A stretch of DNA of 64,000 nucleotides, from assembly GCF_007830115.1 (NCBI RefSeq), contig NZ_VLKP01000003.1, positions 1 through 64,000 of the forward strand. The letters are read 5' to 3'. Below, one piece after another: positions 1-64,000 of the stretch (positions are counted from its first letter, which is position 1; each line of letters starts with the position of its first letter). This DNA comes from Aerolutibacter ruishenii. Lineage in GTDB: Bacteria; Pseudomonadota; Gammaproteobacteria; Xanthomonadales; Xanthomonadaceae. The translations under genes were made by a program, and so were the position numbers. Under the pieces are notes generated by a model. It worked only from the letters and a program-made list of their open reading frames with translations. It did not search any database and was not told the DNA's origin.

Positions 1-482
1 CGAGGTGCCCCGCCATTGGGGATGTAGTAAAGGATCCGCGGATCCTTGGGATCCCACTGCGGCTCGGAAAAGTCGGTGGGGCCAGAGAGGGTTCTGATCC
101 GAGCGAGCGTATTGGCATCGTATAGGTGCCAAGCGCCACCGTGGGTATAGACGAGGATGCGGGTGTTGTCGGCGTTGAAGGCCTGACGGCGCGCGTAGTG
201 GCTCTTGGCGAAGGAAGTCGACGTTTCAGTCGCGTGGTTGGTCGCGCGAATGACGCAGGTCTTGAAGTTGGGATCGCGGGTTACGACGCCCTTGGCCGGA
301 CGGGAGGTCGTCGGTGGGGGCGCGGCGCCAATGTAACCGGTGACCGGAGTGAACGAGCTGCCATACATGGCTGCGCAGTCGCGATTGACGTCAACGGCTT
401 TGGCTTCTTGAGAATGGGTCAGCGCAAGCGGCGCAAGCGCGAGAGAGAGCAGTGAAGCGGAGAAAGTCTTTGTAAGGTTCAT
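1..482 (-). CDS. Secreted protein, possible beta-propeller, 3' end outside window
   Basis: Read on the minus strand from an ATG at 482, the frame stays open to the window edge, so about 160 residues are visible and the C-terminus is missing. The first 29 residues form a Sec-type signal peptide (charged start, long Leu/Ala core, cleavage near QEAKA). The mature part has Cys residues near positions 37 and 75. It ends in a stretch resembling WD40/TolB-like propeller blades (RQAFNADNTRILVYT, then DFSEPQWDPKDPRILYY). It flanks exopolysaccharide genes, so a role in surface or secreted polysaccharide biology is possible but not shown. Family not recognised. Confidence 0.6.
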   Translation of the reverse strand, partial: MNLTKTFSASLLSLALAPLALTHSQEAKAVDVNRDCAAMYGSSFTPVTGYIGAAPPPTTSRPAKGVVTRDPNFKTCVIRATNHATETSTSFAKSHYARRQAFNADNTRILVYTHGGAWHLYDANTLARIRTLSGPTDFSEPQWDPKDPRILYYIPNGGAP

Positions 483-753
483 CAAACTCAGCACCAACAT
501 GGTCCTAGGGGGGGGCGACACCCTCCTTGGAGCCAGGGCGGACTGTATTGGCGCGTCGGGTATTCACGTTGGGGACCACGTCACACATACGGGATCGCTA
601 ATGACCCCTTATCGAGTTATTAATGCCGGCAAGAGCGGGACGTCACAGTTTCCGGCGATCCGGCGCAACAGGCCTCGCTCGAGCCTTCGGTCGATTCGTG
701 ATTCCGGTCACGTTATGCGCCGGGACATGGCATGACCCGATGCGGCGCAGCCT
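483..753. other. Intergenic region between secreted protein and glycosyltransferase
   Basis: About 270 bases between divergent genes. It has a G run near 508-516 and a locally AT-richer stretch near 600-630 that could hold promoters for either side. No convincing -10/-35 pair, terminator or RNA gene was recognised. Short open frames here look like chance. Confidence 0.4.
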
Positions 754-2085
754 GTGCGGAGGCGCAATGGTGGCCGTCTCGCGATGGCCTCGCAGCTAAA
801 CGCGTTGCGTTATCGAGTAATGACTTGGCGTCAAAATGGCATGGCGCCACCAACGCGACAAACAGCAGGCGGTGTTGAATTGCTTCAATCACCACGTGGG
901 GCTGCACGGAATGGCCTGGACTCCGGGCGGATCCTCATCGACTCCGTTGCCGATGGCGTGGGCAGCGCACGCGTCGAGCGCGTGGCAATTCTGCTGCGCG
1001 ATCTAAGCGGCGGTGGGGCAGAGCGCGTGACCGTGAATCTTGCCAACGAGCTTGCGGCTCGGGGCTACCACGTCGATCTGGTCTTGTTTCGCCCCACGGG
1101 CCCCCTGCTTGCGATCATCGATCCCGTCGTCAACGTCGTTGACTTGGGTGTCTCGCGCTATCGATGGTCACTGTGGCCATTGATCCGCTACCTCCGGATG
1201 AGCAATCCATCCGCGTTGCTTGCATGCATGTGGCCAATGACTGTGCTGGCGGTGCTGGCAAAGGCGGTCGCCCGCATTGATAGCCGTTTGTTGGTTGTCG
1301 AGCACAAGACCTGGTCTGCCGATCTGGCCACAAAGCCATGGCGACGCCGGATGGTCAGCGCCTCAATGCGGCTCGTGTTTCCGCACGCCGATGCACGCAT
1401 CGCGGTTTCGGAGGGCGCCGCGGATGATCTCGCGCGCTTTTCCGGCGTTCTTAGGTCGTCCATTTCGGTGTTGTACAACCCCGTTGTCGACGGATCAGTG
1501 CTCGCGCCGGAGGGCGATGGGTTTCCTCCAGATTCTTGGTGGAGCGGGAACCATCGACGGATCCTTGCTGTCGGACGCTTGGTAAAGGAGAAGGACCTGC
1601 CAACTCTGCTGCGGGCCTTTTCTCACATGCGGAATACGGGCCATCCGTGCGCGAGGTTGTTGATGCTCGGCGAAGGCGAGGATCGCCACATGCTGGAAGC
1701 GCTGGTCGGGGAGTTGGGCGTGGCGGACGCCGTTGACATGCCAGGATTCGTTGCCGATACCCGTCCATACTTCCGGCGGGCTGACCTGTTCGTTCTATCG
1801 TCTGCCACCGAGGGACTTCCAACGGTCGTCATCGAAGCAATGGCGGCAGGTGCACGAATCGTCAGCACGGACTGTCCCTCCGGCCCCCGCGAGTTGCTGC
1901 AGGATGGCGCTCTGGGGCGGCTTGTGCCGGTTGGTGACGTTGCCGGACTGGCGCAAGCGATGGTATCGGCGCTGCGCGACGATCCTGATCGCGAGGCGCT
2001 GAGGAGTCGCGCCGCTGATTTCTCCGTATCCAGATGCGTGGACGATTATGAGCGGTTGCTGCTCGGACGCAGGGCATCATCGTAA
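754..2085 (+). CDS. Glycosyltransferase family 4 (group 1)
   Basis: A GT-B fold glycosyltransferase, presumably transferring a sugar from a nucleotide-sugar donor to a lipid-linked acceptor on the cytoplasmic face of the membrane. The N-terminal acceptor domain carries LRDLSGGGAERVTVNLANEL, typical of capsule/LPS GT4 enzymes. The C-terminal donor domain has VGRLVKEKD and the E-x7-E type motif in SSATEGLPTVVIEAMAAG. The first ~70 residues are unlike the family, so the true start is probably an internal codon (a GTG near 957 precedes the conserved core). It converges with and overlaps the next gene by 9 bases. Confidence 0.8.
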   Translation: MRRRNGGRLAMASQLNALRYRVMTWRQNGMAPPTRQTAGGVELLQSPRGAARNGLDSGRILIDSVADGVGSARVERVAILLRDLSGGGAERVTVNLANELAARGYHVDLVLFRPTGPLLAIIDPVVNVVDLGVSRYRWSLWPLIRYLRMSNPSALLACMWPMTVLAVLAKAVARIDSRLLVVEHKTWSADLATKPWRRRMVSASMRLVFPHADARIAVSEGAADDLARFSGVLRSSISVLYNPVVDGSVLAPEGDGFPPDSWWSGNHRRILAVGRLVKEKDLPTLLRAFSHMRNTGHPCARLLMLGEGEDRHMLEALVGELGVADAVDMPGFVADTRPYFRRADLFVLSSATEGLPTVVIEAMAAGARIVSTDCPSGPRELLQDGALGRLVPVGDVAGLAQAMVSALRDDPDREALRSRAADFSVSRCVDDYERLLLGRRASS

Positions 2086-3318
2086 CAAACGCTTGTGGCG
2101 GCGATATTGGGCGCGTGCGGGCACTTCGGGCTGTCGATAGAGTGCAAGTAGTTTTTCGATCACGTTGTCTAGTCCGGCATGGAGCTCCACGCTTTCTCTT
2201 GCCCGTAGCCCCATTTCAGCCCGTTGAGCGTGTGAGACTGTCGCTGCTTCCACCATGGCCGCTGCGAGGCCACGACGGTCGCCTGGCTCGAACATCCAAC
2301 CATTGCATCCTGTGCGGACCAGATCCTCGCTGCCGCTGACCCGGCTGGCGATCATTGGCAGGCCTGCCGCCATGCATTCCAGTAGGGCATTCGATAGACC
2401 TTCGATCCGGGACGTGAGCACGCCGATATCGGCATCGGACAGAACCTCCTCGATGTCCTCACGTTGACCGCAGAACTCGACGTTGGATGCCACCCGGAGA
2501 TCGGTTGCAAGCGACTGGAGCGAGGCCAGTAACGGGCCGGTTCCTACTAGCTTCAGTTGGGCGCTGGGGCACGACGGCAAGGCGTCGGCGAAGGCCTGCA
2601 ACAGGATCCCCAAGTCCTTCTCCGGCACCATCCGCCCCACGAACACAAAGCGGGGGAAGGGTGACGAAGCTCGGGTGATCGTCCTGTAGCGGGCGGTATC
2701 CACCGCGTTCGGGATGGAGGCAATCCGAGCCGGTGGAATGCCACGGGCGGCGATGGTCGAGGCTATCCGGTTGCTGATGGCCTGCCAGGCGCTCGCCCAC
2801 AACAAACAGCGGTGGAGGATCCGATATGTCCAAGGTGCCGCAGTAGCGAGCGCTCCTTGTTCGAGTTCCCACGCTCCGGAAACCTTCAGGATGACCGGTT
2901 TGCCGACCAGTCTGCCGAGCAAGCCGCACACTGCGCCAAAGCGGTGGACAATGTGGACGTGCCACGCGTCGTAGCGCTTTCGACGCGCCCAAAGGAACAT
3001 GGCCAATCTAGCGCAGAGTATCGCGCCGCCCAACCAGCGGATGCGCGGAAAGCGAATACGGCAGACCGGCACACGATCGACGCGGAAGATTGTCTCGCGC
3101 CGGACGGGCCAGTCCTTGATCAGGGGGGTCAGTATCGTGACCCGGTGACCCCTGGCTCGCAGCGCCTTGGCCAAGGTTCGGACCTGTGCTTCGGCCCCTC
3201 CGAGGGGAACCGGATAGCGACTTTCCAGCACCATCAGGACATGGATCCGGCCGCGTCCGGCGTCCGGGAGCCTTGGCGGGATGAAGGGGGCGCGCGGATC
3301 AGTTTGCTTGCGTGGCAT
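2077..3318 (-). CDS. Glycosyltransferase family 4
   Basis: A 413-residue GT4 enzyme for exopolysaccharide assembly. The N-terminal domain has MVLESRYPVPLGGAEAQVRTLAKALRARGH cut into the usual GGAExxv helix. The C-terminal donor-binding domain has FVGRMVPEKDLGILL and SRIEGLSNALLECMAAGLP. The frame is open 91 codons further upstream, but that stretch overlaps the gene before it and is unlike the family. The ATG at 3318 has a GGGAG ribosome-binding site about 9 bases upstream. Downstream gene of the minus-strand exopolysaccharide run. Confidence 0.85.
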   Translation of the reverse strand: MPRKQTDPRAPFIPPRLPDAGRGRIHVLMVLESRYPVPLGGAEAQVRTLAKALRARGHRVTILTPLIKDWPVRRETIFRVDRVPVCRIRFPRIRWLGGAILCARLAMFLWARRKRYDAWHVHIVHRFGAVCGLLGRLVGKPVILKVSGAWELEQGALATAAPWTYRILHRCLLWASAWQAISNRIASTIAARGIPPARIASIPNAVDTARYRTITRASSPFPRFVFVGRMVPEKDLGILLQAFADALPSCPSAQLKLVGTGPLLASLQSLATDLRVASNVEFCGQREDIEEVLSDADIGVLTSRIEGLSNALLECMAAGLPMIASRVSGSEDLVRTGCNGWMFEPGDRRGLAAAMVEAATVSHAQRAEMGLRARESVELHAGLDNVIEKLLALYRQPEVPARAQYRRHKRLLR

Positions 3319-3376
3319 CAATTTGGCTCCCTTGGGCACGCGCAAGTACTGGTCACCGCTTCGTGTCCGGTCGGGC

Positions 3377-4684
3377 TCAACGGCGCCAGATGACGGCCAG
3401 CCCGATTGAGTTTTCCTCGTAGTCGCGCCCAATTGCGGTCGAATCCCGGGTGTTCCGCAGTATCTCGGCCTCCCAGGACCAATGTCGGTTGAGTCTCTGC
3501 TCGAACCCAAGGCCGTAGACGCGGTCACGATCCCTGCGCTGCTGCACGATGTAATTCCGATCTCGTGCGGAGGCGCGGGCAGAGACGACAATCAGCGGTC
3601 GGACGCGATAGCCGAACTCGATGTAGCCGTCGCGGATGTTCTGGTCATCCAGCGCATCGGATATGTATCGCGCCTTCTGATAGGCCGGTCGCAGTCTCGC
3701 AATTACTCGCTCCCCGCGAAAGCGATAGTCGAACTCGACACGTCGCTGTTGGTATACATCGGAATTCACGAGGATCGCCGACTGCGCGAGTTGGGGAATC
3801 ATTGGCTCGTCGAGGTCGCCATGTCGGGTGATCAGATCCTGGACGGAGTCCGCCAGTTGATACCGCAGGCGTCCACTCAGCGTACTCTTGGCCGTCGCTC
3901 TCCAGTCGATGTCGATGCGAAACAGTGCAGATGAATCGGTATCTCGACCGCTCGCGCGCAAACGCGAGTGCCCCGCGTCCGCGGTAAGGGTTGCGTTCGC
4001 GCCGTTTCGACGATATTGCACGAATCCGTCGTCGCGCCTATAGTCCGCGCCGCCGAGATCGTGGTCGAACTCTACCTTGGTGGAGACCAGGTTGATCGAT
4101 CCGGATTGTGTTTCCGAGAACCCATGTTGGAGCCTGGCAGCCGCGCTGTAGCGGCCGCCGTCGAACTCTTCGGTAACCTCTGCATTGGTTTTTGCTACCC
4201 GAAGCTCAACTAGCGCCTTGGTTCTTTCTGTGATTGCGGCGATAAAGCTTGGGCCAGAAACCAGGATGTTCGTCTGCTGCAGATTCCCCGGTGACGAACC
4301 CTCCCGGATATCGATCGGCTGATAGCTGAGGTAGTCTTCGACGACAAGGCTCACCCGTTCGGGAAGCACCGTCCAATTCAGTTGGCCGGCAAATTCGCCC
4401 CGGGACTCATCTTGGAAATTGTTCTGGGTATAGTGGCGGTATTCCATCTCACCACGGGCCTGCATCCGGACTCTTGCGCCTTCCTGGATCGCGTCGAAGC
4501 GAAGCCGAGGGATGACCACCGTTTCACTGGTCTCGCTGTCACTGTCGAGGTTTATGTTGTCGCTACCAAGCAGTGATGCTTCCAGTTGATAGTTGATTTG
4601 CGCCGTTTTGACGTTGTTGGGAATCGCAACCAAAAGTGCCGTGCTCAGCGCTGCGACATAAGTTCGCGAAGAGTGTCTTTCCAT
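3377..4684 (-). CDS. Outer-membrane beta-barrel protein of exopolysaccharide locus
   Basis: 435 residues beginning with a signal peptide (residues 1 to about 28), followed by alternating amphipathic strands rich in aromatic and charged residues, ending in WRR after a terminal strand (SIGLAVIWRR). This is the layout of the barrel proteins found in exopolysaccharide loci (EpsL-like or PEP-CTERM-associated), probably a secretion or outer-membrane anchoring component. The start at 4684 follows a strong GGAGGGGGG ribosome-binding site. The gene lies 29 bases downstream of the kinase-like ATPase, consistent with one operon. The exact family is uncertain. Confidence 0.7.
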   Translation of the reverse strand: MERHSSRTYVAALSTALLVAIPNNVKTAQINYQLEASLLGSDNINLDSDSETSETVVIPRLRFDAIQEGARVRMQARGEMEYRHYTQNNFQDESRGEFAGQLNWTVLPERVSLVVEDYLSYQPIDIREGSSPGNLQQTNILVSGPSFIAAITERTKALVELRVAKTNAEVTEEFDGGRYSAAARLQHGFSETQSGSINLVSTKVEFDHDLGGADYRRDDGFVQYRRNGANATLTADAGHSRLRASGRDTDSSALFRIDIDWRATAKSTLSGRLRYQLADSVQDLITRHGDLDEPMIPQLAQSAILVNSDVYQQRRVEFDYRFRGERVIARLRPAYQKARYISDALDDQNIRDGYIEFGYRVRPLIVVSARASARDRNYIVQQRRDRDRVYGLGFEQRLNRHWSWEAEILRNTRDSTAIGRDYEENSIGLAVIWRR

Positions 4685-4713
4685 GTGGATACCCCCCTCC
4701 TGCGCCGACAGGA

Positions 4714-5463
4714 CTAGACGCCTTCGTTGAATACGACACCCGCGAACTTTCTCTGGTCGAAATGGGATGCGGCGCTTGCGATCGCTTCCGGCGTGTCATG
4801 GCCGTAGCCTGCAACCAGCACGACCACGTCGGCGAGGTCCGCCAATATCCGTGCATCCGGCGCACCGAGGACCGGGGGACTATCCAGGAACAGGTATCTC
4901 GCGAGATCGTGATTTCGCAGGGAGTCGATTAGCAGGCGCATCCTGGCCGACGAGAAGTATTCCGCTTCATTGTCGCCATGACGCGATGTTCCCGCTGGGA
5001 TGAGTTGAAGCCCCGGGATGCCCGTGTCATAGAGGACGCTGCCGATGTCCTCCCTGTGGTTCTCAAGGTAGTTGACGAGTCCGCCATTGGAAGGCGCAAT
5101 ACGCATCAAAGCATGTTGGGAGGGATTGTGCAGATTGCAATCGACGAGAAGTGCGCTCTTGGAGTTGTCGAACGTCACCGAAACAGCGAGGTTGCGCGCT
5201 ACGAAGCTGCCGCCGCAGCCACGACTTACAGGCGCAACCAGGGTGACGAAGTTATCGTTGGATGCTGCCAGCAACCTCGTCCTGATCTCGCGAAACGCGT
5301 CGACTATAGGGCGTGAGTTGACAGAGAAATGTACGATCTGCCGCTCGTCAAGCTGCGCTGGCGTAAGCGTGGGCGTTCGTGCCGATAACGCGTTGGGGCG
5401 GCTTGTAGGATCGCGCTCCGAAGCCGTGTCCTGAACGAGTTTTGGAGCCTGGCTCGTGCTCAT
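4714..5463 (-). CDS. Tyrosine-kinase-like (CpsD/CapB-type) ATPase with degenerate Walker A
   Basis: 249 residues with the fold signature of bacterial tyrosine kinases that partner Wzz/GumC proteins: REIRTRLLA ahead of a P-loop, ALLVDCNLHNPS as Walker A', and YLFLDSPPVLGAPDAR as Walker B. The P-loop reads APVSRGCGGSFVARNLA, so the usual Lys-Ser/Thr is replaced by Gly-Ser/Phe. There is no C-terminal tyrosine cluster. The start overlaps the stop of the chain-length gene by 4 bases, so the two are probably translationally coupled. The protein likely regulates chain length without normal autokinase activity (inference). Confidence 0.75.
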   Translation of the reverse strand: MSTSQAPKLVQDTASERDPTSRPNALSARTPTLTPAQLDERQIVHFSVNSRPIVDAFREIRTRLLAASNDNFVTLVAPVSRGCGGSFVARNLAVSVTFDNSKSALLVDCNLHNPSQHALMRIAPSNGGLVNYLENHREDIGSVLYDTGIPGLQLIPAGTSRHGDNEAEYFSSARMRLLIDSLRNHDLARYLFLDSPPVLGAPDARILADLADVVVLVAGYGHDTPEAIASAASHFDQRKFAGVVFNEGV

Positions 5464-7061
5464 GGATATGTCACCATTTTAGCTATCATTACCAGTCCGT
5501 AGATGACCGGAACAGCGACGAACAATGCAGTGCCAAACGCTGCGCGCCGCGACGCCTCAACCCGTTTTTTTCGACTCAGTTGGGTGGGAATTGCGCCAAG
5601 GACAGGCAGGCCCGCGTCGCGCTCGATCCCCATCGATGAACGAACTCGTGGATCACGCCTGACGATGAAGGCAAGGAGAAGCAGGGGCACCAGGGTTGCG
5701 AGCCCAAGCCCGATGATCGAAACGTGCATCAACCGCATCCCCGAAGGGAGCAACGGCATGGATGCCGGCTCCTGGATCTGGAAGTTGCTGGCTTGACCGT
5801 TCGCGTCCAGGTTCATGGAAACGCGGGCATTCTCCCGTCGCCGGAGGAGGTCCTGGTACAGCTCGCTGTTGACCGCATGGTCTCGGGTGAGCGCGGACAG
5901 CGTGCCTTCCGCTTCCACGATCTTTCGACTGCGCGACAGTTCCTGGCCCAGAAGCGCAGAGGCGGTGGACTCTCGGGCGGCGGCGGCGACCTTCTGCTGA
6001 CGGATATTGGCAAGGCGGCTCCTGAGCTCGGAGTACAGCGGGTTCAGTGAGGGTGGGCCTAGCATGCTGCCCGCGCTTGCAACGCCATTGGCGAGGCCGC
6101 CACCTCCCAGTATTTGCCGCTGCACATCGCGCATCTGGTTCTGTACGCGGATTACATCAGGGTGGCGCGACGTGTAATTCAGAGACAGACGGTCAAGTTC
6201 GGTCTGCAATTCCGCTAGCCTGGCCCGGAGTTGGCTGGAGCGACTCACGGTGCTGATCTCGTTCTCGCCGGAAAGTTGGGCCTGCAGTTGTCGTTCCTGG
6301 GACGCGAGATCTACAAGGTTGAGCCGGGCATTGGCAACCTCTCTGTGCAGTTCTCCGATTCTGGCGGTTACGTCCGACTCCACGCCATCGCGGGCATCGG
6401 GGTTGACGCTGCGATAGCGCTGCAGGTTGCCCTCCGCATTTGACAGTAGTGCGCGGTACTTGGCGGCCTCGGCGCCGATGAATTCGAACGCCCCGCTGCT
6501 CTCCTTGGCTTTGGCGGCCATGCTTTCAGCCATGAGGAGCTCCGAATAGCGCTTCGTCACCAGATGGGCGCGCTTCGCGTCAGTGTCGCTGTAGGTGATG
6601 CGGATCAGGTTAATCCTTGGATCGTCCGCCCGCGCCCGGGTTCTGCCACGATCCATCACTTCGATTGATGTCCTCTCCGAGATACTGCCGATCAACCTTT
6701 CCTGTTCCACGGGACTTGGGTTGGATTCCATCCAGCCACCCGATCGCAGAATCTCGTCCATGACGCGACGGCTGAACGCCACCTCCCGTGCGATTGTGGC
6801 GCGGTCTGCGGCGTCAGTTGGTACCGTGCGCCCCTGCATCAGTGGGGCAATGATGTTGTTGTCCTCCACCAGCACTGTTGCTGAGGATTCATACGTCGCA
6901 GGGCGGATCATGCCCCAGAACAGAATGCTGAGTGCAATAGTGGCAAAGATTGCCGCTAGCGGCACGATGTGGCGTTTGAACTCCTTGATGGCGATCGGAA
7001 CCTGATTGAGCAATGAATCCGGCCTGTTCGCGCCGCCCCATGGCAAGAGTGCCGTAGTCAC
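5460..7061 (-). CDS. Wzz/GumC-type polysaccharide chain-length determinant
   Basis: 533-residue inner-membrane protein. One transmembrane segment lies near residues 35-52 (PLAAIFATIALSILFW), then the Wzz region with YESSATVLVEDN, then a long periplasmic coiled coil (about 170-430: repeated Leu/Glu/Arg heptads including LRARLAELQTELDRL). A second transmembrane segment follows near 445-465 and a third near the C-terminus (FGTALFVAVPVIYGLVMIA). It governs polymer length and export across the periplasm together with the Wza-type lipoprotein upstream, which it overlaps by 4 bases, and the kinase-like protein downstream. Confidence 0.85.
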   Translation of the reverse strand: MTTALLPWGGANRPDSLLNQVPIAIKEFKRHIVPLAAIFATIALSILFWGMIRPATYESSATVLVEDNNIIAPLMQGRTVPTDAADRATIAREVAFSRRVMDEILRSGGWMESNPSPVEQERLIGSISERTSIEVMDRGRTRARADDPRINLIRITYSDTDAKRAHLVTKRYSELLMAESMAAKAKESSGAFEFIGAEAAKYRALLSNAEGNLQRYRSVNPDARDGVESDVTARIGELHREVANARLNLVDLASQERQLQAQLSGENEISTVSRSSQLRARLAELQTELDRLSLNYTSRHPDVIRVQNQMRDVQRQILGGGGLANGVASAGSMLGPPSLNPLYSELRSRLANIRQQKVAAAARESTASALLGQELSRSRKIVEAEGTLSALTRDHAVNSELYQDLLRRRENARVSMNLDANGQASNFQIQEPASMPLLPSGMRLMHVSIIGLGLATLVPLLLLAFIVRRDPRVRSSMGIERDAGLPVLGAIPTQLSRKKRVEASRRAAFGTALFVAVPVIYGLVMIAKMVTYP

Positions 7062-7684
7062 AGCACGCGCTCCGGAACGGTAATCACGTCGCCAGGTGCG
7101 ACCTTGTAATTCGTGGAAAGATCGCCGTGTTTAAGAATGCGGTTGAGCCTGACGCTGTAACTTTGAGAGCCATTGGTCGACTTGCGGTGCAGGTCGGCCC
7201 GGTCGGAGCTGGCGAATTCATTCACGCCACCTGCGGCCAGCACCACGTCGAGGACCGTCATGCCTTGGCGGTATGGCACCGAGACTGGCTGGCGAACTGC
7301 GCCAGTGACGCTCACCCGCGAGAGGTATTCATGGCTGCGAAGCTCGGTAAGGATCACTGCGACCTGGGGCTCGATGATCAAGCTGCCCAGTTTGTCCTCG
7401 ATGTCCTTGGCCACTTCCGTAGGGGCGCGGCCGCCTGCTGACACATCGCCGATCAGCGGCACGGAGATCATTCCGTCTGGTCGCACCGGGACGGTGACGC
7501 CGAGCTCTGGGTTTCGCCACACCGAAACCTGAACGACGTCATCGACGCCGATTTTGTAGGAGGAGATTGCGTCGGTAGCGTTCTCCGGTGGCGCCCCGGT
7601 CGCGGTCGGGCCCTTGGTCGCGCAGCCCACCAGCGCCAGCGTCAGGAGGAGTCCAGCAATAGATGTGCGAGTTGTCTGGGTCAT
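7058..7684 (-). CDS. Wza-type polysaccharide export lipoprotein
   Basis: 208-residue outer-membrane lipoprotein. The lipobox LALVGC ends at Cys-20. The Poly_export domain follows (YKIGVDDVVQVSVWRNPELG, then VRPDGMISVPLIGDV) and then a SLBB-like domain (VSVTGAVRQPVSVPYRQGMTVLD in part, VVLAAGGVNEFA). The start at 7684 was chosen because it yields the lipoprotein signal and is preceded by GGGGAAAG; a longer frame exists upstream. It forms the outer-membrane exit pore and is the first gene of the minus-strand wza-wzc-kinase-barrel-GT4 run. Confidence 0.88.
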   Translation of the reverse strand: MTQTTRTSIAGLLLTLALVGCATKGPTATGAPPENATDAISSYKIGVDDVVQVSVWRNPELGVTVPVRPDGMISVPLIGDVSAGGRAPTEVAKDIEDKLGSLIIEPQVAVILTELRSHEYLSRVSVTGAVRQPVSVPYRQGMTVLDVVLAAGGVNEFASSDRADLHRKSTNGSQSYSVRLNRILKHGDLSTNYKVAPGDVITVPERVL

Positions 7685-7918
7685 GGTCTTTCCCCGGTGT
7701 GCACAACAGTCAAACGGGACGCAAGTAAACGACCGGACAGCTTGGTTGGCAGCCGCCAGGTGCGTGATGGGGGCCGTCAAGAACAACGTTGGATCGTCAA
7801 TGAGTCAATGGTGGACGGCCGTGCCAGAGCGTGCGGGAAAGGTGCTCCGAAGGCATCACCTGCCCTGATCTGCAGAAATGGCCGGTAATCAAAGGGTTTC
7901 GGTCAGGCCGTGATTGGC
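7685..7918. other. Intergenic region upstream of export operon
   Basis: 234 bases between the Wza-type gene and the GT2 gene, both on the minus strand. It probably holds the promoter of the export operon. No clear terminator hairpin or regulator site was recognised. Confidence 0.35.
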
Positions 7919-9055
7919 TCATCGGACCGGGGTCCAGGTTATTACCTTCTGTCCCTTCATGAAGCGGATCAGCCCAATGGCAGAGGAAAGGTTTGTCAGC
8001 AGGAAATAGTAGGGTTGAGCGAGAAGGCGAATGCCTCCTGGCGTGCTGATGGGCAGGAATCCCAGCGCGCCTGTCAGTACGCCAACCAACTGCAGGACCA
8101 GGAGCGGCACGTATCGACCGTCCACAGCCAAGGCGATGTTGGCCATCAGTGCGACAAGCCAGAATGCAGGTGACAGGTACCTGAGAACCTTGTGTGAAAG
8201 GAGTTGCCAAGCGAAAATCCCGAACCTCAGTGGGTTCAGGAGGTGGCGCCATCGCGCGATTGCCAGCAGGCTCCTGAGCGTGACCCGAATGCGCATTGAT
8301 AGCTCATCGTCGCCCCGGACCAGTGTTTCTTCATAACAGATCGCCTTTGGCTCAAGCACCGTGCGGAGGTTCTGGTCACGGATGTCGAGGGCGATCACGA
8401 AGTCGCTGATCGTATCGGGTGCTATTGGACGGTATGCACTGGCTCGCACCGCATACAGCTGCCCGCTGACGCCGATCAGGGATCCCAGGGCGCTTTCGGC
8501 CATCCTGAGCGCAACTTCATAGGTCCAGTATGAAACTCTTCCGCTGTTCGTCGCATTGGCTGGGTCCGGCGTATAGACAAGATTGCCTGCAACGCATCCC
8601 ACGGCGTTATCCGCGAAACTTCTGACCAGCTCGGCCAGCGCATTTTCCTCAAGCATGGTCGTGGCGTCGGCAAATACCAGTATCTCGCCCGTTGCCACTG
8701 TTGCAGCTGCATTCTGGCAGGCAGTCTTTCCGAGGCGGCCCTCGACTCGCAGGAGTTGGACCCTGGGATGGGCCAGGTCCTGCACGATGCTGTCCGTTCT
8801 GTCGTCGGACGCGTCCGATGCGACGATGATTTGCACCTTGTCGCTGGGGTATGCCAACGCCAACGTATTGAGGACTTTTGCCCTGATGTGTTTTTCTTCG
8901 TTGTAGGCTGAAATGATCAGCGTTACGGTTGGAAGCGCGTCCCCGCGGATGACCTCGCGGCGGAATACATACCCCAGTGCTATGGCGAGGAGTGGGTAGC
9001 CGACGTAGATGTAGGCAAGCATTCCGATGGCGCAGAAGAGGACAAGTTCCAGCAT
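7919..9055 (-). CDS. Membrane glycosyltransferase family 2
   Basis: 378-residue GT2 enzyme. The catalytic domain has VTLIISAYNEEKHI (donor binding), IIVASDASDDRTD (first Asp motif), ILVFADATTMLEENAL (DxD-like) and ISDFVIALDIRDQ. A transmembrane segment precedes it (LVLFCAIGMLAYIYVGYPLL) and four or so follow the catalytic domain. This is the arrangement of polymerising or priming synthases (cellulose/hyaluronan/ICA-type). The start at 9055 places the first membrane segment at the N-terminus. It belongs to the exopolysaccharide locus but is separated from wza by 234 bases, so it may have its own promoter. Confidence 0.82.
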   Translation of the reverse strand: MLELVLFCAIGMLAYIYVGYPLLAIALGYVFRREVIRGDALPTVTLIISAYNEEKHIRAKVLNTLALAYPSDKVQIIVASDASDDRTDSIVQDLAHPRVQLLRVEGRLGKTACQNAAATVATGEILVFADATTMLEENALAELVRSFADNAVGCVAGNLVYTPDPANATNSGRVSYWTYEVALRMAESALGSLIGVSGQLYAVRASAYRPIAPDTISDFVIALDIRDQNLRTVLEPKAICYEETLVRGDDELSMRIRVTLRSLLAIARWRHLLNPLRFGIFAWQLLSHKVLRYLSPAFWLVALMANIALAVDGRYVPLLVLQLVGVLTGALGFLPISTPGGIRLLAQPYYFLLTNLSSAIGLIRFMKGQKVITWTPVR

Positions 9056-9356
9056 CGAATGGGTTTCCCGGTTTGGCGTCGGACAGGATCCGGGCGCGGC
9101 GACACGACCATGGCGCGCGGTTGGCATTCGTATTGCTGGATGCCAGGTTTAGGGCGCGAAACCCGCGGGAGGTGCGTGCCGTGGCTCTCAACCGGGCAAA
9201 CGCGGCAGTCAGAGGGGACCGGCCATGGACTGGGGTCCCATTTCGACCTTGACCGGGCGGATGGCTGGACGGTCTTTGCGAACAGGTTTCCAGATTGACG
9301 GCGCCATCACAGGAGGTGACGGTTCACCCCAGGTTGCCGATGTGATACAGAGGCCC
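9056..9356. other. Divergent intergenic region
   Basis: About 300 bases between the minus-strand GT2 gene and the plus-strand TRIC-family gene. Open frames here are extensions of the neighbours without family similarity. No specific site recognised. The change from the lower-G+C exopolysaccharide locus to high-G+C DNA occurs around here. Confidence 0.35.
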
Positions 9357-10007
9357 ATGGACCTCTTCATCCTCACCCTGGACCTGCTTGGCACCTTCGT
9401 CTTCGCGCTCAGTGGAGCGACCGTGGGCGTGCGCCATCGCCTTGACCTGTTCGGGGTGATGGTGTTGTCGTTCGTCGCTGCGACATCGGGTGGCATGGCG
9501 CGCGACGTACTGATCGGCGATCATCCGCCGGCCGCACTGGCCGACTGGCGATACCTTGCAGTCTGTTGCCTCGCGGGGGCCATCACCTTCTATCGGATCG
9601 GACTGGTCGAACACCTGCGCAATCCGGTACGGATGTTCGACGCGGCGGGACTGGCGCTGTTCGCGGTCCTGGGCACGCAGAAGGCACTGGCATTCGACCT
9701 CAATCCGGTGTCGGCGGTGTTGTTGGGCATGTTGACCGGCATCGGTGGCGGCATGGCGCGCGACGTTCTGGTCGCCCGCACGCCAGTGGTGCTGCAGTCG
9801 GAACTCTATGCGGTGGCCGCCATCGCGGGGGCGCTGGTGGTCGTGGTGGGCAACTGGTTGAAGTGGCCGTCGGCACCGGTGATGCTGGCGGGGGCCACGC
9901 TGGTCTTTACCCTGCGTTTCATGGCGATCCGGCGCAGTTGGAGCCTGCCGATAGCCGGCCCCGCATCCCCGCCCGGTGACGATGGAGATGGCCAGCCGCC
10001 GCGATAG
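9357..10007 (+). CDS. TRIC-family cation channel (UPF0126/YadS)
   Basis: 216-residue protein with about seven membrane segments and the internal duplication typical of bacterial TRIC channels. Each half carries the glycine-rich motif: SGGMARDVLIGDHPP in the first and GIGGGMARDVLVARTPVVL in the second, with DLLGTFVFALSGA at the N-terminus. The family forms trimeric cation channels in the inner membrane; the physiological ion is not certain in bacteria. The ATG at 9357 starts the first membrane helix; the longer upstream frame is not conserved-looking. Confidence 0.9.
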   Translation: MDLFILTLDLLGTFVFALSGATVGVRHRLDLFGVMVLSFVAATSGGMARDVLIGDHPPAALADWRYLAVCCLAGAITFYRIGLVEHLRNPVRMFDAAGLALFAVLGTQKALAFDLNPVSAVLLGMLTGIGGGMARDVLVARTPVVLQSELYAVAAIAGALVVVVGNWLKWPSAPVMLAGATLVFTLRFMAIRRSWSLPIAGPASPPGDDGDGQPPR

Positions 10008-10037
10008 CCAACCCGGTCACGGTGTTCCACGGCATGG

Positions 10038-11291
10038 GTGTTACCCTCGCAGGAGCCGGCCAATGCCGGCAAGCCACGGTGGCCGGCACTGATGTCCGGA
10101 CGTGAAAGCCGACACGAGCCCTGGTGGGTTGATACGGGGCGCAGGACCTTCTGGACGTCGTTGCAGGCACCGCGGCGATTCTGGCTGAAGGGTGGGCTGG
10201 ACACGCTCGATGGCCCTGCCCGGGACACCGTGGTCACCGCGCAGGTCGAGGCCACGCGCCCGGCCTTCTCCGTGGTGATCGGCATCGGCGGGCTGTTCCT
10301 GATGGTGGTCGGCGCGATGGAAGCCATGGGCGCGACGCCTGGCATTGGCTACGGCGCTGCCCTGACGGTGTTGGCGGGCCTGTGCGTGGTGGCCATTGCG
10401 GTGGCGCTGTGGCGACTGCAGTCCTGGTACCTACGTTTGACGCTTACGCTGGTGGCCATGGGCATGGTCGGCATGTTCCTGTCCGTACCGATGCCGGGCG
10501 TGGATACCTATGTGCTCGCGCGTATCGGTCTGTTCAACCTGTTACCCATCACCCTGCTGGCGTTGCTGGTGCGGCCAATGGCCACGTGGCTGCTGGTCGC
10601 GGTGGTAGTGCTGGTGTCGATCCTGCGCGTCGCCCTGCACGGGACTCCACCCGGCGGGTTATGGCTGCATGCTTTGTACCTCGTCGCGATCGTCGCGCTT
10701 GGCCTGGTATTGCGCGGATACCGCACGGGGTTCGCCATCGACGCCTACCGGGTGAGGCAGCAGCTTTGGGACCAGGCCAACGTGGATGCTCTGACCGGAG
10801 TGCTCAACCGGGCCGGCTGGAACCGCGTCTCGGTCCCTCTCTACCAGGATGCCGCGGCGACGGACCGACCGACCTCGCTGGTGTACTTCGACGTGGACCA
10901 TTTCAAGCAGGTCAACGACACCTGGGGCCATGAGCGTGGCGATGAAGTGCTGCAGGCCCTGGGGCGGGTGTTGCATGCGCGCCAGGATGACCGGATCCGC
11001 CCCGCGCGGGTGGGTGGAGAGGAATTCGCCGTGCTGCTGGTCGACATGACGGAGGAGGAGGTCATGGGATTCTGCAGGCGCGTCTGCGACGAGTTCGCCC
11101 AGACCGTTGACGCCGCCGGGGTTACGCTCAGCGTGGGTGTCGCCCACCGCTTGCCGGGGGAGGCCATGCACATGCAACTCAAGCGCGCCGACGGTGCGTT
11201 GTACGTGGCCAAGCGCCGTGGTCGCAACCGCATCGAAGTGGATGGATCAGCGCCCGCCGCAGGCCACGGCACCGCGGGCGATACGGCCTGA
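10038..11291 (+). CDS. Membrane diguanylate cyclase (GGDEF domain)
   Basis: 417 residues: six or so membrane helices (about residues 75-230) followed by a C-terminal GGDEF domain. The active site reads VGGEEFAVLL, with YFDVDHFKQVNDTWGHERGD and a C-terminal ADGALYVAKRRGRNRI. It should make cyclic di-GMP from two GTP, with the membrane part as sensor. No RxxD inhibitory site precedes GGEEF in the usual place (RIRPARV), suggesting no product inhibition. An internal ATG at 10092 is an alternative start. The 3' end overlaps the convergent ATPase gene by 45 bases. Confidence 0.85.
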   Translation: MLPSQEPANAGKPRWPALMSGRESRHEPWWVDTGRRTFWTSLQAPRRFWLKGGLDTLDGPARDTVVTAQVEATRPAFSVVIGIGGLFLMVVGAMEAMGATPGIGYGAALTVLAGLCVVAIAVALWRLQSWYLRLTLTLVAMGMVGMFLSVPMPGVDTYVLARIGLFNLLPITLLALLVRPMATWLLVAVVVLVSILRVALHGTPPGGLWLHALYLVAIVALGLVLRGYRTGFAIDAYRVRQQLWDQANVDALTGVLNRAGWNRVSVPLYQDAAATDRPTSLVYFDVDHFKQVNDTWGHERGDEVLQALGRVLHARQDDRIRPARVGGEEFAVLLVDMTEEEVMGFCRRVCDEFAQTVDAAGVTLSVGVAHRLPGEAMHMQLKRADGALYVAKRRGRNRIEVDGSAPAAGHGTAGDTA

Positions 11292-13721
11292 AGCGAAGTG
11301 CCGGGCCATGTCCATGGCCACCACCGCCGCCACCGGCAGCGCCACGGCCATCGCCAGCAGGTCGGCCGGTGGTGGTGCAAACCGGAACAGGCCCGCCACG
11401 GTCGGGTGCAGGACGGCCAGTGCCAGCACACCGGTGGTCGCGATGACCACCGCCCAGAACGGGAGGTTGGGGGTGCACAGGGCGCGCCAGAGCGTGCCTC
11501 CGGAACGGTGCAGCAGGATCAGGGCCAGGTTGCCCACCACCACCGCGGTGAACGCCAGCGCCGATGCCTGCGCATGAGTGACGCCAGAACGCGTGGCGAA
11601 CAGGAAGGTCGCCGCCACCATGGCAAACATCACCACCCCCCTGCCCAATGCACTGAAGATTGCAGCGCGGTTGAACAACCGCTGCCCCGGCGGCCGTGGC
11701 GGGCGTCGCATGATGTCCTCGGCGGGTGGTTCACGCTCCAGCACGATCGAGCATGCCGGGTCGATGATCAGTTCGAGGAAGACCACGTGCAGGGGCAGCA
11801 GCACCGGCGGAGTCCCTGCCAGCAGCGGCAGCAGTGCCAGGCCGGTGATCGGCACGTGCACCGCCAGGATGTAGCGCACCGCCCGCGCGATGTTGTCGTA
11901 GATGCTTCGTCCAAGTCGGATGGCGCGCACCACGGTGACGAAATTGTCATCCAGCAGCACGATCGACGCCGCCTCGCGCGCCACGTCCGTGCCGCGCCCG
12001 CCCATGGCGACGCCGACGTGCGCTGCCACCAGTGCCGGAGCATCGTTGACGCCATCGCCCGTCATCGCCACCACGTCGCCGCGCCGCTTGAGTGCTTCCA
12101 CCAGTCGCAGTTTGTGCTCCGGACGCACGCGCGCGAACACCCCTGTGGCCAACAGCCGATCGTTCAATTCACCGTCGTCCCACGCATCGACGTCATCGCC
12201 ATGCGCCACCCCATCCTCGGCGGAGATCCCCGCCTGCGCCGCGATGGCCCGGGCCGTGCCCGCGTGGTCGCCTGTCATCATCACCACGCGCACGCCGGCG
12301 GCCTGTGCTTCGGCCACGGCCTTGGGCACGTCGGCGCGCAGCGGGTCGGCGAAGGCAATCAGACCGTGCCATTGCAGGCTGAAACCGGAGGGGTCCTCCG
12401 GCAAAGTGGATGCCGCGGCGGCGGGCAACTCCCCGCGCGCGGCAGCCAGCACCCGCAGACCGCGCCGGGCCAAGGCGTCCATGGTCGCGTGCAGTTCCGC
12501 CCGCCGCGCCTCATCCAGTCCGCACAGCCTGGCGATGGATTCCGGGGCACCCTTTGCGGTTACCACGAGGCGATCGGCATCGGCTTGCCACACCTGCACA
12601 TACGCGGGCAGGTGGCTCGACAGCGGATATTCGCGGACCCGGTGCCACCCCGTTGGCTCGACGCTGGCCCCGGCCCGTTGTGCGGCATCGACCACCGCGC
12701 GGTCCATCGGGTCATGGGACATCGGCGGGCACGCGAGGGCCGCCGTCGCCAGCAGTTGCCCGGAAGCGGCATCGTCCAGTTCGGCCACCGCCATGCGGTT
12801 TTCGGTCAGCGTGCCGGTCTTGTCCGTGCACAGCACCGTGATCGCCCCGAGGGCCTCGATGGCAGGTGCACGGCGCACCAGTGCGTTGTGCTTGGCCATG
12901 CGCCACGCACCCATGGCGAGGAACACCGTCAGCACCACGGGGAATTCTTCCGGGATGTTGGCCATCGCCAGCGTGATGCCCGACAGCACCGCCTCCAGCC
13001 AGTCACCGCGCAGCAGACCGTACAGCACCACCATCAGCACGCAGGTGGCCAGGCTCAGCAGTGCGAACACCGCCACGGTACGGCGGATTTCGTGCTGCAG
13101 CGGCGTCCGCTCGGTCTGGATGGTGGCCAGTGTGGTGCCGATCCGGCCCACGGCGGTCCGTGCGCCGGTCGCCACCACCTCGGCGGTGGCGCGCCCACGT
13201 ACCACCAGTGTGCTGGCGTGCAGCAGGTTCTCGTCCCCGGCTTCGCGGGCTACGGCCACCGATTCGCCGGTCAGCAGCGACTCGTCCAGGTGCAGGTCAG
13301 TGCCTTCCAGTACCTGCGCGTCGGCGGGGATGCGGTCGCCCTCGGCCACCAGGATGACATCGCCCACCACCAGTTCGCGCGCGGGGACCACGCACGCCTG
13401 GCCGTCGCGCAGCACGTGCGCACGGGGACTGCTGAGGTCGCGAAGGGCCTGCAGGGCGTTTTCGGACTTGTACTCCTGGTACACCGTCAGGCCGACCACC
13501 AGCACCACCGAGGCCAGCAACAACATGGCCTCCTGCGGGTCGCCGAGTAGCAGGTAGATGCCGGCCGCGGCGGCCAACAGCAGCAGCATCGGCTCGCGCA
13601 GCACATCGAACAGGATCTTCCAATGCCGCCTGCGCCCGGACTCGGGCAGGACGTTGGGCCCGTCCCGGTGCAATCGCATGGCCGCTTCGGCGGCGGTAAG
13701 TCCCTGCATGGGAATGCTCAT
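11247..13721 (-). CDS. P-type cation-transporting ATPase (P2/Ca2+-like)
   Basis: 824-residue ATPase. Actuator domain TGES (LLTGESVAVAREAG), phosphorylation site DKTGTLTENRM, hinge TGDGVNDAPAL, nucleotide domain VTAKGAPESI, and transmembrane motif ANIPEEFPVVLTV in helix 4, which is the ion-binding motif of a subset of Ca2+/Na+-like P2 ATPases. No N-terminal heavy-metal domain is present. It has about ten membrane helices, with N-terminal and C-terminal cation-ATPase domains. Probably exports Ca2+ or another divalent cation; substrate inferred only. It diverges from the phosphoribosyltransferase gene. Confidence 0.87.
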   Translation of the reverse strand: MSIPMQGLTAAEAAMRLHRDGPNVLPESGRRRHWKILFDVLREPMLLLLAAAAGIYLLLGDPQEAMLLLASVVLVVGLTVYQEYKSENALQALRDLSSPRAHVLRDGQACVVPARELVVGDVILVAEGDRIPADAQVLEGTDLHLDESLLTGESVAVAREAGDENLLHASTLVVRGRATAEVVATGARTAVGRIGTTLATIQTERTPLQHEIRRTVAVFALLSLATCVLMVVLYGLLRGDWLEAVLSGITLAMANIPEEFPVVLTVFLAMGAWRMAKHNALVRRAPAIEALGAITVLCTDKTGTLTENRMAVAELDDAASGQLLATAALACPPMSHDPMDRAVVDAAQRAGASVEPTGWHRVREYPLSSHLPAYVQVWQADADRLVVTAKGAPESIARLCGLDEARRAELHATMDALARRGLRVLAAARGELPAAAASTLPEDPSGFSLQWHGLIAFADPLRADVPKAVAEAQAAGVRVVMMTGDHAGTARAIAAQAGISAEDGVAHGDDVDAWDDGELNDRLLATGVFARVRPEHKLRLVEALKRRGDVVAMTGDGVNDAPALVAAHVGVAMGGRGTDVAREAASIVLLDDNFVTVVRAIRLGRSIYDNIARAVRYILAVHVPITGLALLPLLAGTPPVLLPLHVVFLELIIDPACSIVLEREPPAEDIMRRPPRPPGQRLFNRAAIFSALGRGVVMFAMVAATFLFATRSGVTHAQASALAFTAVVVGNLALILLHRSGGTLWRALCTPNLPFWAVVIATTGVLALAVLHPTVAGLFRFAPPPADLLAMAVALPVAAVVAMDMARHFASGRIARGAVACGGR

Positions 13722-13810
13722 GGCCCGGCTATGGTCAATATGCGGAATCCGCCGCTCCAGCGCTTGACGGACATCAAGACACAGCGACCGTGCAGGAGCA
13801 AGATGGTGCC

Positions 13811-14473
13811 ATGGCGATGCTGCCGTTCCGCGACCGTGAGGATGCTGGCCATCGGCTGGCCCAGGCGCTGGCCGCGCATGCCCCCTCGCGCCCGCTGGTC
13901 CTGGCCATCCCGCGCGGTGCCGTGCCGATGGGGCGGATCATCGCCGATGCCCTGGGGGGCGACCTGGACGTGGTGCTGGTCCGGAAACTGGGCGCCCCGT
14001 ACAACCCGGAACTGGCGATCGGCGCGGTCGACGAGGCCGGACAGGTGACCCCGGCCCATGAGGGCATCCTGATGGCGGACGTGGACCAGGCTTACCTTGA
14101 TCGGGAGGTCGCGCGCCAGCAGGCAGTGATCCGCGCGCGTCGCCAGAGCTACTGCGGCGGGGTGCCGCCCATGCCGCTGGCGGGCCGCACGGTCATCGTC
14201 GTGGATGACGGCCTGGCCACGGGCGCCACCATGGCGGCCGCCTTGCAGGCGGCACGGCGCGGCGGGCCCGCGCACCTGGTCTGCGCCATCCCCGTGGCCG
14301 CGCGCGACAGCCTGGCGGCCATCACGCCGCTTGCCGACGAGGTGGTCTGCCTTGCCCGGCCTCACCCCTTCCATGCCGTCGGCGCGTTCTACGACCGGTT
14401 CGAATCCGTATCCGATGGCGAAGTCGTGGCCGCGTTGCGCGGGGATCCCGGGCAGTCCTTGAGTGAAGCATGA
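13811..14473 (+). CDS. Phosphoribosyltransferase family protein
   Basis: 220 residues of the type I PRTase fold with the PRPP-binding motif VIVVDDGLATGATM, and an N-terminal flexible-hood region LAIPRGAVPMGRIIADALG with VRKLGAPYNPELAIGAV. Such stand-alone PRTases are often found in stress or anaerobic regulons with unknown substrate. A GTG at 13790 opens the frame, but the ATG at 13811 follows AGGAG at 13794 and is preferred. Confidence 0.8.
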   Translation: MAMLPFRDREDAGHRLAQALAAHAPSRPLVLAIPRGAVPMGRIIADALGGDLDVVLVRKLGAPYNPELAIGAVDEAGQVTPAHEGILMADVDQAYLDREVARQQAVIRARRQSYCGGVPPMPLAGRTVIVVDDGLATGATMAAALQAARRGGPAHLVCAIPVAARDSLAAITPLADEVVCLARPHPFHAVGAFYDRFESVSDGEVVAALRGDPGQSLSEA

Positions 14474-14650
14474 ATGCAGCTGCAACGACCGGATGGCTTC
14501 ATTGCGACCGGCGTCGCACTATCGCCTAATTGACGATGCCGTCCAAGTGCTTGAACATGGAAAATCAACCACTTGCCTCACCAATGAGACTGCGTTGGGC
14601 AAATGCCGGGCAATAACGGCAAAATGACCCGGTAACCAGTCAAGAATTCC
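14474..14650. other. Intergenic region upstream of fnr
   Basis: 177 bases between the phosphoribosyltransferase and fnr. It is AT-richer near 14560-14640 and probably carries the fnr promoter. I found no TTGAT-N4-ATCAA palindrome, so direct autoregulation by a canonical FNR box is not supported. Confidence 0.4.
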
Positions 14651-15463
14651 ATGACGGAGACAGGCCGCATAGGGCGGCCGCCATCCATGAGTCAATCCGA
14701 CGTCGTCGATCTGGCGCGCCTGCGCCGCAGTTGTGCGCATTGTTCGCTGCAGGAATTGTGCCTTCCGGCGGGCATTACCGGTGAGGAACTGGCGGAACTC
14801 GACAGCATCATGCGCCGTCGCCGCCCGCTGAATCGCAATGAGCGCCTGTTCCACCACGGGGACGCACTCAATTGCGTGTTCGTGGCCCGCGAGGGCGCGT
14901 TCAAAACCATCAGCATTTCGCGCGAGGGTGACGAGACGGTCGTGGGATTCCACATGCCCGGGGAGCTCATCGGCCTGGATGCGCTGGGTGATGGCCACCA
15001 CCGCTGCGAGGCCATCGCGCTGGTGGACTCCAGCGTATGCGAGATCCCATTCGACCGCCTCACCGAGATCGCCAGCCACATCCCCGGCCTGCAGTTCCAG
15101 TTGATGCGCGTCATCGGCCAGAGCGTGAGCCGTGACCAGGACCACATGGCGATGCTGCTGCGCCGGCAGGCGCATGAGCGGCTGGCGATGTTCCTGATGG
15201 GCCTGCGCGAACGGCTGGAGATCCTGGGCCAGCGCAGCGACGTGTTCCGCCTGCCCATGAGTCGCGAGGACATCGCGGCCTACCTGGGCCTTGCCCTGGA
15301 AACCGTCAGTCGGGCATTCGGCCGCTTGCAGGACGACGGCATCATCCACGTGCATGGCCGCAGCATCGAAGTGTTGAATGCCGATGCATTGGATGCCTGC
15401 GCACACGGGGAGCAGACGCCGCCCTCCGCGGGCCGCCGCTGCGGCTCACGCACGCAGGGATAG
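14651..15463 (+). CDS. fnr: FNR-type oxygen-sensing transcription regulator
   Basis: 270-residue Crp/Fnr regulator. Cys-28, Cys-31 and Cys-37 (CAHCSLQELC) match the C-x2-C-x5-C of E. coli FNR, and the fourth cluster ligand is in VCEIPF. It should therefore bind an oxygen-labile [4Fe-4S] cluster and dimerise without oxygen. The recognition helix AAYLGLALETVSRAF keeps the Glu-x2-Ser-Arg residues that read TTGAT-N4-ATCAA. It lies next to the cbb3 operon and is the obvious controller of the boxes found through this window. Start uncertain: an in-frame ATG lies at 14687. Confidence 0.93.
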   Translation: MTETGRIGRPPSMSQSDVVDLARLRRSCAHCSLQELCLPAGITGEELAELDSIMRRRRPLNRNERLFHHGDALNCVFVAREGAFKTISISREGDETVVGFHMPGELIGLDALGDGHHRCEAIALVDSSVCEIPFDRLTEIASHIPGLQFQLMRVIGQSVSRDQDHMAMLLRRQAHERLAMFLMGLRERLEILGQRSDVFRLPMSREDIAAYLGLALETVSRAFGRLQDDGIIHVHGRSIEVLNADALDACAHGEQTPPSAGRRCGSRTQG

Positions 15464-15485
15464 CCCCTCCCTCCGCGTCAGGCGC

Positions 15486-16211
15486 TCAGCCAGGCAGGCT
15501 GCGGCACCCCAGCACGGCCAGCAAGCCATGCAATTGTGGCACCCGCATCAACCAGGGTGCCGCCAGGGTCACCAACCCTGCGGCCAGCACCAGCAGCGCC
15601 GCGCCATGGCGCACGCCAGGCCGGGACAGCCAGCCACCCAAGCGCGCGCCTGACCAGGTCAACGGCACCATCATCGGCAACGTCCCCAAGCCGAAGGCCG
15701 CCATCGTCAGGCCGCCATGCAGCGCGCTGGACTGCAACCAGGCCGCCGCCAGCAGCGTGCCGCTGAGGCCGCAGGGCAGCCAGCCCCAGAGCACGCCCAG
15801 TCCGATACGCCGGGGCGCCGTGCTGGCGGGCAACAACCGTCGCTGGAGCGGTCGCAGATGCTGCCATACGGCGGTACCCGGGCGGGACAGGAATGCCAGT
15901 TTGCCCCGGCGGTCCAGCAGGCGCAGGGCGGCCAACACCAGCACGGCCCCCACCGCCATGCGCAGCCCGGTGGCCAGCCAATCGATGCGGAACACCCGGA
16001 CGATGCCGTGGCCGATGCCGCCCGCCACCATGCCGGCGGCGACGTAGCCCAGCACCCGCCCCAGGTTGGTCTGCACGGCGTGGGCCCAGTTCGCACGTGT
16101 GGCCGTGGCCGAGAACCCGGTGGCGATGCCGCCGCACATCGCGGCGCAGTGGCCGCTGCCCAGCAGCCCGGTCAGGAAGGCCGCGCCCACGGCCAGCCAG
16201 TCAATTGGCAT
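15486..16211 (-). CDS. Sulfite exporter TauE/SafE-like membrane protein of cbb3 locus
   Basis: 241-residue membrane protein with six or so helices. The first helix carries GLLGSGHCAAMCGGIATG, a Cys/His/Cys/Gly signature of the DsbD-like/UreH-type family found at the end of cco assembly operons, where it is implicated in copper delivery to cbb3 oxidase. A second conserved patch is WGWLPCGLSGTLLAAAWL. Its start at 16211 overlaps the end of ccoS by 11 bases, so it is the last gene of the cco operon. Confidence 0.83.
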   Translation of the reverse strand: MPIDWLAVGAAFLTGLLGSGHCAAMCGGIATGFSATATRANWAHAVQTNLGRVLGYVAAGMVAGGIGHGIVRVFRIDWLATGLRMAVGAVLVLAALRLLDRRGKLAFLSRPGTAVWQHLRPLQRRLLPASTAPRRIGLGVLWGWLPCGLSGTLLAAAWLQSSALHGGLTMAAFGLGTLPMMVPLTWSGARLGGWLSRPGVRHGAALLVLAAGLVTLAAPWLMRVPQLHGLLAVLGCRSLPG

Positions 16212-16527
16212 GGCGGTCCGTGTCCTGCGTGTCGGCAGGCGCCGTGGCATCCGCGGACGACGTGGCCGACGATACAGGCGCGTCCGATGCGTCCGATGGG
16301 GAGGGGACGTCCAGCGGGGAAGGGGCAGCCGACGGGGATGGGGTGGTGGTCGAAGCGGCAGCCCTGTCCTCCGCGGGCGTTGCCAGGGCGCTTTCATCGA
16401 CCAGGATGTCGAGTGCGGCACTGTCGAGATCCTCGAACTGCCCACGGCGCACGGCCCAGATGAACGCCCAGATCGCCACGCCCAACAACAGCAAGCTGAT
16501 GGGAATCAACAGCAGCAGGATCGTCAT
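16201..16527 (-). CDS. ccoS: cbb3 oxidase assembly protein CcoS, with long low-complexity tail
   Basis: 108 residues. The first about 50 are a typical CcoS: a single membrane helix (TILLLLIPISLLLLGVAIW) and the conserved AVRRGQFEDLDSAALDIL. The remaining about 55 residues are a Ser/Ala/Pro/Thr/Asp-rich tail absent from most CcoS proteins, which are usually 50-70 residues long. CcoS is required for insertion of heme and copper into CcoN. The start overlaps the ccoI stop by 4 bases (ATGA). Confidence 0.88.
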   Translation of the reverse strand: MTILLLLIPISLLLLGVAIWAFIWAVRRGQFEDLDSAALDILVDESALATPAEDRAAASTTTPSPSAAPSPLDVPSPSDASDAPVSSATSSADATAPADTQDTDRHAN

Positions 16528-18899
16528 GGCCGTACTCCGCGTGCCAGCCGCAACGCATTGAGGGTCACCAGCAACGAGGATAGCGCCATGCCGAGCGCGG
16601 CCATCCAAGGCGTCACCATGCCAGCGGCGGCCAGTGGCAGGGCGAGCAGGTTGTAGCCGATGGCCCATGCCAGGTTCTGGCGGATGATGCGCTGGGTGCG
16701 CTGGGCAAGTTCAATGGCCTGCGGAATGCGGCGCAGCGAGCCGCCGGTGATGACCATGTCGGCCGCACGTTGCGCCAGCGCCGCGCCGTCGGCCATGGCC
16801 AGCGAGACGTCGGCACCTGCCAGCACCGGTGCGTCATTGAGTCCGTCGCCGACCATCGCCACCACGTGCCCATGCTGTTGCAGGTCCCGGGCATGCGCCA
16901 GCTTCTGCTCCGGAGTTTGCCGGGATAGGGGGTGTTCGATGGCCAGGGCTTCGGCAAACCGTTGTACCGGCTGTGCCGCGTCGCCACTGCACAGGCCGAC
17001 CGTCAGGCCCAGCGCGCGCAGTTCCGCCAGTGCCATGGCCGCATCGCCGCGGGGACGCTCGCGCAGGCGGAACCGGGCGATGCCGCGCCGGCCGTCGCCC
17101 AGCCACACGGCATCGTCGTCTGCGCTGCCTGCAGCAAATCCCGCGCGTCCCAGCCGCCATTCACGGCCCTCGACCACGCCGGTGACGCCCTGGCCGGGCA
17201 CGGCGCGCACCTGCTCCGCCACGCGCGTCGCGGCCACGCCATCAAAAGCGCGTGCGATGGGGTGGCGGCTGCCCTGTTCCAGTGCCGCGGCGATCTGCAG
17301 CGCGTCCTCGGCGGAAAGGTCCCCCAGCGGCACCACGCGTTCGATTGCCGGAAGGCCGTCGCTAAGCGTGCCGGTCTTGTCGAAGACCACGTGGTCCACC
17401 CGTGCCAGCGCGTCCAGCGCGCCGGGGCGCAGCGCCAGCACGCCCATGCGCGCCAGTGCCCCGTGGGCCGTCGCCAGGGCTGCGGGGATCGCCAGCGACA
17501 AGGCGCATGGGCAACTCACCACGAGCAGTGCCAGCAGTACCTCGAAGGCGCGCGACGGGTCGTGGATGCGCCAGCCGGCGTACACGATGGCGGCGACCAG
17601 CAGCAATGCGGCGACGAACCACGAGGCGATGCGATCGGCGGTTTGTGCCAGCGGCGGGCGCTCGCTCTGCGCACGTTCGACCAGACGGGTGAGCTGGGAC
17701 AGGCGGGTCTGCGTACCCACGGCCGACACGCGCACGCGCGCGACCGCATCGCGGCAATAGCTGCCGGCGAATACGGCGTCACCCACGGCTTTCTCCACCG
17801 GCGTGGATTCGCCGGTCAGCAGCGACTCGTCCACTGACGCCGGGTGGTCGAGCACGACGCCATCGGCCGGCATCGGCTCACCTGCCGCGACCCGCACCAC
17901 GTCTTCCACCTGCAACGCATTCACGGGCACCTGCTCCGGAAGGCCGTCCGCGCCCTCGCGTGTGGCCAGGGTCGGTCGGGCCCGCGCAAGGGCATCCACC
18001 TGCGCGTTGGCGATGTTGCGCCCGCGCTGCTCCAGCATGCGCGCCACCAGCAGCAGGAACACGAACATCACTGCGGCGTCGTACCAGACGTGCGGCCCGC
18101 CGCGCACGGTTTCGACCACGCTGGCGAAGTAGGCGAGCAGGGTGGCGCTGGCGATCAGCGTGTCCATGCCGAGCCGGCGGCCGCGCCATTCGTTCCACAT
18201 GCCGGTGATGAACGGCCAGCCGGAGTAGAACACCACCGGCGTGGAGATCAGGAAGGTCACCCAGCGGAAGAAGTCACGGGTGGGCACGGCCATCTCGTTG
18301 GCGGTGTCCAGGTACAGCGCCTCGGCCAGCATCATCGCCTGCATCGAACCCAGGCCGGCGATGCCGATCCGCACCAGCCAGCGGTTGCGCTCGCGTCGGC
18401 GCTGGCGTTCGCTTTCCTCGCCCGAGGCCAGGAACGGCCGGTAGCCGAGCGAGGCGAGCTTGGCCAGCAGCGCTGAAAGGCTGGTGCGCGCCGGGTCCCA
18501 GCCGATGCGGATGCGGCCGGTGACGGCATTGGCGCCGGCGTCCAGCACGCCGGGTTGGCGCTGCAGGGCGCGGTCGATCAGCCACGCACACGCGGCGCAG
18601 CGCATGCCGTCGGTGAGCACGGTGATCTCGCGGCCACCGGCGATGTCGCGCGTGTGCCCGCCGACCACGTCCTCGCGGTCCCAGATGCGGTAATCGGCCG
18701 CCACGGCATCCACCCGCGAGGCGGCATCGCTGCGCAGGCGGTAGTAGTCGCCCAGGTCGGCGTCTTCGATCCAGGCCGCCGCCGCGCTGCAGCCTGTGCA
18801 GCAGAACGCGCGTTCGACACCGCCCACCGGCTGGTGGATGGCGTCAGGGGGGAGGGGTTCTCCGCAGTGGTAGCAGGCGGTACTGCCAGGGGCGTTCAC
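16524..18899 (-). CDS. ccoI: Copper-translocating P-type ATPase CcoI/FixI
   Basis: 791-residue P1B ATPase for cbb3 oxidase assembly. The N-terminus has CYHCGEP and FCCTGC Cys motifs. A heavy-metal domain follows with MRCAACAWL, then TGES, the ion-channel motif SCPCALSLA, the phosphorylation site DKTGTLSDG and GDGLNDAPVL. CcoI exports Cu(I) to the periplasmic side for insertion into CcoN. The GTG at 18899 overlaps the ccoH stop by 4 bases (GTGA) and is preferred over a longer upstream frame. Confidence 0.93.
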   Translation of the reverse strand: MNAPGSTACYHCGEPLPPDAIHQPVGGVERAFCCTGCSAAAAWIEDADLGDYYRLRSDAASRVDAVAADYRIWDREDVVGGHTRDIAGGREITVLTDGMRCAACAWLIDRALQRQPGVLDAGANAVTGRIRIGWDPARTSLSALLAKLASLGYRPFLASGEESERQRRRERNRWLVRIGIAGLGSMQAMMLAEALYLDTANEMAVPTRDFFRWVTFLISTPVVFYSGWPFITGMWNEWRGRRLGMDTLIASATLLAYFASVVETVRGGPHVWYDAAVMFVFLLLVARMLEQRGRNIANAQVDALARARPTLATREGADGLPEQVPVNALQVEDVVRVAAGEPMPADGVVLDHPASVDESLLTGESTPVEKAVGDAVFAGSYCRDAVARVRVSAVGTQTRLSQLTRLVERAQSERPPLAQTADRIASWFVAALLLVAAIVYAGWRIHDPSRAFEVLLALLVVSCPCALSLAIPAALATAHGALARMGVLALRPGALDALARVDHVVFDKTGTLSDGLPAIERVVPLGDLSAEDALQIAAALEQGSRHPIARAFDGVAATRVAEQVRAVPGQGVTGVVEGREWRLGRAGFAAGSADDDAVWLGDGRRGIARFRLRERPRGDAAMALAELRALGLTVGLCSGDAAQPVQRFAEALAIEHPLSRQTPEQKLAHARDLQQHGHVVAMVGDGLNDAPVLAGADVSLAMADGAALAQRAADMVITGGSLRRIPQAIELAQRTQRIIRQNLAWAIGYNLLALPLAAAGMVTPWMAALGMALSSLLVTLNALRLARGVRP

Positions 18900-19393
18900 T
18901 GCGCGGCGAGCGAGGAGCCCAGGTGCGCGGCCTGCTGGCCACGGGGCAGTCGGCCACGCAGGCGCCAATCGCCAGTGGCACTGGTCAGCTGCAGGCTCCA
19001 GTCATGGCGGCCATCCACCTCCAACGGCGCGCTCCAGCCCAGTTCGTCGGGCTTGAGGTCCACCTTCAGGTCTTCCTCGCCGCGATTGGGATGCTGCAGC
19101 ACGAGGTGCAGGGTCTGCGCCCGCTCGAAGGTGCCGCTGGCCGGGAACACCTGCACCCCGTCCTTGGCGATGCGGAATACGGCGCCCAGGCCGAGCTGCC
19201 TGGCGCGCTCGTCGGGCCCGAGGTCGGTGGTCTGGATCTGCGCGGTGCGCTGCACGTCGTCGCGCACCGCGTCGATGTTGCCGGCGCGGTTGGAGACGAT
19301 GACCATGGTGATGCCGCCGATCACCGCGACCGCGGGCAGCGCCACGACCAGCCAGACCATCGGCTCACGCCACGGGGAACGCTTGTCGCTCAT
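18896..19393 (-). CDS. ccoH: FixH/CcoH family cbb3 assembly protein
   Basis: 165 residues with one N-terminal membrane helix (MVWLVVALPAVAVIGGITMVIV) and a periplasmic domain, matching FixH. The charged N-terminus SDKRSPWREP precedes the helix. FixH/CcoH stabilises assembly intermediates of the cbb3 oxidase. It overlaps ccoG by 4 bases and ccoI by 4 bases, so all three are translationally coupled. Confidence 0.88.
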   Translation of the reverse strand: MSDKRSPWREPMVWLVVALPAVAVIGGITMVIVSNRAGNIDAVRDDVQRTAQIQTTDLGPDERARQLGLGAVFRIAKDGVQVFPASGTFERAQTLHLVLQHPNRGEEDLKVDLKPDELGWSAPLEVDGRHDWSLQLTSATGDWRLRGRLPRGQQAAHLGSSLAAQ

Positions 19394-20940
19394 TGCAGGG
19401 GTCCAAAGAAGGTGGAGTCGACGACCTGGCGGGTACTGCCGTCGGTGCCGGTGATCACGAAGCGGATGTCATGCCGGCCATGCACGTTGGCTGGCGCGGA
19501 CAGCGTGACCGCGCGCGACACGACTTCCTGCGGCGCCGCGTTGATGGCGACCGGCGTGCCCGGCAGGGCGATGCCCGCGGTGTCGGTTTCCAGCGTCAAC
19601 GTGTAGGCCTGCGGCTTGTCCGTCTTGTTGATCACCTTCAGGGTGTAGCCGTTCTCGGTCTGTTCGCCCACCGTGCGGAACAGCGCATTGCGGTCGCGCA
19701 GCACCTCGGCGATCAGCGGGCTGCGGGTGCCCACGCCCCAGCCCCAGGCCACGATGAGCCCCAGCAGCAGGGCGCCGTAGACGAGGATGCGCGGGCGCAG
19801 CACCTTCGTCGATTTGCCGTCGATCGCGTTCTGCGTGGAGTAGCGGATCAGCCCGTGCGGATACCCCATCTTGTCCATGATGTCGTCGCACGCATCAATG
19901 CACGCACCACAGGCGATGCACTCGTACTGCAGGCCGTTGCGGATGTCGATGCCGGTGGGGCAGACCTGCACGCACATGGTGCAGTCGATGCAGTCGCCCA
20001 ACTCGTCCGGGGCGAACTTCGGCAGCGGCGCCGCCTCCACGCCGGCACCGGCCAGGGTGATGGTGCCCGTAGCCTGCGCCTGCTGGTCGGCCGCGCTGGG
20101 ATGCCGGCTGGCGCGGAACACGTAGTCGTAGGCGGTGATCTGGTCGAGCAGGCCACGGCCACGCTCCAGCACGCTGCCGACCAGGCCGCGCTTGCGCGGG
20201 CCGCGAGGCTCGCCGCGCATCGGGTCATAGGCGATGATCAGCGTGTTGCGGTCGAACATCGCGCTCTGGAAGCGCGCGTACGGGCACATGTACTTGCACA
20301 CCTGCTCGCGCAGGAAGCCGGCATTGCCCCACGTGGCCAGCGCGTAGAAGAACACCCAGAACGTTTCCCAGCCGCCCCAGCCGAACGGCGCACGCGCGGC
20401 CAGGTCCTTGATGGGGGTGAAGAAGCCGACGAAGGTGAAGCCGGTCCACAGCGCGAACAGCAGCCAGACCACGTGCTTGCTGCCCTTGCGCAGCACCTTC
20501 TCGCCGGTCCATGGGCCGGCGTCGAGCTTCATCCGCTTGTGGCGGTCGCCCTCGATGCCGCTCTCGATCCACAGGAACACTTCGGTCCACACCGTCTGCG
20601 GGCAGGCATACCCGCAGAACAGGCGGCCGGCGAGGGCGGTGAAGAAGAACAGCGCCATCGCCGCGATGATCAGCAGGATTGCCAGGAACAGGAAGTCCTG
20701 CGGCCAGAACGTCAGGCCGAACACGTAGAACTTGCGCGCGGGCAGGTCGAACAGCACCGCCTGGCGGCCGTCCCAGCTGAGCCACGGGAACAGGTAGAAC
20801 ATGCCCAGCAGCCAGAAGACCGCTGCCACCCGAAGGCGGTTCAGCGGCCCGGAGACATCGCGCGGATAGATCTTCCGCTCGCTGACGTAGGCGCCGGGGC
20901 CGCCGTCATCAAGCAGGTCGAGGGGGATTTTCTTGCTCAT
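19390..20940 (-). CDS. ccoG: cbb3 oxidase accessory protein CcoG (membrane ferredoxin)
   Basis: 516-residue membrane protein with five or so helices, GYACPQTVWTEVFLWIE in the membrane region, and two [4Fe-4S] motifs: CIDCTMCVQVCP and CIACGACIDACD. The C-terminal periplasmic Ig-like FixG domain follows. CcoG is a cupric reductase that supports copper delivery during cbb3 assembly. The first residues (SERKIYPRDVSG) match the family N-terminus. Confidence 0.95.
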   Translation of the reverse strand: MSKKIPLDLLDDGGPGAYVSERKIYPRDVSGPLNRLRVAAVFWLLGMFYLFPWLSWDGRQAVLFDLPARKFYVFGLTFWPQDFLFLAILLIIAAMALFFFTALAGRLFCGYACPQTVWTEVFLWIESGIEGDRHKRMKLDAGPWTGEKVLRKGSKHVVWLLFALWTGFTFVGFFTPIKDLAARAPFGWGGWETFWVFFYALATWGNAGFLREQVCKYMCPYARFQSAMFDRNTLIIAYDPMRGEPRGPRKRGLVGSVLERGRGLLDQITAYDYVFRASRHPSAADQQAQATGTITLAGAGVEAAPLPKFAPDELGDCIDCTMCVQVCPTGIDIRNGLQYECIACGACIDACDDIMDKMGYPHGLIRYSTQNAIDGKSTKVLRPRILVYGALLLGLIVAWGWGVGTRSPLIAEVLRDRNALFRTVGEQTENGYTLKVINKTDKPQAYTLTLETDTAGIALPGTPVAINAAPQEVVSRAVTLSAPANVHGRHDIRFVITGTDGSTRQVVDSTFFGPLQ

Positions 20941-20950
20941 TGCCTTCCGG

Positions 20951-21247
20951 TCATTCCGGCGGCAGCGGCTTGTTGAAGCGGCTGGCCGGACGCAGCAGGA
21001 TCCAGGTGAAGAAACTGGCCGACGCGGTCGCCAGCCAGAACATGAAGAAGCCGATGCTGTATCCCAGGCCGCGGCTGATGTTGATCTGCGGGAACGTCAT
21101 GTCCCGTAGCGCCAGCGGGTCGACGAAGGCGAAGAACACCATCGTCGCCACGCCGGCGGCGAAGAAGCTGGGCCAGAGGATCGCGCCGATCCTCTGGGCC
21201 AACGGCCGCGGTTCGTGGTCGAAACGAGGCTGGGTGAAGTCTGTCAT
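20951..21247 (-). CDS. Small two-helix membrane protein inside cco operon
   Basis: 98 residues with two predicted membrane helices (ILWPSFFAAGVATMVFFAFV and GYSIGFFMFWLATASASFF). It lies between ccoP, whose stop it overlaps by 4 bases, and ccoG, 11 bases downstream, so it is part of the operon. I do not recognise a named family. Its place suggests a small oxidase subunit or assembly factor, perhaps typical of this bacterial family. Confidence 0.75.
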   Translation of the reverse strand: MTDFTQPRFDHEPRPLAQRIGAILWPSFFAAGVATMVFFAFVDPLALRDMTFPQINISRGLGYSIGFFMFWLATASASFFTWILLRPASRFNKPLPPE

Positions 21248-22191
21248 TGAGCCGATTTTCCGGATTGCGGGTTCGCGCTTCCGGAGGCGGTGTTGGACAG
21301 GGACCAGACGTAAGCCGCCACCAGGCGCGAACGGGTTTCGCCAAGAAGTTCGCGGTGTGCGGGCATGATGCCATGGCGGCCGGCCGAGATGGTCTGGCGC
21401 AGGCTTTCCTTGCTGTCGCCGTACATCCAGTAGTTATCGGTCAGGTCGGGGGCGCCCATGGCCTGGTTGCCCTTGCCGTCAGGCCCGTGGCAGGCCACGC
21501 AGACGCCGTCGTACAGGGTCTTGCCGCGGGCGGCCATGAAGTCGTTCTGCATGCCGCCTTCGCCATTCAGGGTGCGGACGTAGGCGATCACGTAGTCCAC
21601 CGCGTTGTCGCCGCCCATGCCGGTCAGCACCTTGCCCCATTCCGGCATCACGCCTTCGCGCCCATCGAGCACCGTCTGCAGCACCTGCTCGGGCTGGCCG
21701 CCCCAGTGCCAGACCTTGTCGGTCAGGTTCGGGTAACCGATGGCGCCGGTGGCCGCCGAGCCGTGGCAGGTGGCGCAGGTGTTGCCGAAGATCGAGCGAC
21801 CCAGCGCCAGCGCCTTCGGATCCTTGGCCAGCACGTCGATCGGCTGGCCCTTGTAAGGGGCGAAGGTCTTCTCGAGCTTGGCGTCCTGGATCGCCTTCCC
21901 CTGTGCGTGTTCCTGCTTGGATGACCACTTGCTGGTGCCTGCGTAGTTGCCCCAGCCGCCGTACCAGGTCAGGTAACCCAGCGCGAACACGATGGTGATG
22001 TAGAACAGGTTGATCCACCACTTGGGCAGCGGCTTGTTGTACTCGGTGATGTCGCCGTCCCAGACGTGGCTGGTGTCTTCCGGCTTCGGATCGCCCGGGC
22101 GGCGCTTGGCCGTCCACCACAGCAGCCAGGTGTAGGCGGCGATGTTGAATGCCACCAGTACGATGATGTACCACGACCAGCCCGTGCTCAT
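21244..22191 (-). CDS. ccoP: cbb3 cytochrome c oxidase subunit III CcoP (diheme)
   Basis: 315 residues with two N-terminal membrane helices and two c-type heme sites, CATCH and CVACH, each followed by a Met-containing segment that can supply the axial ligand (MPEWGKVL, MPAHRELL). It passes electrons from soluble cytochrome c to CcoO/CcoN. The start overlaps the ccoQ stop (ATGA). Confidence 0.95.
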   Translation of the reverse strand: MSTGWSWYIIVLVAFNIAAYTWLLWWTAKRRPGDPKPEDTSHVWDGDITEYNKPLPKWWINLFYITIVFALGYLTWYGGWGNYAGTSKWSSKQEHAQGKAIQDAKLEKTFAPYKGQPIDVLAKDPKALALGRSIFGNTCATCHGSAATGAIGYPNLTDKVWHWGGQPEQVLQTVLDGREGVMPEWGKVLTGMGGDNAVDYVIAYVRTLNGEGGMQNDFMAARGKTLYDGVCVACHGPDGKGNQAMGAPDLTDNYWMYGDSKESLRQTISAGRHGIMPAHRELLGETRSRLVAAYVWSLSNTASGSANPQSGKSAQ

Positions 22192-22331
22192 CGGCTGTTC
22201 TCCAGATCGTTGTCGTTGAGGGGCAGCTGCGCTGCCTCGTCGAATTCACGCTTGCGCCGCGGGCTCCAGACCCATGCCGAGCCGGCGATGAAGGTCACGA
22301 GCAGCAGGGCGGTGACGATGCCGGATACCAT
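22188..22331 (-). CDS. ccoQ: cbb3 oxidase small subunit CcoQ/FixQ
   Basis: A 47-residue gene: ATG at 22331, one membrane helix (GIVTALLLVTFIAGSAWVW), then a basic patch SPRRKREFDEA, ending ENSR. Size, topology and place between ccoO and ccoP identify it as CcoQ, which stabilises the assembled oxidase. It overlaps ccoP by 3 coding bases and starts 2 bases after the ccoO stop. Confidence 0.92.
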   Translation of the reverse strand: MVSGIVTALLLVTFIAGSAWVWSPRRKREFDEAAQLPLNDNDLENSR

Positions 22332-22333
22332 GG

Positions 22334-22957
22334 TCAGCCTCCCCGGGGCGCGTGCTTGCCGAGCCCCTGCAGGTAGGCGACCACGGCGTCGAGTTCGGTC
22401 TTGCCCTCCACGTCGGCGGCGGCCTTGGCGATCTCGGCGTCAGAGTACGGATCGCCCAGCTTCTGCAGGGTGCGCATGTGCTGGGTGATCTCGGCGCCAT
22501 CCACCTTGTTCTCGGCCAGCCACGGGAAACTCGGCATGTTGGACTCGGGTACCACGTCACGCGGGTTGATCAGGTGCACGCGGTGCCAGTCGTCGGAGTA
22601 GCGGCCGCCGACGCGCGCCAGGTCGGGCCCGGTTCGCTTGGAGCCCCACTGGAACGGACGGTCGTAGACCGATTCGCCTGCCAGCGAGTAGTGGCCGTAG
22701 CGCTCGGTCTCGAAGCGCAGGGTGCGGATCATCTGCGAGTGGCAGTTGTAGCAACCTTCGCGGACATAGACATCGCGGCCGGCCAGTTCCAGCGCCGGAT
22801 AGGGCTTGACGCCGGGCAATGGCGTGATGGTCTCGGCCTGGAACATCAGCGGGACGATCTCCGCCAGGCCGCCGAAGGAGATGGCGACCGCAATGAGGAC
22901 CGCCATCAGGCCGACGTTCTTCTCGACTTTCTCGTGTGCGTTGCTGTTGTTGCTCAT
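22334..22957 (-). CDS. ccoO: cbb3 cytochrome c oxidase subunit II CcoO
   Basis: 207 residues: one N-terminal membrane helix, then a periplasmic cytochrome c domain with heme site CYNCH ([15 protein letters not shown]) and the conserved [16 protein letters not shown] segment. The Met ligand is likely in [11 protein letters not shown]. Monoheme partner of CcoN. It starts 15 bases after ccoN. Confidence 0.95.
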
Positions 22958-22972
22958 GTCGGGTCCTCGGGC

Positions 22973-24448
22973 TCAGGCGCGCGCGTCGGCGGCGTCGGGC
23001 GGGAGCAGCGGCTGCGGGGCGACTTTCTCCACCTGCTGGTAGGTCTTCCACACGTTCCAGGCCATCAGCAACATGCCGGACAGGACCATCAGACCGCCGA
23101 GCAGGCGACCCAGGTAGTACGGGTAGGTCGCATTGAGCGCTTCGACGAACGTGTAGGTCAGCGTGCCGTCGTCGTTGGTGGCGCGCCACATCAGGCCCTG
23201 CATCACGCCCGCGATCCACATCGAGGCGATGTAGAACACCACGCCGATGGTGTGTACCCAGAAGTGCGTGTCGATCAGCTTGACCGAGTACATTTCCTTG
23301 AGGCCGAGCATGCGCGGCATCAGGGAGTAGATCGAGCCGATGGAAATCATCGCCACCCAGCCCAGGGCGCCGGCGTGGACGTGGCCCACGGTCCAGTCGG
23401 TGTAGTGGCTGAGCGAGTTGACCGTCTTGATCGACATCATCGGGCCTTCGAAGGTCGCGATCATGTAGAACGAGATGGCCACGATCAGGAACTTCAGGAT
23501 CGGGTCGGTGCGCAGCTTGTGCCACACGCCCGACAGGGTCATCACGCCGTTGATCGCACCGCCCCAGGACGGGGCCAGCAGGATCAGCGAGAACACCATG
23601 CCCACCGACTGCGCCCAGTCGGGCAGGGCGGTGTAGTGCAGGTGGTGCGGGCCGGCCCACATGTACACCGCGATCAGCGCCCAGAAGTGCACGATGGACA
23701 GGCGGTAGGAGTAGATCGGGCGCTGCGCCTGCTTGGGCACGTAGTAGTACATCATGCCCAGGAAGCCGGCGGTCAGCAGGAAGCCCACCGCGTTGTGGCC
23801 GTACCACCACTGCGCCATCGCATCGACCGCGCCGCTGTAGGCCGAGTACGACTTGGTCAGCGTTGCGGGTAGCGCGATGTTGTTGACGATGTGCAGCAGC
23901 GCGATGGCCAGGATGTACGCGCCGTAGAACCAGTTGGCGACGTAGATGTGCTTGACCTTGCGCTTGGCGATGGTGCCGAAGAACAGCACCGCGTATGCCA
24001 CCCACACGATGGTGATCAGCAGGTCGATGGGCCACTCGAGCTCGGCATACTCCTTGCCCTGGGTCAGGCCCAGCGGCAGGGTGATCGCGGCGGCGACGAT
24101 GACCAGTTGCCAGCCCCAGAACACGAAGGCGGCCAGCTTGTCGGAGATCAGCCGGACGTGGCAGGTGCGCTGCACCACGTGCAGGCTGGTGGCGAACAGC
24201 GCCGAGCCGCCGAAGGCGAAGATCACCGCGTTGGTGTGCAACGGGCGCAGTCGACCGTAGCCCAGCCACGGAATGCCTTCACCCAGCGTGGGCCAGTACA
24301 GCTGGGCGGCGATGATCACGCCCACCAGCATGCCGACAATGCCCCACAGGACGGTGGCGACGGCGAATTGCCGGACCACGCGATCGTTGTAATAACCGGC
24401 CAAGCCGGCGCCCGCGCTGTCGGGGCGCGCGACATCGTTATAAGTCAT
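22973..24448 (-). CDS. ccoN: cbb3 cytochrome c oxidase catalytic subunit CcoN
   Basis: 491-residue heme-copper oxidase subunit I with 12 or so membrane helices. Heme ligands are visible in [15 protein letters not shown]; the copper-site histidine is in [15 protein letters not shown] and the HH pair in [25 protein letters not shown] carries the high-spin heme region. It reduces oxygen to water at high affinity. The ATG at 24448 was chosen because the extra 23 upstream residues would overlap the promoter. An FNR box centred 62.5 bases upstream indicates induction at low oxygen. Confidence 0.95.
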
Positions 24449-24503
24449 GGGAATACCTTCGACGAGGGTTGGCGATATTTTGGAGGGGCATGAAACGGTG
24501 GAC

Positions 24504-24517
24504 TTGATCTGGATCAA
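24504..24517 (-). promoter_or_regulatory. FNR box upstream of ccoN
   Basis: TTGATCTGGATCAA is a perfect TTGAT-N4-ATCAA palindrome. With the centre at -41.5, transcription would start near 24469, leaving a 20-base leader to the ccoN start. An AT-rich run at 24475-24481 sits at the -10 position. Confidence 0.9.
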
Positions 24518-24584
24518 GGGAGCCGCGTATGGACGCCTTGCGGCGTCAAAAAAGCCATGTGGCGCACGACTCGCCTGACAAGCG

Positions 24585-24929
24585 TCAACGACGCGATGCC
24601 GTGGCGCGGTGCAGCCAGTGTCGGCGCACCAGTATCGCCAATGTCATCACCCCGAGGAACAGACCATACGCCACCGATGTGGCCAAAACCTGTTTCCACA
24701 TGGCCCCGTGGCTCGGATCCGCGGTCTGCATGCTCCAGTGCATGCCGGCGAACGATGCTGCGGTCGCAATGATCAGTGAGATCGTGTCGAAATACTTCCG
24801 CGCTCTGGTGCGCGGCTGGCGCGGAAAGCACCAGAACAGCACGGCCAGGATCGAGAACCATGGAATGAACAGGATCAGGGCCAGGTTGAGGGCGATGTCC
24901 GGGTTCACGGCGACACTCGGAATGGGCAC
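24585..24929 (-). CDS. Small membrane protein, unknown function
   Basis: 114 residues with three predicted membrane helices ([54 protein letters not shown]). It lies upstream of ccoN on the same strand but before the FNR box, and diverges from the MocR-type regulator 23 bases away. No family recognised; short cytoplasmic ends rich in Arg. Confidence 0.65.
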
Positions 24930-24944
24930 TACAGGATACAGCGA

Positions 24945-24995
24945 CCGTATCAGTGGTAGTAGAATCAGAAAAAGCTGAAAAAACCATATCAGTTG
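24945..24995 (+). promoter_or_regulatory. Direct repeats at start of MocR-type gene, possible operator
   Basis: CCGTATCAGTGG (24945-24956) and CCATATCAGTTG (24984-24995) are near-identical direct repeats 39 bases apart. MocR regulators commonly bind spaced direct repeats at their own promoter. If so, translation may start at the GTG at 24998, after both repeats, instead of 24953. Confidence 0.4.
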
Positions 24996-26413
24996 CCGTG
25001 AAGCGCTACGAAGCCCTTGCCCAGGACCTGGCGCGTTCGATCCAGAGCGGCCTGCTCCAGCCCGGCGAACGGCTGCCCTCGGTGCGCGAGACCTGCGCCG
25101 CGCGCAAGATCAGCCCCTCCACCGTATTCCGGGCCTACCACCTGCTGGAGACGCGGGGGCTGGTGGAGTCGCGGCCGCGGTCGGGCTTTTACGTGGCACG
25201 CGGCCGGATCCGGCTTCCGCCTGAACCCGAAATGGCCTCCCGCCCGGATGGCGAGTCGCGTGCGGTGGATGTCAGTGACCTGGTGTTCCAGGTACTGCGT
25301 TCGAGCATGAACCGCGATCGGGTCCCACTCGGCTCCGCCTTCCCCAGCCCGATGCTGTTCCCGCTGGAGCGGCTGGGGCGCTCGATGGCCAAGGCCGCCA
25401 TCCACCTCGACCCATGGAGTACGGTCGATGACCTGACCCCGGGCCAACTGGCGCTGCGCCGGCAGATTGCGCGCCGCTACCGGCTGGATGGCATCGACAT
25501 CGAGGCCGAGGACATCGTCATCACCAACGGCGCGATGGAGGCGATGAGCCTGAGCATCACCGCGGTCACGCGCCCCGGCGACGCGGTGCTCGTGGAGTCG
25601 CCGTGCTTCTACATCACCCTGCAGATACTGGAGCGCAACGGGTTGCGGGCCATCGAAGTGCCGACCCATCCGCGCGAAGGCGTGGACCTGGAAGCGCTGG
25701 CCCAGGCCATCGCCCGCCATGCGCCCAGGGCATGTTGGCTGATGCCGACGTTCCACAACCCGCTCGGCAGCACGATGCCCGAGGCCAACAAGCGTGCCCT
25801 GGCGACACTGCTGGCGGAGCACGGCGTTCCGCTGGTGGAGGACGACGTGTACTCCGAACTGCACTTCCAACCCACGCGCCCGCCACCGGTCAAGGCCTAC
25901 GACCGGGAGGGCCTGGTGCTGCATTGCGGCTCGTTCTCCAAATGCCTGGCACCGGGTTACCGCATTGGCTGGGTGGTGCCGGGGCGGTTTCGCACGCAGG
26001 TAGCGCGGGCCAAGCTCACATCCACCCTCAACACCAACGTGCCGGGGCAACTGGCGATTGCTGGATACCTGGAAGGCGGGGGCTATGAGCGGCACCTTCG
26101 CCAGTTGCGCGAGCGTCTTGCGCATCAGCAGGCGCAGTACGTGGCCGCCATTGCCGAGGCATTCCCGCGGGAAACGCGTGTGACGCGTCCGATGGGCGGA
26201 TATTTCCTGTGGCTCGAGTTGCCGGCGGGGACCGACGCGCTGACCCTGCGCCAACGGGCGCTGGCCCATGGGATGAGCCTTGCGCCCGGGCCGATGTTTT
26301 CGCCCAGTCGTGGTTTCGGCAACTGCCTGCGACTCAATTGCGGCCACCCGTTCGATGCACGGATGGCCGATGCGGTGGCGACCCTGGGTCGCCTGGCCGC
26401 CGGGATGGCATGA
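24953..26413 (+). CDS. MocR-type GntR regulator with aminotransferase domain
   Basis: 486 residues: an N-terminal winged helix (GLLQPGERLPSVRETCAARK, then SPSTVFRAYHLLE) and a type I aminotransferase-like domain with the PLP-binding Lys in CGSFSKCLAPGYRIGW and the conserved TFHNPLGSTMP. MocR proteins use PLP or an amino-acid adduct as effector and usually control a neighbouring gene; no target is obvious here apart from the small membrane protein it diverges from. The frame opens with GTG at 24953; GTG at 24998 is an alternative that starts directly at the winged helix. Confidence 0.85.
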   Translation: MVVESEKAEKTISVAVKRYEALAQDLARSIQSGLLQPGERLPSVRETCAARKISPSTVFRAYHLLETRGLVESRPRSGFYVARGRIRLPPEPEMASRPDGESRAVDVSDLVFQVLRSSMNRDRVPLGSAFPSPMLFPLERLGRSMAKAAIHLDPWSTVDDLTPGQLALRRQIARRYRLDGIDIEAEDIVITNGAMEAMSLSITAVTRPGDAVLVESPCFYITLQILERNGLRAIEVPTHPREGVDLEALAQAIARHAPRACWLMPTFHNPLGSTMPEANKRALATLLAEHGVPLVEDDVYSELHFQPTRPPPVKAYDREGLVLHCGSFSKCLAPGYRIGWVVPGRFRTQVARAKLTSTLNTNVPGQLAIAGYLEGGGYERHLRQLRERLAHQQAQYVAAIAEAFPRETRVTRPMGGYFLWLELPAGTDALTLRQRALAHGMSLAPGPMFSPSRGFGNCLRLNCGHPFDARMADAVATLGRLAAGMA

Positions 26414-26452
26414 CCGGCGCGGAAGGGGCGACGGGCCGTCGCCGCCTGCGGC

Positions 26453-27058
26453 TCAGCGCTTGGGCTTCGCCGCCGGTGTTGCCAGTGCCTTGCGCACGGC
26501 TGCCACGAATTCCGGGTCCGGGCGGCTGCCCATCTGTTCAGTGCGGGCCAGGATGCGGCCGTTGGCGTCCAGCAGCACCCACACGCTGGTGTGGTTGAAC
26601 TCGCCGTCCTCCAGTTGCCGGTAACGGATATCCAGCACACCCGCGATGGCGCGCACGTCGGCCGGGGCCGGGCTGGCCAGCGTCCAGCGGGCGGGGTCCA
26701 GCTTGCGCTTGGCGAACATGCTGGCAAGCTTGGCGGGATCGTCGCGCTGTGGATCCATGCTGATCATCAGCAGGCCCAGCTTCTGCTGCTCGGCCGGGGT
26801 CAGTGATCGCTCGATGGCCTTGCCGCTGTCGATGATCAACGGGCAGATGAACTTGCACGACGTGTAGAACATCGACACCAGCTGCACCTTGCCGCGCTTG
26901 TCGGCCAGTCGCAGCTTGCGGCCCTGCTGGTCCACCAGCGGCACGTTGAGCTGGTAGATCGAGTCCGAAGGCAGGGGCGCGGCCTTGGAGGGGGCGGCCT
27001 GGGCCATCCCGAAGGCTAGGGCGAGGGGGACGGCCAGGGCCAGCAGGAAGGTCTTCAT
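26453..27058 (-). CDS. SCO1/SenC family copper chaperone
   Basis: 201-residue periplasmic protein with a signal peptide (residues 1-23, ending AQA) and a thioredoxin-like fold. The copper site is CKFIC (CxxxC) together with the conserved His in GEFNHTSVWVLL. It delivers copper or reduces Cys ligands during metal-site assembly. Its overlap of 4 bases with nirV places it in the nirK operon, so it probably matures the copper sites of NirK (inference); cbb3 oxidase is another possible client. Confidence 0.87.
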   Translation of the reverse strand: MKTFLLALAVPLALAFGMAQAAPSKAAPLPSDSIYQLNVPLVDQQGRKLRLADKRGKVQLVSMFYTSCKFICPLIIDSGKAIERSLTPAEQQKLGLLMISMDPQRDDPAKLASMFAKRKLDPARWTLASPAPADVRAIAGVLDIRYRQLEDGEFNHTSVWVLLDANGRILARTEQMGSRPDPEFVAAVRKALATPAAKPKR

Positions 27059-27831
27059 TTCACGTCCTTGGCGCAGCGGAAGCCGAGGTTGCCAGTGGTG
27101 TCTTGGCCCCCCAGCGACGAAAGCATCGCCACGCGCATCAGGACCGCGTAGTTGTCGCGGTCGTTCATGGACAGGGCACCGGCGCCGCAGAAGCGGGTCT
27201 TGTCGGCATCGCCCTGATTGCGGTTGTCCGAATCCACCAGCATGGCCGAGTAGTCCTCGGTCCACTCCCACACCAGGCCATGGATGTCCTGCACGCCGTA
27301 GGCATTGGGTGCCTGCAGGCCGGCGCGGGGCAGTGAGGTCTTGGAGGAACGCGAGTACCAGCTGAGGATGCGCTCGCGCCAGGCGGGATCGTTGCGCGCG
27401 TCCTTGCGGGTTTCGTCGGCTGCGGCCACGTATTCCCACTCCGACCACGTGGGCAGGCGTGCGCCTTGCGATTGGCAGTACGCGTCAGCGGCGAACCAGC
27501 TGACCCATACCACCGGTTGTTGGGGTTGGGCATTGGGCCCCAGGGTCTGCGGGCCGGCCCAGTGCGACAGATAGCGGTCCTCGGCGAACACGCCGGGTGT
27601 CCTGCCACGCTGCCACTGCGGATTGGCCTTCACGAACGCCAGGAACTCGGCGTTCGTGACGGGGGTGCGCATCAGCTCGAACGGCTTGATGCGCACCTGG
27701 CTGTCGCTGTCTTCGTACTTCAGGGCCGAGCGGAATGTGCCGCCCGGCAGCGTGACGTACCCTCCCGGGCCGGCGGCGAGGACGCCGGCGACGGGCAGTG
27801 CCATCAGGAGTATCGCTGCCAGGCGGCGCAT
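27055..27831 (-). CDS. nirV: NirV, formylglycine-generating-enzyme-like protein
   Basis: 258 residues: signal peptide (about 1-19), then the FGE-sulfatase domain with YVTLPGGTFRSAL, TPVTNAEFLAFVKA, QPVVWVSWFAADAYC, LPTWSEWEYVAAAD, VWEWTEDYS and a C-terminal LGFRCAKDV. This composition and its place 4 bases after nirK match nirV of denitrifiers. Its chemistry is unknown; it is thought to assist NirK maturation. Confidence 0.88.
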   Translation of the reverse strand: MRRLAAILLMALPVAGVLAAGPGGYVTLPGGTFRSALKYEDSDSQVRIKPFELMRTPVTNAEFLAFVKANPQWQRGRTPGVFAEDRYLSHWAGPQTLGPNAQPQQPVVWVSWFAADAYCQSQGARLPTWSEWEYVAAADETRKDARNDPAWRERILSWYSRSSKTSLPRAGLQAPNAYGVQDIHGLVWEWTEDYSAMLVDSDNRNQGDADKTRFCGAGALSMNDRDNYAVLMRVAMLSSLGGQDTTGNLGFRCAKDVK

Positions 27832-27834
27832 GGC

Positions 27835-29358
27835 TCAGTGACCTCCCGAGGCGTTGGCCGGAGTGGCCTTGCGGGCAGCCGCGGCTTCGGCCTTGGTCAC
27901 CTGGCCACCCGGGTTGCCCCAGCTGTTGAGGACGTAGGTGGAGATGTTGGCCACTTCGTCGTCGGTCAACTGGTTCATCGGCGGCATGTTGGAGTTGTAG
28001 TCCTTGCCGTTGACCTTCACCGGGCCCACCAGGCCGTGCAGGATCACCTGCGGCACGCGCTTGGGATCAGCCTTGATCCAGTCGGAGCCAGCCAGCGGCG
28101 GGAACACGCCCTCGAGGCCCTGGCCATTGGCCTGGTGGCAGGTCGAGCAGGTACCGGCGAACAGCGCCTGGCCGGCCTTGATCTGCTCTTCCTTGGTCAG
28201 CGCACCGGCCTTGGCCGAAGCGGCGGCGGTGGCAACGGCGGCCATGTTCGGCTGCGCACGGTCACCCAGGTAGACCTCGTCCACTTCCTTGCCCGAGTAG
28301 ATTTCCTTGTTCTCCGGGCCATCGGCCTTGAGGATCGCAAGGGCACCCTTGTTGAAGGCGCGGAACAGGCTGTGGTCGACCAGCACGTAGCTGCCCGGCA
28401 CTTCCATGTGGAAGTCCATCATGGCGGCGCCACCGGCGGGGATCAGCGTGGTCTGCACGTTCTCCTGGTAGTGCGTGCCACCCTCGTACCAGACCTTGTC
28501 GAATATCTCGCCGATCACGTGGAAGCTCGACACCAGGTTCGGGCCACCGTTGCCCACGTACAGGCGCACGGTTTCGCCGACCTTGGCGGTCAGGGCGTTG
28601 TCACCGGTCATCGAGCCTTCGCTGCCGTTGAACAGCACGTAGCTCGGGTTCTCGTCGATCGCCTTCTGCATGTCGAACGGCGCATGGCCCTTCTCGCGGT
28701 ACTTGGTGGTCGTGTAGAAGTCGCCCTGCATCACGTAGTACTCCTTGTCGACCTTCGGCAGTCCTTCCGGCGGCTCGACCAGGATAAGGCCGTACATGCC
28801 GTTGGCCACGTGCATGCCCACCGGTGCGGTTGCGCAGTGGTACACGTACAGGCCAGCGTTGAGGGCCTTGAAGGTGAAGCGGGACTTGTGGCCCGGCGCG
28901 GTGAAGCTGGACGCGGCGCCGCCGCCCGGACCGGTCACGCCGTGCAGGTCGATGTTGTGAGGCATCTTGCTGTCGGGTGCGTTCTTCAGGTGGAACTCCA
29001 CCGTGTCACCCTGGCGCACGCGGATGAAGCTGCCCGGCACCGTGCCGCCGAAGGTCCAGAAGGTGTAGGTGACGCCTTCGGAAATCGGCATCTCCTTCTC
29101 GACTACCTCCAGTTCCACGATGACCTTGGCCGGTGCGGTGCGGCCAGTGGCCGGCGGTACCAGCGGCGGCGCGGTCAGCACGGCCTTGACCGGCTCGCCC
29201 TGGGGCGGACCGAAATCGCCCTTGCGCGAACCACCGGTATCCTTGGCCGCTGCGGCCTTGGCGGTGTCCTTGCCGGACTCCTTGCTGCTGTCGCAGCCCG
29301 CCAGCGTCATTGCGAGCGCGGCGGTTGCGAGGACCAGCGATTGGGTGACACGTCTCAT
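27835..29358 (-). CDS. nirK: Copper nitrite reductase NirK with fused C-terminal cytochrome c
   Basis: 507-residue lipoprotein (lipobox LAMTLAGC). Two cupredoxin domains (about 60-370) carry the type 1 copper ligands (His in MPHNIDLH, Cys in [11 protein letters not shown], its His, Met in ANGMYG) and type 2 ligands (DLH, YHC, FHVIGE), with the catalytic Asp in NIDLH. An Ala-rich linker leads to a cytochrome c domain with CSTCH and a Met ligand in MPPMNQL. It reduces nitrite to NO, the cytochrome supplying electrons internally. ATG at 29358 has AAGGGG 8 bases upstream; ATG at 29364 abuts it and is less likely. Confidence 0.94.
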
Positions 29359-29404
29359 GAACATCCCCTTCAACAATGGCCACATGGCCTACGGTGGCAA
29401 GATT

Positions 29405-29420
29405 GCCGTCGTGCGACGGC
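29405..29420. promoter_or_regulatory. Inverted repeat in nirK promoter
   Basis: GCCGTCG-TG-CGACGGC is a perfect 7-base inverted repeat between the nirK FNR-like box and the nirK start. It could be an operator for a second regulator or a hairpin at the 5' end of the transcript. Confidence 0.4.
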
Positions 29421-29427
29421 GGCAAAA

Positions 29428-29441
29428 ATGATCAGAATCAA
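29428..29441 (-). promoter_or_regulatory. FNR/DNR-like box upstream of nirK
   Basis: ATGATCAGAATCAA differs from TTGAT-N4-ATCAA at one position. Its centre is 76.5 bases from the nirK start; at -41.5 it would give a leader of about 35 bases. Confidence 0.65.
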
Positions 29442-29476
29442 ATTACGCGGCCGGTCGTGGCGGACCGGCAGGCGGC

Positions 29477-29490
29477 TTGACTTTGGTCAA
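29477..29490 (+). promoter_or_regulatory. FNR/DNR-like box upstream of porin operon
   Basis: TTGACTTTGGTCAA is a perfect palindrome of the TTGAC-N4-GTCAA type. Its centre is 63.5 bases from the porin start, the same spacing as in ccoN, ubiU and norZ, so it most likely drives the plus-strand operon. It may also act on nirK from further away. Confidence 0.75.
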
Positions 29491-29546
29491 GGTGAAACCG
29501 TAGGGCCGGCGTAGGCTGCGCGCCAATCCATCACGGTCCAATAGCC

Positions 29547-30770
29547 ATGACGCGCAAGAAATGCCGGTTGCCCCAGGCGATCGTGCTGGTGCTTGCTCCC
29601 CTCCCTGCATTCGCGGATACCAGCCTGCAGCTCGAGTGGGACCTGAGGGCCCGGCACGAGCAGGTGGACGATAGCGGATTTGATGACAAAGCGCAGGCGT
29701 CGACGCTGCGTGTTCGTGCTGGCCTGCGTGCCGCGTTTGGTCCCGGCCTCACCGCGTTCGCCGAGGGCGAAGGCGTGGCGGCGGCCAATGACCACTACAA
29801 CAGCGGCGCCAATGGCAGGACCGGCTACCCCGGCGTGCTCGATCCCACCGGTGCCGAACTCAACCAGGCGTGGTTGGGCTGGAAGGGCGGCAAGGCGGGG
29901 GCGACGCTGGGCCGCCAGCGGATCGTGCTGGACAACCAGCGCTGGGTGGGCAACGTGGGCTGGCGCCAGAACGAGCAGACGTTCGATGCGCTTGCGCTGC
30001 AATGGAGGCCGGCGGCATCGGTGACGCTGGGTTACCACTGGCTGGACAAGGTGCATCGCGTCGCCGGTGACGATGCGCTCAACCGGCTGGCGCGCGAGCG
30101 CGACCTCGATACCCACTTGCTCAACGCCGCATGGAAAAGCGGCGCGCAGCAGGTGGCCGGTTACGCTTATCTGCATGATGACCGCGACGTGGCCAGTGCC
30201 TCCACCGCCACCTATGGCGTGCGCTGGACCGGCAGCCGCATGCGTGATGGCCGCGGCCCTGGCTGGACCTTGGAAGCCGCGCGTCAGGTCGACAACGCCG
30301 ACAATCCGCGCGACTTCGGCCACGATTACTGGCTGCTGGAGCCGACCTGGACACATGGGCGCATCATCGCGCGAGCCGGATGGGAGCACCTGGGGGGTGA
30401 TGGTGTGACGGCCGTGCAAACACCGCTGGCCACCCTCCACGCGTTCAATGGCTGGGGGGACCAGTTCCTGGTGACGCCGCCCGGTGGGTTGGAAGACCGT
30501 TACGCCGGTGCGGGGGGCAAGTTCGGTCGGGGGCGCCTGGACAGCAAGCTCAACTGGGCGGTTGCCTGGCACGATTATCGTGCCGACAACGGTGGGCGTT
30601 ATGGTCGCGAATGGAATGCCTCGCTCGGGTTTCCATTGCCGGGCGGATTGGCGGGACTGGTGAAGGTCGCCGATTACCGGGCCGATGGTTTCTCGCGCGA
30701 CACCACCAAGGTGTGGCTGCAAGTGGAATGGCGTGGCTCGCACGCCCTGGTTGTAGGTGACGCTCGATGA
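29547..30770 (+). CDS. Outer-membrane porin-like beta barrel (alginate-export-like)
   Basis: 407 residues with a signal peptide (cleavage after about residue 23, AFA-DTS) and a barrel of repeated amphipathic strands. Motifs ELNQAWLGWKGGKAGATLGRQRIVLDNQRWVGNVGWRQNEQTFDAL, read as short blocks, match the alginate-export/porin group often found beside denitrification genes. The C-terminal strand VWLQVEWRG precedes a short tail. The substrate is unknown; passage of nitrite or another small solute would suit its place next to nirK (inference). It heads an FNR-boxed operon. Confidence 0.78.
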   Translation: MTRKKCRLPQAIVLVLAPLPAFADTSLQLEWDLRARHEQVDDSGFDDKAQASTLRVRAGLRAAFGPGLTAFAEGEGVAAANDHYNSGANGRTGYPGVLDPTGAELNQAWLGWKGGKAGATLGRQRIVLDNQRWVGNVGWRQNEQTFDALALQWRPAASVTLGYHWLDKVHRVAGDDALNRLARERDLDTHLLNAAWKSGAQQVAGYAYLHDDRDVASASTATYGVRWTGSRMRDGRGPGWTLEAARQVDNADNPRDFGHDYWLLEPTWTHGRIIARAGWEHLGGDGVTAVQTPLATLHAFNGWGDQFLVTPPGGLEDRYAGAGGKFGRGRLDSKLNWAVAWHDYRADNGGRYGREWNASLGFPLPGGLAGLVKVADYRADGFSRDTTKVWLQVEWRGSHALVVGDAR

Positions 30771-31006
30771 ACTGCCTCGACTTCCGTGGTCTCACGGCCC
30801 CCGAGCCGCTGTTGCAGGCCCTGGCCGCGGCTGACGCACTCGGGCCTGGACAGTCGGTCGAGGTGCTGACCCCATTGCTGCCCACACCGCTGCTGGATGC
30901 CCTGGCCGCGCGTGGGCTGGCGTGGCGGGCCGAATCCGCGCCCGATGGCGGCGTCCGGGTCGCCATCCAGCGACCGGCGGCAGCGGATGGCCAAGCTCTC
31001 GATTGA
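30767..31006 (+). CDS. DUF2249 domain protein
   Basis: 79 residues of the TusA-like DUF2249 fold: LDFRGLTAPEPLLQALAAADAL, VEVLTPLLPTPLLDAL and RGLAWRAE. Such proteins recur in denitrification and NO-response clusters; their role is unknown. It overlaps the porin by 4 bases and the next gene by 20 bases, so the three are translationally coupled. Confidence 0.8.
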   Translation: MNCLDFRGLTAPEPLLQALAAADALGPGQSVEVLTPLLPTPLLDALAARGLAWRAESAPDGGVRVAIQRPAAADGQALD

Positions 31007-32255
31007 ACAGGCACCGGCGTCGTGGACGCCTCGGTTGTTCCTGCTCACTGCTTCGGCATGGGCGGGCGCGGCGGGTGGGATGCTGGTGTTCGAAGGGGCG
31101 GTGGCGCTCACCTCGCGCTGGGGGAGCGCCACGCTTGCGTTGGTGCACGCGTTGACGCTCGGCTTCCTGGGCAATGCGATGTTCGGCAGCCTGTTGCAGT
31201 TCCTGCCGGTGGCGGCGGGGGTGCCCGTTCGTGGCGGGCGATCCGGCGCTTTGTTGCTTCATGGCCTGTTGAACCTGGGTACGTTCGTTCTGGTGGTGGC
31301 GCTGCGTTGGCCACAGGCATGCCCGGCCTGGTGGGGCGGCGTGATGCTGGTGGGTGCCTTCGCGTTGCTGGCCTCGCTCGTCCTGCCGGGCGTATCGGGT
31401 GTCGCCGCAAAACGATTCCTGCACTGGGGACTTGGCGGTGCCGTTGCAGGTGGCCTGGTCACGGCGGGTTTGGGCTTGCTCCTCGCGCTTGGCTTGTCGG
31501 GGCTGGTTGCTGTCCCGTTGCGGCCGTTGACCGATGTGCATGCGGCGTGGGGCGTGCTGGGCTGGGTAGTGGTGCTGCTGGCGTCGGTGTCGCGGGTAGT
31601 CGGGCCCATGTTCCAGGGGATGGCGGTCCTACGGGAGCGTTGGCAGGCGTTCTGGATGACCGGAATGCTTGCAGTCCTCGCCGCGGGCTTGGTCGCCGCT
31701 TTCCAAGGCCTGACGCCGCCATGGTTCCGCATGGGGGTGGGACTGGGCGGCCTGCTGTTCGCGGCCACCGGGCTGCTGATGCAGGCGCGCGCGCCGAAGT
31801 TGCGCAAGGTGCCACTGACCGGTTTCTGGCTGGCCGGGTTGTCCGCCACCGCCGCAGGTGCCGTGATGCTGCTGGTCGATGGATCCCCCGGGATGCTTGC
31901 GGGCGTGCTGGCCATTGGCATCGGCCTGCCGCTACTGGTGGTGGGCATGCAACTGGAAATCGTCGCCTTCCTCGGCTGGATCAGGCTGCACCGGCGTTGC
32001 GGCAAGGGCGTGCGGCTGCCGGGCGTCCAACTGCTTCTGCCGGAGCGTGACAAGTACGCAGTGCTGGCCCTGCACGTGGCCGCCGCTGCAATGCTGGCGA
32101 CGGCGACGGCGACCGCGACCGCCACCGCGGCGGATGCGATAACTCGAGCAGCGGGCGCTGCAGTGCTGTTGGCGCACGCCTCTACGTTTGCCGCACTGTG
32201 CGGCGTAAGTTGGCGAAGCCGTCGTTTCGTGCAGCAACTGGGGAGGTGCACATGA
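30987..32255 (+). CDS. Polytopic membrane protein of denitrification cluster (NnrS-like or heme-copper-like, uncertain)
   Basis: 422 residues with about 12 membrane helices. Several helices carry single histidines (ALVHALTLGFLGNAMFGS, TDVHAAWGVLGW, VLALHVAAA, LLAHASTFAAL), which suggests a heme or metal protein distantly like NnrS or oxidase subunit I. I cannot assign it firmly. A repeated Thr-Ala stretch (ATATATATATAA) lies near residue 380, encoded by a GCGACG-type hexanucleotide run at 32095-32130 that could slip. The ATG at 30987 lies inside the DUF2249 gene. Confidence 0.7.
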   Translation: MAKLSIEQAPASWTPRLFLLTASAWAGAAGGMLVFEGAVALTSRWGSATLALVHALTLGFLGNAMFGSLLQFLPVAAGVPVRGGRSGALLLHGLLNLGTFVLVVALRWPQACPAWWGGVMLVGAFALLASLVLPGVSGVAAKRFLHWGLGGAVAGGLVTAGLGLLLALGLSGLVAVPLRPLTDVHAAWGVLGWVVVLLASVSRVVGPMFQGMAVLRERWQAFWMTGMLAVLAAGLVAAFQGLTPPWFRMGVGLGGLLFAATGLLMQARAPKLRKVPLTGFWLAGLSATAAGAVMLLVDGSPGMLAGVLAIGIGLPLLVVGMQLEIVAFLGWIRLHRRCGKGVRLPGVQLLLPERDKYAVLALHVAAAAMLATATATATATAADAITRAAGAAVLLAHASTFAALCGVSWRSRRFVQQLGRCT

Positions 32256-32312
32256 GCATGCAGATACCCCCGTTCCCGCTGCCCCACGCCTTGCATGTCG
32301 GAGACAACACGG

Positions 32313-33176
32313 ATGACTGAGAATATGCCCGGCCTCGCGCAGGTGCGCCGGGCTATTGACGGCGTCGACGACGGCCTGGTGCTGTTGCTCGCCGCACGAT
32401 CCCGCCTGGCCCGCGTGGCCGGTCGCATCAAGGCGCGCGCGGGTGCCGGTGGCCGCGATGAGGCCCGGGAGCAGAGGGTGCGCCAGCGTGCTGCCAGCCT
32501 GGCCACGGCACTGGGGCTGGAACCGGAAGTGGCGACCGGGATCCTGGAACTGGCCATCGGCGCGGCCTGCCGCGACCAGGGGCTCACAAATGATCTGGAT
32601 CAAGGTGGCACGGGTGGCAGCGGGCGCATGATCGCGTCCACCATGCATACCCGATCCGATCCCACGCCCGCCCGGGCGCAGCAGTTGTTGCGCTTCGTTC
32701 CGCCGCCGCGGCGCATTGCGCCGCTCCTGCGCGTGGTACCGCTTGCGGTGCAGCAGCGCCTGCTGGAACGGGCCATGGCGAAGGTCCTGTCCGGCCCCCT
32801 GAACGGGGGGGCATTGGAATTCATGGCCGGCCGTCGTCTCGGCATCGAAGTCAGCGACCTGGCATTGCGCTGGGTGGTGGAACTGCAAGGTTCGCGTCTG
32901 GTGGTGGTCGATGCGCCCGCCGAAGCCACCGTCCGGGGCACGGTAACCGACCTGCTGCTGCTGGCCGGTCGATTGGAGGATGCGGATACGCTGTTCTTCC
33001 AGCGGCGCCTGGTGCTGACCGGCGACACCGAATTGGGGCTGACAGCCCGCAACGTGCTGGATCGACTGCCATGGGAGCGCGTGCCGCTTGGCCTGAGGAT
33101 CGCGCTCAACCGCGGTGCGCGTTTCGCCAGTGCCGCACGCAGCGCCCACCGCGCGGGTGGTGGTGCCAACACCTGA
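32313..33176 (+). CDS. Chorismate mutase-UbiT fusion (AroQ domain plus SCP2 lipid-binding domain)
   Basis: One continuous frame with two domains. The first about 95 residues are an AroQ chorismate mutase: RRAIDGVDDGLVLLLAARSRL, then K in RIKARAG and RDEAREQR, matching catalytic Arg, Lys-39, Asp-48, Arg-51 and Glu-52 of the E. coli enzyme. After a Gly-rich linker, the remainder is UbiT (YhbT), with LEFMAGRRLGIEV and DADTLFFQRRLVLTGDTELGL, needed for oxygen-independent ubiquinone synthesis. An FNR-like box and two ATGs (32628, 32643) lie in the linker; the second gives a UbiT of normal length. Start 32313 follows GGAG; ATG 32295 is an alternative. Confidence 0.85.
   Translation: MTENMPGLAQVRRAIDGVDDGLVLLLAARSRLARVAGRIKARAGAGGRDEAREQRVRQRAASLATALGLEPEVATGILELAIGAACRDQGLTNDLDQGGTGGSGRMIASTMHTRSDPTPARAQQLLRFVPPPRRIAPLLRVVPLAVQQRLLERAMAKVLSGPLNGGALEFMAGRRLGIEVSDLALRWVVELQGSRLVVVDAPAEATVRGTVTDLLLLAGRLEDADTLFFQRRLVLTGDTELGLTARNVLDRLPWERVPLGLRIALNRGARFASAARSAHRAGGGANT
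32590..32603 (+). promoter_or_regulatory. Intragenic FNR-like box ahead of the UbiT domain
   Basis: ATGATCTGGATCAA has one mismatch to TTGAT-N4-ATCAA and lies inside the chorismate mutase-UbiT frame. With the centre at -41.5, transcription would begin near 32638, with CATGAT (32627-32632) as -10 and the in-frame ATG at 32643 as first codon. Confidence 0.65.
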
Positions 33177-33275
33177 CCGGACTGATCGCCGCGCAGGGCC
33201 GGTCGGACCCCGATGCCCGACGCCACACCCGGGCAGCCGCGGCGGGAACCGCCTTCAACGGAATCTTCATCAGCA

Positions 33276-34304
33276 ATGCCCACCAATACAGCCGCCGCCC
33301 ACCGTCCACGATGGACGCCTGACCTCGCCGAGCGCTACGCCGAACTGAGCGCCAAGCTTGAACAGCTCGTGCCGTGCCTGGAGGTGCCCATGCACCTGCC
33401 GTGGATCGACGCGATCAACCGGCTCAAACGCGAACGCGGCGCCATGATCATGGCGCACAGCTACCAGTCGCCGGAGATCTTCCACGGCGTGGCCGACTTC
33501 ACCGGCGACTCACTGGCGCTGGCGCAGGCGGCCGCCGATTGCGATGCCGGCATCATCGTGTTGTGCGGCGTCCATTTCATGGCCGAAAGCGCCAAGATCC
33601 TGGCGCCTGACCGCACGGTGCTGATCCCCGACCTGGAGGCCGGGTGCTCGCTGGCGTCCTCCATTACCGCCGATGACGTGCGGGCGCTGCGCGCTCAGCA
33701 TCCCGGTGTTCCCGTCGTCAGCTACGTCAATACCTCGGCGGCGGTGAAGGCGGTTTCGGATGCCTGCTGCACCTCGGCCAACGCGGTGCAGGTGGTTGAG
33801 GCCATGGGCGCGGGCAAGGTGATCTTCCTGCCGGACCGCTTCCTGGGGGCTTACGTGGCCTCGCAGACCGATGTGGAGCTGGTGCTGTGGAACGGCGCCT
33901 GCGAGGTGCACGAGCAGTTCACCGCGCAGCAGGCGCGCCACACCCGCGAGCGATTCGAAGCCAAGCTGGTGGCGCACCCCGAGTGTCCGCCCGACGTGCT
34001 GGCCGAGGCCGATTTCGTCGGCTCCACCAGTGCGATGGGCCGGTGGCTGGAGAAGGAGAAGCCGCAGCGCGTGGCCCTGATCACCGAGTGTTCGATGGCC
34101 GACAACCTGAAGGCGCAGTTTCCGGCCATCGACTTCGTCAAGCCCTGCAACCTGTGCCCGCACATGAAGCGGATCACGCTTGAGAACATCCACGCCTGCC
34201 TGCTGGAACTCAAGCATGAGGTACACGTTCCGGCGGACGTCGCGGCCGACGCGCGTCGCGCGCTGGAGCGGATGCTGGCCGTGGGCCGACGCGAACGCGT
34301 GTGA
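33276..34304 (+). CDS. nadA: Quinolinate synthase NadA
   Basis: 342 residues. NadA condenses iminoaspartate with dihydroxyacetone phosphate to quinolinate using a [4Fe-4S] cluster. The three cluster Cys are in VLCGVHFM, CCTSANAVQ and CNLCPHMKRIT; MAHSYQSPEI and FLPDRFLGAYVA are also typical. An upstream ATG at 33213 is in frame and has a weak GGA signal, so the start is uncertain. It overlaps nadB by 4 bases. Confidence 0.94.
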   Translation: MPTNTAAAHRPRWTPDLAERYAELSAKLEQLVPCLEVPMHLPWIDAINRLKRERGAMIMAHSYQSPEIFHGVADFTGDSLALAQAAADCDAGIIVLCGVHFMAESAKILAPDRTVLIPDLEAGCSLASSITADDVRALRAQHPGVPVVSYVNTSAAVKAVSDACCTSANAVQVVEAMGAGKVIFLPDRFLGAYVASQTDVELVLWNGACEVHEQFTAQQARHTRERFEAKLVAHPECPPDVLAEADFVGSTSAMGRWLEKEKPQRVALITECSMADNLKAQFPAIDFVKPCNLCPHMKRITLENIHACLLELKHEVHVPADVAADARRALERMLAVGRRERV

Positions 34305-35776
34305 GTCAGACCGCGCCGATCATCGTGGTGGGGGGCGGCATCGCCGGCCTTGTCACGGCGCTGGCCGCTGCGCCTGCACCGGTGGTACTCCTGATGCGAA
34401 ACGCCGGCAGCAACGGTGCCGCCAGTGCGTTGGCCCAAGGCGGTATCGCGGCAGCACACTCGCAGGGCGACAGCCCCGCCGCCCACGCCCGAGATACCTG
34501 CGCCGCGGGCAGCCATCACAACGACGCGGCGATGGTCGATGTCCTGACCCGCTCCGCCGCCGATGCCATCGACTGGCTGCAACGGTTGGGCGTCGCGTTC
34601 GACCGAAACGATGACGGGACGCTGCAACTGGGCCGGGAAGGCGGGCATGACCGGTCACGCATCGTCCATGCCGGTGGAGACGCCACCGGGGCGGTGGTCA
34701 TGGCGGCGCTCGTGGCCGCCGCGCGCAACGCGGTGCACATCGAGCGCCACACAGGCGTGGACGTGGACGGGCTGATGCTGCGCAATGGCGGCGTCAGCGG
34801 CGTGTGCATCACTCGCCGTGACGGCTCGCAATCGGCGCTGGAAGGGTGCGCGGTCGTGCTTGCCACAGGTGGCATTGGCGGCCTGTTCGCACACACCAGC
34901 AACCCTCCGGATGCCGATGGCAGCGGTCTCGCGCTGGCGATCGCTGCCGGTGCCGACACGCGTGACCTGGAGTTCGTGCAGTTCCACCCCACGGCGCTCG
35001 CCGTCCCCGGACTGCACAGCCTGCCGCTGGTAACCGAGGCGTTGCGCGGCGCGGGTGCGCACCTGCACGATGCGCAAGGCCGGGCCCTCATGAAGGGTGT
35101 GCATCCTCTGGGCGACCTGGCACCTCGCGACGTCGTGGCGCGACAGGTGTGGGCGGCATGCGAGGGAGAGGGCGCGTGGCTGGATGCGCGCGCCATTGGC
35201 GATGTGTTCACCAGGGACTTCCCGACGGTACTGGCTGCCTGTCTGGCGCATGGCATCGACCCGCGATCGCAGCCCATTCCGGTCAGGCCCGCTGCCCACT
35301 TCCACATGGGCGGCATCCACACCGACGCGGACGGTCGTACCTCGCTGCCTGGCCTGTTCGCGGTCGGCGAGGTGGCCTGCAACGGCGTACACGGGGCCAA
35401 CCGGCTGGCCAGCAACTCGCTGCTGGAAGGCGTGGTGTTTGGTCGAAGGCTCGGCCAGTGCCTGCGCGACATCGACGGCGCAGCGGCCGGTGGCCGTTCA
35501 TTCAAGTTCCTGCATCGAGGACCGTCGCTGGATGCCGCGCAACTCACGCGCATGCGGCACCTGATGACACAGGCAATGGGGCCGCTGCGCACGGGTTCGT
35601 TGCTGCAGGTCGCGCTGCGCGACTGCGATGCACTGGCATGCGTGGGGTGGCAGGGCGCTCTGGCGCGCGCGCTGGTGAGTGCCGCGTTGCGCAGGCGGCG
35701 CAGTCTTGGCGCGCATTTTCGTGATGACGGCCCGCTGTCGGGGCATTCGACCAAAGGTGCGTGGAGAGTCGCCTGA
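34301..35776 (+). CDS. nadB: L-aspartate oxidase NadB
   Basis: 491-residue FAD enzyme oxidising L-aspartate to iminoaspartate for NadA. The FAD site is VVGGGIAGLVTAL; SALAQGGIAAA, GGDATGAVVM, FVQFHPTAL, FHMGGIHTDADGRT and GLFAVGEVACNGVHGANRLASNSLLEG are present. It can use fumarate instead of oxygen, so the pathway works anaerobically. It is about 40 residues shorter than typical NadB at the C-terminus. GTG start at 34301 overlaps the nadA stop. Confidence 0.93.
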   Translation: MSQTAPIIVVGGGIAGLVTALAAAPAPVVLLMRNAGSNGAASALAQGGIAAAHSQGDSPAAHARDTCAAGSHHNDAAMVDVLTRSAADAIDWLQRLGVAFDRNDDGTLQLGREGGHDRSRIVHAGGDATGAVVMAALVAAARNAVHIERHTGVDVDGLMLRNGGVSGVCITRRDGSQSALEGCAVVLATGGIGGLFAHTSNPPDADGSGLALAIAAGADTRDLEFVQFHPTALAVPGLHSLPLVTEALRGAGAHLHDAQGRALMKGVHPLGDLAPRDVVARQVWAACEGEGAWLDARAIGDVFTRDFPTVLAACLAHGIDPRSQPIPVRPAAHFHMGGIHTDADGRTSLPGLFAVGEVACNGVHGANRLASNSLLEGVVFGRRLGQCLRDIDGAAAGGRSFKFLHRGPSLDAAQLTRMRHLMTQAMGPLRTGSLLQVALRDCDALACVGWQGALARALVSAALRRRRSLGAHFRDDGPLSGHSTKGAWRVA

Positions 35777-35896
35777 AGTCCCTCCTCACCGCGCCGATGG
35801 CGTGAGAGTCAACACCGGCGCGGCCTGCAGCAGGACAGTTGTGCAGAAACAGGGAAAACAACCGTTTGACCTACGCAACCGTACGGAAACTGACCA

Positions 35897-35910
35897 TTGA
35901 CGCAAGTCAG
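35897..35910 (+). promoter_or_regulatory. FNR-like box upstream of fabA
   Basis: TTGACGCAAGTCAG is a TTGAC-N4-GTCAg palindrome with centre 60.5 bases before the fabA ATG. CAGAAT (35933-35938) lies at the matching -10 position. The site is nested in another inverted repeat, ACTGAC (35890-35895) and GTCAGT (35906-35911), so a fatty-acid regulator is an alternative. Confidence 0.5.
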
Positions 35911-35963
35911 TACGGACTAGAAAGTTTGTCGCCAGAATCACGTTTTTCACGGTGAACTCCCCC

Positions 35964-36479
35964 ATGACCAGACCGTCCTCGCTCGACCGCGAGCAGCTGC
36001 TTTCCTGTGCCCGCGGCGAGATGTTCGGACCCGGCAATGCGCGGTTGCCCGCGCCACCGATGCTGATGTTCGACCGCATTACCCACATCGCCACCGAAGG
36101 CGGCCAGTATGGCAAGGGCGTGATCCGCGCCGAGCTGGATATCAATCCCGACCTGTGGTTCTTCGAATGCCACTTCCTGGGCGACCCGGTCATGCCGGGC
36201 TGCCTGGGGCTGGATGCCATGTGGCAACTCACCGGCTTCTACCTGCCGTGGCTGGGGGCGCCCGGCCGCGGCCGCGCCCTGGGGGTGGGCGAGGTCAAGT
36301 TCAGCGGTCAGGTCAAGCCCGATGCCAAGACCGTGAGCTACGAGATCGACATCCGCCGCGTGATGCGCGGCAAGCTGGAACTGGTGATCGCCGACGGCCG
36401 CACCCTGGTGGACGGCCGCGAGATCTATGTCGCCAAGGATCTGCGCGTGGGCCTGTTCACTTCCACCGAGGGCTTCTGA
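35964..36479 (+). CDS. fabA: 3-hydroxydecanoyl-ACP dehydratase/isomerase FabA
   Basis: 171 residues. FabA dehydrates 3-hydroxydecanoyl-ACP and isomerises it to cis-3-decenoyl-ACP, the branch point to unsaturated fatty acids without oxygen. The active-site His and Asp are in [21 protein letters not shown] (read as His near the start and Asp in GLDAM). [14 protein letters not shown] and DLRVGLF are also typical. The ATG at 35964 gives the family length; the frame also opens at GTG 35952. fabB starts 1 base after its stop. Confidence 0.95.
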
Positions 36480-36480
36480 C

Positions 36481-37689
36481 ATGCGTCGCGTTGTCGTGAC
36501 TGGCCTGGGCATCGTGTCGTGCCTGGGCAATGACCTGGACAGTGTGTCCGCCTCGCTGCGCGCGGGGCGCGCGGGCATTACCTTCCAGCCCGAATACGCC
36601 CAGATGGGGCTGCGCAGCCATGTGGCTGGCGTACCGCAAATTGACCTCGATGCCGAGATCGACCGCAAGCAGAAACGCTTCATGGGCGATGCGGCGGCCT
36701 ATGCCACCGTGTCCATGCGCGATGCCATCGGCGATGCCGGCCTCACGCCGGCGCAGGTGAGCCAGCTGCGCACCGGCGTCATCGCCGGATCCGGCGGCGG
36801 CTCGCCGCAGTGGCAGATCGAGACCGCGGACCTGATGCGCAACCGTGGCGTGCGCAAGGTCGGCCCGTACATGGTGCCGCGCACGATGTGCTCCACCGTG
36901 TCGGCCGCACTGGCCACCGCGTTCGCCATCAAGGGCGTCAGCTACTCGCTGTCCGCGGCGTGCGCCACCTCGGCGCACTGCATCGGCGCGGCGGCAGACC
37001 TGATCCGCCACGGCGCGCAGGACATCATGTTCGCCGGTGGTGGCGAGGAAGTGCACTGGGGCATGACCTGCCAGTTCGACGCGATGGGCGCGCTGTCCAC
37101 CTCGTTCAACGACACCCCGGCCAGCGCCTCGCGCCCGTACGACGCCGACCGCGATGGCTTCGTCATTGCCGGTGGCGGCGGCATGCTGGTGCTGGAGGAC
37201 TACGAGCACGCCAAGGCGCGCGGCGCGAAGATCCATGCCGAACTGCTGGGCTACGGCGTCACCTCCGACGGCGCCGACATGGTCGCGCCATCGGGCGAGG
37301 GTGCGGTGCGCTGCATGCAGATGGCGATGGCCGGCCTCGATAGCCCCATCGACTACCTCAACACCCACGGCACCTCCACGCCGCTGGGCGACGTGACCGA
37401 GCTGGAAGCGGTGCGCAAGGTGTTCGGCGATGCCGTGCCGGCGCTGTCGTCGACCAAGGCGCTGTCCGGCCACTCGCTGGGCGCGGCCTCGGTGCATGAG
37501 GCGATCTACTGCCTGCTGATGATGCGTGACGGTTTCGTGGCCGGTTCGGCCAACATCGGCACGCTCGATGAACGTGCTGCGGCTTACCCGATCGTGCGCG
37601 AAAGCCGCGAGGCCAAGCTGGACACCGTGATGTCCAACAGCTTCGGCTTCGGTGGCACCAACGCGGCCCTGGTGTTCGGCCGCGTCTGA
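36481..37689 (+). CDS. fabB: 3-oxoacyl-ACP synthase I FabB
   Basis: 402-residue condensing enzyme. The catalytic Cys is in [10 protein letters not shown] and the two His in LNTHGTSTP and [25 protein letters not shown] closes the protein. FabB elongates the cis-3-decenoyl-ACP made by FabA. It immediately follows fabA in one operon and ends 4 bases before the convergent ubiV. Confidence 0.95.
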
Positions 37690-37693
37690 TGGC

Positions 37694-38647
37694 TCAGGCG
37701 GCGGCGACCGGGCGCATGCCCGGTTCGCCGTGCCAGTAGCCGTTGCGCTGGCCGATGCGCGGCGGTGCGGTCAGGCTGTTGCGCGCCAGGTCGAAGTGGC
37801 GGACCACCGCCTCCATGCCTTCCGCCTGCGGGTAAAGCCGCAGGATGTCCACGCCCAGCGCGCGCAGGTCCGGCAGCTCCGGCCCCAGGTCGGTGACCTC
37901 CTCGCCCTGCACCTGGATGCCATTGATGCGCAGGAACGGGCGTCCCTCGCGCGTGGCCAGCGGCAGCCCATCCGGGTAGTCGATGCAACGGAAACCGCAC
38001 TGGTCCTTGGCGATGTCCAATGCGCGCGCGGTGAAGCAGCGGGCCGAGTACGACAGCGGCAGGCGGCCCCAGGCAATCACCTCCAGTTCCGGCATTGCAC
38101 CGCCCTCCTGCTCGAGCGCGTCCTTCAGCTCGCGGATCAGCACCTCGCCCTGTTCCACGCCCGGTACCCAGCGGCGCAGGCCATCTTCGACCAGCATCGC
38201 CAACGCACGGTGGTTGTAGACGTTCAACGCCGGGCCGGCAACGAACGGCAAGCCTTTTTCGCGGCACAACTGCACCGCCGACAGGTCATTGGCCTCTACC
38301 CAGAAGCCACCGTGCGAGATCTGCCGATTGAGCACGCTCAGTTCGGACTCGGCTTCGATCAGCGCCAGCGACGACAGCACGATCTGCTTGCCGCTCGTGG
38401 CCAGTTCCTCGGCCAGTTCGATCCACTCGACGGTGCGCAGCTCGCGCCGCTTGCTGCACACGGTTTCGCCCAGGTAGACGATGTCCACTGGCCAGTGGAT
38501 GGCCTCGCGGTAGAAGGCGAGGGTGGTTTCGCGCGGCCAGAAATATTGCAGCGGGCCCAGGCTGATCTTCAGGCGGTTGGCTTGTTCAGCCGGCGCCGCG
38601 GAATCGGGCGCAGTGGCGTGGGCCGGCGTGGCGACGGTGTCGGTCAT
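37694..38647 (-). CDS. ubiV: UbiV, U32-family protein for oxygen-independent ubiquinone synthesis
   Basis: 317 residues, U32 peptidase family. Cys residues in LGETVCSKRREL, SARCFTARALD, DQCGFRC match the four [4Fe-4S] ligands of E. coli UbiV. UbiU-UbiV catalyses oxygen-independent hydroxylation of the ubiquinone ring, using prephenate as oxygen donor in the E. coli system. The ATG at 38647 is preferred over a longer frame that overlaps ubiU. It lies 28 bases downstream of ubiU. Confidence 0.92.
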   Translation of the reverse strand: MTDTVATPAHATAPDSAAPAEQANRLKISLGPLQYFWPRETTLAFYREAIHWPVDIVYLGETVCSKRRELRTVEWIELAEELATSGKQIVLSSLALIEAESELSVLNRQISHGGFWVEANDLSAVQLCREKGLPFVAGPALNVYNHRALAMLVEDGLRRWVPGVEQGEVLIRELKDALEQEGGAMPELEVIAWGRLPLSYSARCFTARALDIAKDQCGFRCIDYPDGLPLATREGRPFLRINGIQVQGEEVTDLGPELPDLRALGVDILRLYPQAEGMEAVVRHFDLARNSLTAPPRIGQRNGYWHGEPGMRPVAAA

Positions 38648-38675
38648 GGCAAGTCCATTGGTGGGCGCGACTGGC

Positions 38676-39674
38676 TCAGTGCCACGCGCGGTGGTACGGG
38701 CCCAGGGTGGTCTGGTGGCCTTCGGCGTGGCGCGACAGTTCGCTCTGCCACTCGGGTTGCAGCTGCCAGTGCGCCTCGTCGGCCGCCAGTCGATCCAGCG
38801 CCTTGCGCCAGGTTCGCGTGACGGAGCTGACATAGGCCACGCCGCGCTGGCGGCCTTCGATCTTCAGCGCGGTCACGCCGGCCTGTTTCAGGCGCGGCAG
38901 CAGTTCCAGCGTGTTGAGGCTGGTCGGTTCTTCCAGTGCATGGAAGATTTCATTGCCCACGTCGAAACGGCCCTTGCACACCGTCGGGTAGCCCGCCGGT
39001 TCCTCGGGCTTGAATTCGTCGATCAGCACGTCGTTGAGGCGTACGCTGCGGCTGCCATCGTTGTGCTCGTCCCAGCGCACGAACTTGGCCGGTGAGCACA
39101 CGCCGTGCCGGTTGGGCGAGGCGCCGGTCACGTAACTGGAGAGCTGGCAGCGCCCTTCGACCATGATGCACAGGCTGCCGAAGGCGAACACCTCCAGCGC
39201 CACCGGCGAGTTCTGGCACAGCCGCTCCACCTGCTGGATCGACAGCACCCGCGGCAGCACGGCACGGCTGATGCCGAACCGTTCGTAGGCATAGCGCAGC
39301 GCCGGTGCGGTGGTGGCCGAGCCCTGCACCGACAAGTGGCGCGGCAGCCCAGGGTGCGTGCGCGCCGCGTAATCGAGCACCGCCATTTCCGCGGCGATGA
39401 TGGCGTCGGCGCCCAGCGCCGCCGCCTTGTCCACCGCGGCGTGCCAGTCCCTCAGCCGCGCACTGTCGGGATAGGTGTTTAGCGCCAGGTACACCTTGGC
39501 GTTTTTCGCATGCGCGTAGCGGATGCCCGCGCGCAGCTCGTCATCACTGAAATTCAGCCCGGGGAAGGCGCGCGCGTTGGTCTGGTCGCGGAAGCCCGCG
39601 TACACCGCGTTGGCGCCGGCATCCACCGCGGCCTGCAGGGCCGGCAGGTTGCCGGCGGGACACACCAGTTGCAT
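38676..39674 (-). CDS. ubiU: UbiU, U32-family protein for oxygen-independent ubiquinone synthesis
   Basis: 332 residues, partner of UbiV. N-terminus LVCPAGNLPALQAAVDAGA; cluster Cys in FGSLCIMVEGRCQLS, RHGVCSPA and YPTVCKGRF correspond to the four ligands of E. coli UbiU. KIEGRQRGVAYV is the U32 signature. The ATG at 39674 matches the family N-terminus. A perfect FNR-type palindrome lies 62.5 bases upstream. Confidence 0.93.
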   Translation of the reverse strand: MQLVCPAGNLPALQAAVDAGANAVYAGFRDQTNARAFPGLNFSDDELRAGIRYAHAKNAKVYLALNTYPDSARLRDWHAAVDKAAALGADAIIAAEMAVLDYAARTHPGLPRHLSVQGSATTAPALRYAYERFGISRAVLPRVLSIQQVERLCQNSPVALEVFAFGSLCIMVEGRCQLSSYVTGASPNRHGVCSPAKFVRWDEHNDGSRSVRLNDVLIDEFKPEEPAGYPTVCKGRFDVGNEIFHALEEPTSLNTLELLPRLKQAGVTALKIEGRQRGVAYVSSVTRTWRKALDRLAADEAHWQLQPEWQSELSRHAEGHQTTLGPYHRAWH

Positions 39675-39729
39675 GGGAGGCTTCCTGCTGGGGAAGCATG
39701 AATGGTCTTGCGTGGCGCCGGACGCGTCA

Positions 39730-39743
39730 TTGATTTGCGTCAA
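39730..39743 (-). promoter_or_regulatory. FNR box upstream of ubiUV
   Basis: TTGATTTGCGTCAA fits TTGAT-N4-GTCAA. With the centre at -41.5 the transcript starts near 39695, a 20-base leader for ubiU. It lies over 110 bases from the divergent PepSY gene, so ubiU is the likely target. Confidence 0.85.
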
Positions 39744-39855
39744 TCGAGCTCCTGCGGGGACGCAGCGCCATGCCTCTGGCGCGCCTTAAGGTGCCCGTAA
39801 GGCGGCGGCGGTGGAATGCGCTCGTGGGCAAACCGCCCGCTTCTGGAGAGATGAC

Positions 39856-40140
39856 ATGAAAGCCCCTGTTCGCACGCTCCTTCCGCTCATCGCCGTGACC
39901 GCCGCGCTGGCCGCCCCCGCCGCATTCGCCGGCCCCAAGTGCACCGACGCGCCCCGCAGCGAGTGGATGCCGGAAAAGACCATGCAGGACCGCATCACCA
40001 AGGCCGGCTACACCATCGACAAGTTCAAGGTGTCCGGTACCTGCTACGAGATCTACGGCAAGGACAAGACGGGCCGGCGCGTCGAGATCTACTACGACCC
40101 GACCGACGGCAGCGTGGTCAAAGAACGCGACGACGACTGA
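39856..40140 (+). CDS. Periplasmic PepSY domain protein
   Basis: 94 residues with a signal peptide (about 1-25, AFA-GPK) and a single PepSY domain (MQDRITKAGYTIDKFKVSG, then YEIYGKDKTGRRVEIYYDPTDGSVV in short blocks). Two Cys (KCTDAP, GTCYEI) may form a disulfide. PepSY proteins of this kind accompany cytochrome b561 and two-component systems. ATG at 39856 has GGAGAG upstream. It is followed 12 bases later by the b561 gene. Confidence 0.82.
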   Translation: MKAPVRTLLPLIAVTAALAAPAAFAGPKCTDAPRSEWMPEKTMQDRITKAGYTIDKFKVSGTCYEIYGKDKTGRRVEIYYDPTDGSVVKERDDD

Positions 40141-40152
40141 CGGAGGCCCACG

Positions 40153-40731
40153 ATGAACACCATCCTGCAGCACGCGAGCGACGAACCGGCTGGCACGGCC
40201 GCGAAGACGGCCAAAGTGTGGGACCCGCTGGTGCGGCTGTTCCACTGGTCGTTGGCCGCGTGCATCCTGGGCGCATTCCTGGTGGAGGAGGGCGACACTG
40301 CCCACCGTTGGCTGGGGTACACCGCACTTGGGTTGATCGCGTTCCGCGTGCTGTGGGGCCTGGTGGGGTCGCGCCACGCCCGCTTCAGCGACTGGGTGCA
40401 CGGTCCGCGCGCCGTGGCCACCTACCTGCGTGAGCGGCTCACCGGCCGCTCGCAGCGCAGGCTCGGGCACAACCCTGCGGCGGCGGTGATGATCCTGGTG
40501 TTGATGGCCGGGGTGGCCGCGGTCGGCCTCACCGGCTGGATGCAGACGCTGGACGCGTACTGGGGCGCCGAGTGGCTGGAAGAATTGCACGAGGCGCTGG
40601 CCAACGGCTTGCTTGTCCTGGTCGGCGTCCATGTGCTGGCGGCGATCGTCGAGAGCCTGCACTACCGCGAGAACCTCATCGCCGCGATGGTGCATGGCCG
40701 CAAGCGGACCCTGGACCATGACCGGCATTGA
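40153..40731 (+). CDS. Cytochrome b561 family membrane protein
   Basis: 192 residues with four membrane helices and heme-ligating histidines (VRLFHWSLAAC, DTAHRWLGY, ELHEALANGLL, VGVHVLAAIVESLH). This is the Ni,Fe-hydrogenase b-type/CybB fold that moves electrons between quinol and periplasmic acceptors. It forms an operon with the PepSY protein, and the response regulator begins 106 bases downstream. Confidence 0.87.
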   Translation: MNTILQHASDEPAGTAAKTAKVWDPLVRLFHWSLAACILGAFLVEEGDTAHRWLGYTALGLIAFRVLWGLVGSRHARFSDWVHGPRAVATYLRERLTGRSQRRLGHNPAAAVMILVLMAGVAAVGLTGWMQTLDAYWGAEWLEELHEALANGLLVLVGVHVLAAIVESLHYRENLIAAMVHGRKRTLDHDRH

Positions 40732-40747
40732 GTCCGGGGCAACCGCC

Positions 40748-40775
40748 CTTCGCCCGCCCGTCGTGGCGGGCGAAG
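40748..40775 (+). terminator. Hairpin after cytochrome b561 gene
   Basis: CTTCGCCCGCC (40748-40758), 6-base loop, GGCGGGCGAAG (40765-40775): a perfect 11-base stem without a following T-run. A second GC-rich hairpin, AGGCCGGCC and GGCCGGCCT (40803-40826), precedes the response regulator. They may terminate the b561 transcript or attenuate the next gene. Confidence 0.55.
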
Positions 40776-40789
40776 GCGTGGCCGGCCAT

Positions 40790-40803
40790 TTGCGCCAGAT
40801 CAA
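40790..40803 (+). promoter_or_regulatory. Candidate FNR-like site before response regulator
   Basis: TTGCGCCAGATCAA has two mismatches in the left half. Its centre is exactly 41.5 bases before the response regulator ATG, and TAACGT (40826-40831) sits at -10. There is no Shine-Dalgarno sequence before that ATG, so a leaderless transcript is possible. Confidence 0.35.
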
Positions 40804-40837
40804 GGCCGGCCGGGTTGGGCCGGCCTAACGTACCCCC

Positions 40838-41542
40838 ATGCGCCTGCTTCTTGCCGAAGACGACCGCGCCTTGGGCCGCGCCCTGGCGGACGGCCTGCGC
40901 CACCTCGGCCACGCAGTGGACTGGGTGGAGGATGGCGTGCACGCGCTGCACGCTTTCGAATCGGCGCCCTACGCGGCGGCCATCCTCGACTGGAACCTGC
41001 CGCGCATGACGGGAGTCGAAGTCGTGCGCGCCCTGCGCCGTCGCGGCGACGCCACCCCGGTGCTGCTGCTGACTGCGCGCGACGATCTGGATGACCGGGT
41101 CACCGGGCTGGACTGCGGCGCCGACGACTACGTGGTCAAGCCGGTGCACCTGGATGAGTTGGCCGCGCGCGTGCGCGCGTTGCTGCGGCGCTCGGCCGGC
41201 GACGCGGCGCCGGTGCAGCGCATCGGCAACCTGGAACTGGATCCCTCCACGCGCAGCGCACGCCTTGGCGGTAGTCCGCTGGAGCTGTCGCCGCGGGAGT
41301 ATGCCCTGCTCGAATCGCTGGCCGCTCGTCCCGGGCGTGCCCTTTCCCGTACCCAACTGGAGGAAGCTGTGTACGGTTGGGGTGAGGAGGTGGCCAGCAA
41401 CGCCATCGAAGTCCATGTGCACCACCTGCGCCGCAAGCTGGGTCCAGGCTGGGTGCGCACCCTGCGCGGCGTGGGCTATGCGCTGTTCCCGCCGGATGCA
41501 TCACGCGAGCCGGCCACGGACGACGAGGTGACTCTTCCGTGA
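40838..41542 (+). CDS. OmpR-family response regulator
   Basis: 234 residues: receiver domain with acidic pocket LAEDDRAL, phospho-acceptor Asp in ILDWNLPRMTG and Lys in VVKPVHLDELAARV; then a winged-helix DNA-binding domain (LSPREYALLESLAA, then SNAIEVHVHHLRRKLG, VRTLRGVGYAL). QseB/PhoP-like. The ATG lacks an obvious ribosome-binding site. Its stop overlaps the kinase start by 4 bases (GTGA). Confidence 0.92.
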   Translation: MRLLLAEDDRALGRALADGLRHLGHAVDWVEDGVHALHAFESAPYAAAILDWNLPRMTGVEVVRALRRRGDATPVLLLTARDDLDDRVTGLDCGADDYVVKPVHLDELAARVRALLRRSAGDAAPVQRIGNLELDPSTRSARLGGSPLELSPREYALLESLAARPGRALSRTQLEEAVYGWGEEVASNAIEVHVHHLRRKLGPGWVRTLRGVGYALFPPDASREPATDDEVTLP

Positions 41543-42885
41543 CGCGTCCCTCGCTGCAGCGGCGCCTGCTGTGGTTCATCGGCCTGCCGGTGGCGGCACT
41601 GTGGCTGGGCGCGGGCCTGTGGCTGGCACAGGGCGCGCGCCACGAGACTGCCGAGATGTTCGACCGTGAGCTGGAACGCACCGCCGCCAGCGTGCTGGCG
41701 GTGATCGCCTCCACGCCCGATGCCGCCTTCGCGCAACGTGCCATGGGGCAGGGTGGCAGGCGCGATGACGACGAAGGCCCTCGCCCGGAAATCGTGGTCC
41801 GTGATCGCAGTGGCCAGATACTGCTCGATGCCTCCAGCCTGCCGCCGTTGCAGGCCGATGGCGGTGGCGCGCACTTCCACAGCCTGCGGCACGGCGGCGA
41901 AACCTGGCGCGTGTACCAGCGTTGGGACGTGGCGCGGCGGCACTGGATCCAGGTGGCCGCGCCGCTGCACGACCGCGACGAGCTGCTGTGGGCGCTGATG
42001 CAGGGCACGCTGGCGCCACTGCTTGCACTGCTGGTCCTGTTGCCGCTGGCCACCTGGCTGGGCTTGCGGGGTGGCCTGGCACCGCTGCGTGTCGTGTCTC
42101 GCGCCATCGAAGCGCAACCCGCGCATCCGCCCACGCTGACCCGCGATGACGTACCCGGCGAGCTGTTGCAGCTCACCCGCGCCGTGGACGCACTGGTCGG
42201 TACCCTGGACGCCACCCTCGAGCGGGAGCGCCGCTTCACCGCCGATGCGGCCCACGAGCTGCGTCACCCGCTATCGGTGCTGCAACTGGAGCTTGACCTG
42301 GCCGGGCAGGCCGGTGACGCCGCGAGCCGCCAGCAGCACCTTCAGCGTGCGCGAGCGGGCCTGCAGCGCATGGAGCGGCTGGTTACGCAATTGCTGACGC
42401 TCGCGCGCGTGGAGTCGCTGGAGGCCGTGCCCGACGCCGCCATGCTGTCGTTGGTCGATCTGGTCCGCACCACCGTGGCCGACGCCAGCGAACATGCGCA
42501 GCCGCGTGGCGTACAGCTCTCGCTCGCAGCAGCGGACGATTCTACGGTGCGTGGCAGCGCGGGCCTGCTCGACATCGCCATTCGCAATCTGATCGAGAAC
42601 GCCATCGCCCATGGCCGATCGCCGGGGCGCGTGGACATCTGGCTGCAGGCGCGCGACGGCCACGTGGAGCTTGTGGTGGACGACGACGGTCCCGGTTTCC
42701 CCGAAGCGCCGGCCCAGCGGCTCGGCGAGCGCTTCCTGCGCAGTTCAGGCAGTGGCAGCGGCCTCGGTTTGTCGATCGTCCACGCCATCGCCAGGTTGCA
42801 TGGCGGCTCGTTGGCGGCGGGCTGCTCGCCACTGGGTGGCGCGCGGGTCGTGCTGCGGCTACCGCGGCAGGCGGGGGCTCAATGA
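41539..42885 (+). CDS. Sensor histidine kinase (QseC-like)
   Basis: 448 residues: first membrane helix near 10-30, a periplasmic sensor region of about 130 residues, second helix about 155-175, HAMP-like segment, HisKA with phospho-accepting His in FTADAAHELRHPL, and HATPase with N box LIENAIAHG, DDDGPGFPE and GSGLGLSIVHAIA. Cognate partner of the upstream regulator. GTG start. The stimulus is unknown; linkage to PepSY and b561 suggests envelope redox or metal status. Confidence 0.9.
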   Translation: MTRPSLQRRLLWFIGLPVAALWLGAGLWLAQGARHETAEMFDRELERTAASVLAVIASTPDAAFAQRAMGQGGRRDDDEGPRPEIVVRDRSGQILLDASSLPPLQADGGGAHFHSLRHGGETWRVYQRWDVARRHWIQVAAPLHDRDELLWALMQGTLAPLLALLVLLPLATWLGLRGGLAPLRVVSRAIEAQPAHPPTLTRDDVPGELLQLTRAVDALVGTLDATLERERRFTADAAHELRHPLSVLQLELDLAGQAGDAASRQQHLQRARAGLQRMERLVTQLLTLARVESLEAVPDAAMLSLVDLVRTTVADASEHAQPRGVQLSLAAADDSTVRGSAGLLDIAIRNLIENAIAHGRSPGRVDIWLQARDGHVELVVDDDGPGFPEAPAQRLGERFLRSSGSGSGLGLSIVHAIARLHGGSLAAGCSPLGGARVVLRLPRQAGAQ

Positions 42886-42906
42886 GGCAGGCTCGTGCAC
42901 GGTATG

Positions 42907-42920
42907 TTGATCTGGGTCAT
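42907..42920 (+). promoter_or_regulatory. FNR-like box upstream of His-rich periplasmic protein
   Basis: TTGATCTGGGTCAT has one mismatch at its last base to the TTGAT-N4-GTCAA form. The centre is 82.5 bases before the start at 42996, giving a leader of about 41 bases if placed at -41.5. Confidence 0.7.
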
Positions 42921-42995
42921 GGGCCACATCTGCGGAGCATGGCATGATAACCCTAGGCGTGGGCAGCGCGCCCACCCGAAATCCGGAGGTTTGAA

Positions 42996-43577
42996 ATGCT
43001 GTCACGCATTCCCTTTGACACACTCGCCGCGGCTCTCACCGTGGGTATCGCGGCGGCGCTGTGCGCATCGCCGGCCAAGGCGCAGTCCCACGAACACGCT
43101 GCCCATGCCGCGCACTCGCAGGCTGCGGCTGCCCAGCCGCCCGCAGACGCGCATGCCCACCACGGGCAAGACAAGGCGGCCGCGCACGACCATCACGGCC
43201 AAGAATCGGCGGCTGCCCCCGTGCCGCCTGTCGGCCAGCGTTGGGCCACCGATGCGCCACTGCAGGACGGCATGGGCCGCATCCGCCAGGCCGTAACCAT
43301 GCTCGAACACATGGAGATGGGCCACGTCGATCCCAAGCAGGTGCCAGCCTTTGCTGACCAGATCCAGTCCGCGGTCAACGACATGATCGCCAACTGCAAG
43401 CTGGAGCCCGATGCGGACGCGGCACTGCATGGCCTGCTGGTGAAGTTCATCGCCGGTGCCGACGCCGTGCGCACCGGACCGGTCACGCTGGACACGCTCA
43501 AGCCCATGCAGGACGCACTGGCGCAGTACCCCACGCAGTTCGACGACCCGACCTGGGATGCCGCATCCGTTGATTGA
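42996..43577 (+). CDS. His-rich periplasmic protein, FNR-boxed, unknown function
   Basis: 193 residues. Signal peptide 1-28 (ending AKA-QSH), then an Ala/His-rich stretch to about residue 75 with clusters HEHAAHAAH, HAHHGQ and HDHHGQ that could bind copper, zinc or nickel. A helical domain follows (MGRIRQAVTMLEHMEMGHVDP, read as two short helices, QIQSAVNDMIANCKLEPDADAALHGLL in parts) with a single Cys. A strong GGAGG precedes the ATG. No family assigned; the site upstream points to a low-oxygen role such as copper handling for NirK or cbb3 oxidase. Confidence 0.7.
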   Translation: MLSRIPFDTLAAALTVGIAAALCASPAKAQSHEHAAHAAHSQAAAAQPPADAHAHHGQDKAAAHDHHGQESAAAPVPPVGQRWATDAPLQDGMGRIRQAVTMLEHMEMGHVDPKQVPAFADQIQSAVNDMIANCKLEPDADAALHGLLVKFIAGADAVRTGPVTLDTLKPMQDALAQYPTQFDDPTWDAASVD

Positions 43578-43646
43578 GAGGCCCTGAGGGTGGGCAAGGG
43601 GCGGGTCGCGCCGGGCAACGCGGCCCGCCCCCGGTAGCGGGGCCTC
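43578..43646. terminator. GC-rich stem-loop between convergent genes
   Basis: GAGGCCC (43578-43584) pairs with GGGCCTC (43640-43646), and inside it GGGGCGGG pairs with CCCGCCCC. No T-run follows. It sits between convergent genes and may act as a bidirectional terminator or transcript stabiliser. Confidence 0.4.
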
Positions 43647-43703
43647 TGCCCACGGGCGATCGCGGTGCCCGTGGCGGTGCCGCCCCGCACCACCCACCGT
43701 TAG

Positions 43704-45194
43704 TCAGCCCAGCACGGTTTGCGTGGCACCGCGGACCACGCCAGCCCACAGCGCATCCACCCGCTTCTCCACCGCCGCATCCAGCTGGATCGGCTTGCTC
43801 CACGTGCGCGTGGTCTCGCCCGGCCATTTGTTGGTGGCATCCAGCCCCAGCTTCGAGCCCAGGCTCGGCACCGGGCTCGAGAAGTCCAGGTAGTCGATCG
43901 GCGTCTTGTCGATGATCACGCTGTCGCGCGCCGGGTCAACGCGCGTGGACATCGCCCAGATCACCTGCGACCAGTCACGCACGTCGATGTCGTCGTCGGT
44001 CACGATCACGAACTTGGTGTAGGTGAACTGCCGCAGGTACGACCAGATGCCCATCATGATCCGGCGCGCATGGCCCGGGTACTGCTTGCGGATGCTGACC
44101 ACCGCGATGCGGTACGAACACGCTTCCGGCGGCAGGTAGAAGTCCACGATCTCCGGGAACACCTTGCGCAGGATCGGCACGAACACGTCGTTGAGGGCCA
44201 TCGCCATCACCGACGGCTCGTCGTGCGGCGCGCGGCCCATGTAGCTGCCCTGGTAGATGGCGTCGCGGCGCAGGTGCATCCGGGTGATGGTCACCACCGG
44301 GAAGTGGTCCTGCGCGTTGTAGTAGCCGGTGTGGTCGCCGAAGGGGCCTTCCAGCGCGGTGTCATCGGGCTCGATGAAGCCTTCCAGCAGGATCTCGCAG
44401 CCGGTGGGCGCATCCAGCCCGGTCAGCGGGCTGTGCCACACCCGCGTGCGCTCGCCGCGCAGCAGGCCGGCAAACTCGTACTCCGATAGCGTGTCCGGTA
44501 CTGGCGCCACTGCCGCCAATGTCGTCGCCGGGTCGGCGCCGATGGCTACCAGCAATGGGAATGCTTGGCCCGGGTGCTCGCGCTTCCAGTCGGCATAGTC
44601 CAGCGCGCCGCCGCGGTGCGGCAGCCAGCGCATGATGATGCGGTTGGGCGCGATCACCTGCTGCCGGTAGATCGCCACGTTCTGGCGCTTCTGCCGCGTG
44701 CCGCGCGTGACCACCAGCCCCAGCGTGATCAGCCGCGCCGCGTCCTCCGGCCAGCAGCGCTGGATGGGCAGGCGCGCGAGGTCGATGTCGTCGCCTTCCA
44801 GCGTCTCGTACTGGAACGCGGCCTCGCGCACGCGTTGCGGCGCCACGTGCGCCAGCTGCGCGAGTTCGGGCCACGTGCCCAGCGCCTCGCGCAGGCTTGA
44901 CGGCCATCGCGGCTCCTTGATCGAGGCCAGCAGCTCGCCCAGCTCGCGCAGGCTGGCCAATGGTCGCCCGGCCAGCGCCGCCTCGATACGGTCGCGGTGG
45001 CCGAACAGGTTGCCCAGGTACGCATGCCGTGCGCCGATCGGCTGCTCCATCAGCAGTGCCGGGCCGCTGGACTTCAAAGCGCGCAGGCTCAGCGAGGTGG
45101 TTTCCAGCTCCGGATCAACCGGCTCGCTGACGCGGTGCAGCCGGCCGGTGCGCTCAAGCGCGCCAAGGAATCCGCGCAGGTCATGGAAACTCAT
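43704..45194 (-). CDS. ubiD: UbiD, 4-hydroxy-3-polyprenylbenzoate decarboxylase
   Basis: 496 residues, same size as E. coli UbiD. It uses prenylated FMN and a divalent metal to decarboxylate the polyprenyl-4-hydroxybenzoate intermediate. Signature blocks: RLPIQRCWPEDAAR, NVAIYRQQVI, MRWLPHRGGALDY, ALEGPFGDHTGYY (metal Glu and Asp) and SYMGRAPHDEPSVM. The ATG at 45194 starts with SFHDLRGFL as in the family and overlaps the upstream stop by 4 bases. It is the last gene of the nnrS run, linking quinone synthesis to the FNR-boxed promoter at 50169. Confidence 0.95.
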   Translation of the reverse strand: MSFHDLRGFLGALERTGRLHRVSEPVDPELETTSLSLRALKSSGPALLMEQPIGARHAYLGNLFGHRDRIEAALAGRPLASLRELGELLASIKEPRWPSSLREALGTWPELAQLAHVAPQRVREAAFQYETLEGDDIDLARLPIQRCWPEDAARLITLGLVVTRGTRQKRQNVAIYRQQVIAPNRIIMRWLPHRGGALDYADWKREHPGQAFPLLVAIGADPATTLAAVAPVPDTLSEYEFAGLLRGERTRVWHSPLTGLDAPTGCEILLEGFIEPDDTALEGPFGDHTGYYNAQDHFPVVTITRMHLRRDAIYQGSYMGRAPHDEPSVMAMALNDVFVPILRKVFPEIVDFYLPPEACSYRIAVVSIRKQYPGHARRIMMGIWSYLRQFTYTKFVIVTDDDIDVRDWSQVIWAMSTRVDPARDSVIIDKTPIDYLDFSSPVPSLGSKLGLDATNKWPGETTRTWSKPIQLDAAVEKRVDALWAGVVRGATQTVLG

Positions 45195-46390
45195 GAGGTC
45201 GTGCCTCTTGCGTCTGGCGTCTGGCTGCCAGTCTCCTGGCAGACTGCTGGTTCGTCGGTCTGCGTGGCGCAGGGCAGGACAGCTGGGGTATCGGTTGGCC
45301 TGTTCCATGTTCCCGTGGCGACCGAGTCCGCAAGCGCCTGCCGCCATGGTGCGATGTCCACCCCGCGCGCCGCCCGCCATGCAGGGTCGAACAGGGTCTG
45401 CTGGTACCGCGTGCCCCGGTCGCACAACAGGCTGACGATGCTGCCGCGCTCACCGCGTGCGCGCATCGCCGTCGCCAGCTGCAGGCACGCCACGAAGTTG
45501 GTGCCCGACGAGCCGCCATAGCGTACGCCCAGCAGTTCCTCCAGTTGCAGCGCCGCGGCGATCGAGCCGGCATCGGCCACCTCGACCACTTCGTCCACCA
45601 CGTCGAACAGGAAACCCGGCTCCACCATCGGTCGGCCAATGCCTTCGATCAGCGTCGGCTGGCTGGCCACCGCATTGCGGTCGCGCGTGCGCCACCCGTG
45701 CACGTAGCTGCTGCCCACGGGTTCGGCCACGCACAGGCGCGTGTCCAGCCGTCGGTAGCGCAGGTAACGGCCAATGGTGGCGGACGTACCGCCCGTGCCC
45801 ACGCCGCACACGATCCACGTCGGCTCCGGCTGGGGTTCGCGGCGCAGCTGGCCGACGATCGACTCGGCGATGTTGTTGTTGCCGCGCCAGTCGGTGGCAC
45901 GTTCGGCCAGCCCGAACTGATCCAGGTGGCAGGCGCCATTGGCCGAATGTGCGGCGGCACGCGCGTGCACCTGCGTGGGGTCGTCCACCAGGTCGCAGTG
46001 GCCGCCGAGTGCCTGCACGTCGAGGATCTTCTGCGGTGCGGTACAGGCCGGCATCACCGCGATGAACGGCAGCCCCAGCAATCGCGCGAACCACGCCTCG
46101 GAGATCGCCGTGCTGCCCGAGGAGGCATCCACCACCGTTTGGCCCGGGTGCAGCCGCCCGTTGCACAGCGCATACAGGAACAGCGAGCGCGCCAACCGGT
46201 GCTTCAGGCTGCCGGTCGGGTGGGTCGCTTCATCCTTGAAATAGAAGGCGATGTCCGGGAATCCCGGAAAATCCAGCCGCAGCAGATGCGTGTCGGCCGA
46301 GCGGGTGGCCTCCTGTTCCAACAGCGCCAGGGCGTTGCGGACCCAGGCGCGGTCTTCGGAGAATCCAGGGGCGGCGTCGGTCGGGTCCAT
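45191..46390 (-). CDS. PLP-dependent cysteine synthase/desulfhydrase-like protein
   Basis: 399 residues of the fold-type II PLP family. The PLP lysine is in TGSLKHRLA, the phosphate-cupping loop is GTGGTSATIGRY, and substrate loop SGSTAISEAW. Variants annotated L-cysteine desulfhydrase or cysteine synthase look like this. It carries a C-terminal extension of about 70 residues (from WRAARGVD) without recognised motifs. The ATG at 46390 is preferred to the longer frame. Coupled by a 4-base overlap to ubiD. Confidence 0.78.
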   Translation of the reverse strand: MDPTDAAPGFSEDRAWVRNALALLEQEATRSADTHLLRLDFPGFPDIAFYFKDEATHPTGSLKHRLARSLFLYALCNGRLHPGQTVVDASSGSTAISEAWFARLLGLPFIAVMPACTAPQKILDVQALGGHCDLVDDPTQVHARAAAHSANGACHLDQFGLAERATDWRGNNNIAESIVGQLRREPQPEPTWIVCGVGTGGTSATIGRYLRYRRLDTRLCVAEPVGSSYVHGWRTRDRNAVASQPTLIEGIGRPMVEPGFLFDVVDEVVEVADAGSIAAALQLEELLGVRYGGSSGTNFVACLQLATAMRARGERGSIVSLLCDRGTRYQQTLFDPAWRAARGVDIAPWRQALADSVATGTWNRPTDTPAVLPCATQTDEPAVCQETGSQTPDARGTTS

Positions 46391-46474
46391 GGCGTGGTGG
46401 CGTCCGGTCGGGCGTTCGAGGAGCGGGCGATTGCGGACGAAGGTCCGCACCCGCGCTGCGGGGTCGGTAGCGGC

Positions 46475-48424
46475 TCAGGTCGCCGCCAGCAACGCACGCA
46501 CGCGGGCTCCCAGGTGGTCGAAGTACAGATCGATGTAACTGATCCCGTTCTCGCGGTCGATCAGGTAGGGGTTCATCAGCGTGTGCCGCAGGATCATCAG
46601 CTTGTCATCGTCATCCCCGCCCAGCGTGGCCACGTCCAGCCCCAGCGCGTCGAGGATGCGGTGTGTTTCCTCCTCGCCCAGCGCTTCCGGCCGCAGGGTG
46701 GTGACTGAACCGAAGAACTGTTTGTTCTGCAGCGGTTGGCGCGGGTCGCAGCGCAGTTCGTCGTGCAGCCGGCGCACAAACGCATTGGCGACCGCCACGT
46801 CGCGGTTGCCTGCCGGGTTCAGCGCGAAACACACCAGGTTGCTGTCCGGTGCGAACGGCACTACCGCCTGCACCACGCCCGCCATTTCGTCGGCGAAGCG
46901 CAACGCGCGCGCGTGGAACGCCTCGGCCGAGCGGATGGTCTGCGCCGGCAACAGGCCGAAATGCGCGTGGTCCAGCGGCAGCACCTTGTGCGTTACGTAT
47001 ACCCCGGCCACCGCAGCACCCGACTTGGATCCTTCGGGGATGAACTGGCCGAGGCTGCGGTAACGGCCGAGGTAATCCTTGGGCGCGGCACCGTGGAAGA
47101 CGTAATCGGCCTCCTCCGAGAGCAACGCCATCGCGCGGTGGTCGCGGCAGATGAAGGCGCCCGTGCCGTAGGGCAGGTAACCCAGCTTGTGCGGGTCCAC
47201 CGTCACCGAATCGGTAGCACCCAGCGCGGCTACCGCCGCGTACACGCCGGGCGAGGGAAACGCGGTGAACCCCGCCGCCACGTCCTCGCGCGTGCGCAGG
47301 CTGCCGTCCTCGTTGCGGAACAGCGTGGCCAGGTAACCACCCCACGCCGCATCCACGTGCACCGAGAACCCTAGGCCACGCGCGGCAAAGCGCCCACGCG
47401 CGGCGACCACGCCGTCGATCGGGTCCACCGTGCCGTACTCGGTGGTGCCCATCACCGCCACCGCCAGCAGCACCGGCTGGCGCTCGCGCAGGCAGCGTTC
47501 CAGGGTTTCCTCCAGCGCATCGGTGTCCACGCGCATGCCGCGTTCGGGCAGCAGCTCCAACTGGGCGCGACCCAGGCCAAGCAGCTTGCAGCCCTTGCTC
47601 CACGAGTAATGCGCGGTGATCGGCGCCAGCACCTTGGGCACTTTCAGCGTGGCGTGGGTGGCGAAAAAGTCGGCCAGCCCGCGCTGCTCGATGCGCTGGT
47701 CCTGCACGCGCGCGCGCCACGTGCGGCGGTCGGCGGGCGTGGCCTGCGCCAGCCACTGCTTCCACTGCTCCACCAGCAGTGTGGACTCGCGCGGCGCCAG
47801 ATTGAACGCACTCCATGCATCGTCGGGTAGTGCGATTTCCGGCACGCCCGCCGCCTGCAATGCAACCGGGAACGCCTTCAGCGCCAGCGCCAACCGCAGC
47901 GCCTGGTAGTTGGCCACCGTGCCACCCGAAGTCAGGTGGCCGAAAGCGCAATCCGCCCGCGCCGGGTCATGCACGTAGCCCAGCATGCGCGCCAGCTGCA
48001 GCCCCACCTGCACCTCCAGGTCCACCGTCACCGGCGCCGCGTCCTCGGACACGTTGTTCGGGTTGTAGGGCAGGGTCAGGATCTGCGCCGCCAGCCCCGG
48101 CAGCAGCAGGTCGCTGGCCATGTGGCCGATGTAGCGCGGGCTGTGGAACGGCACCGACTTCTTCAGCGCCGCCGATAACTGGTGCAGCTCGCGGCGCATG
48201 CGCGCCTCGAATGCCAGGTACTCCGGGTGCTGCGCTGCCGCCGTGGAGATGGCCGGCGGGTCTTCCGGGTGGAAGTTGCGGCGCCAATACACGTGGTCGC
48301 GCAGGAACTCCACCACCAGCTTCTCCAGCAGGGTGTCGTTCTCGCCGTAAGGGCCGAGGAAGCAGGCGTCGATGGTATGGCGGCCGTCGCCAGCGGCTTC
48401 GGCGGTCTTCGGTTGCGCACTCAT
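46475..48424 (-). CDS. Group II PLP-dependent amino-acid decarboxylase
   Basis: 649 residues. The PLP lysine is in SVTVDPHKLGYLPYGTGAF and the conserved Asp/Ala in VHVDAAWGGYLATLF; LTSGGTVANYQALRLAL and MGTTEYGTVDPIDGV are typical. Probably a tyrosine/glutamate-type decarboxylase; the substrate is not clear. It overlaps the SirB2 gene by 4 bases at its start, and the cysteine-synthase-like gene starts 85 bases further on. Confidence 0.82.
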   Translation of the reverse strand: MSAQPKTAEAAGDGRHTIDACFLGPYGENDTLLEKLVVEFLRDHVYWRRNFHPEDPPAISTAAAQHPEYLAFEARMRRELHQLSAALKKSVPFHSPRYIGHMASDLLLPGLAAQILTLPYNPNNVSEDAAPVTVDLEVQVGLQLARMLGYVHDPARADCAFGHLTSGGTVANYQALRLALALKAFPVALQAAGVPEIALPDDAWSAFNLAPRESTLLVEQWKQWLAQATPADRRTWRARVQDQRIEQRGLADFFATHATLKVPKVLAPITAHYSWSKGCKLLGLGRAQLELLPERGMRVDTDALEETLERCLRERQPVLLAVAVMGTTEYGTVDPIDGVVAARGRFAARGLGFSVHVDAAWGGYLATLFRNEDGSLRTREDVAAGFTAFPSPGVYAAVAALGATDSVTVDPHKLGYLPYGTGAFICRDHRAMALLSEEADYVFHGAAPKDYLGRYRSLGQFIPEGSKSGAAVAGVYVTHKVLPLDHAHFGLLPAQTIRSAEAFHARALRFADEMAGVVQAVVPFAPDSNLVCFALNPAGNRDVAVANAFVRRLHDELRCDPRQPLQNKQFFGSVTTLRPEALGEEETHRILDALGLDVATLGGDDDDKLMILRHTLMNPYLIDRENGISYIDLYFDHLGARVRALLAAT

Positions 48425-48825
48425 GACACCACCTGCAGTAGCCAGCCAAACGGATGGTGCGCGCGTGCGATGGAGTACATCATCCCGTAGGTCGCCAGCG
48501 CACCGAGGAAGAAGACAACGCGGGCACCCGTGGTGCGCGCGCGCGTCAGCGCGAAGATGCCCAGCACGATGTACACCACCAGCAGCACCATCTTCACCGT
48601 CAGCCAGCCGTTGGCGAACATGCCGGTGCCGTGCAGGATGGTCAGCAGCATCGCCGCTGCGGTCAACAGCGCCGTGTCGATGGTGTAGCTGGCCCACTTG
48701 ACCGGCAGCGACAGCGGCCAGCGCATGCCGGCCAGCACGAACGCGCCGCGCAACGCGAAGAGTGCGCCGCTCAGCATGACCAGCCCCACGTGGGCGGCCT
48801 TGATCTGCGGATAGAACTCGATCAT
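48421..48825 (-). CDS. SirB2 family membrane protein
   Basis: 134 residues, four membrane helices, with QIKAAHVGLVMLSGALFALRG and ILHGTGMFANGWLTVKMVLL typical of SirB2. The histidines (KAAHVG, LHGTG, RAHHP) could bind heme. Members often accompany NnrS or cytochrome genes. The ATG at 48825 gives the family N-terminus. Confidence 0.83.
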   Translation of the reverse strand: MIEFYPQIKAAHVGLVMLSGALFALRGAFVLAGMRWPLSLPVKWASYTIDTALLTAAAMLLTILHGTGMFANGWLTVKMVLLVVYIVLGIFALTRARTTGARVVFFLGALATYGMMYSIARAHHPFGWLLQVVS

Positions 48826-48897
48826 GGAAACGTCAGTCCCTTCATCAATCCGTGTCGGTGGATCCCGCCGACGAACCATTTTCCTTGCCAGCGCGAC

Positions 48898-50133
48898 TCA
48901 GCCGGCCTTGCCATCGGCGCGCGGCGCCAGATAGATGCGGCCGATGCGCGCCACCCACGGCACGAAGGCCAACAGCCAGCCCACGGCTGCCGCTGCCTGC
49001 CACGCCGGGCCGTCGGGGACCACTTCGGCGAACACGCGCACCACCGCCACCGCCTGGATGGCCCAGAACGCATACCAGGCCACGCCCGGCATCACCATCT
49101 TCCGGCCGGAGTGGCCCTGCGTGACGCGCGTGACCATGGCCACAAGCACGCTGCCGAAGAACCCGATGAACAAGGCATGCGCCGGCGCCCGGCCCAGCAT
49201 GTACACCCCGGTGAGCAGGTAGCCCACGCTTTGCGTGGCGTACAGCGCCATCGCCACCGGCAGCCAGGCCAGACCGATGAACAATACCGAGAGGATCCGC
49301 GGCGCCTCACCGCGTGGCCACCAGCGCCACAGCGCCAGCACGAACAGCGCCAGCAGCGGCACGTCCGCCACCCACAGCCAGCCGTAGGCGTGCACCAGCT
49401 CCAGCGCCAGGTGCAGCATCAGCAGCGGCCACGCCACCGCCAGCAACCACAGCGGCCGCCACGCCACATAGCCCTTGACCACGTTGCCGGCAAAGAACGG
49501 AAACATGCGGTGCGCCACCGTCAAGTACACCGGCAGCAGCAGCCCGAAGGTACCCAGCTTGATGCTGACGAAGGCCCACAGGGGCGGTGCGCCCAGCATG
49601 AAGCCCAGCCACGCCAGCATGCCCACGAAGCCCAGCACCAGCGCTGCGAAGGCCGAGCGCGCGTGCCACGTGGTGCCGCGCTCACGCCACAGCAGTGGAC
49701 CCAGCGTGGCCAGCCCCGCGGCCCAGCCCCCCAGCGTCAGCCACAGGCCGACGGTGATCCCCACTTCCCAGCCCAGCACGCCCAGCAACGTGGCCAGCTG
49801 CCCGCCAAACAGGCCCATGCCCACCGGCTTGAAGCGCCAGCGTTCGAACTCCGGCTGGCCCATCCACTTTGGGAAGGTGGTCAGCAGGAACCCGAAGAAG
49901 AAGCTGGGCAGCATCTGGTACTGCATGATGAAGGCGTGCATCCAGCCTGCGTACGGCTGCGGCTGATGCATGGGCAGCAGCGCCGGCCAGCGCGTACCGA
50001 TCAGCCACAGTGCCCACCACAGCATGGCCAGCAGCAGGTTGCTGGACCCGATGAAGAACATCAGCCGGTGGGGCGCCCAGGCCAGCGCCTTGGGCGACAG
50101 CGAGGAAAGGGCTGGGGTGGGTTGGGTGTCCAT
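48898..50133 (-). CDS. nnrS: NnrS family heme-copper membrane protein
   Basis: 411 residues, twelve membrane helices. N-terminal WAPHRLMFFIGSSNLLLA, GWMHAFIMQYQMLPSFFFGFLLTTFPKW, VAHRMFPFFAGN and ALFIGFFGSVLVAMVTRVTQGHSGR are hallmark NnrS blocks. NnrS lowers nitrosative damage to iron proteins during denitrification. It heads the minus-strand run nnrS-sirB2-decarboxylase-cysteine-synthase-like-ubiD. The FNR-like box is 42.5 bases from the ATG and no Shine-Dalgarno is evident, suggesting a leaderless mRNA. Confidence 0.92.
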   Translation of the reverse strand: MDTQPTPALSSLSPKALAWAPHRLMFFIGSSNLLLAMLWWALWLIGTRWPALLPMHQPQPYAGWMHAFIMQYQMLPSFFFGFLLTTFPKWMGQPEFERWRFKPVGMGLFGGQLATLLGVLGWEVGITVGLWLTLGGWAAGLATLGPLLWRERGTTWHARSAFAALVLGFVGMLAWLGFMLGAPPLWAFVSIKLGTFGLLLPVYLTVAHRMFPFFAGNVVKGYVAWRPLWLLAVAWPLLMLHLALELVHAYGWLWVADVPLLALFVLALWRWWPRGEAPRILSVLFIGLAWLPVAMALYATQSVGYLLTGVYMLGRAPAHALFIGFFGSVLVAMVTRVTQGHSGRKMVMPGVAWYAFWAIQAVAVVRVFAEVVPDGPAWQAAAAVGWLLAFVPWVARIGRIYLAPRADGKAG

Positions 50134-50168
50134 GGGCGCCAGTTTGGGCGCGGGGCGTGGGGGGTGCC

Positions 50169-50182
50169 TTGATGCAGGTCAG
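50169..50182 (-). promoter_or_regulatory. FNR-like box upstream of nnrS
   Basis: TTGATGCAGGTCAG on the plus strand, one mismatch to TTGAT-N4-GTCAA. With the centre at -41.5 transcription would start at 50134, one base before the nnrS ATG. CAAACT at 50146-50141 (minus strand) occupies the -10 position. Confidence 0.7.
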
Positions 50183-50215
50183 ATTGGGTGGGGCGTGCGA
50201 CAAGGGGCCGCGACC

Positions 50216-50446
50216 GCTGTCGCCGAATGGGGCCGTCGAGAGCCGGATTTGGTCCGCCGGGCTCTCGATTTGGTCCGCCCGGTTCTCAATTTGGCTCGTC
50301 GGGTTCCCAAAATGGTCCGACCAGTCCTCAATCTGGTCGGCGCTGTCGCCAAATTTGCCAGTGGGCGGACAAAATTTGTCCGACGAGTGCCGGAATTCAG
50401 CCGAGCTGTTCCCAAATCCCGGGCAGCGCGGACAAATTTTGTCCAA
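50216..50446. repeat. 21-bp tandem repeat with phased A/T tracts
   Basis: Eleven degenerate units of exactly 21 bases. A short A/T tract (variants AATTTGG, AAATTTG, AAAATGG, AATTCAG) recurs with its reference A at 50226, 50247, 50268, 50289, 50310, 50331, 50352, 50373, 50394, 50415 and 50436, in otherwise GC-rich DNA; a rough unit is CTCAATTTGGTCCG followed by C-rich 7 bases. 21 bases is about two helical turns, so the DNA is likely curved. As 21 is divisible by 3, heptapeptide-repeat frames open on both strands, so open frames here are weak evidence for coding. Confidence 0.85.
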
Positions 50447-50449
50447 TCG

Positions 50450-50771
50450 CTGAGGAAAAGTCTCGGTGGCGTAGGGTTGCGGGGGCGTCGATGTCCTCTG
50501 TTTTTGAGTAGCGCGACGATGATGAGCCTGCTGGCCACCGCCACTACCAAGGCCAATGCTCACGAGGCGCATGCGTGACCGACGGACGTGCTGACACGGC
50601 TGCCGGCCACACTGGATCGGAACATCTATACGCTGCAACCCGACTGCTGGCCCCCGCGTCTAGTCCACGCTACGCCACAAGGCGGGGCGGCTTCACCAGG
50701 CGCTTACCCGGAACCGGGCCTAATGGGCTTTGGGCCGCTCAACAGCAAACTTCATGACGGGGAGATTGGCA
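50450..50771. other. Intergenic region after the 21-bp repeat
   Basis: About 320 bases without a convincing gene. A short CCCGG-AA-CCGGG hairpin lies near 50706-50718. The last part holds the ribosome-binding site GGGGAGA of the next small gene. Confidence 0.4.
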
Positions 50772-51011
50772 ATGAGTGTTCGTATTTCAGAGAAGGAAAC
50801 TGGCCGGAGCATCGGAGAAATCTCGGATCATGATCTTGAGATCCTGATTGGCCACATGGAGGAAGAATCCTCCAGGGATCAGGATTATTTTGTTGAAACG
50901 ACGGCCATTGACGCACTGGAGCGCCTTGGCGCAAGCGCTGCGTTTGTAGCCATGCTCAGAGGCGCTGCTGCCAACTCCGATGGAATCGACATTGTCTGGT
51001 CCAGGCGCTAG
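50772..51011 (+). CDS. Small conserved-looking hypothetical protein
   Basis: 79 residues, acidic and helical (EISDHDLEILIGHMEEESSRD, in short: Asp/Glu-rich helix; then TAIDALERLGASAAFVAMLRGA). No signal or membrane segment. A good GGGGAGA ribosome-binding site precedes the ATG. Codons are visibly less GC-biased than in neighbouring genes, suggesting acquisition. Function unknown. Confidence 0.65.
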   Translation: MSVRISEKETGRSIGEISDHDLEILIGHMEEESSRDQDYFVETTAIDALERLGASAAFVAMLRGAAANSDGIDIVWSRR

Positions 51012-51247
51012 CGGTCTGGCACGTTCAAGCCGAGCCCACTCCGCGGGCCGGCTTGATTCCGGTGCCAGGCGGGAAATACGCCAGTTTCCCTTGGGATTTG
51101 CTTTGACGACACCCGTGGCCTTCCGGTGATCGAGCAGTACCGGGATCGTGAAGCGGCCAGTCGAATGAACCTCCGTAGCCCGCGAATGACGGACGCGGCT
51201 TGCGGAGCAACCAATCCGTCAGCACACGACCGAAAGGAGCAAGTGAC
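51012..51247. other. Intergenic region upstream of DUF1269 gene
   Basis: 236 bases. It ends with the AGGAG ribosome-binding site of the next gene; no other specific signal recognised. Confidence 0.35.
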
Positions 51248-52048
51248 ATGAACAAGATGATTGTTGCGGTCTTCAACGGTGAGACCGCAGCTTTCGAAGG
51301 CCTCAGCGCGCTCAAGGACCTCCACAAGGACGGGGACATCTCGGTGTACGCGACGGCGGTCCTCGTGAAGGATGCTTCGGGCAAGGTAAGCACGAAGCAG
51401 GCGGCCGAGCAGGGCCCCATCGGCACCGCGCTAGGCCTGTTGGTCGGCAGTATGGTGGGCTTGCTGGCCGGACCGGTCGGGCTGGCCGTGGGGGCGTCGC
51501 TCGGTAGCCTGACAGGCCTGCTCGCTGACCTGAACCGGTCGGGCATCGACGTCCAGTTCCTGGAGGATGTTTCGAAGGCCCTCGATCCCGGCAAGGTGGC
51601 CGTCCTGGCCGATGTCGAGGAGGGCTGGACGGAGCCCGTTGACGCACGGGTCGGGAAGCTGGGTGGCATGGTGTTCCGACGTCAGCGCTCCGAGGTCGTT
51701 GACGACCAGCTGGCGCGCGAGTCCGCTGCCTTCAAGGCTGAAGTGAAGCAGCTCAAGGAGGAACTGGCTCAGACAAACGCAGAGAACAAGGCGGCGGTCC
51801 AGGCACAGATCGACAGTGCGAGGAAGAAGGCCCAGATGATCCAGGATCAGGCCAAGGCCCAGATGGACCAGGCAAAGCACGAAGCCGATGCGAAGATCGC
51901 CTCGTTGGAGGAGCAACTCAAGCAGGTGAACGATCGGCAGAAGGCCAAGATCGAGAAGCGCATTACAAAAGTGAAGTCGGAGCTTGAATCACGTAGTGCC
52001 AAACTCCAGGAGGCCGCACGGCTTGCCGGGGAGGCATTGGCGCCCTGA
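51248..52048 (+). CDS. DUF1269-type membrane-associated protein with coiled-coil tail
   Basis: 266 residues. The N-terminal part (MIVAVFNGETAAFEGLSALKDL, shortened; VLVKDASGKVSTKQA) and a Gly/Ala hairpin (GTALGLLVGSMVGLLAGPVGLAVGASLG in parts) match DUF1269. From about residue 150 it is one long charged coiled coil rich in Lys/Gln/Glu/Ala. It may be a structural or envelope-stress protein. A strong AGGAG precedes the ATG. Confidence 0.75.
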   Translation: MNKMIVAVFNGETAAFEGLSALKDLHKDGDISVYATAVLVKDASGKVSTKQAAEQGPIGTALGLLVGSMVGLLAGPVGLAVGASLGSLTGLLADLNRSGIDVQFLEDVSKALDPGKVAVLADVEEGWTEPVDARVGKLGGMVFRRQRSEVVDDQLARESAAFKAEVKQLKEELAQTNAENKAAVQAQIDSARKKAQMIQDQAKAQMDQAKHEADAKIASLEEQLKQVNDRQKAKIEKRITKVKSELESRSAKLQEAARLAGEALAP

Positions 52049-52137
52049 CACGTGCCTGACAACCGGTTGCAGCGGACGGCGCTGGGCGCCGCCGCTGGAC
52101 CGACGTGCGGTGGCGACAAACCAGTGAGGGTAACGCC

Positions 52138-52527
52138 ATGCGCCAGGACAAGGTCTTCGCCATCAGGTTCGCCAGCTTGTACCCGATGTATGTAAAGAAG
52201 GCGGAGTCCAAGGGGCGTAGCCGGACCGAACTCGACCAGGTCATCGGCTGGTTGACCGGCTACACTCCGGCGGGGCTGCAGCGGCAGATCGAGCGCGACG
52301 TTGACCTGGAGGCCTTCTACGTCGAGGCACCGGCATTCAATCCGAATGCCGCGCCCATCACCGGCGTGGTGTGCGGAATCCGGGTGGAGGCGATCGAGCA
52401 TCCGCTGATGCAGAAGATCCGCTACCTGGACAAGCTGGTCGATGAGCTGGCCAAGGGGAAGCCGATGGAGAAGATACTGCGGTCCACCGCGCCTGTGGTT
52501 ACTGGCCGCGGCCGGCGTCAGCCCTGA
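52138..52527 (+). CDS. DUF2200 family protein
   Basis: 129 residues. FASLYPMYVKKAESKGRS, VIGWLTGYT and the C-terminal RYLDKLVDELAKGKPMEKILR are typical of DUF2200, a small cytoplasmic family of unknown function. The ATG at 52138 starts at the conserved MRQDKVFAIRFAS. Confidence 0.82.
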   Translation: MRQDKVFAIRFASLYPMYVKKAESKGRSRTELDQVIGWLTGYTPAGLQRQIERDVDLEAFYVEAPAFNPNAAPITGVVCGIRVEAIEHPLMQKIRYLDKLVDELAKGKPMEKILRSTAPVVTGRGRRQP

Positions 52528-52528
52528 C

Positions 52529-52804
52529 GTGAAGATCCTTGGCATTCTGGCCTCGATACTCGTACTGCTTGGCTACGGCGCGCTGATGCGCGTCGATCCG
52601 GCGTGGGGGCTGCTCCATCCGCGCGGCGGCATGGCCATGCTGGCCATTTCGCTTGCCATCCCCAACGTCGGCATCTGGCTGGCGACGCAGCCCCATCGCC
52701 TGCTGGCCACCCGGTTCCAACTGGCAGCGGCTGGCTGGATCTGGCTGGTCGTGCAGGGCGGTTGCCTCCTGTATTTGTACTCGCAGGCGAGTCCAAGTGT
52801 TTAA
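52529..52804 (+). CDS. Small membrane protein, unknown function
   Basis: 91 residues from a GTG directly after the DUF2200 stop. Three short hydrophobic helices (ILGILASILVLLGYGALM, MAMLAISLAIPNVGIWLA, LAAAGWIWLVVQGGCLLYLY). No ribosome-binding site is clear, so it may be translationally coupled. Family not recognised. Confidence 0.55.
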   Translation: MKILGILASILVLLGYGALMRVDPAWGLLHPRGGMAMLAISLAIPNVGIWLATQPHRLLATRFQLAAAGWIWLVVQGGCLLYLYSQASPSV

Positions 52805-52836
52805 CGCATAATCACCATCACCAACAGGGGAGTTTC

Positions 52837-53304
52837 ATGGAAGACAGCAGCGCCGAGTACGTCGGATTCTGGCCTCGCGTCGGGGCGACCATCATCGATT
52901 CCATCATCATGCTGGTGATCACCTCGCCGTTGATGATCGCCATATATGGGGGTGACTATTTCACGGGGAATGACCTGTCACTGGTTCGCGGGCCGGCCGA
53001 TTTCCTGGTGACCTGGGTGTTGCCGGCAGTGGCCACGATCCTGTTCTGGATGTACAAGCAGGCCACGCCCGGCAAGCTGGCGGTGTCCGCGCGCGTGGTG
53101 GATGCCAGGACCGGAAACCCGCTGACCCTGGGCCAGTCGATCATCCGCTACCTGGGCTATTTCGTTTCGATGCTGCCGCTGTTCCTGGGCATCATCTGGG
53201 TGGCCTTTGACCCACGCAAACAAGGCTGGCACGACAAGCTGGCGGGCACCGTGGTCATCCGCCCGAAGGCCCGGGGCGTGGAGCCCGTGCGGTTTGAGGG
53301 CTGA
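52837..53304 (+). CDS. RDD family membrane protein
   Basis: 155 residues with the RDD signature: Arg in GFWPRVGATIIDSIIM and two aspartates (second in IIWVAFDPRKQGWHDKLAGTVVI). Four membrane helices. The PGKLAVSARVVD segment is typical. AGGGGAG ribosome-binding site before the ATG. Function of the family is mostly unknown, with transport roles suggested. Confidence 0.88.
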   Translation: MEDSSAEYVGFWPRVGATIIDSIIMLVITSPLMIAIYGGDYFTGNDLSLVRGPADFLVTWVLPAVATILFWMYKQATPGKLAVSARVVDARTGNPLTLGQSIIRYLGYFVSMLPLFLGIIWVAFDPRKQGWHDKLAGTVVIRPKARGVEPVRFEG

Positions 53305-53467
53305 CCCGACGTGCCGGGGCACCGTTACGTAGTTGGCTAACCATCCCGCCATGACAGAGCCTTGACAATCGGGGGCTGTCTTGGCAATCAATACGTTTGG
53401 TTTGTGCAAGGCCGGCGTGCCTGGGGGCCGCCGGTTTCCAACAACAAGCGTCATTTCGGGGGAATGG

Positions 53468-53680
53468 ATGAGTCAGCGCGTTGCACGCAAGTTTGGAATG
53501 ACCCGCGTCATCAGCCTGGCCCTGCTGCTGCTCGGCAGCACGGCCGTGGCCTATAGCGTGTACCAGGTGGCCGCCGGCCACAGTGCGTTCTCGTGGGTGT
53601 GGGCGATGGCGCTGTTGCCGGCCGCCTACGGCGCGTTCCTGTTTGGCGCCTACGCGGTGCAGGGCGCCCCGACGCGATGA
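53468..53680 (+). CDS. Small two-helix membrane protein
   Basis: 70 residues with two hydrophobic helices (ISLALLLLGSTAVAYSVY; WVWAMALLPAAYGAFLFGAYAV). The ATG at 53468 has GGGGGA upstream; the longer frame from 53381 lacks support. It overlaps the VOC gene by 4 bases. Unknown function. Confidence 0.6.
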   Translation: MSQRVARKFGMTRVISLALLLLGSTAVAYSVYQVAAGHSAFSWVWAMALLPAAYGAFLFGAYAVQGAPTR

Positions 53681-54102
53681 CGACACGCGTCACCGGTGAC
53701 CCGGCTGACAACAGGCCGGGTCCCGCTCGCGCCGGTCTGTTTGTCTATGCCAAGGACGTGGAGCGCCTGAGTGCGTTCTACGTCGACCTGTTGGACATGA
53801 CCCGAGCGCATGCCACGCCGCAGATGACCGTGCTGCGTTCGCCCGACCTGCAACTGATAGTCCACGCCATGCCACCCGAACGCGCCGTGCAGGTCACCGT
53901 CGCCACGCCGCCGGTGCCGCGTGACGATGCGGCCATCAAGTTCTTCCACGCGGTACCCAGCTTGGCGCAGGCGGCCGAAACCGCCGCTGCGCTGGGTGGC
54001 GCGGTGTGGTCGGAGCAGTACCGGGGCCCCGGGTTCGTCGTGTGCAATGCGGTGGATCCGGAGGGCAACATCTTCCAGGTGCGCGAGTACGCGCCGGCAT
54101 GA
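53677..54102 (+). CDS. VOC superfamily (glyoxalase/bleomycin-resistance-like) protein
   Basis: 141 residues. VYAKDVERLSAFYVDLLDM opens the vicinal-oxygen-chelate domain and DPEGNIFQVREY closes it with the metal Glu. One betaalphabetabetabeta module repeats, usual for a single-domain VOC. The enzyme activity cannot be deduced. Coupled by 4-base overlaps to genes on both sides. Confidence 0.82.
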   Translation: MTTRVTGDPADNRPGPARAGLFVYAKDVERLSAFYVDLLDMTRAHATPQMTVLRSPDLQLIVHAMPPERAVQVTVATPPVPRDDAAIKFFHAVPSLAQAAETAAALGGAVWSEQYRGPGFVVCNAVDPEGNIFQVREYAPA

Positions 54103-54554
54103 GTGCCGCAGGCAATCGCTGGTTGTTGCTGGCGGGCGCTGGTTCAGTGCTGGCCGCGCTGTTGCACTTTGCGTGCATCATCGGCGGCCCCGCGTGGTAC
54201 CGCACGCTCGGCGCGGGCGAGGGGATCGCTCGCATGGCCGCGCAGGGGCATTGGTATCCCACGGCGATCACCGTAGCGATCTCGCTGGTGCTGATCGGGT
54301 GGGGTTTGTACGCGTGGTCGGGCGCGGGCCTGATCGGGCGGCTGCCGTTGCTACGCACGGCGCTGCTTGCCATCACCGCCGTCTACCTGCTGCGGGGCGT
54401 GGCGTTCGTCCTGCTGCAGCCTTACTTCCCCGGTAACAGCGTGGCCTTCTGGTTCTGGAGTTCGGCGATCTGTCTGGCGCTGGGCTTGCTGCACGCGGTG
54501 GGGTTGCGGCAAGCGTGGCCACGCTTGTCACCGCGCCCCAGCCGCCGCCTTTAA
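54099..54554 (+). CDS. Four-helix membrane protein, unknown function
   Basis: 151 residues with four membrane helices (WLLLAGAGSVLAALLHFACIIGG first; last FWFWSSAICLALGLLHAVG). GPAWYRTLGAGEGIARMA lies between helices 1 and 2 and seems characteristic of this small family, which I cannot name. Translationally coupled to the VOC gene. Confidence 0.65.
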   Translation: MSAAGNRWLLLAGAGSVLAALLHFACIIGGPAWYRTLGAGEGIARMAAQGHWYPTAITVAISLVLIGWGLYAWSGAGLIGRLPLLRTALLAITAVYLLRGVAFVLLQPYFPGNSVAFWFWSSAICLALGLLHAVGLRQAWPRLSPRPSRRL

Positions 54555-54567
54555 CTCGCTGCGAGGA

Positions 54568-54587
54568 GGGTCGCCCGAAGGCGACCC
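54568..54587. terminator. Hairpin between convergent genes
   Basis: GGGTCGCC, loop CGAA, GGCGACCC: a perfect 8-base stem with a stable tetraloop between the convergent membrane protein and pirin genes. Likely a bidirectional terminator. Confidence 0.75.
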
Positions 54588-54595
54588 CCGATATC

Positions 54596-55465
54596 TCAGG
54601 CCGGCATCCGCCCGAACTTGCCGCTGTTGAAGTCGGCAACGGCCTGGATGATCTCGGCCTGGCTGTTCATCACAAACGGGCCATAACCCACCACCGGCTC
54701 GTCGATCGGTTCGCCGGCCAGCAGCAACAGCTTGGCGTCGCGGTTGGCCTCGATGCGCACGCCGGTGCCTTCGGCAGCCAATGTCACCATCTGCGCCTCG
54801 CGCAGCACGGCCACGCCATTGACCTCCACCGTGCCGGCCAGCACCACCACGTGGGTGGTCCAGCCCTCCGGCTGCGGCAGCTCCACCGTCTTGCCTGCAG
54901 CCAGGCGCACGTCCCACACGTTCATCGGCGTAAACGTGCGTGCCGGGCCGCTGGCGCCGTCATACGCACCGGCAATCACGCGGATGCGACCCGCGCCATC
55001 GGCCAGCGCGACCTCGGGAATGGTGTCGCGGGTGATGCCCTGGTAGCCCGGCGCGGCCATCTTGTCCTTTGCCGGCAGGTTGACCCACAGCTGCACCATC
55101 TCGAACGGGCCGCCGGACTTGGCGTACGCGGGGGAGTGGAACTCCTCATGCAGGATGCCGCTGCCGGCGGTCATCCACTGCACCTCGCCGGTACCGATGA
55201 TGCCGCCGTTGCCGGTCGAGTCGCGGTGCTCCACTTCGCCGTCGTACACGATGGTCACGGTCTCGAAGCCGCGGTGCGGGTGCTGTCCCACCCCGCGACG
55301 CAGCGTGGTGGGCTCGAAATGGGTGGGCGCGGCGTAGTCCAGCATCAGGAACGGGCTGCGTTCAGCCACGCCCGACCCGCTGTAGCCGAACAGGCCGTGC
55401 ACCGGAAAGCCATCGCCGACCCAATGCCGGGCGGGGGCGCTGAGGGTGCCAAGGACCTTCTTCAT
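54596..55465 (-). CDS. Pirin family protein
   Basis: 289-residue bicupin. The N-terminal cupin holds the metal site HPHRGFETVTIVYDGEVEH with HE in GILHEEF. Pirins act as quercetinases or redox sensors; the function here is unknown. A 6-base inverted repeat about 94 bases upstream may be the operator of a regulator, but no LysR gene is adjacent. Confidence 0.92.
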   Translation of the reverse strand: MKKVLGTLSAPARHWVGDGFPVHGLFGYSGSGVAERSPFLMLDYAAPTHFEPTTLRRGVGQHPHRGFETVTIVYDGEVEHRDSTGNGGIIGTGEVQWMTAGSGILHEEFHSPAYAKSGGPFEMVQLWVNLPAKDKMAAPGYQGITRDTIPEVALADGAGRIRVIAGAYDGASGPARTFTPMNVWDVRLAAGKTVELPQPEGWTTHVVVLAGTVEVNGVAVLREAQMVTLAAEGTGVRIEANRDAKLLLLAGEPIDEPVVGYGPFVMNSQAEIIQAVADFNSGKFGRMPA

Positions 55466-55558
55466 GGGGTGCTCCTGTATCCAACGGGCCGTGCCCGATT
55501 GCCAACCACTGTAGCTTCATTCCGTTGGTGTTTGTAGTAGTTCAATATCAACCTATTT

Positions 55559-55574
55559 GTTCCAAATATGGAAC
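55559..55574. promoter_or_regulatory. Inverted repeat upstream of pirin
   Basis: GTTCCA-AATA-TGGAAC, perfect 6-base arms in an AT-rich stretch. Probable operator of an unlinked regulator acting on pirin (minus strand). Confidence 0.45.
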
Positions 55575-55651
55575 TTAATTAGCGATCGTCAGGCTCGTCC
55601 ATCCACTGCCCTCTGGGTCTGGCCAGGCCCGTGCCACCCGACCACTCCAAC

Positions 55652-55687
55652 AAAAAGCCAAAAAGAAACGGGGCCCGAAGGCCCCGT
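55652..55687 (-). terminator. Rho-independent terminator of norZ
   Basis: Read on the minus strand: ACGGGGCC, loop, GGCCCCGT (55668-55687) followed by T-rich sequence (complement of 55652-55667). It lies 27 bases after the norZ stop. Confidence 0.88.
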
Positions 55688-55713
55688 CTCGCTACCACTC
55701 CTGAACGTCGGTA

Positions 55714-57990
55714 TCAGGCGTTCTCGCGCGCCGCAATGGTGGCACCCGCCTTCTCACGCTGCGGAACGATCCATTGCCGGAACACGAACCACGCCATCAG
55801 CAGCGCGCCCACCGCGAAGATCGTGTCGCCCGGCATGCGCATCCACACCAGCATTTCGATGATCGGCTTGCCCATGAACTCGGCCGAACGCGCATACCAG
55901 TAGCCGTTCTCCAGCACCGCCTGCAGCTGCAGCACGCCCAGCGGCAGCAGGGTCAGCAGGGCCATCAGGCTCAGGCCGATGTTGAAGCTCCAGAAGGAGC
56001 TGCGCAGCAGGCCCTCGCTCCACTGCGTCTCCGGCTTCAGGCCGCGCACGCAGAACAGCATCAGGCCGATGCCGAGCATGCCGTACACGCCGAACAACGC
56101 GGTGTGGCCGTGCAGCGCCGTCAGGTTCAGGCCCTGCATGTAGTACAGCGCCAGCGGGGTGTTGATGAGGAAGCCGAACAGGCCCGCACCAATCAGGTTC
56201 CAGAAGCTCACCGCCAGGAAGAACATGATCGGCCAGCGGTAACGCTCCATCCACGGCGTGGCGCGGCTGTGGCGCCAGGTCTCGAACGCCTCCATGCCGA
56301 TCAGGGCCAGCGGCACCACTTCCAGCGCCGAGAAGCTGGCGCCCAGCGCCACCACTGCCGTGGTCGTGCCGGCGAAGTACAGGTGGTGGAACATGCCCAG
56401 CACGCCGCCGGCCATGTACACGATGGTGGCGAACAGCACGTTGATCGTGGCGGTCTTGCCGCGGATCAGGCCCAGCTTGACGAAGATGAAGCTGATGACC
56501 GCGGTGGCGAACACTTCGAAGAAGCCTTCCACCCACAGGTGCACCACCCACCAGCGCCAGTAGGTGACCAGCGAGATGTGGGTGTGTTCGCGCCACATCA
56601 GGCCGGCGCCGTACAGCAGGCCGATGGCCACGACCGACATGAACAGCAGGCCCACGATCGAGGACATTTCATCCTTGCGCTTCAGCGCCGGCCACAGGGC
56701 ACGGCCCATCAGCACCAGCCACAGCAGCAGGCCGATGAACAGGAAGATCTGCCAGAAGCGGCCGATGTCGGTGTATTCCCAACCCTGGTGGCCGAACCAG
56801 AAGTTGTACTGGATGCCCATCTTCTGCATCACCGCGAACCACTGGCCCGCGAAGGCGCCCACCACGATGATGATCAAGCAGGTAAACAGGAAGTTGACGC
56901 CAAAACGCTGGAACTTGGGCTCATACCCGGAGATCGCCGGGGCGATGTACAGGCCGGTGCCCAGCCACGCGGTGGCGATCCACAGCACGGCCAGCTGCGT
57001 GTGCCAGCTGCGGGTCAGTGCGTAGGGCACGAATTCGGAGATGGCGAAGCCGTAGGCTTCCTGGCCTTCCACCTGGTAGTGCGCGGTGGTGGCGCCCAGC
57101 AGGATCTGCACCAGGAACAGCGCGACCACCACCCAGAAGTACTTGGCGGTGGCCTTCATCGACGGGGTGATCTTCAGGCCCTTGAGCGGGTCCTGTGCCG
57201 GCGGCACGGCGTGCTCTTCCTTGCTGTGCCAGGCGGCGTAGTGCCAGGCCAGCAGGCCGATGCCCAGGATCATGAAGAGGACGCTGAACACCGTCCACAT
57301 GAACGAGCTGGGCGTGGCGGTGTTGCCCACCAGCGTGTCGTACGGCCAGTTGGCGGTGTACGACTTCACGTCGTTGGGACGGTTGGTCACCGCGGCCCAC
57401 GAGGTCCACCAGAAGAACGCAGCCAGCTTCTCGCGGCTCTCCTGGTCGGGCACCGTGTTGTTCTTCATCGCGTAGGTTTCGCGAAGATCGGCGGTGGCCG
57501 GGTCGTTGGAGAACACACTGCTGTAGTGCGCGGCCACCGTGGAGATGGCCTGGGCGCGCTGGTCGCTCACCGTGATGGTGTTGGTGGCCGGGTCATGCGT
57601 GTTCTTGCGCATTTCCGGCTTGACCATTGCCTGGATGCGGGCCTGCTCGGCCTCGTCCAGGTTGGCGTAGGGCAGGCCGGTTTCCGCGCGGGCGCGCAGT
57701 TCCAGCATGGCCACGGCCTCGCGGTGCAGCCAGTCGGCCGACCAGTCCGGGGCGATGAGGGCGCCGTGGCCCCAGATGGAGCCCAGCTGCTGGCCGCCGG
57801 TGGTCTGCCAGACCTGGCGGCCGCGTTCGAAATCGGCCTTGGTGAACAACGTCTGGCCGCTTTCGGTGACCACCTTGTCCGGCATGGGTGGTGCCTTCTG
57901 GTGGATGTCGCTGCCCATGTAGAGCAACACACCGAAGCTGGCGAGCAATAGCGCCGCCAACCCCAGCCATAACTTACGAGTGGTATCCAT
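55714..57990 (-). CDS. norZ: Quinol-dependent nitric oxide reductase (qNOR)
   Basis: 758-residue NorB-type heme-copper protein with the N-terminal extension of qNOR (GGQQLGSIWGHGALIAPDWSADWLHREA, in short blocks) fused to the 12-helix catalytic domain. His ligands for heme b, heme b3 and FeB are in RSWHTQLAVLW, VVHLWVEGFFEV, FHHLYFAG and LHGHTALFG. It reduces NO to N2O with electrons from quinol, so no NorC is needed. ATG at 57990 follows AAGGGAG. An FNR box is centred 61.5 bases upstream. Confidence 0.95.
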   Translation of the reverse strand: MDTTRKLWLGLAALLLASFGVLLYMGSDIHQKAPPMPDKVVTESGQTLFTKADFERGRQVWQTTGGQQLGSIWGHGALIAPDWSADWLHREAVAMLELRARAETGLPYANLDEAEQARIQAMVKPEMRKNTHDPATNTITVSDQRAQAISTVAAHYSSVFSNDPATADLRETYAMKNNTVPDQESREKLAAFFWWTSWAAVTNRPNDVKSYTANWPYDTLVGNTATPSSFMWTVFSVLFMILGIGLLAWHYAAWHSKEEHAVPPAQDPLKGLKITPSMKATAKYFWVVVALFLVQILLGATTAHYQVEGQEAYGFAISEFVPYALTRSWHTQLAVLWIATAWLGTGLYIAPAISGYEPKFQRFGVNFLFTCLIIIVVGAFAGQWFAVMQKMGIQYNFWFGHQGWEYTDIGRFWQIFLFIGLLLWLVLMGRALWPALKRKDEMSSIVGLLFMSVVAIGLLYGAGLMWREHTHISLVTYWRWWVVHLWVEGFFEVFATAVISFIFVKLGLIRGKTATINVLFATIVYMAGGVLGMFHHLYFAGTTTAVVALGASFSALEVVPLALIGMEAFETWRHSRATPWMERYRWPIMFFLAVSFWNLIGAGLFGFLINTPLALYYMQGLNLTALHGHTALFGVYGMLGIGLMLFCVRGLKPETQWSEGLLRSSFWSFNIGLSLMALLTLLPLGVLQLQAVLENGYWYARSAEFMGKPIIEMLVWMRMPGDTIFAVGALLMAWFVFRQWIVPQREKAGATIAARENA

Positions 57991-58044
57991 GAACAACTCC
58001 CTTGCGAAGTGGCGCCATGGTCTGCCTGGTGGCCCCCCATGGCA

Positions 58045-58058
58045 CTGACCTAGATCAA
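58045..58058 (-). promoter_or_regulatory. FNR/DNR box upstream of norZ
   Basis: CTGACCTAGATCAA on the plus strand (TTGATCTAGGTCAG on the coding strand), one mismatch to TTGAT-N4-GTCAA. Predicted transcript start near 58010, leader about 20 bases. Confidence 0.8.
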
Positions 58059-58196
58059 TCCGGACCAGTTCCATACGAATTGGCGATTCCCCAGTTGCAC
58101 GAACGTGTTCTGGCTACCCGCAATCGAAAAGCGATGCAGGCACAGAACACTTCAGGGGATTCCGCAGCGCACCCTCACCGTGCGCTACCGCAGAGG

Positions 58197-59003
58197 TTAG
58201 CCGCGCAGGACTGGTGCGGCCAGTGTCGTCATCCGCGCCATGTCGAGGATTTCCATTTCCCGGCGGTCGACGTTGATCAGGTTTTCCTGCTGGAACCGGC
58301 GTAGCACGCGGCTGACCGTTTCGGCGGCCAGGCCGAGGTAGTTGGCGATGTCGGCACGCGGCATCGGCAGGTGCAGGCGCGTGGCCGAGTAGCCGCGCGC
58401 TGCATAGCGGCGCGACAGGGAGACGAGGAAGGCGGCCATGCGCTCGTCGGCGCTGAAGTCGCCGGCGCGGACGGCGGCCTTGCCGATGTCGGCCGAAAGC
58501 AGCTTGAACAGGTGCTGCTGCAGGCCCGGCATGCGGGTGGCCAGGGTGGCGATCTGCGGGAACGAGAACCGGCAGAGGGTGACGGTGTCCAGCGCCACGG
58601 CGTCGCAGGGGTAGTGGTCGTCGTGGATGCCGTTGAGGCCGATCACCTCGCCGGGCAGGTAGAAGCCCAGCACCTGTTCGCGCCCGTGGCCGTCGACCAT
58701 GCTGGTCTTGACCGTACCGGCGCGGACCGCGGCGATGGCGTTGAACGCGTCGCCTTCGCGGAACAGCATGGTGCCGGCGTGGAATGGACCGACGTGCTCG
58801 ACCAGCACGTGCAGGTCACGCAGCGCAGCCTTGTCGTACCCCTGGGCCATGCAGGCGCTGGAGAACGCACAGGTCCCGCAGAACTCGACAGTGTCGTTGT
58901 CGTCCGAGATGGGCGCGACGGCCACCGGACTGACGCGCGGCGGCCGGTTCAAGCCGGAGCTCCCACGGTCAGATGGCGCGCGAGAATCGCGCGGGGGCGG
59001 CAC
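58197..59003 (-). CDS. Second FNR-type regulator with intact [4Fe-4S] ligands
   Basis: 268-residue Crp/Fnr protein. Cys-42, Cys-45 and Cys-51 (CGTCAFSSAC) follow the FNR C-x2-C-x5-C pattern and the fourth Cys is in LCRFSF. The recognition helix ANYLGLAAETVSRVL keeps Glu and Ser-Arg, so it should read the same boxes as the regulator at 14651. It lies between hemN and norZ, overlapping the hemN end by 35 bases when the GTG at 59003 is used; GTG at 58925 is an alternative start. Possibly an Anr- or Dnr-like regulator of NO and anaerobic genes. Confidence 0.9.
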   Translation of the reverse strand: MPPPRDSRAPSDRGSSGLNRPPRVSPVAVAPISDDNDTVEFCGTCAFSSACMAQGYDKAALRDLHVLVEHVGPFHAGTMLFREGDAFNAIAAVRAGTVKTSMVDGHGREQVLGFYLPGEVIGLNGIHDDHYPCDAVALDTVTLCRFSFPQIATLATRMPGLQQHLFKLLSADIGKAAVRAGDFSADERMAAFLVSLSRRYAARGYSATRLHLPMPRADIANYLGLAAETVSRVLRRFQQENLINVDRREMEILDMARMTTLAAPVLRG

Positions 59004-60363
59004 TGGGTTGCTGGAGGTAACGGTCGAAGCACATGGCTATGATACGCAAGAGCAGGCGTCCTGAGGGAGTGGCCCGGATGCGGTCGGCCTCGATCCGCAC
59101 CAGGCCGTCCTCGACCAGCGGCTGCAGGCGCTCGTAGGCGTCAGCGAAATACTCGCGGAAGTCGATGCCGTAGCGGCGCTCCAGCGACCGGATCGGGATC
59201 TCGCCCTGGCACATCAGGCATTGGATCAGGTCGGCCCTCAGCAGGTCGTCCTCGCTCAGGCGCATGCCGCGCCACACCGGCAGGCGGCCCTCGTCCAGCG
59301 CGATCTGCCAGCTGGGCAGGTCGCGCGGGTTCTGGCTGAAGCTGTCACCGATGTGGCTGATCGCGCTGACGCCCAGGCCCACCAGATCACTGTCGGCGTG
59401 GGTGGTGTAGCCCATGAAATTGCGATGCAGGCCGCCGCGCTGTTGTGCCAGCGACAGCTCGTCGTCGGGCAGGGCGAAGTGGTCCATGCCGATGTAGTCG
59501 TAACCGGCGGCGGTGAGCTTTTCGATGGCCAGGCGCAGCAGGTCCAGCTTCAGCTCGGCGCTGGGCAGGTCCTCGGCGTTGAGCTGGCGTTGCGGCTTGA
59601 ACATTTCCGGCAGGTGCGCGTAGCTGTACACGGCCAGGCGGCTGGGGCGGGCCAGCGCCACGGTGTCCAGCGTACGCTCGAAGCCGGCCAGGTTCTGCTT
59701 CGGCAGGCCGTAGATCAGGTCGACGTTGACCGAACGCATGCCGTTGTCGCGACAGGCGTTGATGATGGCCACGGTTTCTTCGACCGACTGGATGCGGTTC
59801 ACCGCTTCCTGCACGGCCGGATCGAAGTCCTGCACGCCCAGGCTGGCGCGGTTGAAGCCGGCCGCGGCCAGTTGCGCGACGTCGTCGGGCTTGATGAAGC
59901 GGGGGTCCAGCTCGATGGAGATGTCGCGATCGCGCGCCTCGCTGAAGCGGAAGTTGTTCCGCAGTACGTCAACCGTCTCGTGCAGTTGCGCCGGCGAGAG
60001 GAAGTTGGGCGTGCCTCCGCCGAAGTGTAGCTGGATGACCTCGCGGTCACGGTCGAACAGTCCCGCGACCAGTTCGATCTCCCGGTACAGGCGCGCCAGG
60101 TACGCGGCGCCACGGGCGAGGTCGCGGGTGATGATCCGGTTGCAGCCGCAGTAGAAACACGGGCTCATGCAGAACGGCACGTGCACGTACAGCGACAAAC
60201 GACGCGGGATGGGGTCGCCGTTGCTCAGTGCGGCCGCGTCGCGCAGTTGGCTCTCGCCGAAGCTGGCGCTGAACTGCGGTGCAGTGGGGTAGGACGTATA
60301 CCGCGGGCCGGGCCGGTCATAGCGGCGCAGCAGGTCGGCGTCAAAGGGCGGGATCACGGGCAT
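58969..60363 (-). CDS. hemN: Oxygen-independent coproporphyrinogen III dehydrogenase HemN
   Basis: 464-residue radical SAM enzyme with CMSPCFYCGCN (C-x3-C-x2-C) and the conserved GPRYTSYPTA N-terminus, FGGGTPNFL and VNVDLIYGLPKQ. It makes protoporphyrinogen IX from coproporphyrinogen III without oxygen, supplying heme for cbb3 and qNOR. Its ATG is only 42.5 bases from the centre of an FNR box and has no Shine-Dalgarno, so the transcript may be leaderless. Confidence 0.95.
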   Translation of the reverse strand: MPVIPPFDADLLRRYDRPGPRYTSYPTAPQFSASFGESQLRDAAALSNGDPIPRRLSLYVHVPFCMSPCFYCGCNRIITRDLARGAAYLARLYREIELVAGLFDRDREVIQLHFGGGTPNFLSPAQLHETVDVLRNNFRFSEARDRDISIELDPRFIKPDDVAQLAAAGFNRASLGVQDFDPAVQEAVNRIQSVEETVAIINACRDNGMRSVNVDLIYGLPKQNLAGFERTLDTVALARPSRLAVYSYAHLPEMFKPQRQLNAEDLPSAELKLDLLRLAIEKLTAAGYDYIGMDHFALPDDELSLAQQRGGLHRNFMGYTTHADSDLVGLGVSAISHIGDSFSQNPRDLPSWQIALDEGRLPVWRGMRLSEDDLLRADLIQCLMCQGEIPIRSLERRYGIDFREYFADAYERLQPLVEDGLVRIEADRIRATPSGRLLLRIIAMCFDRYLQQPSAAPARFSRAI

Positions 60364-60398
60364 GGACTGTACGCTAAGCGCTTGAAACGCCGGGTACT

Positions 60399-60412
60399 TT
60401 GATTTGGGTCAA
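60399..60412 (-). promoter_or_regulatory. FNR box upstream of hemN (proximal)
   Basis: TTGATTTGGGTCAA is a TTGAT-N4-GTCAA palindrome. At -41.5 the start of transcription is at 60364, one base before the hemN ATG; TAGCGT (minus strand, 60376-60371) is at -10. Confidence 0.85.
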
Positions 60413-60448
60413 ACCGCTTGCCGGAGCTGCCCCGTGGGCCCCTGTGGA

Positions 60449-60462
60449 TGGATCCAGGTCAA
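60449..60462 (-). promoter_or_regulatory. Second FNR-like site upstream of hemN (distal)
   Basis: TGGATCCAGGTCAA has one mismatch and is centred exactly 50 bases upstream of the proximal box, overlapping the end of the hydrolase gene. A tandem pair at about -41.5 and -91.5 would suit cooperative FNR activation. Confidence 0.45.
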
Positions 60463-61367
60463 GGAGCGGCGCGCGGGCTCCGGCGTTCCAGGCTGCGCGC
60501 GACAAGTGCGTCCACCACCGGGATGGGATGTTTCAGCCAGTGGAAATGGTCGGCCCGCATACCCGGGGCCTGGTGATCGAGCACGTTGATGGTCGCATGC
60601 GCGGCGCTGAGCTTGGACAGCAGGAATCGCAGCGACGACGCCGGTGCCAGCCAATCATTGGCCATCACCACCGCGTGGACGTCCATGGGTGATGCGGCCA
60701 GCGCCTGTTCGAGGTCGGCGTCCAGCCCGTGTGCGGCGTACTGCCCCGTGATGCCGGTACGCGCCCAGTCGCGGATCAGACCGCGCGCCTCGGTGCCACC
60801 AAAGCCAATGCGCCTGCCCGGCAACGCGCCCGCTCGCTCCGCCAGCCATGGCAGGAACCGGTAGGCCATCGGCAGCCACCAGCGCGTGGGCGCCGGGAAG
60901 GACCGCCAGTACGGCGCGCCACTGGCCACCAGCCACAGGCGATGCACGTCGTGAGCGGTGAGGCCCGCGTAGCAGGCGGCCAGTTGTCCGCCAAGGCTGT
61001 GACCACCCACGATGCGCTCCACGCCGGGTAGCTGCGAAACGATGGCGGCTTCGCTGGCAGGGATGTCCTGCGCCAGCAGTTCCAGGTATCCCCAGTCCTG
61101 CGTGTGGCCGGCGCGCAGTGAACTGGTGCCATGTCCGCGCCATTCGTGCACGAACACGGCGACGTTCCGCGCAGCCAGCGCCTCGGCGAAGGGCAGGTAA
61201 TGCCGCGCGGCGATCCCCAGCGCAGGCAGCCAAAGCAGCGTGGCTGCCGGCCGCGTCGGAACGCGCGCAAGCAGTGTCCAGCCGTGGCCATCGCCGGATT
61301 TCACGGGTGTTTCGCTGGCGCGCCAATTCCGTTGGGTGCCTGCCTGGGGCGGAAGTGTGGCTGACAT
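60459..61367 (-). CDS. Alpha/beta hydrolase
   Basis: 302 residues. The nucleophile elbow is GGHSLGGQLAA and the N-terminal half has WLPALGIAARHYLPFAEALAARNVAV and FVHEWRGHGTSS. The catalytic His is likely in HFHWLKHP. Monoacylglycerol-lipase-like or serine aminopeptidase S33-like; substrate unknown. It lies 5 bases before thiD on the same strand. Confidence 0.83.
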   Translation of the reverse strand: MSATLPPQAGTQRNWRASETPVKSGDGHGWTLLARVPTRPAATLLWLPALGIAARHYLPFAEALAARNVAVFVHEWRGHGTSSLRAGHTQDWGYLELLAQDIPASEAAIVSQLPGVERIVGGHSLGGQLAACYAGLTAHDVHRLWLVASGAPYWRSFPAPTRWWLPMAYRFLPWLAERAGALPGRRIGFGGTEARGLIRDWARTGITGQYAAHGLDADLEQALAASPMDVHAVVMANDWLAPASSLRFLLSKLSAAHATINVLDHQAPGMRADHFHWLKHPIPVVDALVARSLERRSPRAAP

Positions 61368-61372
61368 CAGGG

Positions 61373-62188
61373 TCAGGCAGGTGTAGCGCCGAAGTGATCA
61401 AGCACGACGACGGAGCCGAGGCCGGGCCGGTAGCCACGAAGCAGGGCGCGGTGCACGTAGCCGGACGCCTCGCGGCAGGCAATCGCAAGCGGTGCGCCCA
61501 TCGCCAAGCCCGCCGCCACCGCGGACGCCAGGGTGCAGCCGGTGCCGTGCGCTTCCAACTGCAGCCGTGGGTGCTGGATGCTGCGAACGCCGCTCGCATC
61601 GGCCAGCAGGTCCACGATGGTGTCGGGCGAGGCGTCCACCGGCAGGTGGCCGCCCTTGAGCAAAACGGCGCGCACGCCCGCTTCAAGGAAATGCGCGCAT
61701 GCCGCTTGCATTGCCTCCAGGCTTTCGATGGCCTGCCCTGTCAGCAGCGTGGCCTCCGGCAGGTTGGGCGTGATGATCGTGGCCAGTGGCAACAGGCGCT
61801 GGCGCATGGCGTCCAGTGCATCCGGTTGCAACAGCCGGGCACCGGAGGTGGCCACCATCACCGGATCCAGCACCAGGTGCGGCGGTCGGTGGTGTTCCAG
61901 GGCGTCGGCCACGGCGTGGATCACGTCGCTGGTCGCCAGCATGCCCAGCTTCACCGCCTGCACGTTGAAGTCGTCGAAGCACGCGTCGATCTGTGCACGC
62001 AGGAAGGCCAGGGAGGGCACTTCAACCGCTGTCACACCCCGTGTGTGCTGTGCCGTCAGCGCGGCAATGGCGCTCAATCCGTGCACGCGGTGTGCGGCGA
62101 AGGTTTTCAGGTCGGCCTGGATGCCGGCACCACCGCCTGAGTCGGAACCGGCAATGGTCAGGGCGCTGGCGGGGCGCGGATCGGTCAC
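61373..62188 (-). CDS. thiD: Hydroxymethylpyrimidine/phosphomethylpyrimidine kinase ThiD
   Basis: 271-residue ribokinase-fold kinase: TIAGSDSGGGAGIQADLKTF at the N-terminus, DPVMVATSGARLL, and the catalytic LEAHGTGCTLASAVAAGLA (anion hole GTGC). It phosphorylates HMP and HMP-P in thiamine synthesis. No thiamine riboswitch was seen upstream. Confidence 0.94.
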   Translation of the reverse strand: MTDPRPASALTIAGSDSGGGAGIQADLKTFAAHRVHGLSAIAALTAQHTRGVTAVEVPSLAFLRAQIDACFDDFNVQAVKLGMLATSDVIHAVADALEHHRPPHLVLDPVMVATSGARLLQPDALDAMRQRLLPLATIITPNLPEATLLTGQAIESLEAMQAACAHFLEAGVRAVLLKGGHLPVDASPDTIVDLLADASGVRSIQHPRLQLEAHGTGCTLASAVAAGLAMGAPLAIACREASGYVHRALLRGYRPGLGSVVVLDHFGATPA

Positions 62189-62254
62189 GCGGTGTCTCCG
62201 GTGGGGCAGGGGACCATGATGCCCGGTTCGGCTGTCGATATCCGGCCCTGTGGC

Positions 62255-62944
62255 TCAGTCGCCAGCGTCGTATTCGCGCTCGCGCAGCGCCCACAGGTAG
62301 CGATAGGCCACGTAGCCCACGCCCGTGGCACCCGTCAGCACGGCCGGCACAAGCAACGCGTCGTAGCCCATCCGCCCGAACAGCAGTGCGCCCGCGACTG
62401 CCCCGGCGAAGAAGCTGCTGATGATCAGCACGCACAACAGCAGCCTGCGCCGCTGCAGCGGCATGCCGCGCAGTGCATGGCCCAGGCCGATGCCCAGGTC
62501 CGTGAACATGCCACTGAGGTGCGAGGTGCGGATGACCGCGCCGCTGTAGGTGGTGGCCATCGCGTTCTGCACGCCGCAGGCCATCGCCGCCAGCAGCGCG
62601 CCTGCGATCTGCTCGTGTTTGAACAGGGGAATCGCGGCCAGCAGCAACGCCGACTCCAGCGCCAGCGTGACGCCGTAGCGCCGGCCCAGGCGCAAAGTGC
62701 TGTCCTGGATGATCATGCCGCTCAACGCGGCCCCCAGCATGAAGGCCAGCGCCACGCCGCCCAGGTGCGACGCCGCCCGCATGTCGCCGCGGGCAATGGC
62801 CGAACCCAGCAGCGTGGTGGTGCCGGTCAGGTGGGTGACGGCCTGGTGCTCGAAGCCCAGGTAACCCACGACGTTGACCATGCCCGCGACGCCGGCCAGC
62901 AGGCCGGCGCCCAACCATACCCAGCGCGGCAACTCGATCCCCAT
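62255..62944 (-). CDS. DUF1275 (YoaK) family membrane protein
   Basis: 229 residues, six membrane helices. GLLAGVAGMVNVVGYLG, THLTGTTTLLGSAIARGD and RTSHLSGMFTDLGIGLG are the repeated signatures of DUF1275. Transport function is suspected; unknown here. It starts 9 bases after the PhoH-family gene. Confidence 0.88.
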   Translation of the reverse strand: MGIELPRWVWLGAGLLAGVAGMVNVVGYLGFEHQAVTHLTGTTTLLGSAIARGDMRAASHLGGVALAFMLGAALSGMIIQDSTLRLGRRYGVTLALESALLLAAIPLFKHEQIAGALLAAMACGVQNAMATTYSGAVIRTSHLSGMFTDLGIGLGHALRGMPLQRRRLLLCVLIISSFFAGAVAGALLFGRMGYDALLVPAVLTGATGVGYVAYRYLWALREREYDAGD

Positions 62945-62953
62945 GCGGTCCGC

Positions 62954-64000
62954 TTACAGCACTTCCGACGCGTAGTCGGCCAGGCGCGAGCGTTCGCCCC
63001 GACGCAACGTCACGTGCGCGCTGTGCGGCCAGTGCTTGAAGCGGTCCACCGCATACGTCAGGCCTGAGGTGGTTTCGGTCAGGTACGGCGTGTCGATCTG
63101 CTCCACGTTGCCCAGGCACACGATCTTGGTGCCAGGCCCGGCGCGGGTGATCAGCGTCTTCATCTGCTTGGGCGTGAGGTTCTGCGCCTCGTCGAGGATC
63201 AGCCAGCGGCTCAGGAACGTGCGCCCGCGCATGAAGTTGAGCGAGCGGATCTTGATCCGGCTGGCCAGCAGGTCGTTGGTCGCCGCGCGGCCCCAGGTGC
63301 CGCCATCCTGGTTGTGGGTCAGTACCTCCAGGTTGTCGGTCAGGGCGCCCATCCACGGGGTCATCTTTTCCTCTTCCGTGCCCGGCAGGAAGCCGATGTC
63401 CTCGCCCACGCTGACCGTGGCGCGGGTCATGATGATTTCGCGGTAGCGCTGCTGGTCCATGGTCTGCGCCAGGCCTGCGGCCAGCGCCAGCAGGGTCTTG
63501 CCGGTGCCGGCGGTGCCGAGCAGGGTGACGAAGTCGATCTCCGGGTCCATCAGCGCGTTGAGCGCGAAGTTCTGCTCGCGGTTGCGCGCGGTGATACCCC
63601 ATACCGAGTGCTGGTTGTGGCGGAAGTCATCGACGATCTGCAGCACCACCTTGCTGTCGGTGACCCGCGCCACCTTCATTTCCGACTCCTCATCGCCCGG
63701 CAGGTACAGGAACTGGTTGGGGTACCAGTCGTCATCCGGGTTGCGGGTCAGTTCGTAGAAGGTGCGGCCCTTCTCGGTCCATGACTTCAGGTCCTTGCCG
63801 TGGCGCGACCAGAAGTCCTCGGGCAGCGCGGTGGCGCCGGTGTACAGCAGGCTGAAATCGTCCAGCGCGCGGTCGTTCTCGTAGTCTTCGCTGGCGATGG
63901 CGGCGATCGACGCCTTGATCCGCAGGTTGATGTCCTTGGAGATGAAGACCACCGGCACGCCGGGGTTGCCTTCCTTCAGCGACAGGATCGAGCCAAGGAT
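62954..64000 (-). CDS. PhoH-family ATPase with PIN domain, 5' end outside window
   Basis: The frame remains open through the window edge (14 further codons beyond a GTG at 63958 continue the PIN-domain sequence), so the start is missing. Visible: the end of a PIN domain (VPVVFISKDINLRIKA, then DDFSLLYTG), then a PhoH ATPase with Walker A GTAGTGKTLLAL, Walker B LILDEAQNLTPKQMKTL and VCLGNVEQIDTPYL. This is the PhoH2/YlaK arrangement of an RNA helicase fused to a PIN ribonuclease-like domain. Confidence 0.9.
   Translation of the reverse strand: MLGSILSLKEGNPGVPVVFISKDINLRIKASIAAIASEDYENDRALDDFSLLYTGATALPEDFWSRHGKDLKSWTEKGRTFYELTRNPDDDWYPNQFLYLPGDEESEMKVARVTDSKVVLQIVDDFRHNQHSVWGITARNREQNFALNALMDPEIDFVTLLGTAGTGKTLLALAAGLAQTMDQQRYREIIMTRATVSVGEDIGFLPGTEEEKMTPWMGALTDNLEVLTHNQDGGTWGRAATNDLLASRIKIRSLNFMRGRTFLSRWLILDEAQNLTPKQMKTLITRAGPGTKIVCLGNVEQIDTPYLTETTSGLTYAVDRFKHWPHSAHVTLRRGERSRLADYASEVL

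Follow-up and report, generated by a model that had tools for sequence, protein, structure and literature searches.

We analysed 64,000 nucleotides of Aerolutibacter ruishenii (GCF_007830115.1, contig NZ_VLKP01000003.1, positions 1-64,000 of the forward strand; this whole stretch is referred to as the window) and found an AroQ chorismate mutase (CM) fused in one reading frame to UbiT, with a putative FNR-dependent promoter conserved in the linker between the two domains. The reading that we prefer, and to which we give a probability of about two in three, is that this gene belongs to the oxygen-independent ubiquinone pathway and gives two products, a long CM-UbiT and an FNR-induced, near-leaderless UbiT, and that the CM most likely makes prephenate. 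When read from upstream, the gene would yield CM-UbiT, in which an apparently catalytic AroQ CM is tied to the SCP2-type accessory protein UbiT by a disordered linker, and the same linker would double as a class II-like FNR promoter. In the absence of oxygen, 32590-32603 would be bound by an FNR-type regulator, RNA polymerase would use a -10 element at 32627-32632 and start transcription near 32640, and a near-leaderless message would be translated from the ATG at 32643 into UbiT alone, as predicted from the conserved DNA. The CM part may make prephenate, the reported organic oxygen donor, beside the UbiT-UbiU-UbiV machinery; our guess is that the long form would provide basal prephenate and that the extra anaerobic UbiT would carry lipid intermediates. 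If this is true, the likely oxygen donor of the anaerobic ubiquinone pathway is tied to its machinery in one gene.

The CM-UbiT gene (32313-33176, forward strand) is a single open frame from ATG to stop and encodes 287 residues. The preliminary description of this DNA had read it as a CM followed by a full UbiT in one frame, and the domain models bear this out: Pfam CM_2 matched residues 11-86 (32343-32570, forward strand) at 1.1e-12 (48.4 bits against a curated cut-off of 27), Pfam SCP2 matched residues 164-250, and the NCBIfam equivalog model of UbiT (NF047962) matched residues 139-255 at 7e-37 (126.4 bits against a cut-off of 46.9). In the predicted structure (mean pLDDT 86.9) a three-helix CM domain and a UbiT domain are joined by a linker whose residues 96-114 have pLDDT below 50, which we read as disorder. 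The predicted CM domain superimposed on E. coli chorismate mutase (1ecm) with a TM score of 0.86 by target length and an rmsd of 1.1, and comparison with the SCP2 domain of UbiJ (6h6p) gave a TM score of 0.71 by target length. A sequencing error or a hidden stop codon between CM and UbiT was ruled out as the source of the fusion, because 105 of the 127 distinct loci to which our collection was reduced share it as an open frame.

The CM domain is predicted to convert chorismate to prephenate, as judged from its active-site residues. We take the catalytic set of E. coli CM to be R11, R28, K39, D48, R51, E52 and Q88 (S84 was not required here). The equivalents in the window are R12, R29, K40, D49, R52, E53 and Q89, the first six placed by alignment to E. 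coli CM and the last (Q88) by sequence. The complete set of seven is present in 99 of the 105 distinct fused loci, and R12, R29, K40, R52 and E53 in all 105; the position equivalent to S84 is Ala in 92/105. dN/dS, estimated in 24 independent pairs of relatives, had a median of 0.20 for CM, 0.14 for UbiT and 0.64 for the linker. The same genome encodes two further CM-domain proteins, by sequence one of the PheA type (414 aa frame) and one of the TyrA type (376 aa frame), the latter with its CM at the C-terminal end. The fusion resembles bifunctional chorismate mutases such as PheA and TyrA, in which an AroQ domain is fused to the next user of prephenate; here, in contrast, the partner is a lipid-binding accessory protein and not an enzyme that acts on prephenate. 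AroQ domains form intertwined dimers, and the CM could instead be a dimerising or scaffolding module for UbiT, with its catalysis irrelevant to the quinone pathway. The presence of the other CM-domain proteins in the genome would fit such a role, as would two genomes that lost the CM and kept UbiT and UbiU, and unfused CM neighbours of ubiT without one catalytic residue as aligned (both described below). However, a scaffold alone would need no active site, and the CM has kept its catalytic residues in nearly all fused loci and is under purifying selection, which makes this explanation unlikely.

The fusion is not confined to this genome. The preliminary description had pointed to related genomes as the place to look for it, and we found it in four families of Xanthomonadales (f1, f12, f2 and f3). 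This genome groups with the Lysobacteraceae, and among named relatives that carry the full query Lysobacter daejeonensis GH1-9 is the closest, at 79% identity. In a sample of 198 genomes of the family, UbiT was found in 46 and UbiU in 47 over the curated cut-offs, the two together in 45, UbiT only in one and UbiU only in two. A single alignment covered CM and UbiT in 42 of the 46 family genomes with UbiT; of the other four, one is fused according to the profile (G125), two have the gene cut by contig ends (G167 and G150) and one is without CM (G103). In a search of the order (398 genomes), 59 of the 97 UbiT genomes among the matches listed aligned over the full fusion, and the remaining 38 had UbiT only or a broken CM. 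Fused genes occur in Thermomonas, Lysobacter, Arenimonas, Pseudoxanthomonas and Stenotrophomonas nitritireducens, and also in Rhodanobacter, Dyella, Frateuria, Dokdonella and Rehaibacterium. Two loci were left out of the fused count, as in Arenimonas daejeonensis (L108) and Luteimonas granuli (L109) the CM and UbiT frames differ, through either a real break or a sequence error. Outside the order, a search of 369 genomes of the class gave full-length fusion matches only in three members of the family itself. The alignment used in searching the order and the class, and in building the CM and UbiT models applied to neighbouring genes, had one of its 42 rows (L035) in the wrong frame; the later alignment A3 is without this row. 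From these sequences we conclude that the CM-UbiT fusion is old.

In the linker of the window gene lies the FNR-like box ATGATCTGGATCAA (32590-32603, forward strand), which has one mismatch to the consensus TTGATNNNNATCAA: its first base is A and that of the consensus is T. This box had been noted in the preliminary description, and with a looser rule a box is present in the linker of 70 of the 105 fused loci. Chance as the origin of the boxes was rejected in two ways. The window holds eight sites with at most one mismatch to the consensus, compared to 0.43 expected from shuffles, and an unplaced scan of the 105 linkers gave at most one mismatch in 31 and at most two in 61, while 200 synonymous recodings of the encoded proteins averaged 2.9 (maximum 8) and 12.9 (maximum 20), respectively. 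Glutamine at the linker boxes is encoded by CAA in 46/68 cases versus 13.8 expected from the same genes, a count that is biased since the boxes were picked partly by that letter; the synonymous-recoding test is free of this bias. CRP sites favour G before TGA and C as the last base. A G precedes TGA in only 1/56 of the thinned boxes and their last base is never C, and because both CRP-preferred bases are thus missed we judged a CRP site unlikely.

Downstream of the box, the hexamer CATGAT (32627-32632, forward strand) lies at the position of a -10 element, and in-frame ATG codons are present in the window linker at 32628 and 32643. Columns 38 and 42, counted from the box start, hold the -10 A and last T without exception in the 56 thinned loci, with the same 23-base spacing from box to -10 in each (56/56), and neither column was used when picking the boxes. 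In a class II FNR promoter the -10 element comes 22 bases after the box, whose centre is at -41.5. As a control we scanned 128 ubiU genes of the order and class loci, and 24 of them proved to have, within 200 bases, a box that departs from the consensus at one position at most; in the 18 thinned ubiU promoters the A and T were found at the 22-base spacing in 14 and at the 23-base spacing in four. The 23-base spacing of the linkers, as opposed to 22 bases, possibly reflects a constraint of the reading frame. An in-frame ATG follows at +53 (44 loci) or +50 (23 loci) from the box start in 67 of the 70 boxed fusions, and C is found at +49 in 89% and A at +50 in 82%. This C-A preference suits a start of transcription there, which would leave a leader of 0 to 4 bases. 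Together with the distance from the -10 element it places the predicted start of the short message at 32639-32640 (forward strand), and the predicted short product, UbiT alone, would be encoded by 32643-33176 (forward strand), as the conserved internal ATG and the match to the UbiT model indicate. The elements on which the preliminary description had based an intragenic FNR promoter, namely CATGAT as the -10 and the in-frame ATG at 32643, are thus seen in the window and their geometry is conserved in relatives; of its further proposal, that this promoter releases a near-leaderless UbiT, the box, -10, spacing and ATG stand as conserved features and the short product itself stands as a prediction.

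The box could also be a by-product of a protein motif in the linker, D-x-[DG]-Q-G, with no internal promoter at all. All 70 linker boxes are indeed read in one phase of the UbiT frame, and many of them encode this motif. We nevertheless consider this account highly improbable, as the observed counts of boxes are beyond the reach of synonymous recodings and the linker is predicted to be disordered and has the median dN/dS of 0.64 given above. Moreover, the invariant A of the -10 falls on codons for seven different amino acids (Met, Ile, Thr, Lys, Asn, Ser and Arg) and the invariant T on codons for Ile, Leu, Met and Val, and a box of the same kind precedes the ATG of ubiT genes that stand alone. 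A second account of the internal start, which we give a very small chance, holds that cells do not actually make the long fusion and that only separately initiated CM and UbiT matter. The conservation of the internal start would agree with this, as would a CM with its own stop codon in two genomes (G423 and G208, see below). On the other hand, the distance from the box to UbiT varies between 53 and 122 bases and the frame is kept through these varied linkers in all 70 boxed loci, and 35 more fusions exist without a linker box. A frame that stays open across the promoter speaks for actual translation of the long product, as in the two-product reading.

Relatives in which ubiT is not fused suggest an origin for the linker promoter. 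Within the order, unfused ubiT genes can be preceded by a similar box, in L179 with the sequence TTGATCTGTATCAA and the ATG at +69, and further in L171 (ATG at +72), L178 (+78) and L170 (+49). The layout of L170, with its box, -10 A and T and near-leaderless ATG, is almost that of the fusions; in L169, a relative of L170, the box is weaker and the -10 letters are absent. Because these unfused relatives have a box before ubiT, the linker promoter is probably the original ubiT promoter. The simplest account that they suggest is that CM was joined to ubiT through this promoter, so that the CM reading frame would have been extended across it, and that the promoter then stayed in use. The promoter elements also persist where the CM was lost, in agreement with the intragenic promoter of the preliminary description: CM was not found in G439 (L172) and G405 (L173) and is broken in G353 (L174), and all three retain the box, the -10 letters, the ATG and UbiT, although the box of L173 is weak (three mismatches). 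UbiU is retained in G439 and G405 and lost in G353. A UbiT tree places these three loci among the fused Rhodanobacteraceae, with several forks open. As UbiT and UbiU persist in G439 and G405, where this CM is missing, the CM is not essential.

Some fusions without a linker box have one elsewhere. In 11 of these 35 fusions the 300 bases before CM contain a site with no more than one mismatch, compared to 2 of the 70 fusions with a linker box (Fisher p 8e-5), and 9 of the 14 boxes upstream of CM are followed, 22 bases on, by a -10 such as TAGCAT or TAGGAT. With a box in this position the whole fusion would be anaerobically induced, and CM-UbiT would itself be an anaerobic product. By the rules used here, neither a linker box nor an upstream box was found in 24/105 fusions. 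In the window no site with one mismatch or fewer was seen upstream of CM, between 29441 and 32590, and hence anaerobic induction of the long form is not apparent in this species. In this lineage the anaerobic promoter is thus predicted to give a form without CM, which counts against the simple version of a prephenate supply.

A CM next to ubiT is also found outside the order. Among 87 loci of the class, a set that includes loci truncated at contig ends and leaves out three genomes with weaker UbiT-type matches, a separate CM gene lies directly beside ubiT in five (L191, L192, L193, L234 and L259), which carry five family codes and have ubiU and ubiV near by. With guessed background rates, the chance of five CM neighbours within 4 kb in 87 loci is p 8e-5 at 0.5% and p 0.002 at 1%. 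The five loci sit on long branches of the UbiT tree and therefore cannot be counted as five separate origins. In L192, L234 and L259 the ubiT and CM genes diverge and an FNR-like box is present at their start, in L193 the CM comes after ubiT and a perfect box is found at the ubiT start, and in L191 the only perfect box is elsewhere in the locus. All five unfused CMs exceed the Pfam CM_2 cut-off. As aligned, they keep R, R, K, R and E, one of the five has the Asp and the final Gln is absent from a poorly aligned C-terminal end, so that their activity is less certain. No CM neighbour was found in the 39 loci of a phylum search (39 of at least 164 genomes with a UbiT match), 19 of which have ubiU and ubiV near by.

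The preliminary description had proposed that the fusion may feed prephenate, the oxygen donor used by UbiU-UbiV in E. coli, to the anaerobic quinone pathway. The unfused CM beside ubiT in five families speaks for this proposal; the predicted anaerobic form without CM speaks against it, and it is still an inference. We considered whether the CM instead serves general Phe and Tyr synthesis, or diverts chorismate from 4-hydroxybenzoate, and is joined to UbiT by history only. Two genomes bear on this, G423 (L276) and G208 (L275), in which a CM of the same kind is separate, with its own stop, between the upstream membrane-protein gene and fabA-fabB. In G423 ubiT and ubiU are on the same contig about 35 kb from the CM, and in G208 there was no UbiT match at 1e-12 and no UbiU, so that this CM without UbiT or UbiU is evidence against a strict tie between the two. 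Against a role in general metabolism, however, PheA-like and TyrA-like CM proteins are already encoded in the genome, the fusion has been maintained across four families, and elsewhere an unfused CM adjoins ubiT, in several cases with an FNR-like box between or upstream. We therefore regard a purely historical association as quite improbable and favour a CM that makes prephenate for the quinone pathway. A broader formulation, to which we assign roughly even odds, is that a ubiT promoter became protein-coding in Xanthomonadales, its FNR box and -10 now being read as the linker of the fusion, that oxygen selects between a CM-UbiT that makes prephenate where hydroxylation takes place and a near-leaderless UbiT, and that CM is a recurrent partner of UbiTUV that makes the donor locally. 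A conserved, apparently catalytic CM fusion and an unfused CM beside ubiT together provide genomic evidence that joins prephenate supply and UbiTUV. CM-UbiT thus bears on how prephenate reaches UbiU-UbiV and is a protein in which this link can be examined directly.

The predicted regulation resembles that of E. coli in part. According to the portion of PMC10470549 available to us, E. coli ubiT (yhbT) has a promoter P1 that is active aerobically and a promoter P2 that depends on FNR, and UbiT is important when cells pass from anaerobic to aerobic conditions. As there, UbiT is predicted here to be supplied with oxygen and, through FNR, also without it. Unlike in the E. coli gene as that portion presents it, where UbiT is unfused and both promoters are upstream, the FNR promoter here would lie in frame within the gene and alter the product. 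A survey of FNR control of ubiTUV across Pseudomonadota scanned, in the part that was accessible, 450 bases upstream of annotated starts (PMC11707229), and our FNR-like sites ahead of ubiT and ubiU are like those it describes. As the linker box is inside an annotated frame, we infer that an upstream-only scan such as the one described there would be expected to miss it. The linker would then be a clean case of a promoter maintained within a reading frame, whose FNR control upstream-only surveys are expected to overlook. A fusion of ubiT with ubiU has been reported in Zymomonas mobilis in the available part of PMC6747719; in both cases UbiT is fused to a protein of the same pathway (for the CM, on our reading), but the partner described there is the hydroxylase subunit UbiU, whereas here it is a chorismate mutase, together with an internal promoter. 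In the accessible text of a review that cites a 2024 PNAS paper, the hydroxyl group is stated to derive from prephenate (PMC11574389). We found no description of a CM-UbiT fusion, or of a link between UbiT or UbiU and CM, in the open-licence literature.

The other genes expected for such a pathway are close to CM-UbiT. The preliminary description had placed ubiUV 4 kb away, and ubiV and ubiU (37694-39743, reverse strand) indeed sit 4.5 kb downstream: ubiV (37694-38833, reverse strand) matched NF047965 at 1.2e-104 and ubiU (38676-39743, reverse strand) matched NF047963 at 2.2e-159, both over the cut-offs. The ubiV match begins at residue 89, so its true start is probably inside the frame, and the ubiU match begins at residue 24. 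An FNR-like box with one mismatch is located upstream of ubiUV (39730-39743, reverse strand). ubiU and ubiV occur together in 63 of the 80 named loci, a set that includes truncated ones. Two regulators that match Crp-family models are encoded in the window, one at 14651-15463 (forward strand), a candidate activator, and a second at 58197-59003 (reverse strand) that adjoins hemN. Both have FNR-like cysteine spacing (CxxCxxxxxC near the N-terminus) and an ETVSR helix, which we take to be the marks of an FNR-type regulator.

Further FNR-like sites in the window lie at 24504-24517, where a COX1-type oxidase frame (22976-24517) starts, at 29428-29441, upstream of a copper nitrite reductase gene (27835-29385, reverse strand), and at 60399-60412, upstream of a HemN-type gene (58972-60363). 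The copper nitrite reductase has a C-terminal cytochrome c-like stretch at residues about 402-499. The frame directly upstream of CM-UbiT (30897-32252, forward strand, 452 aa) had no Pfam or NCBIfam match; relatives of its product adjoin CM-UbiT or CM in many loci.
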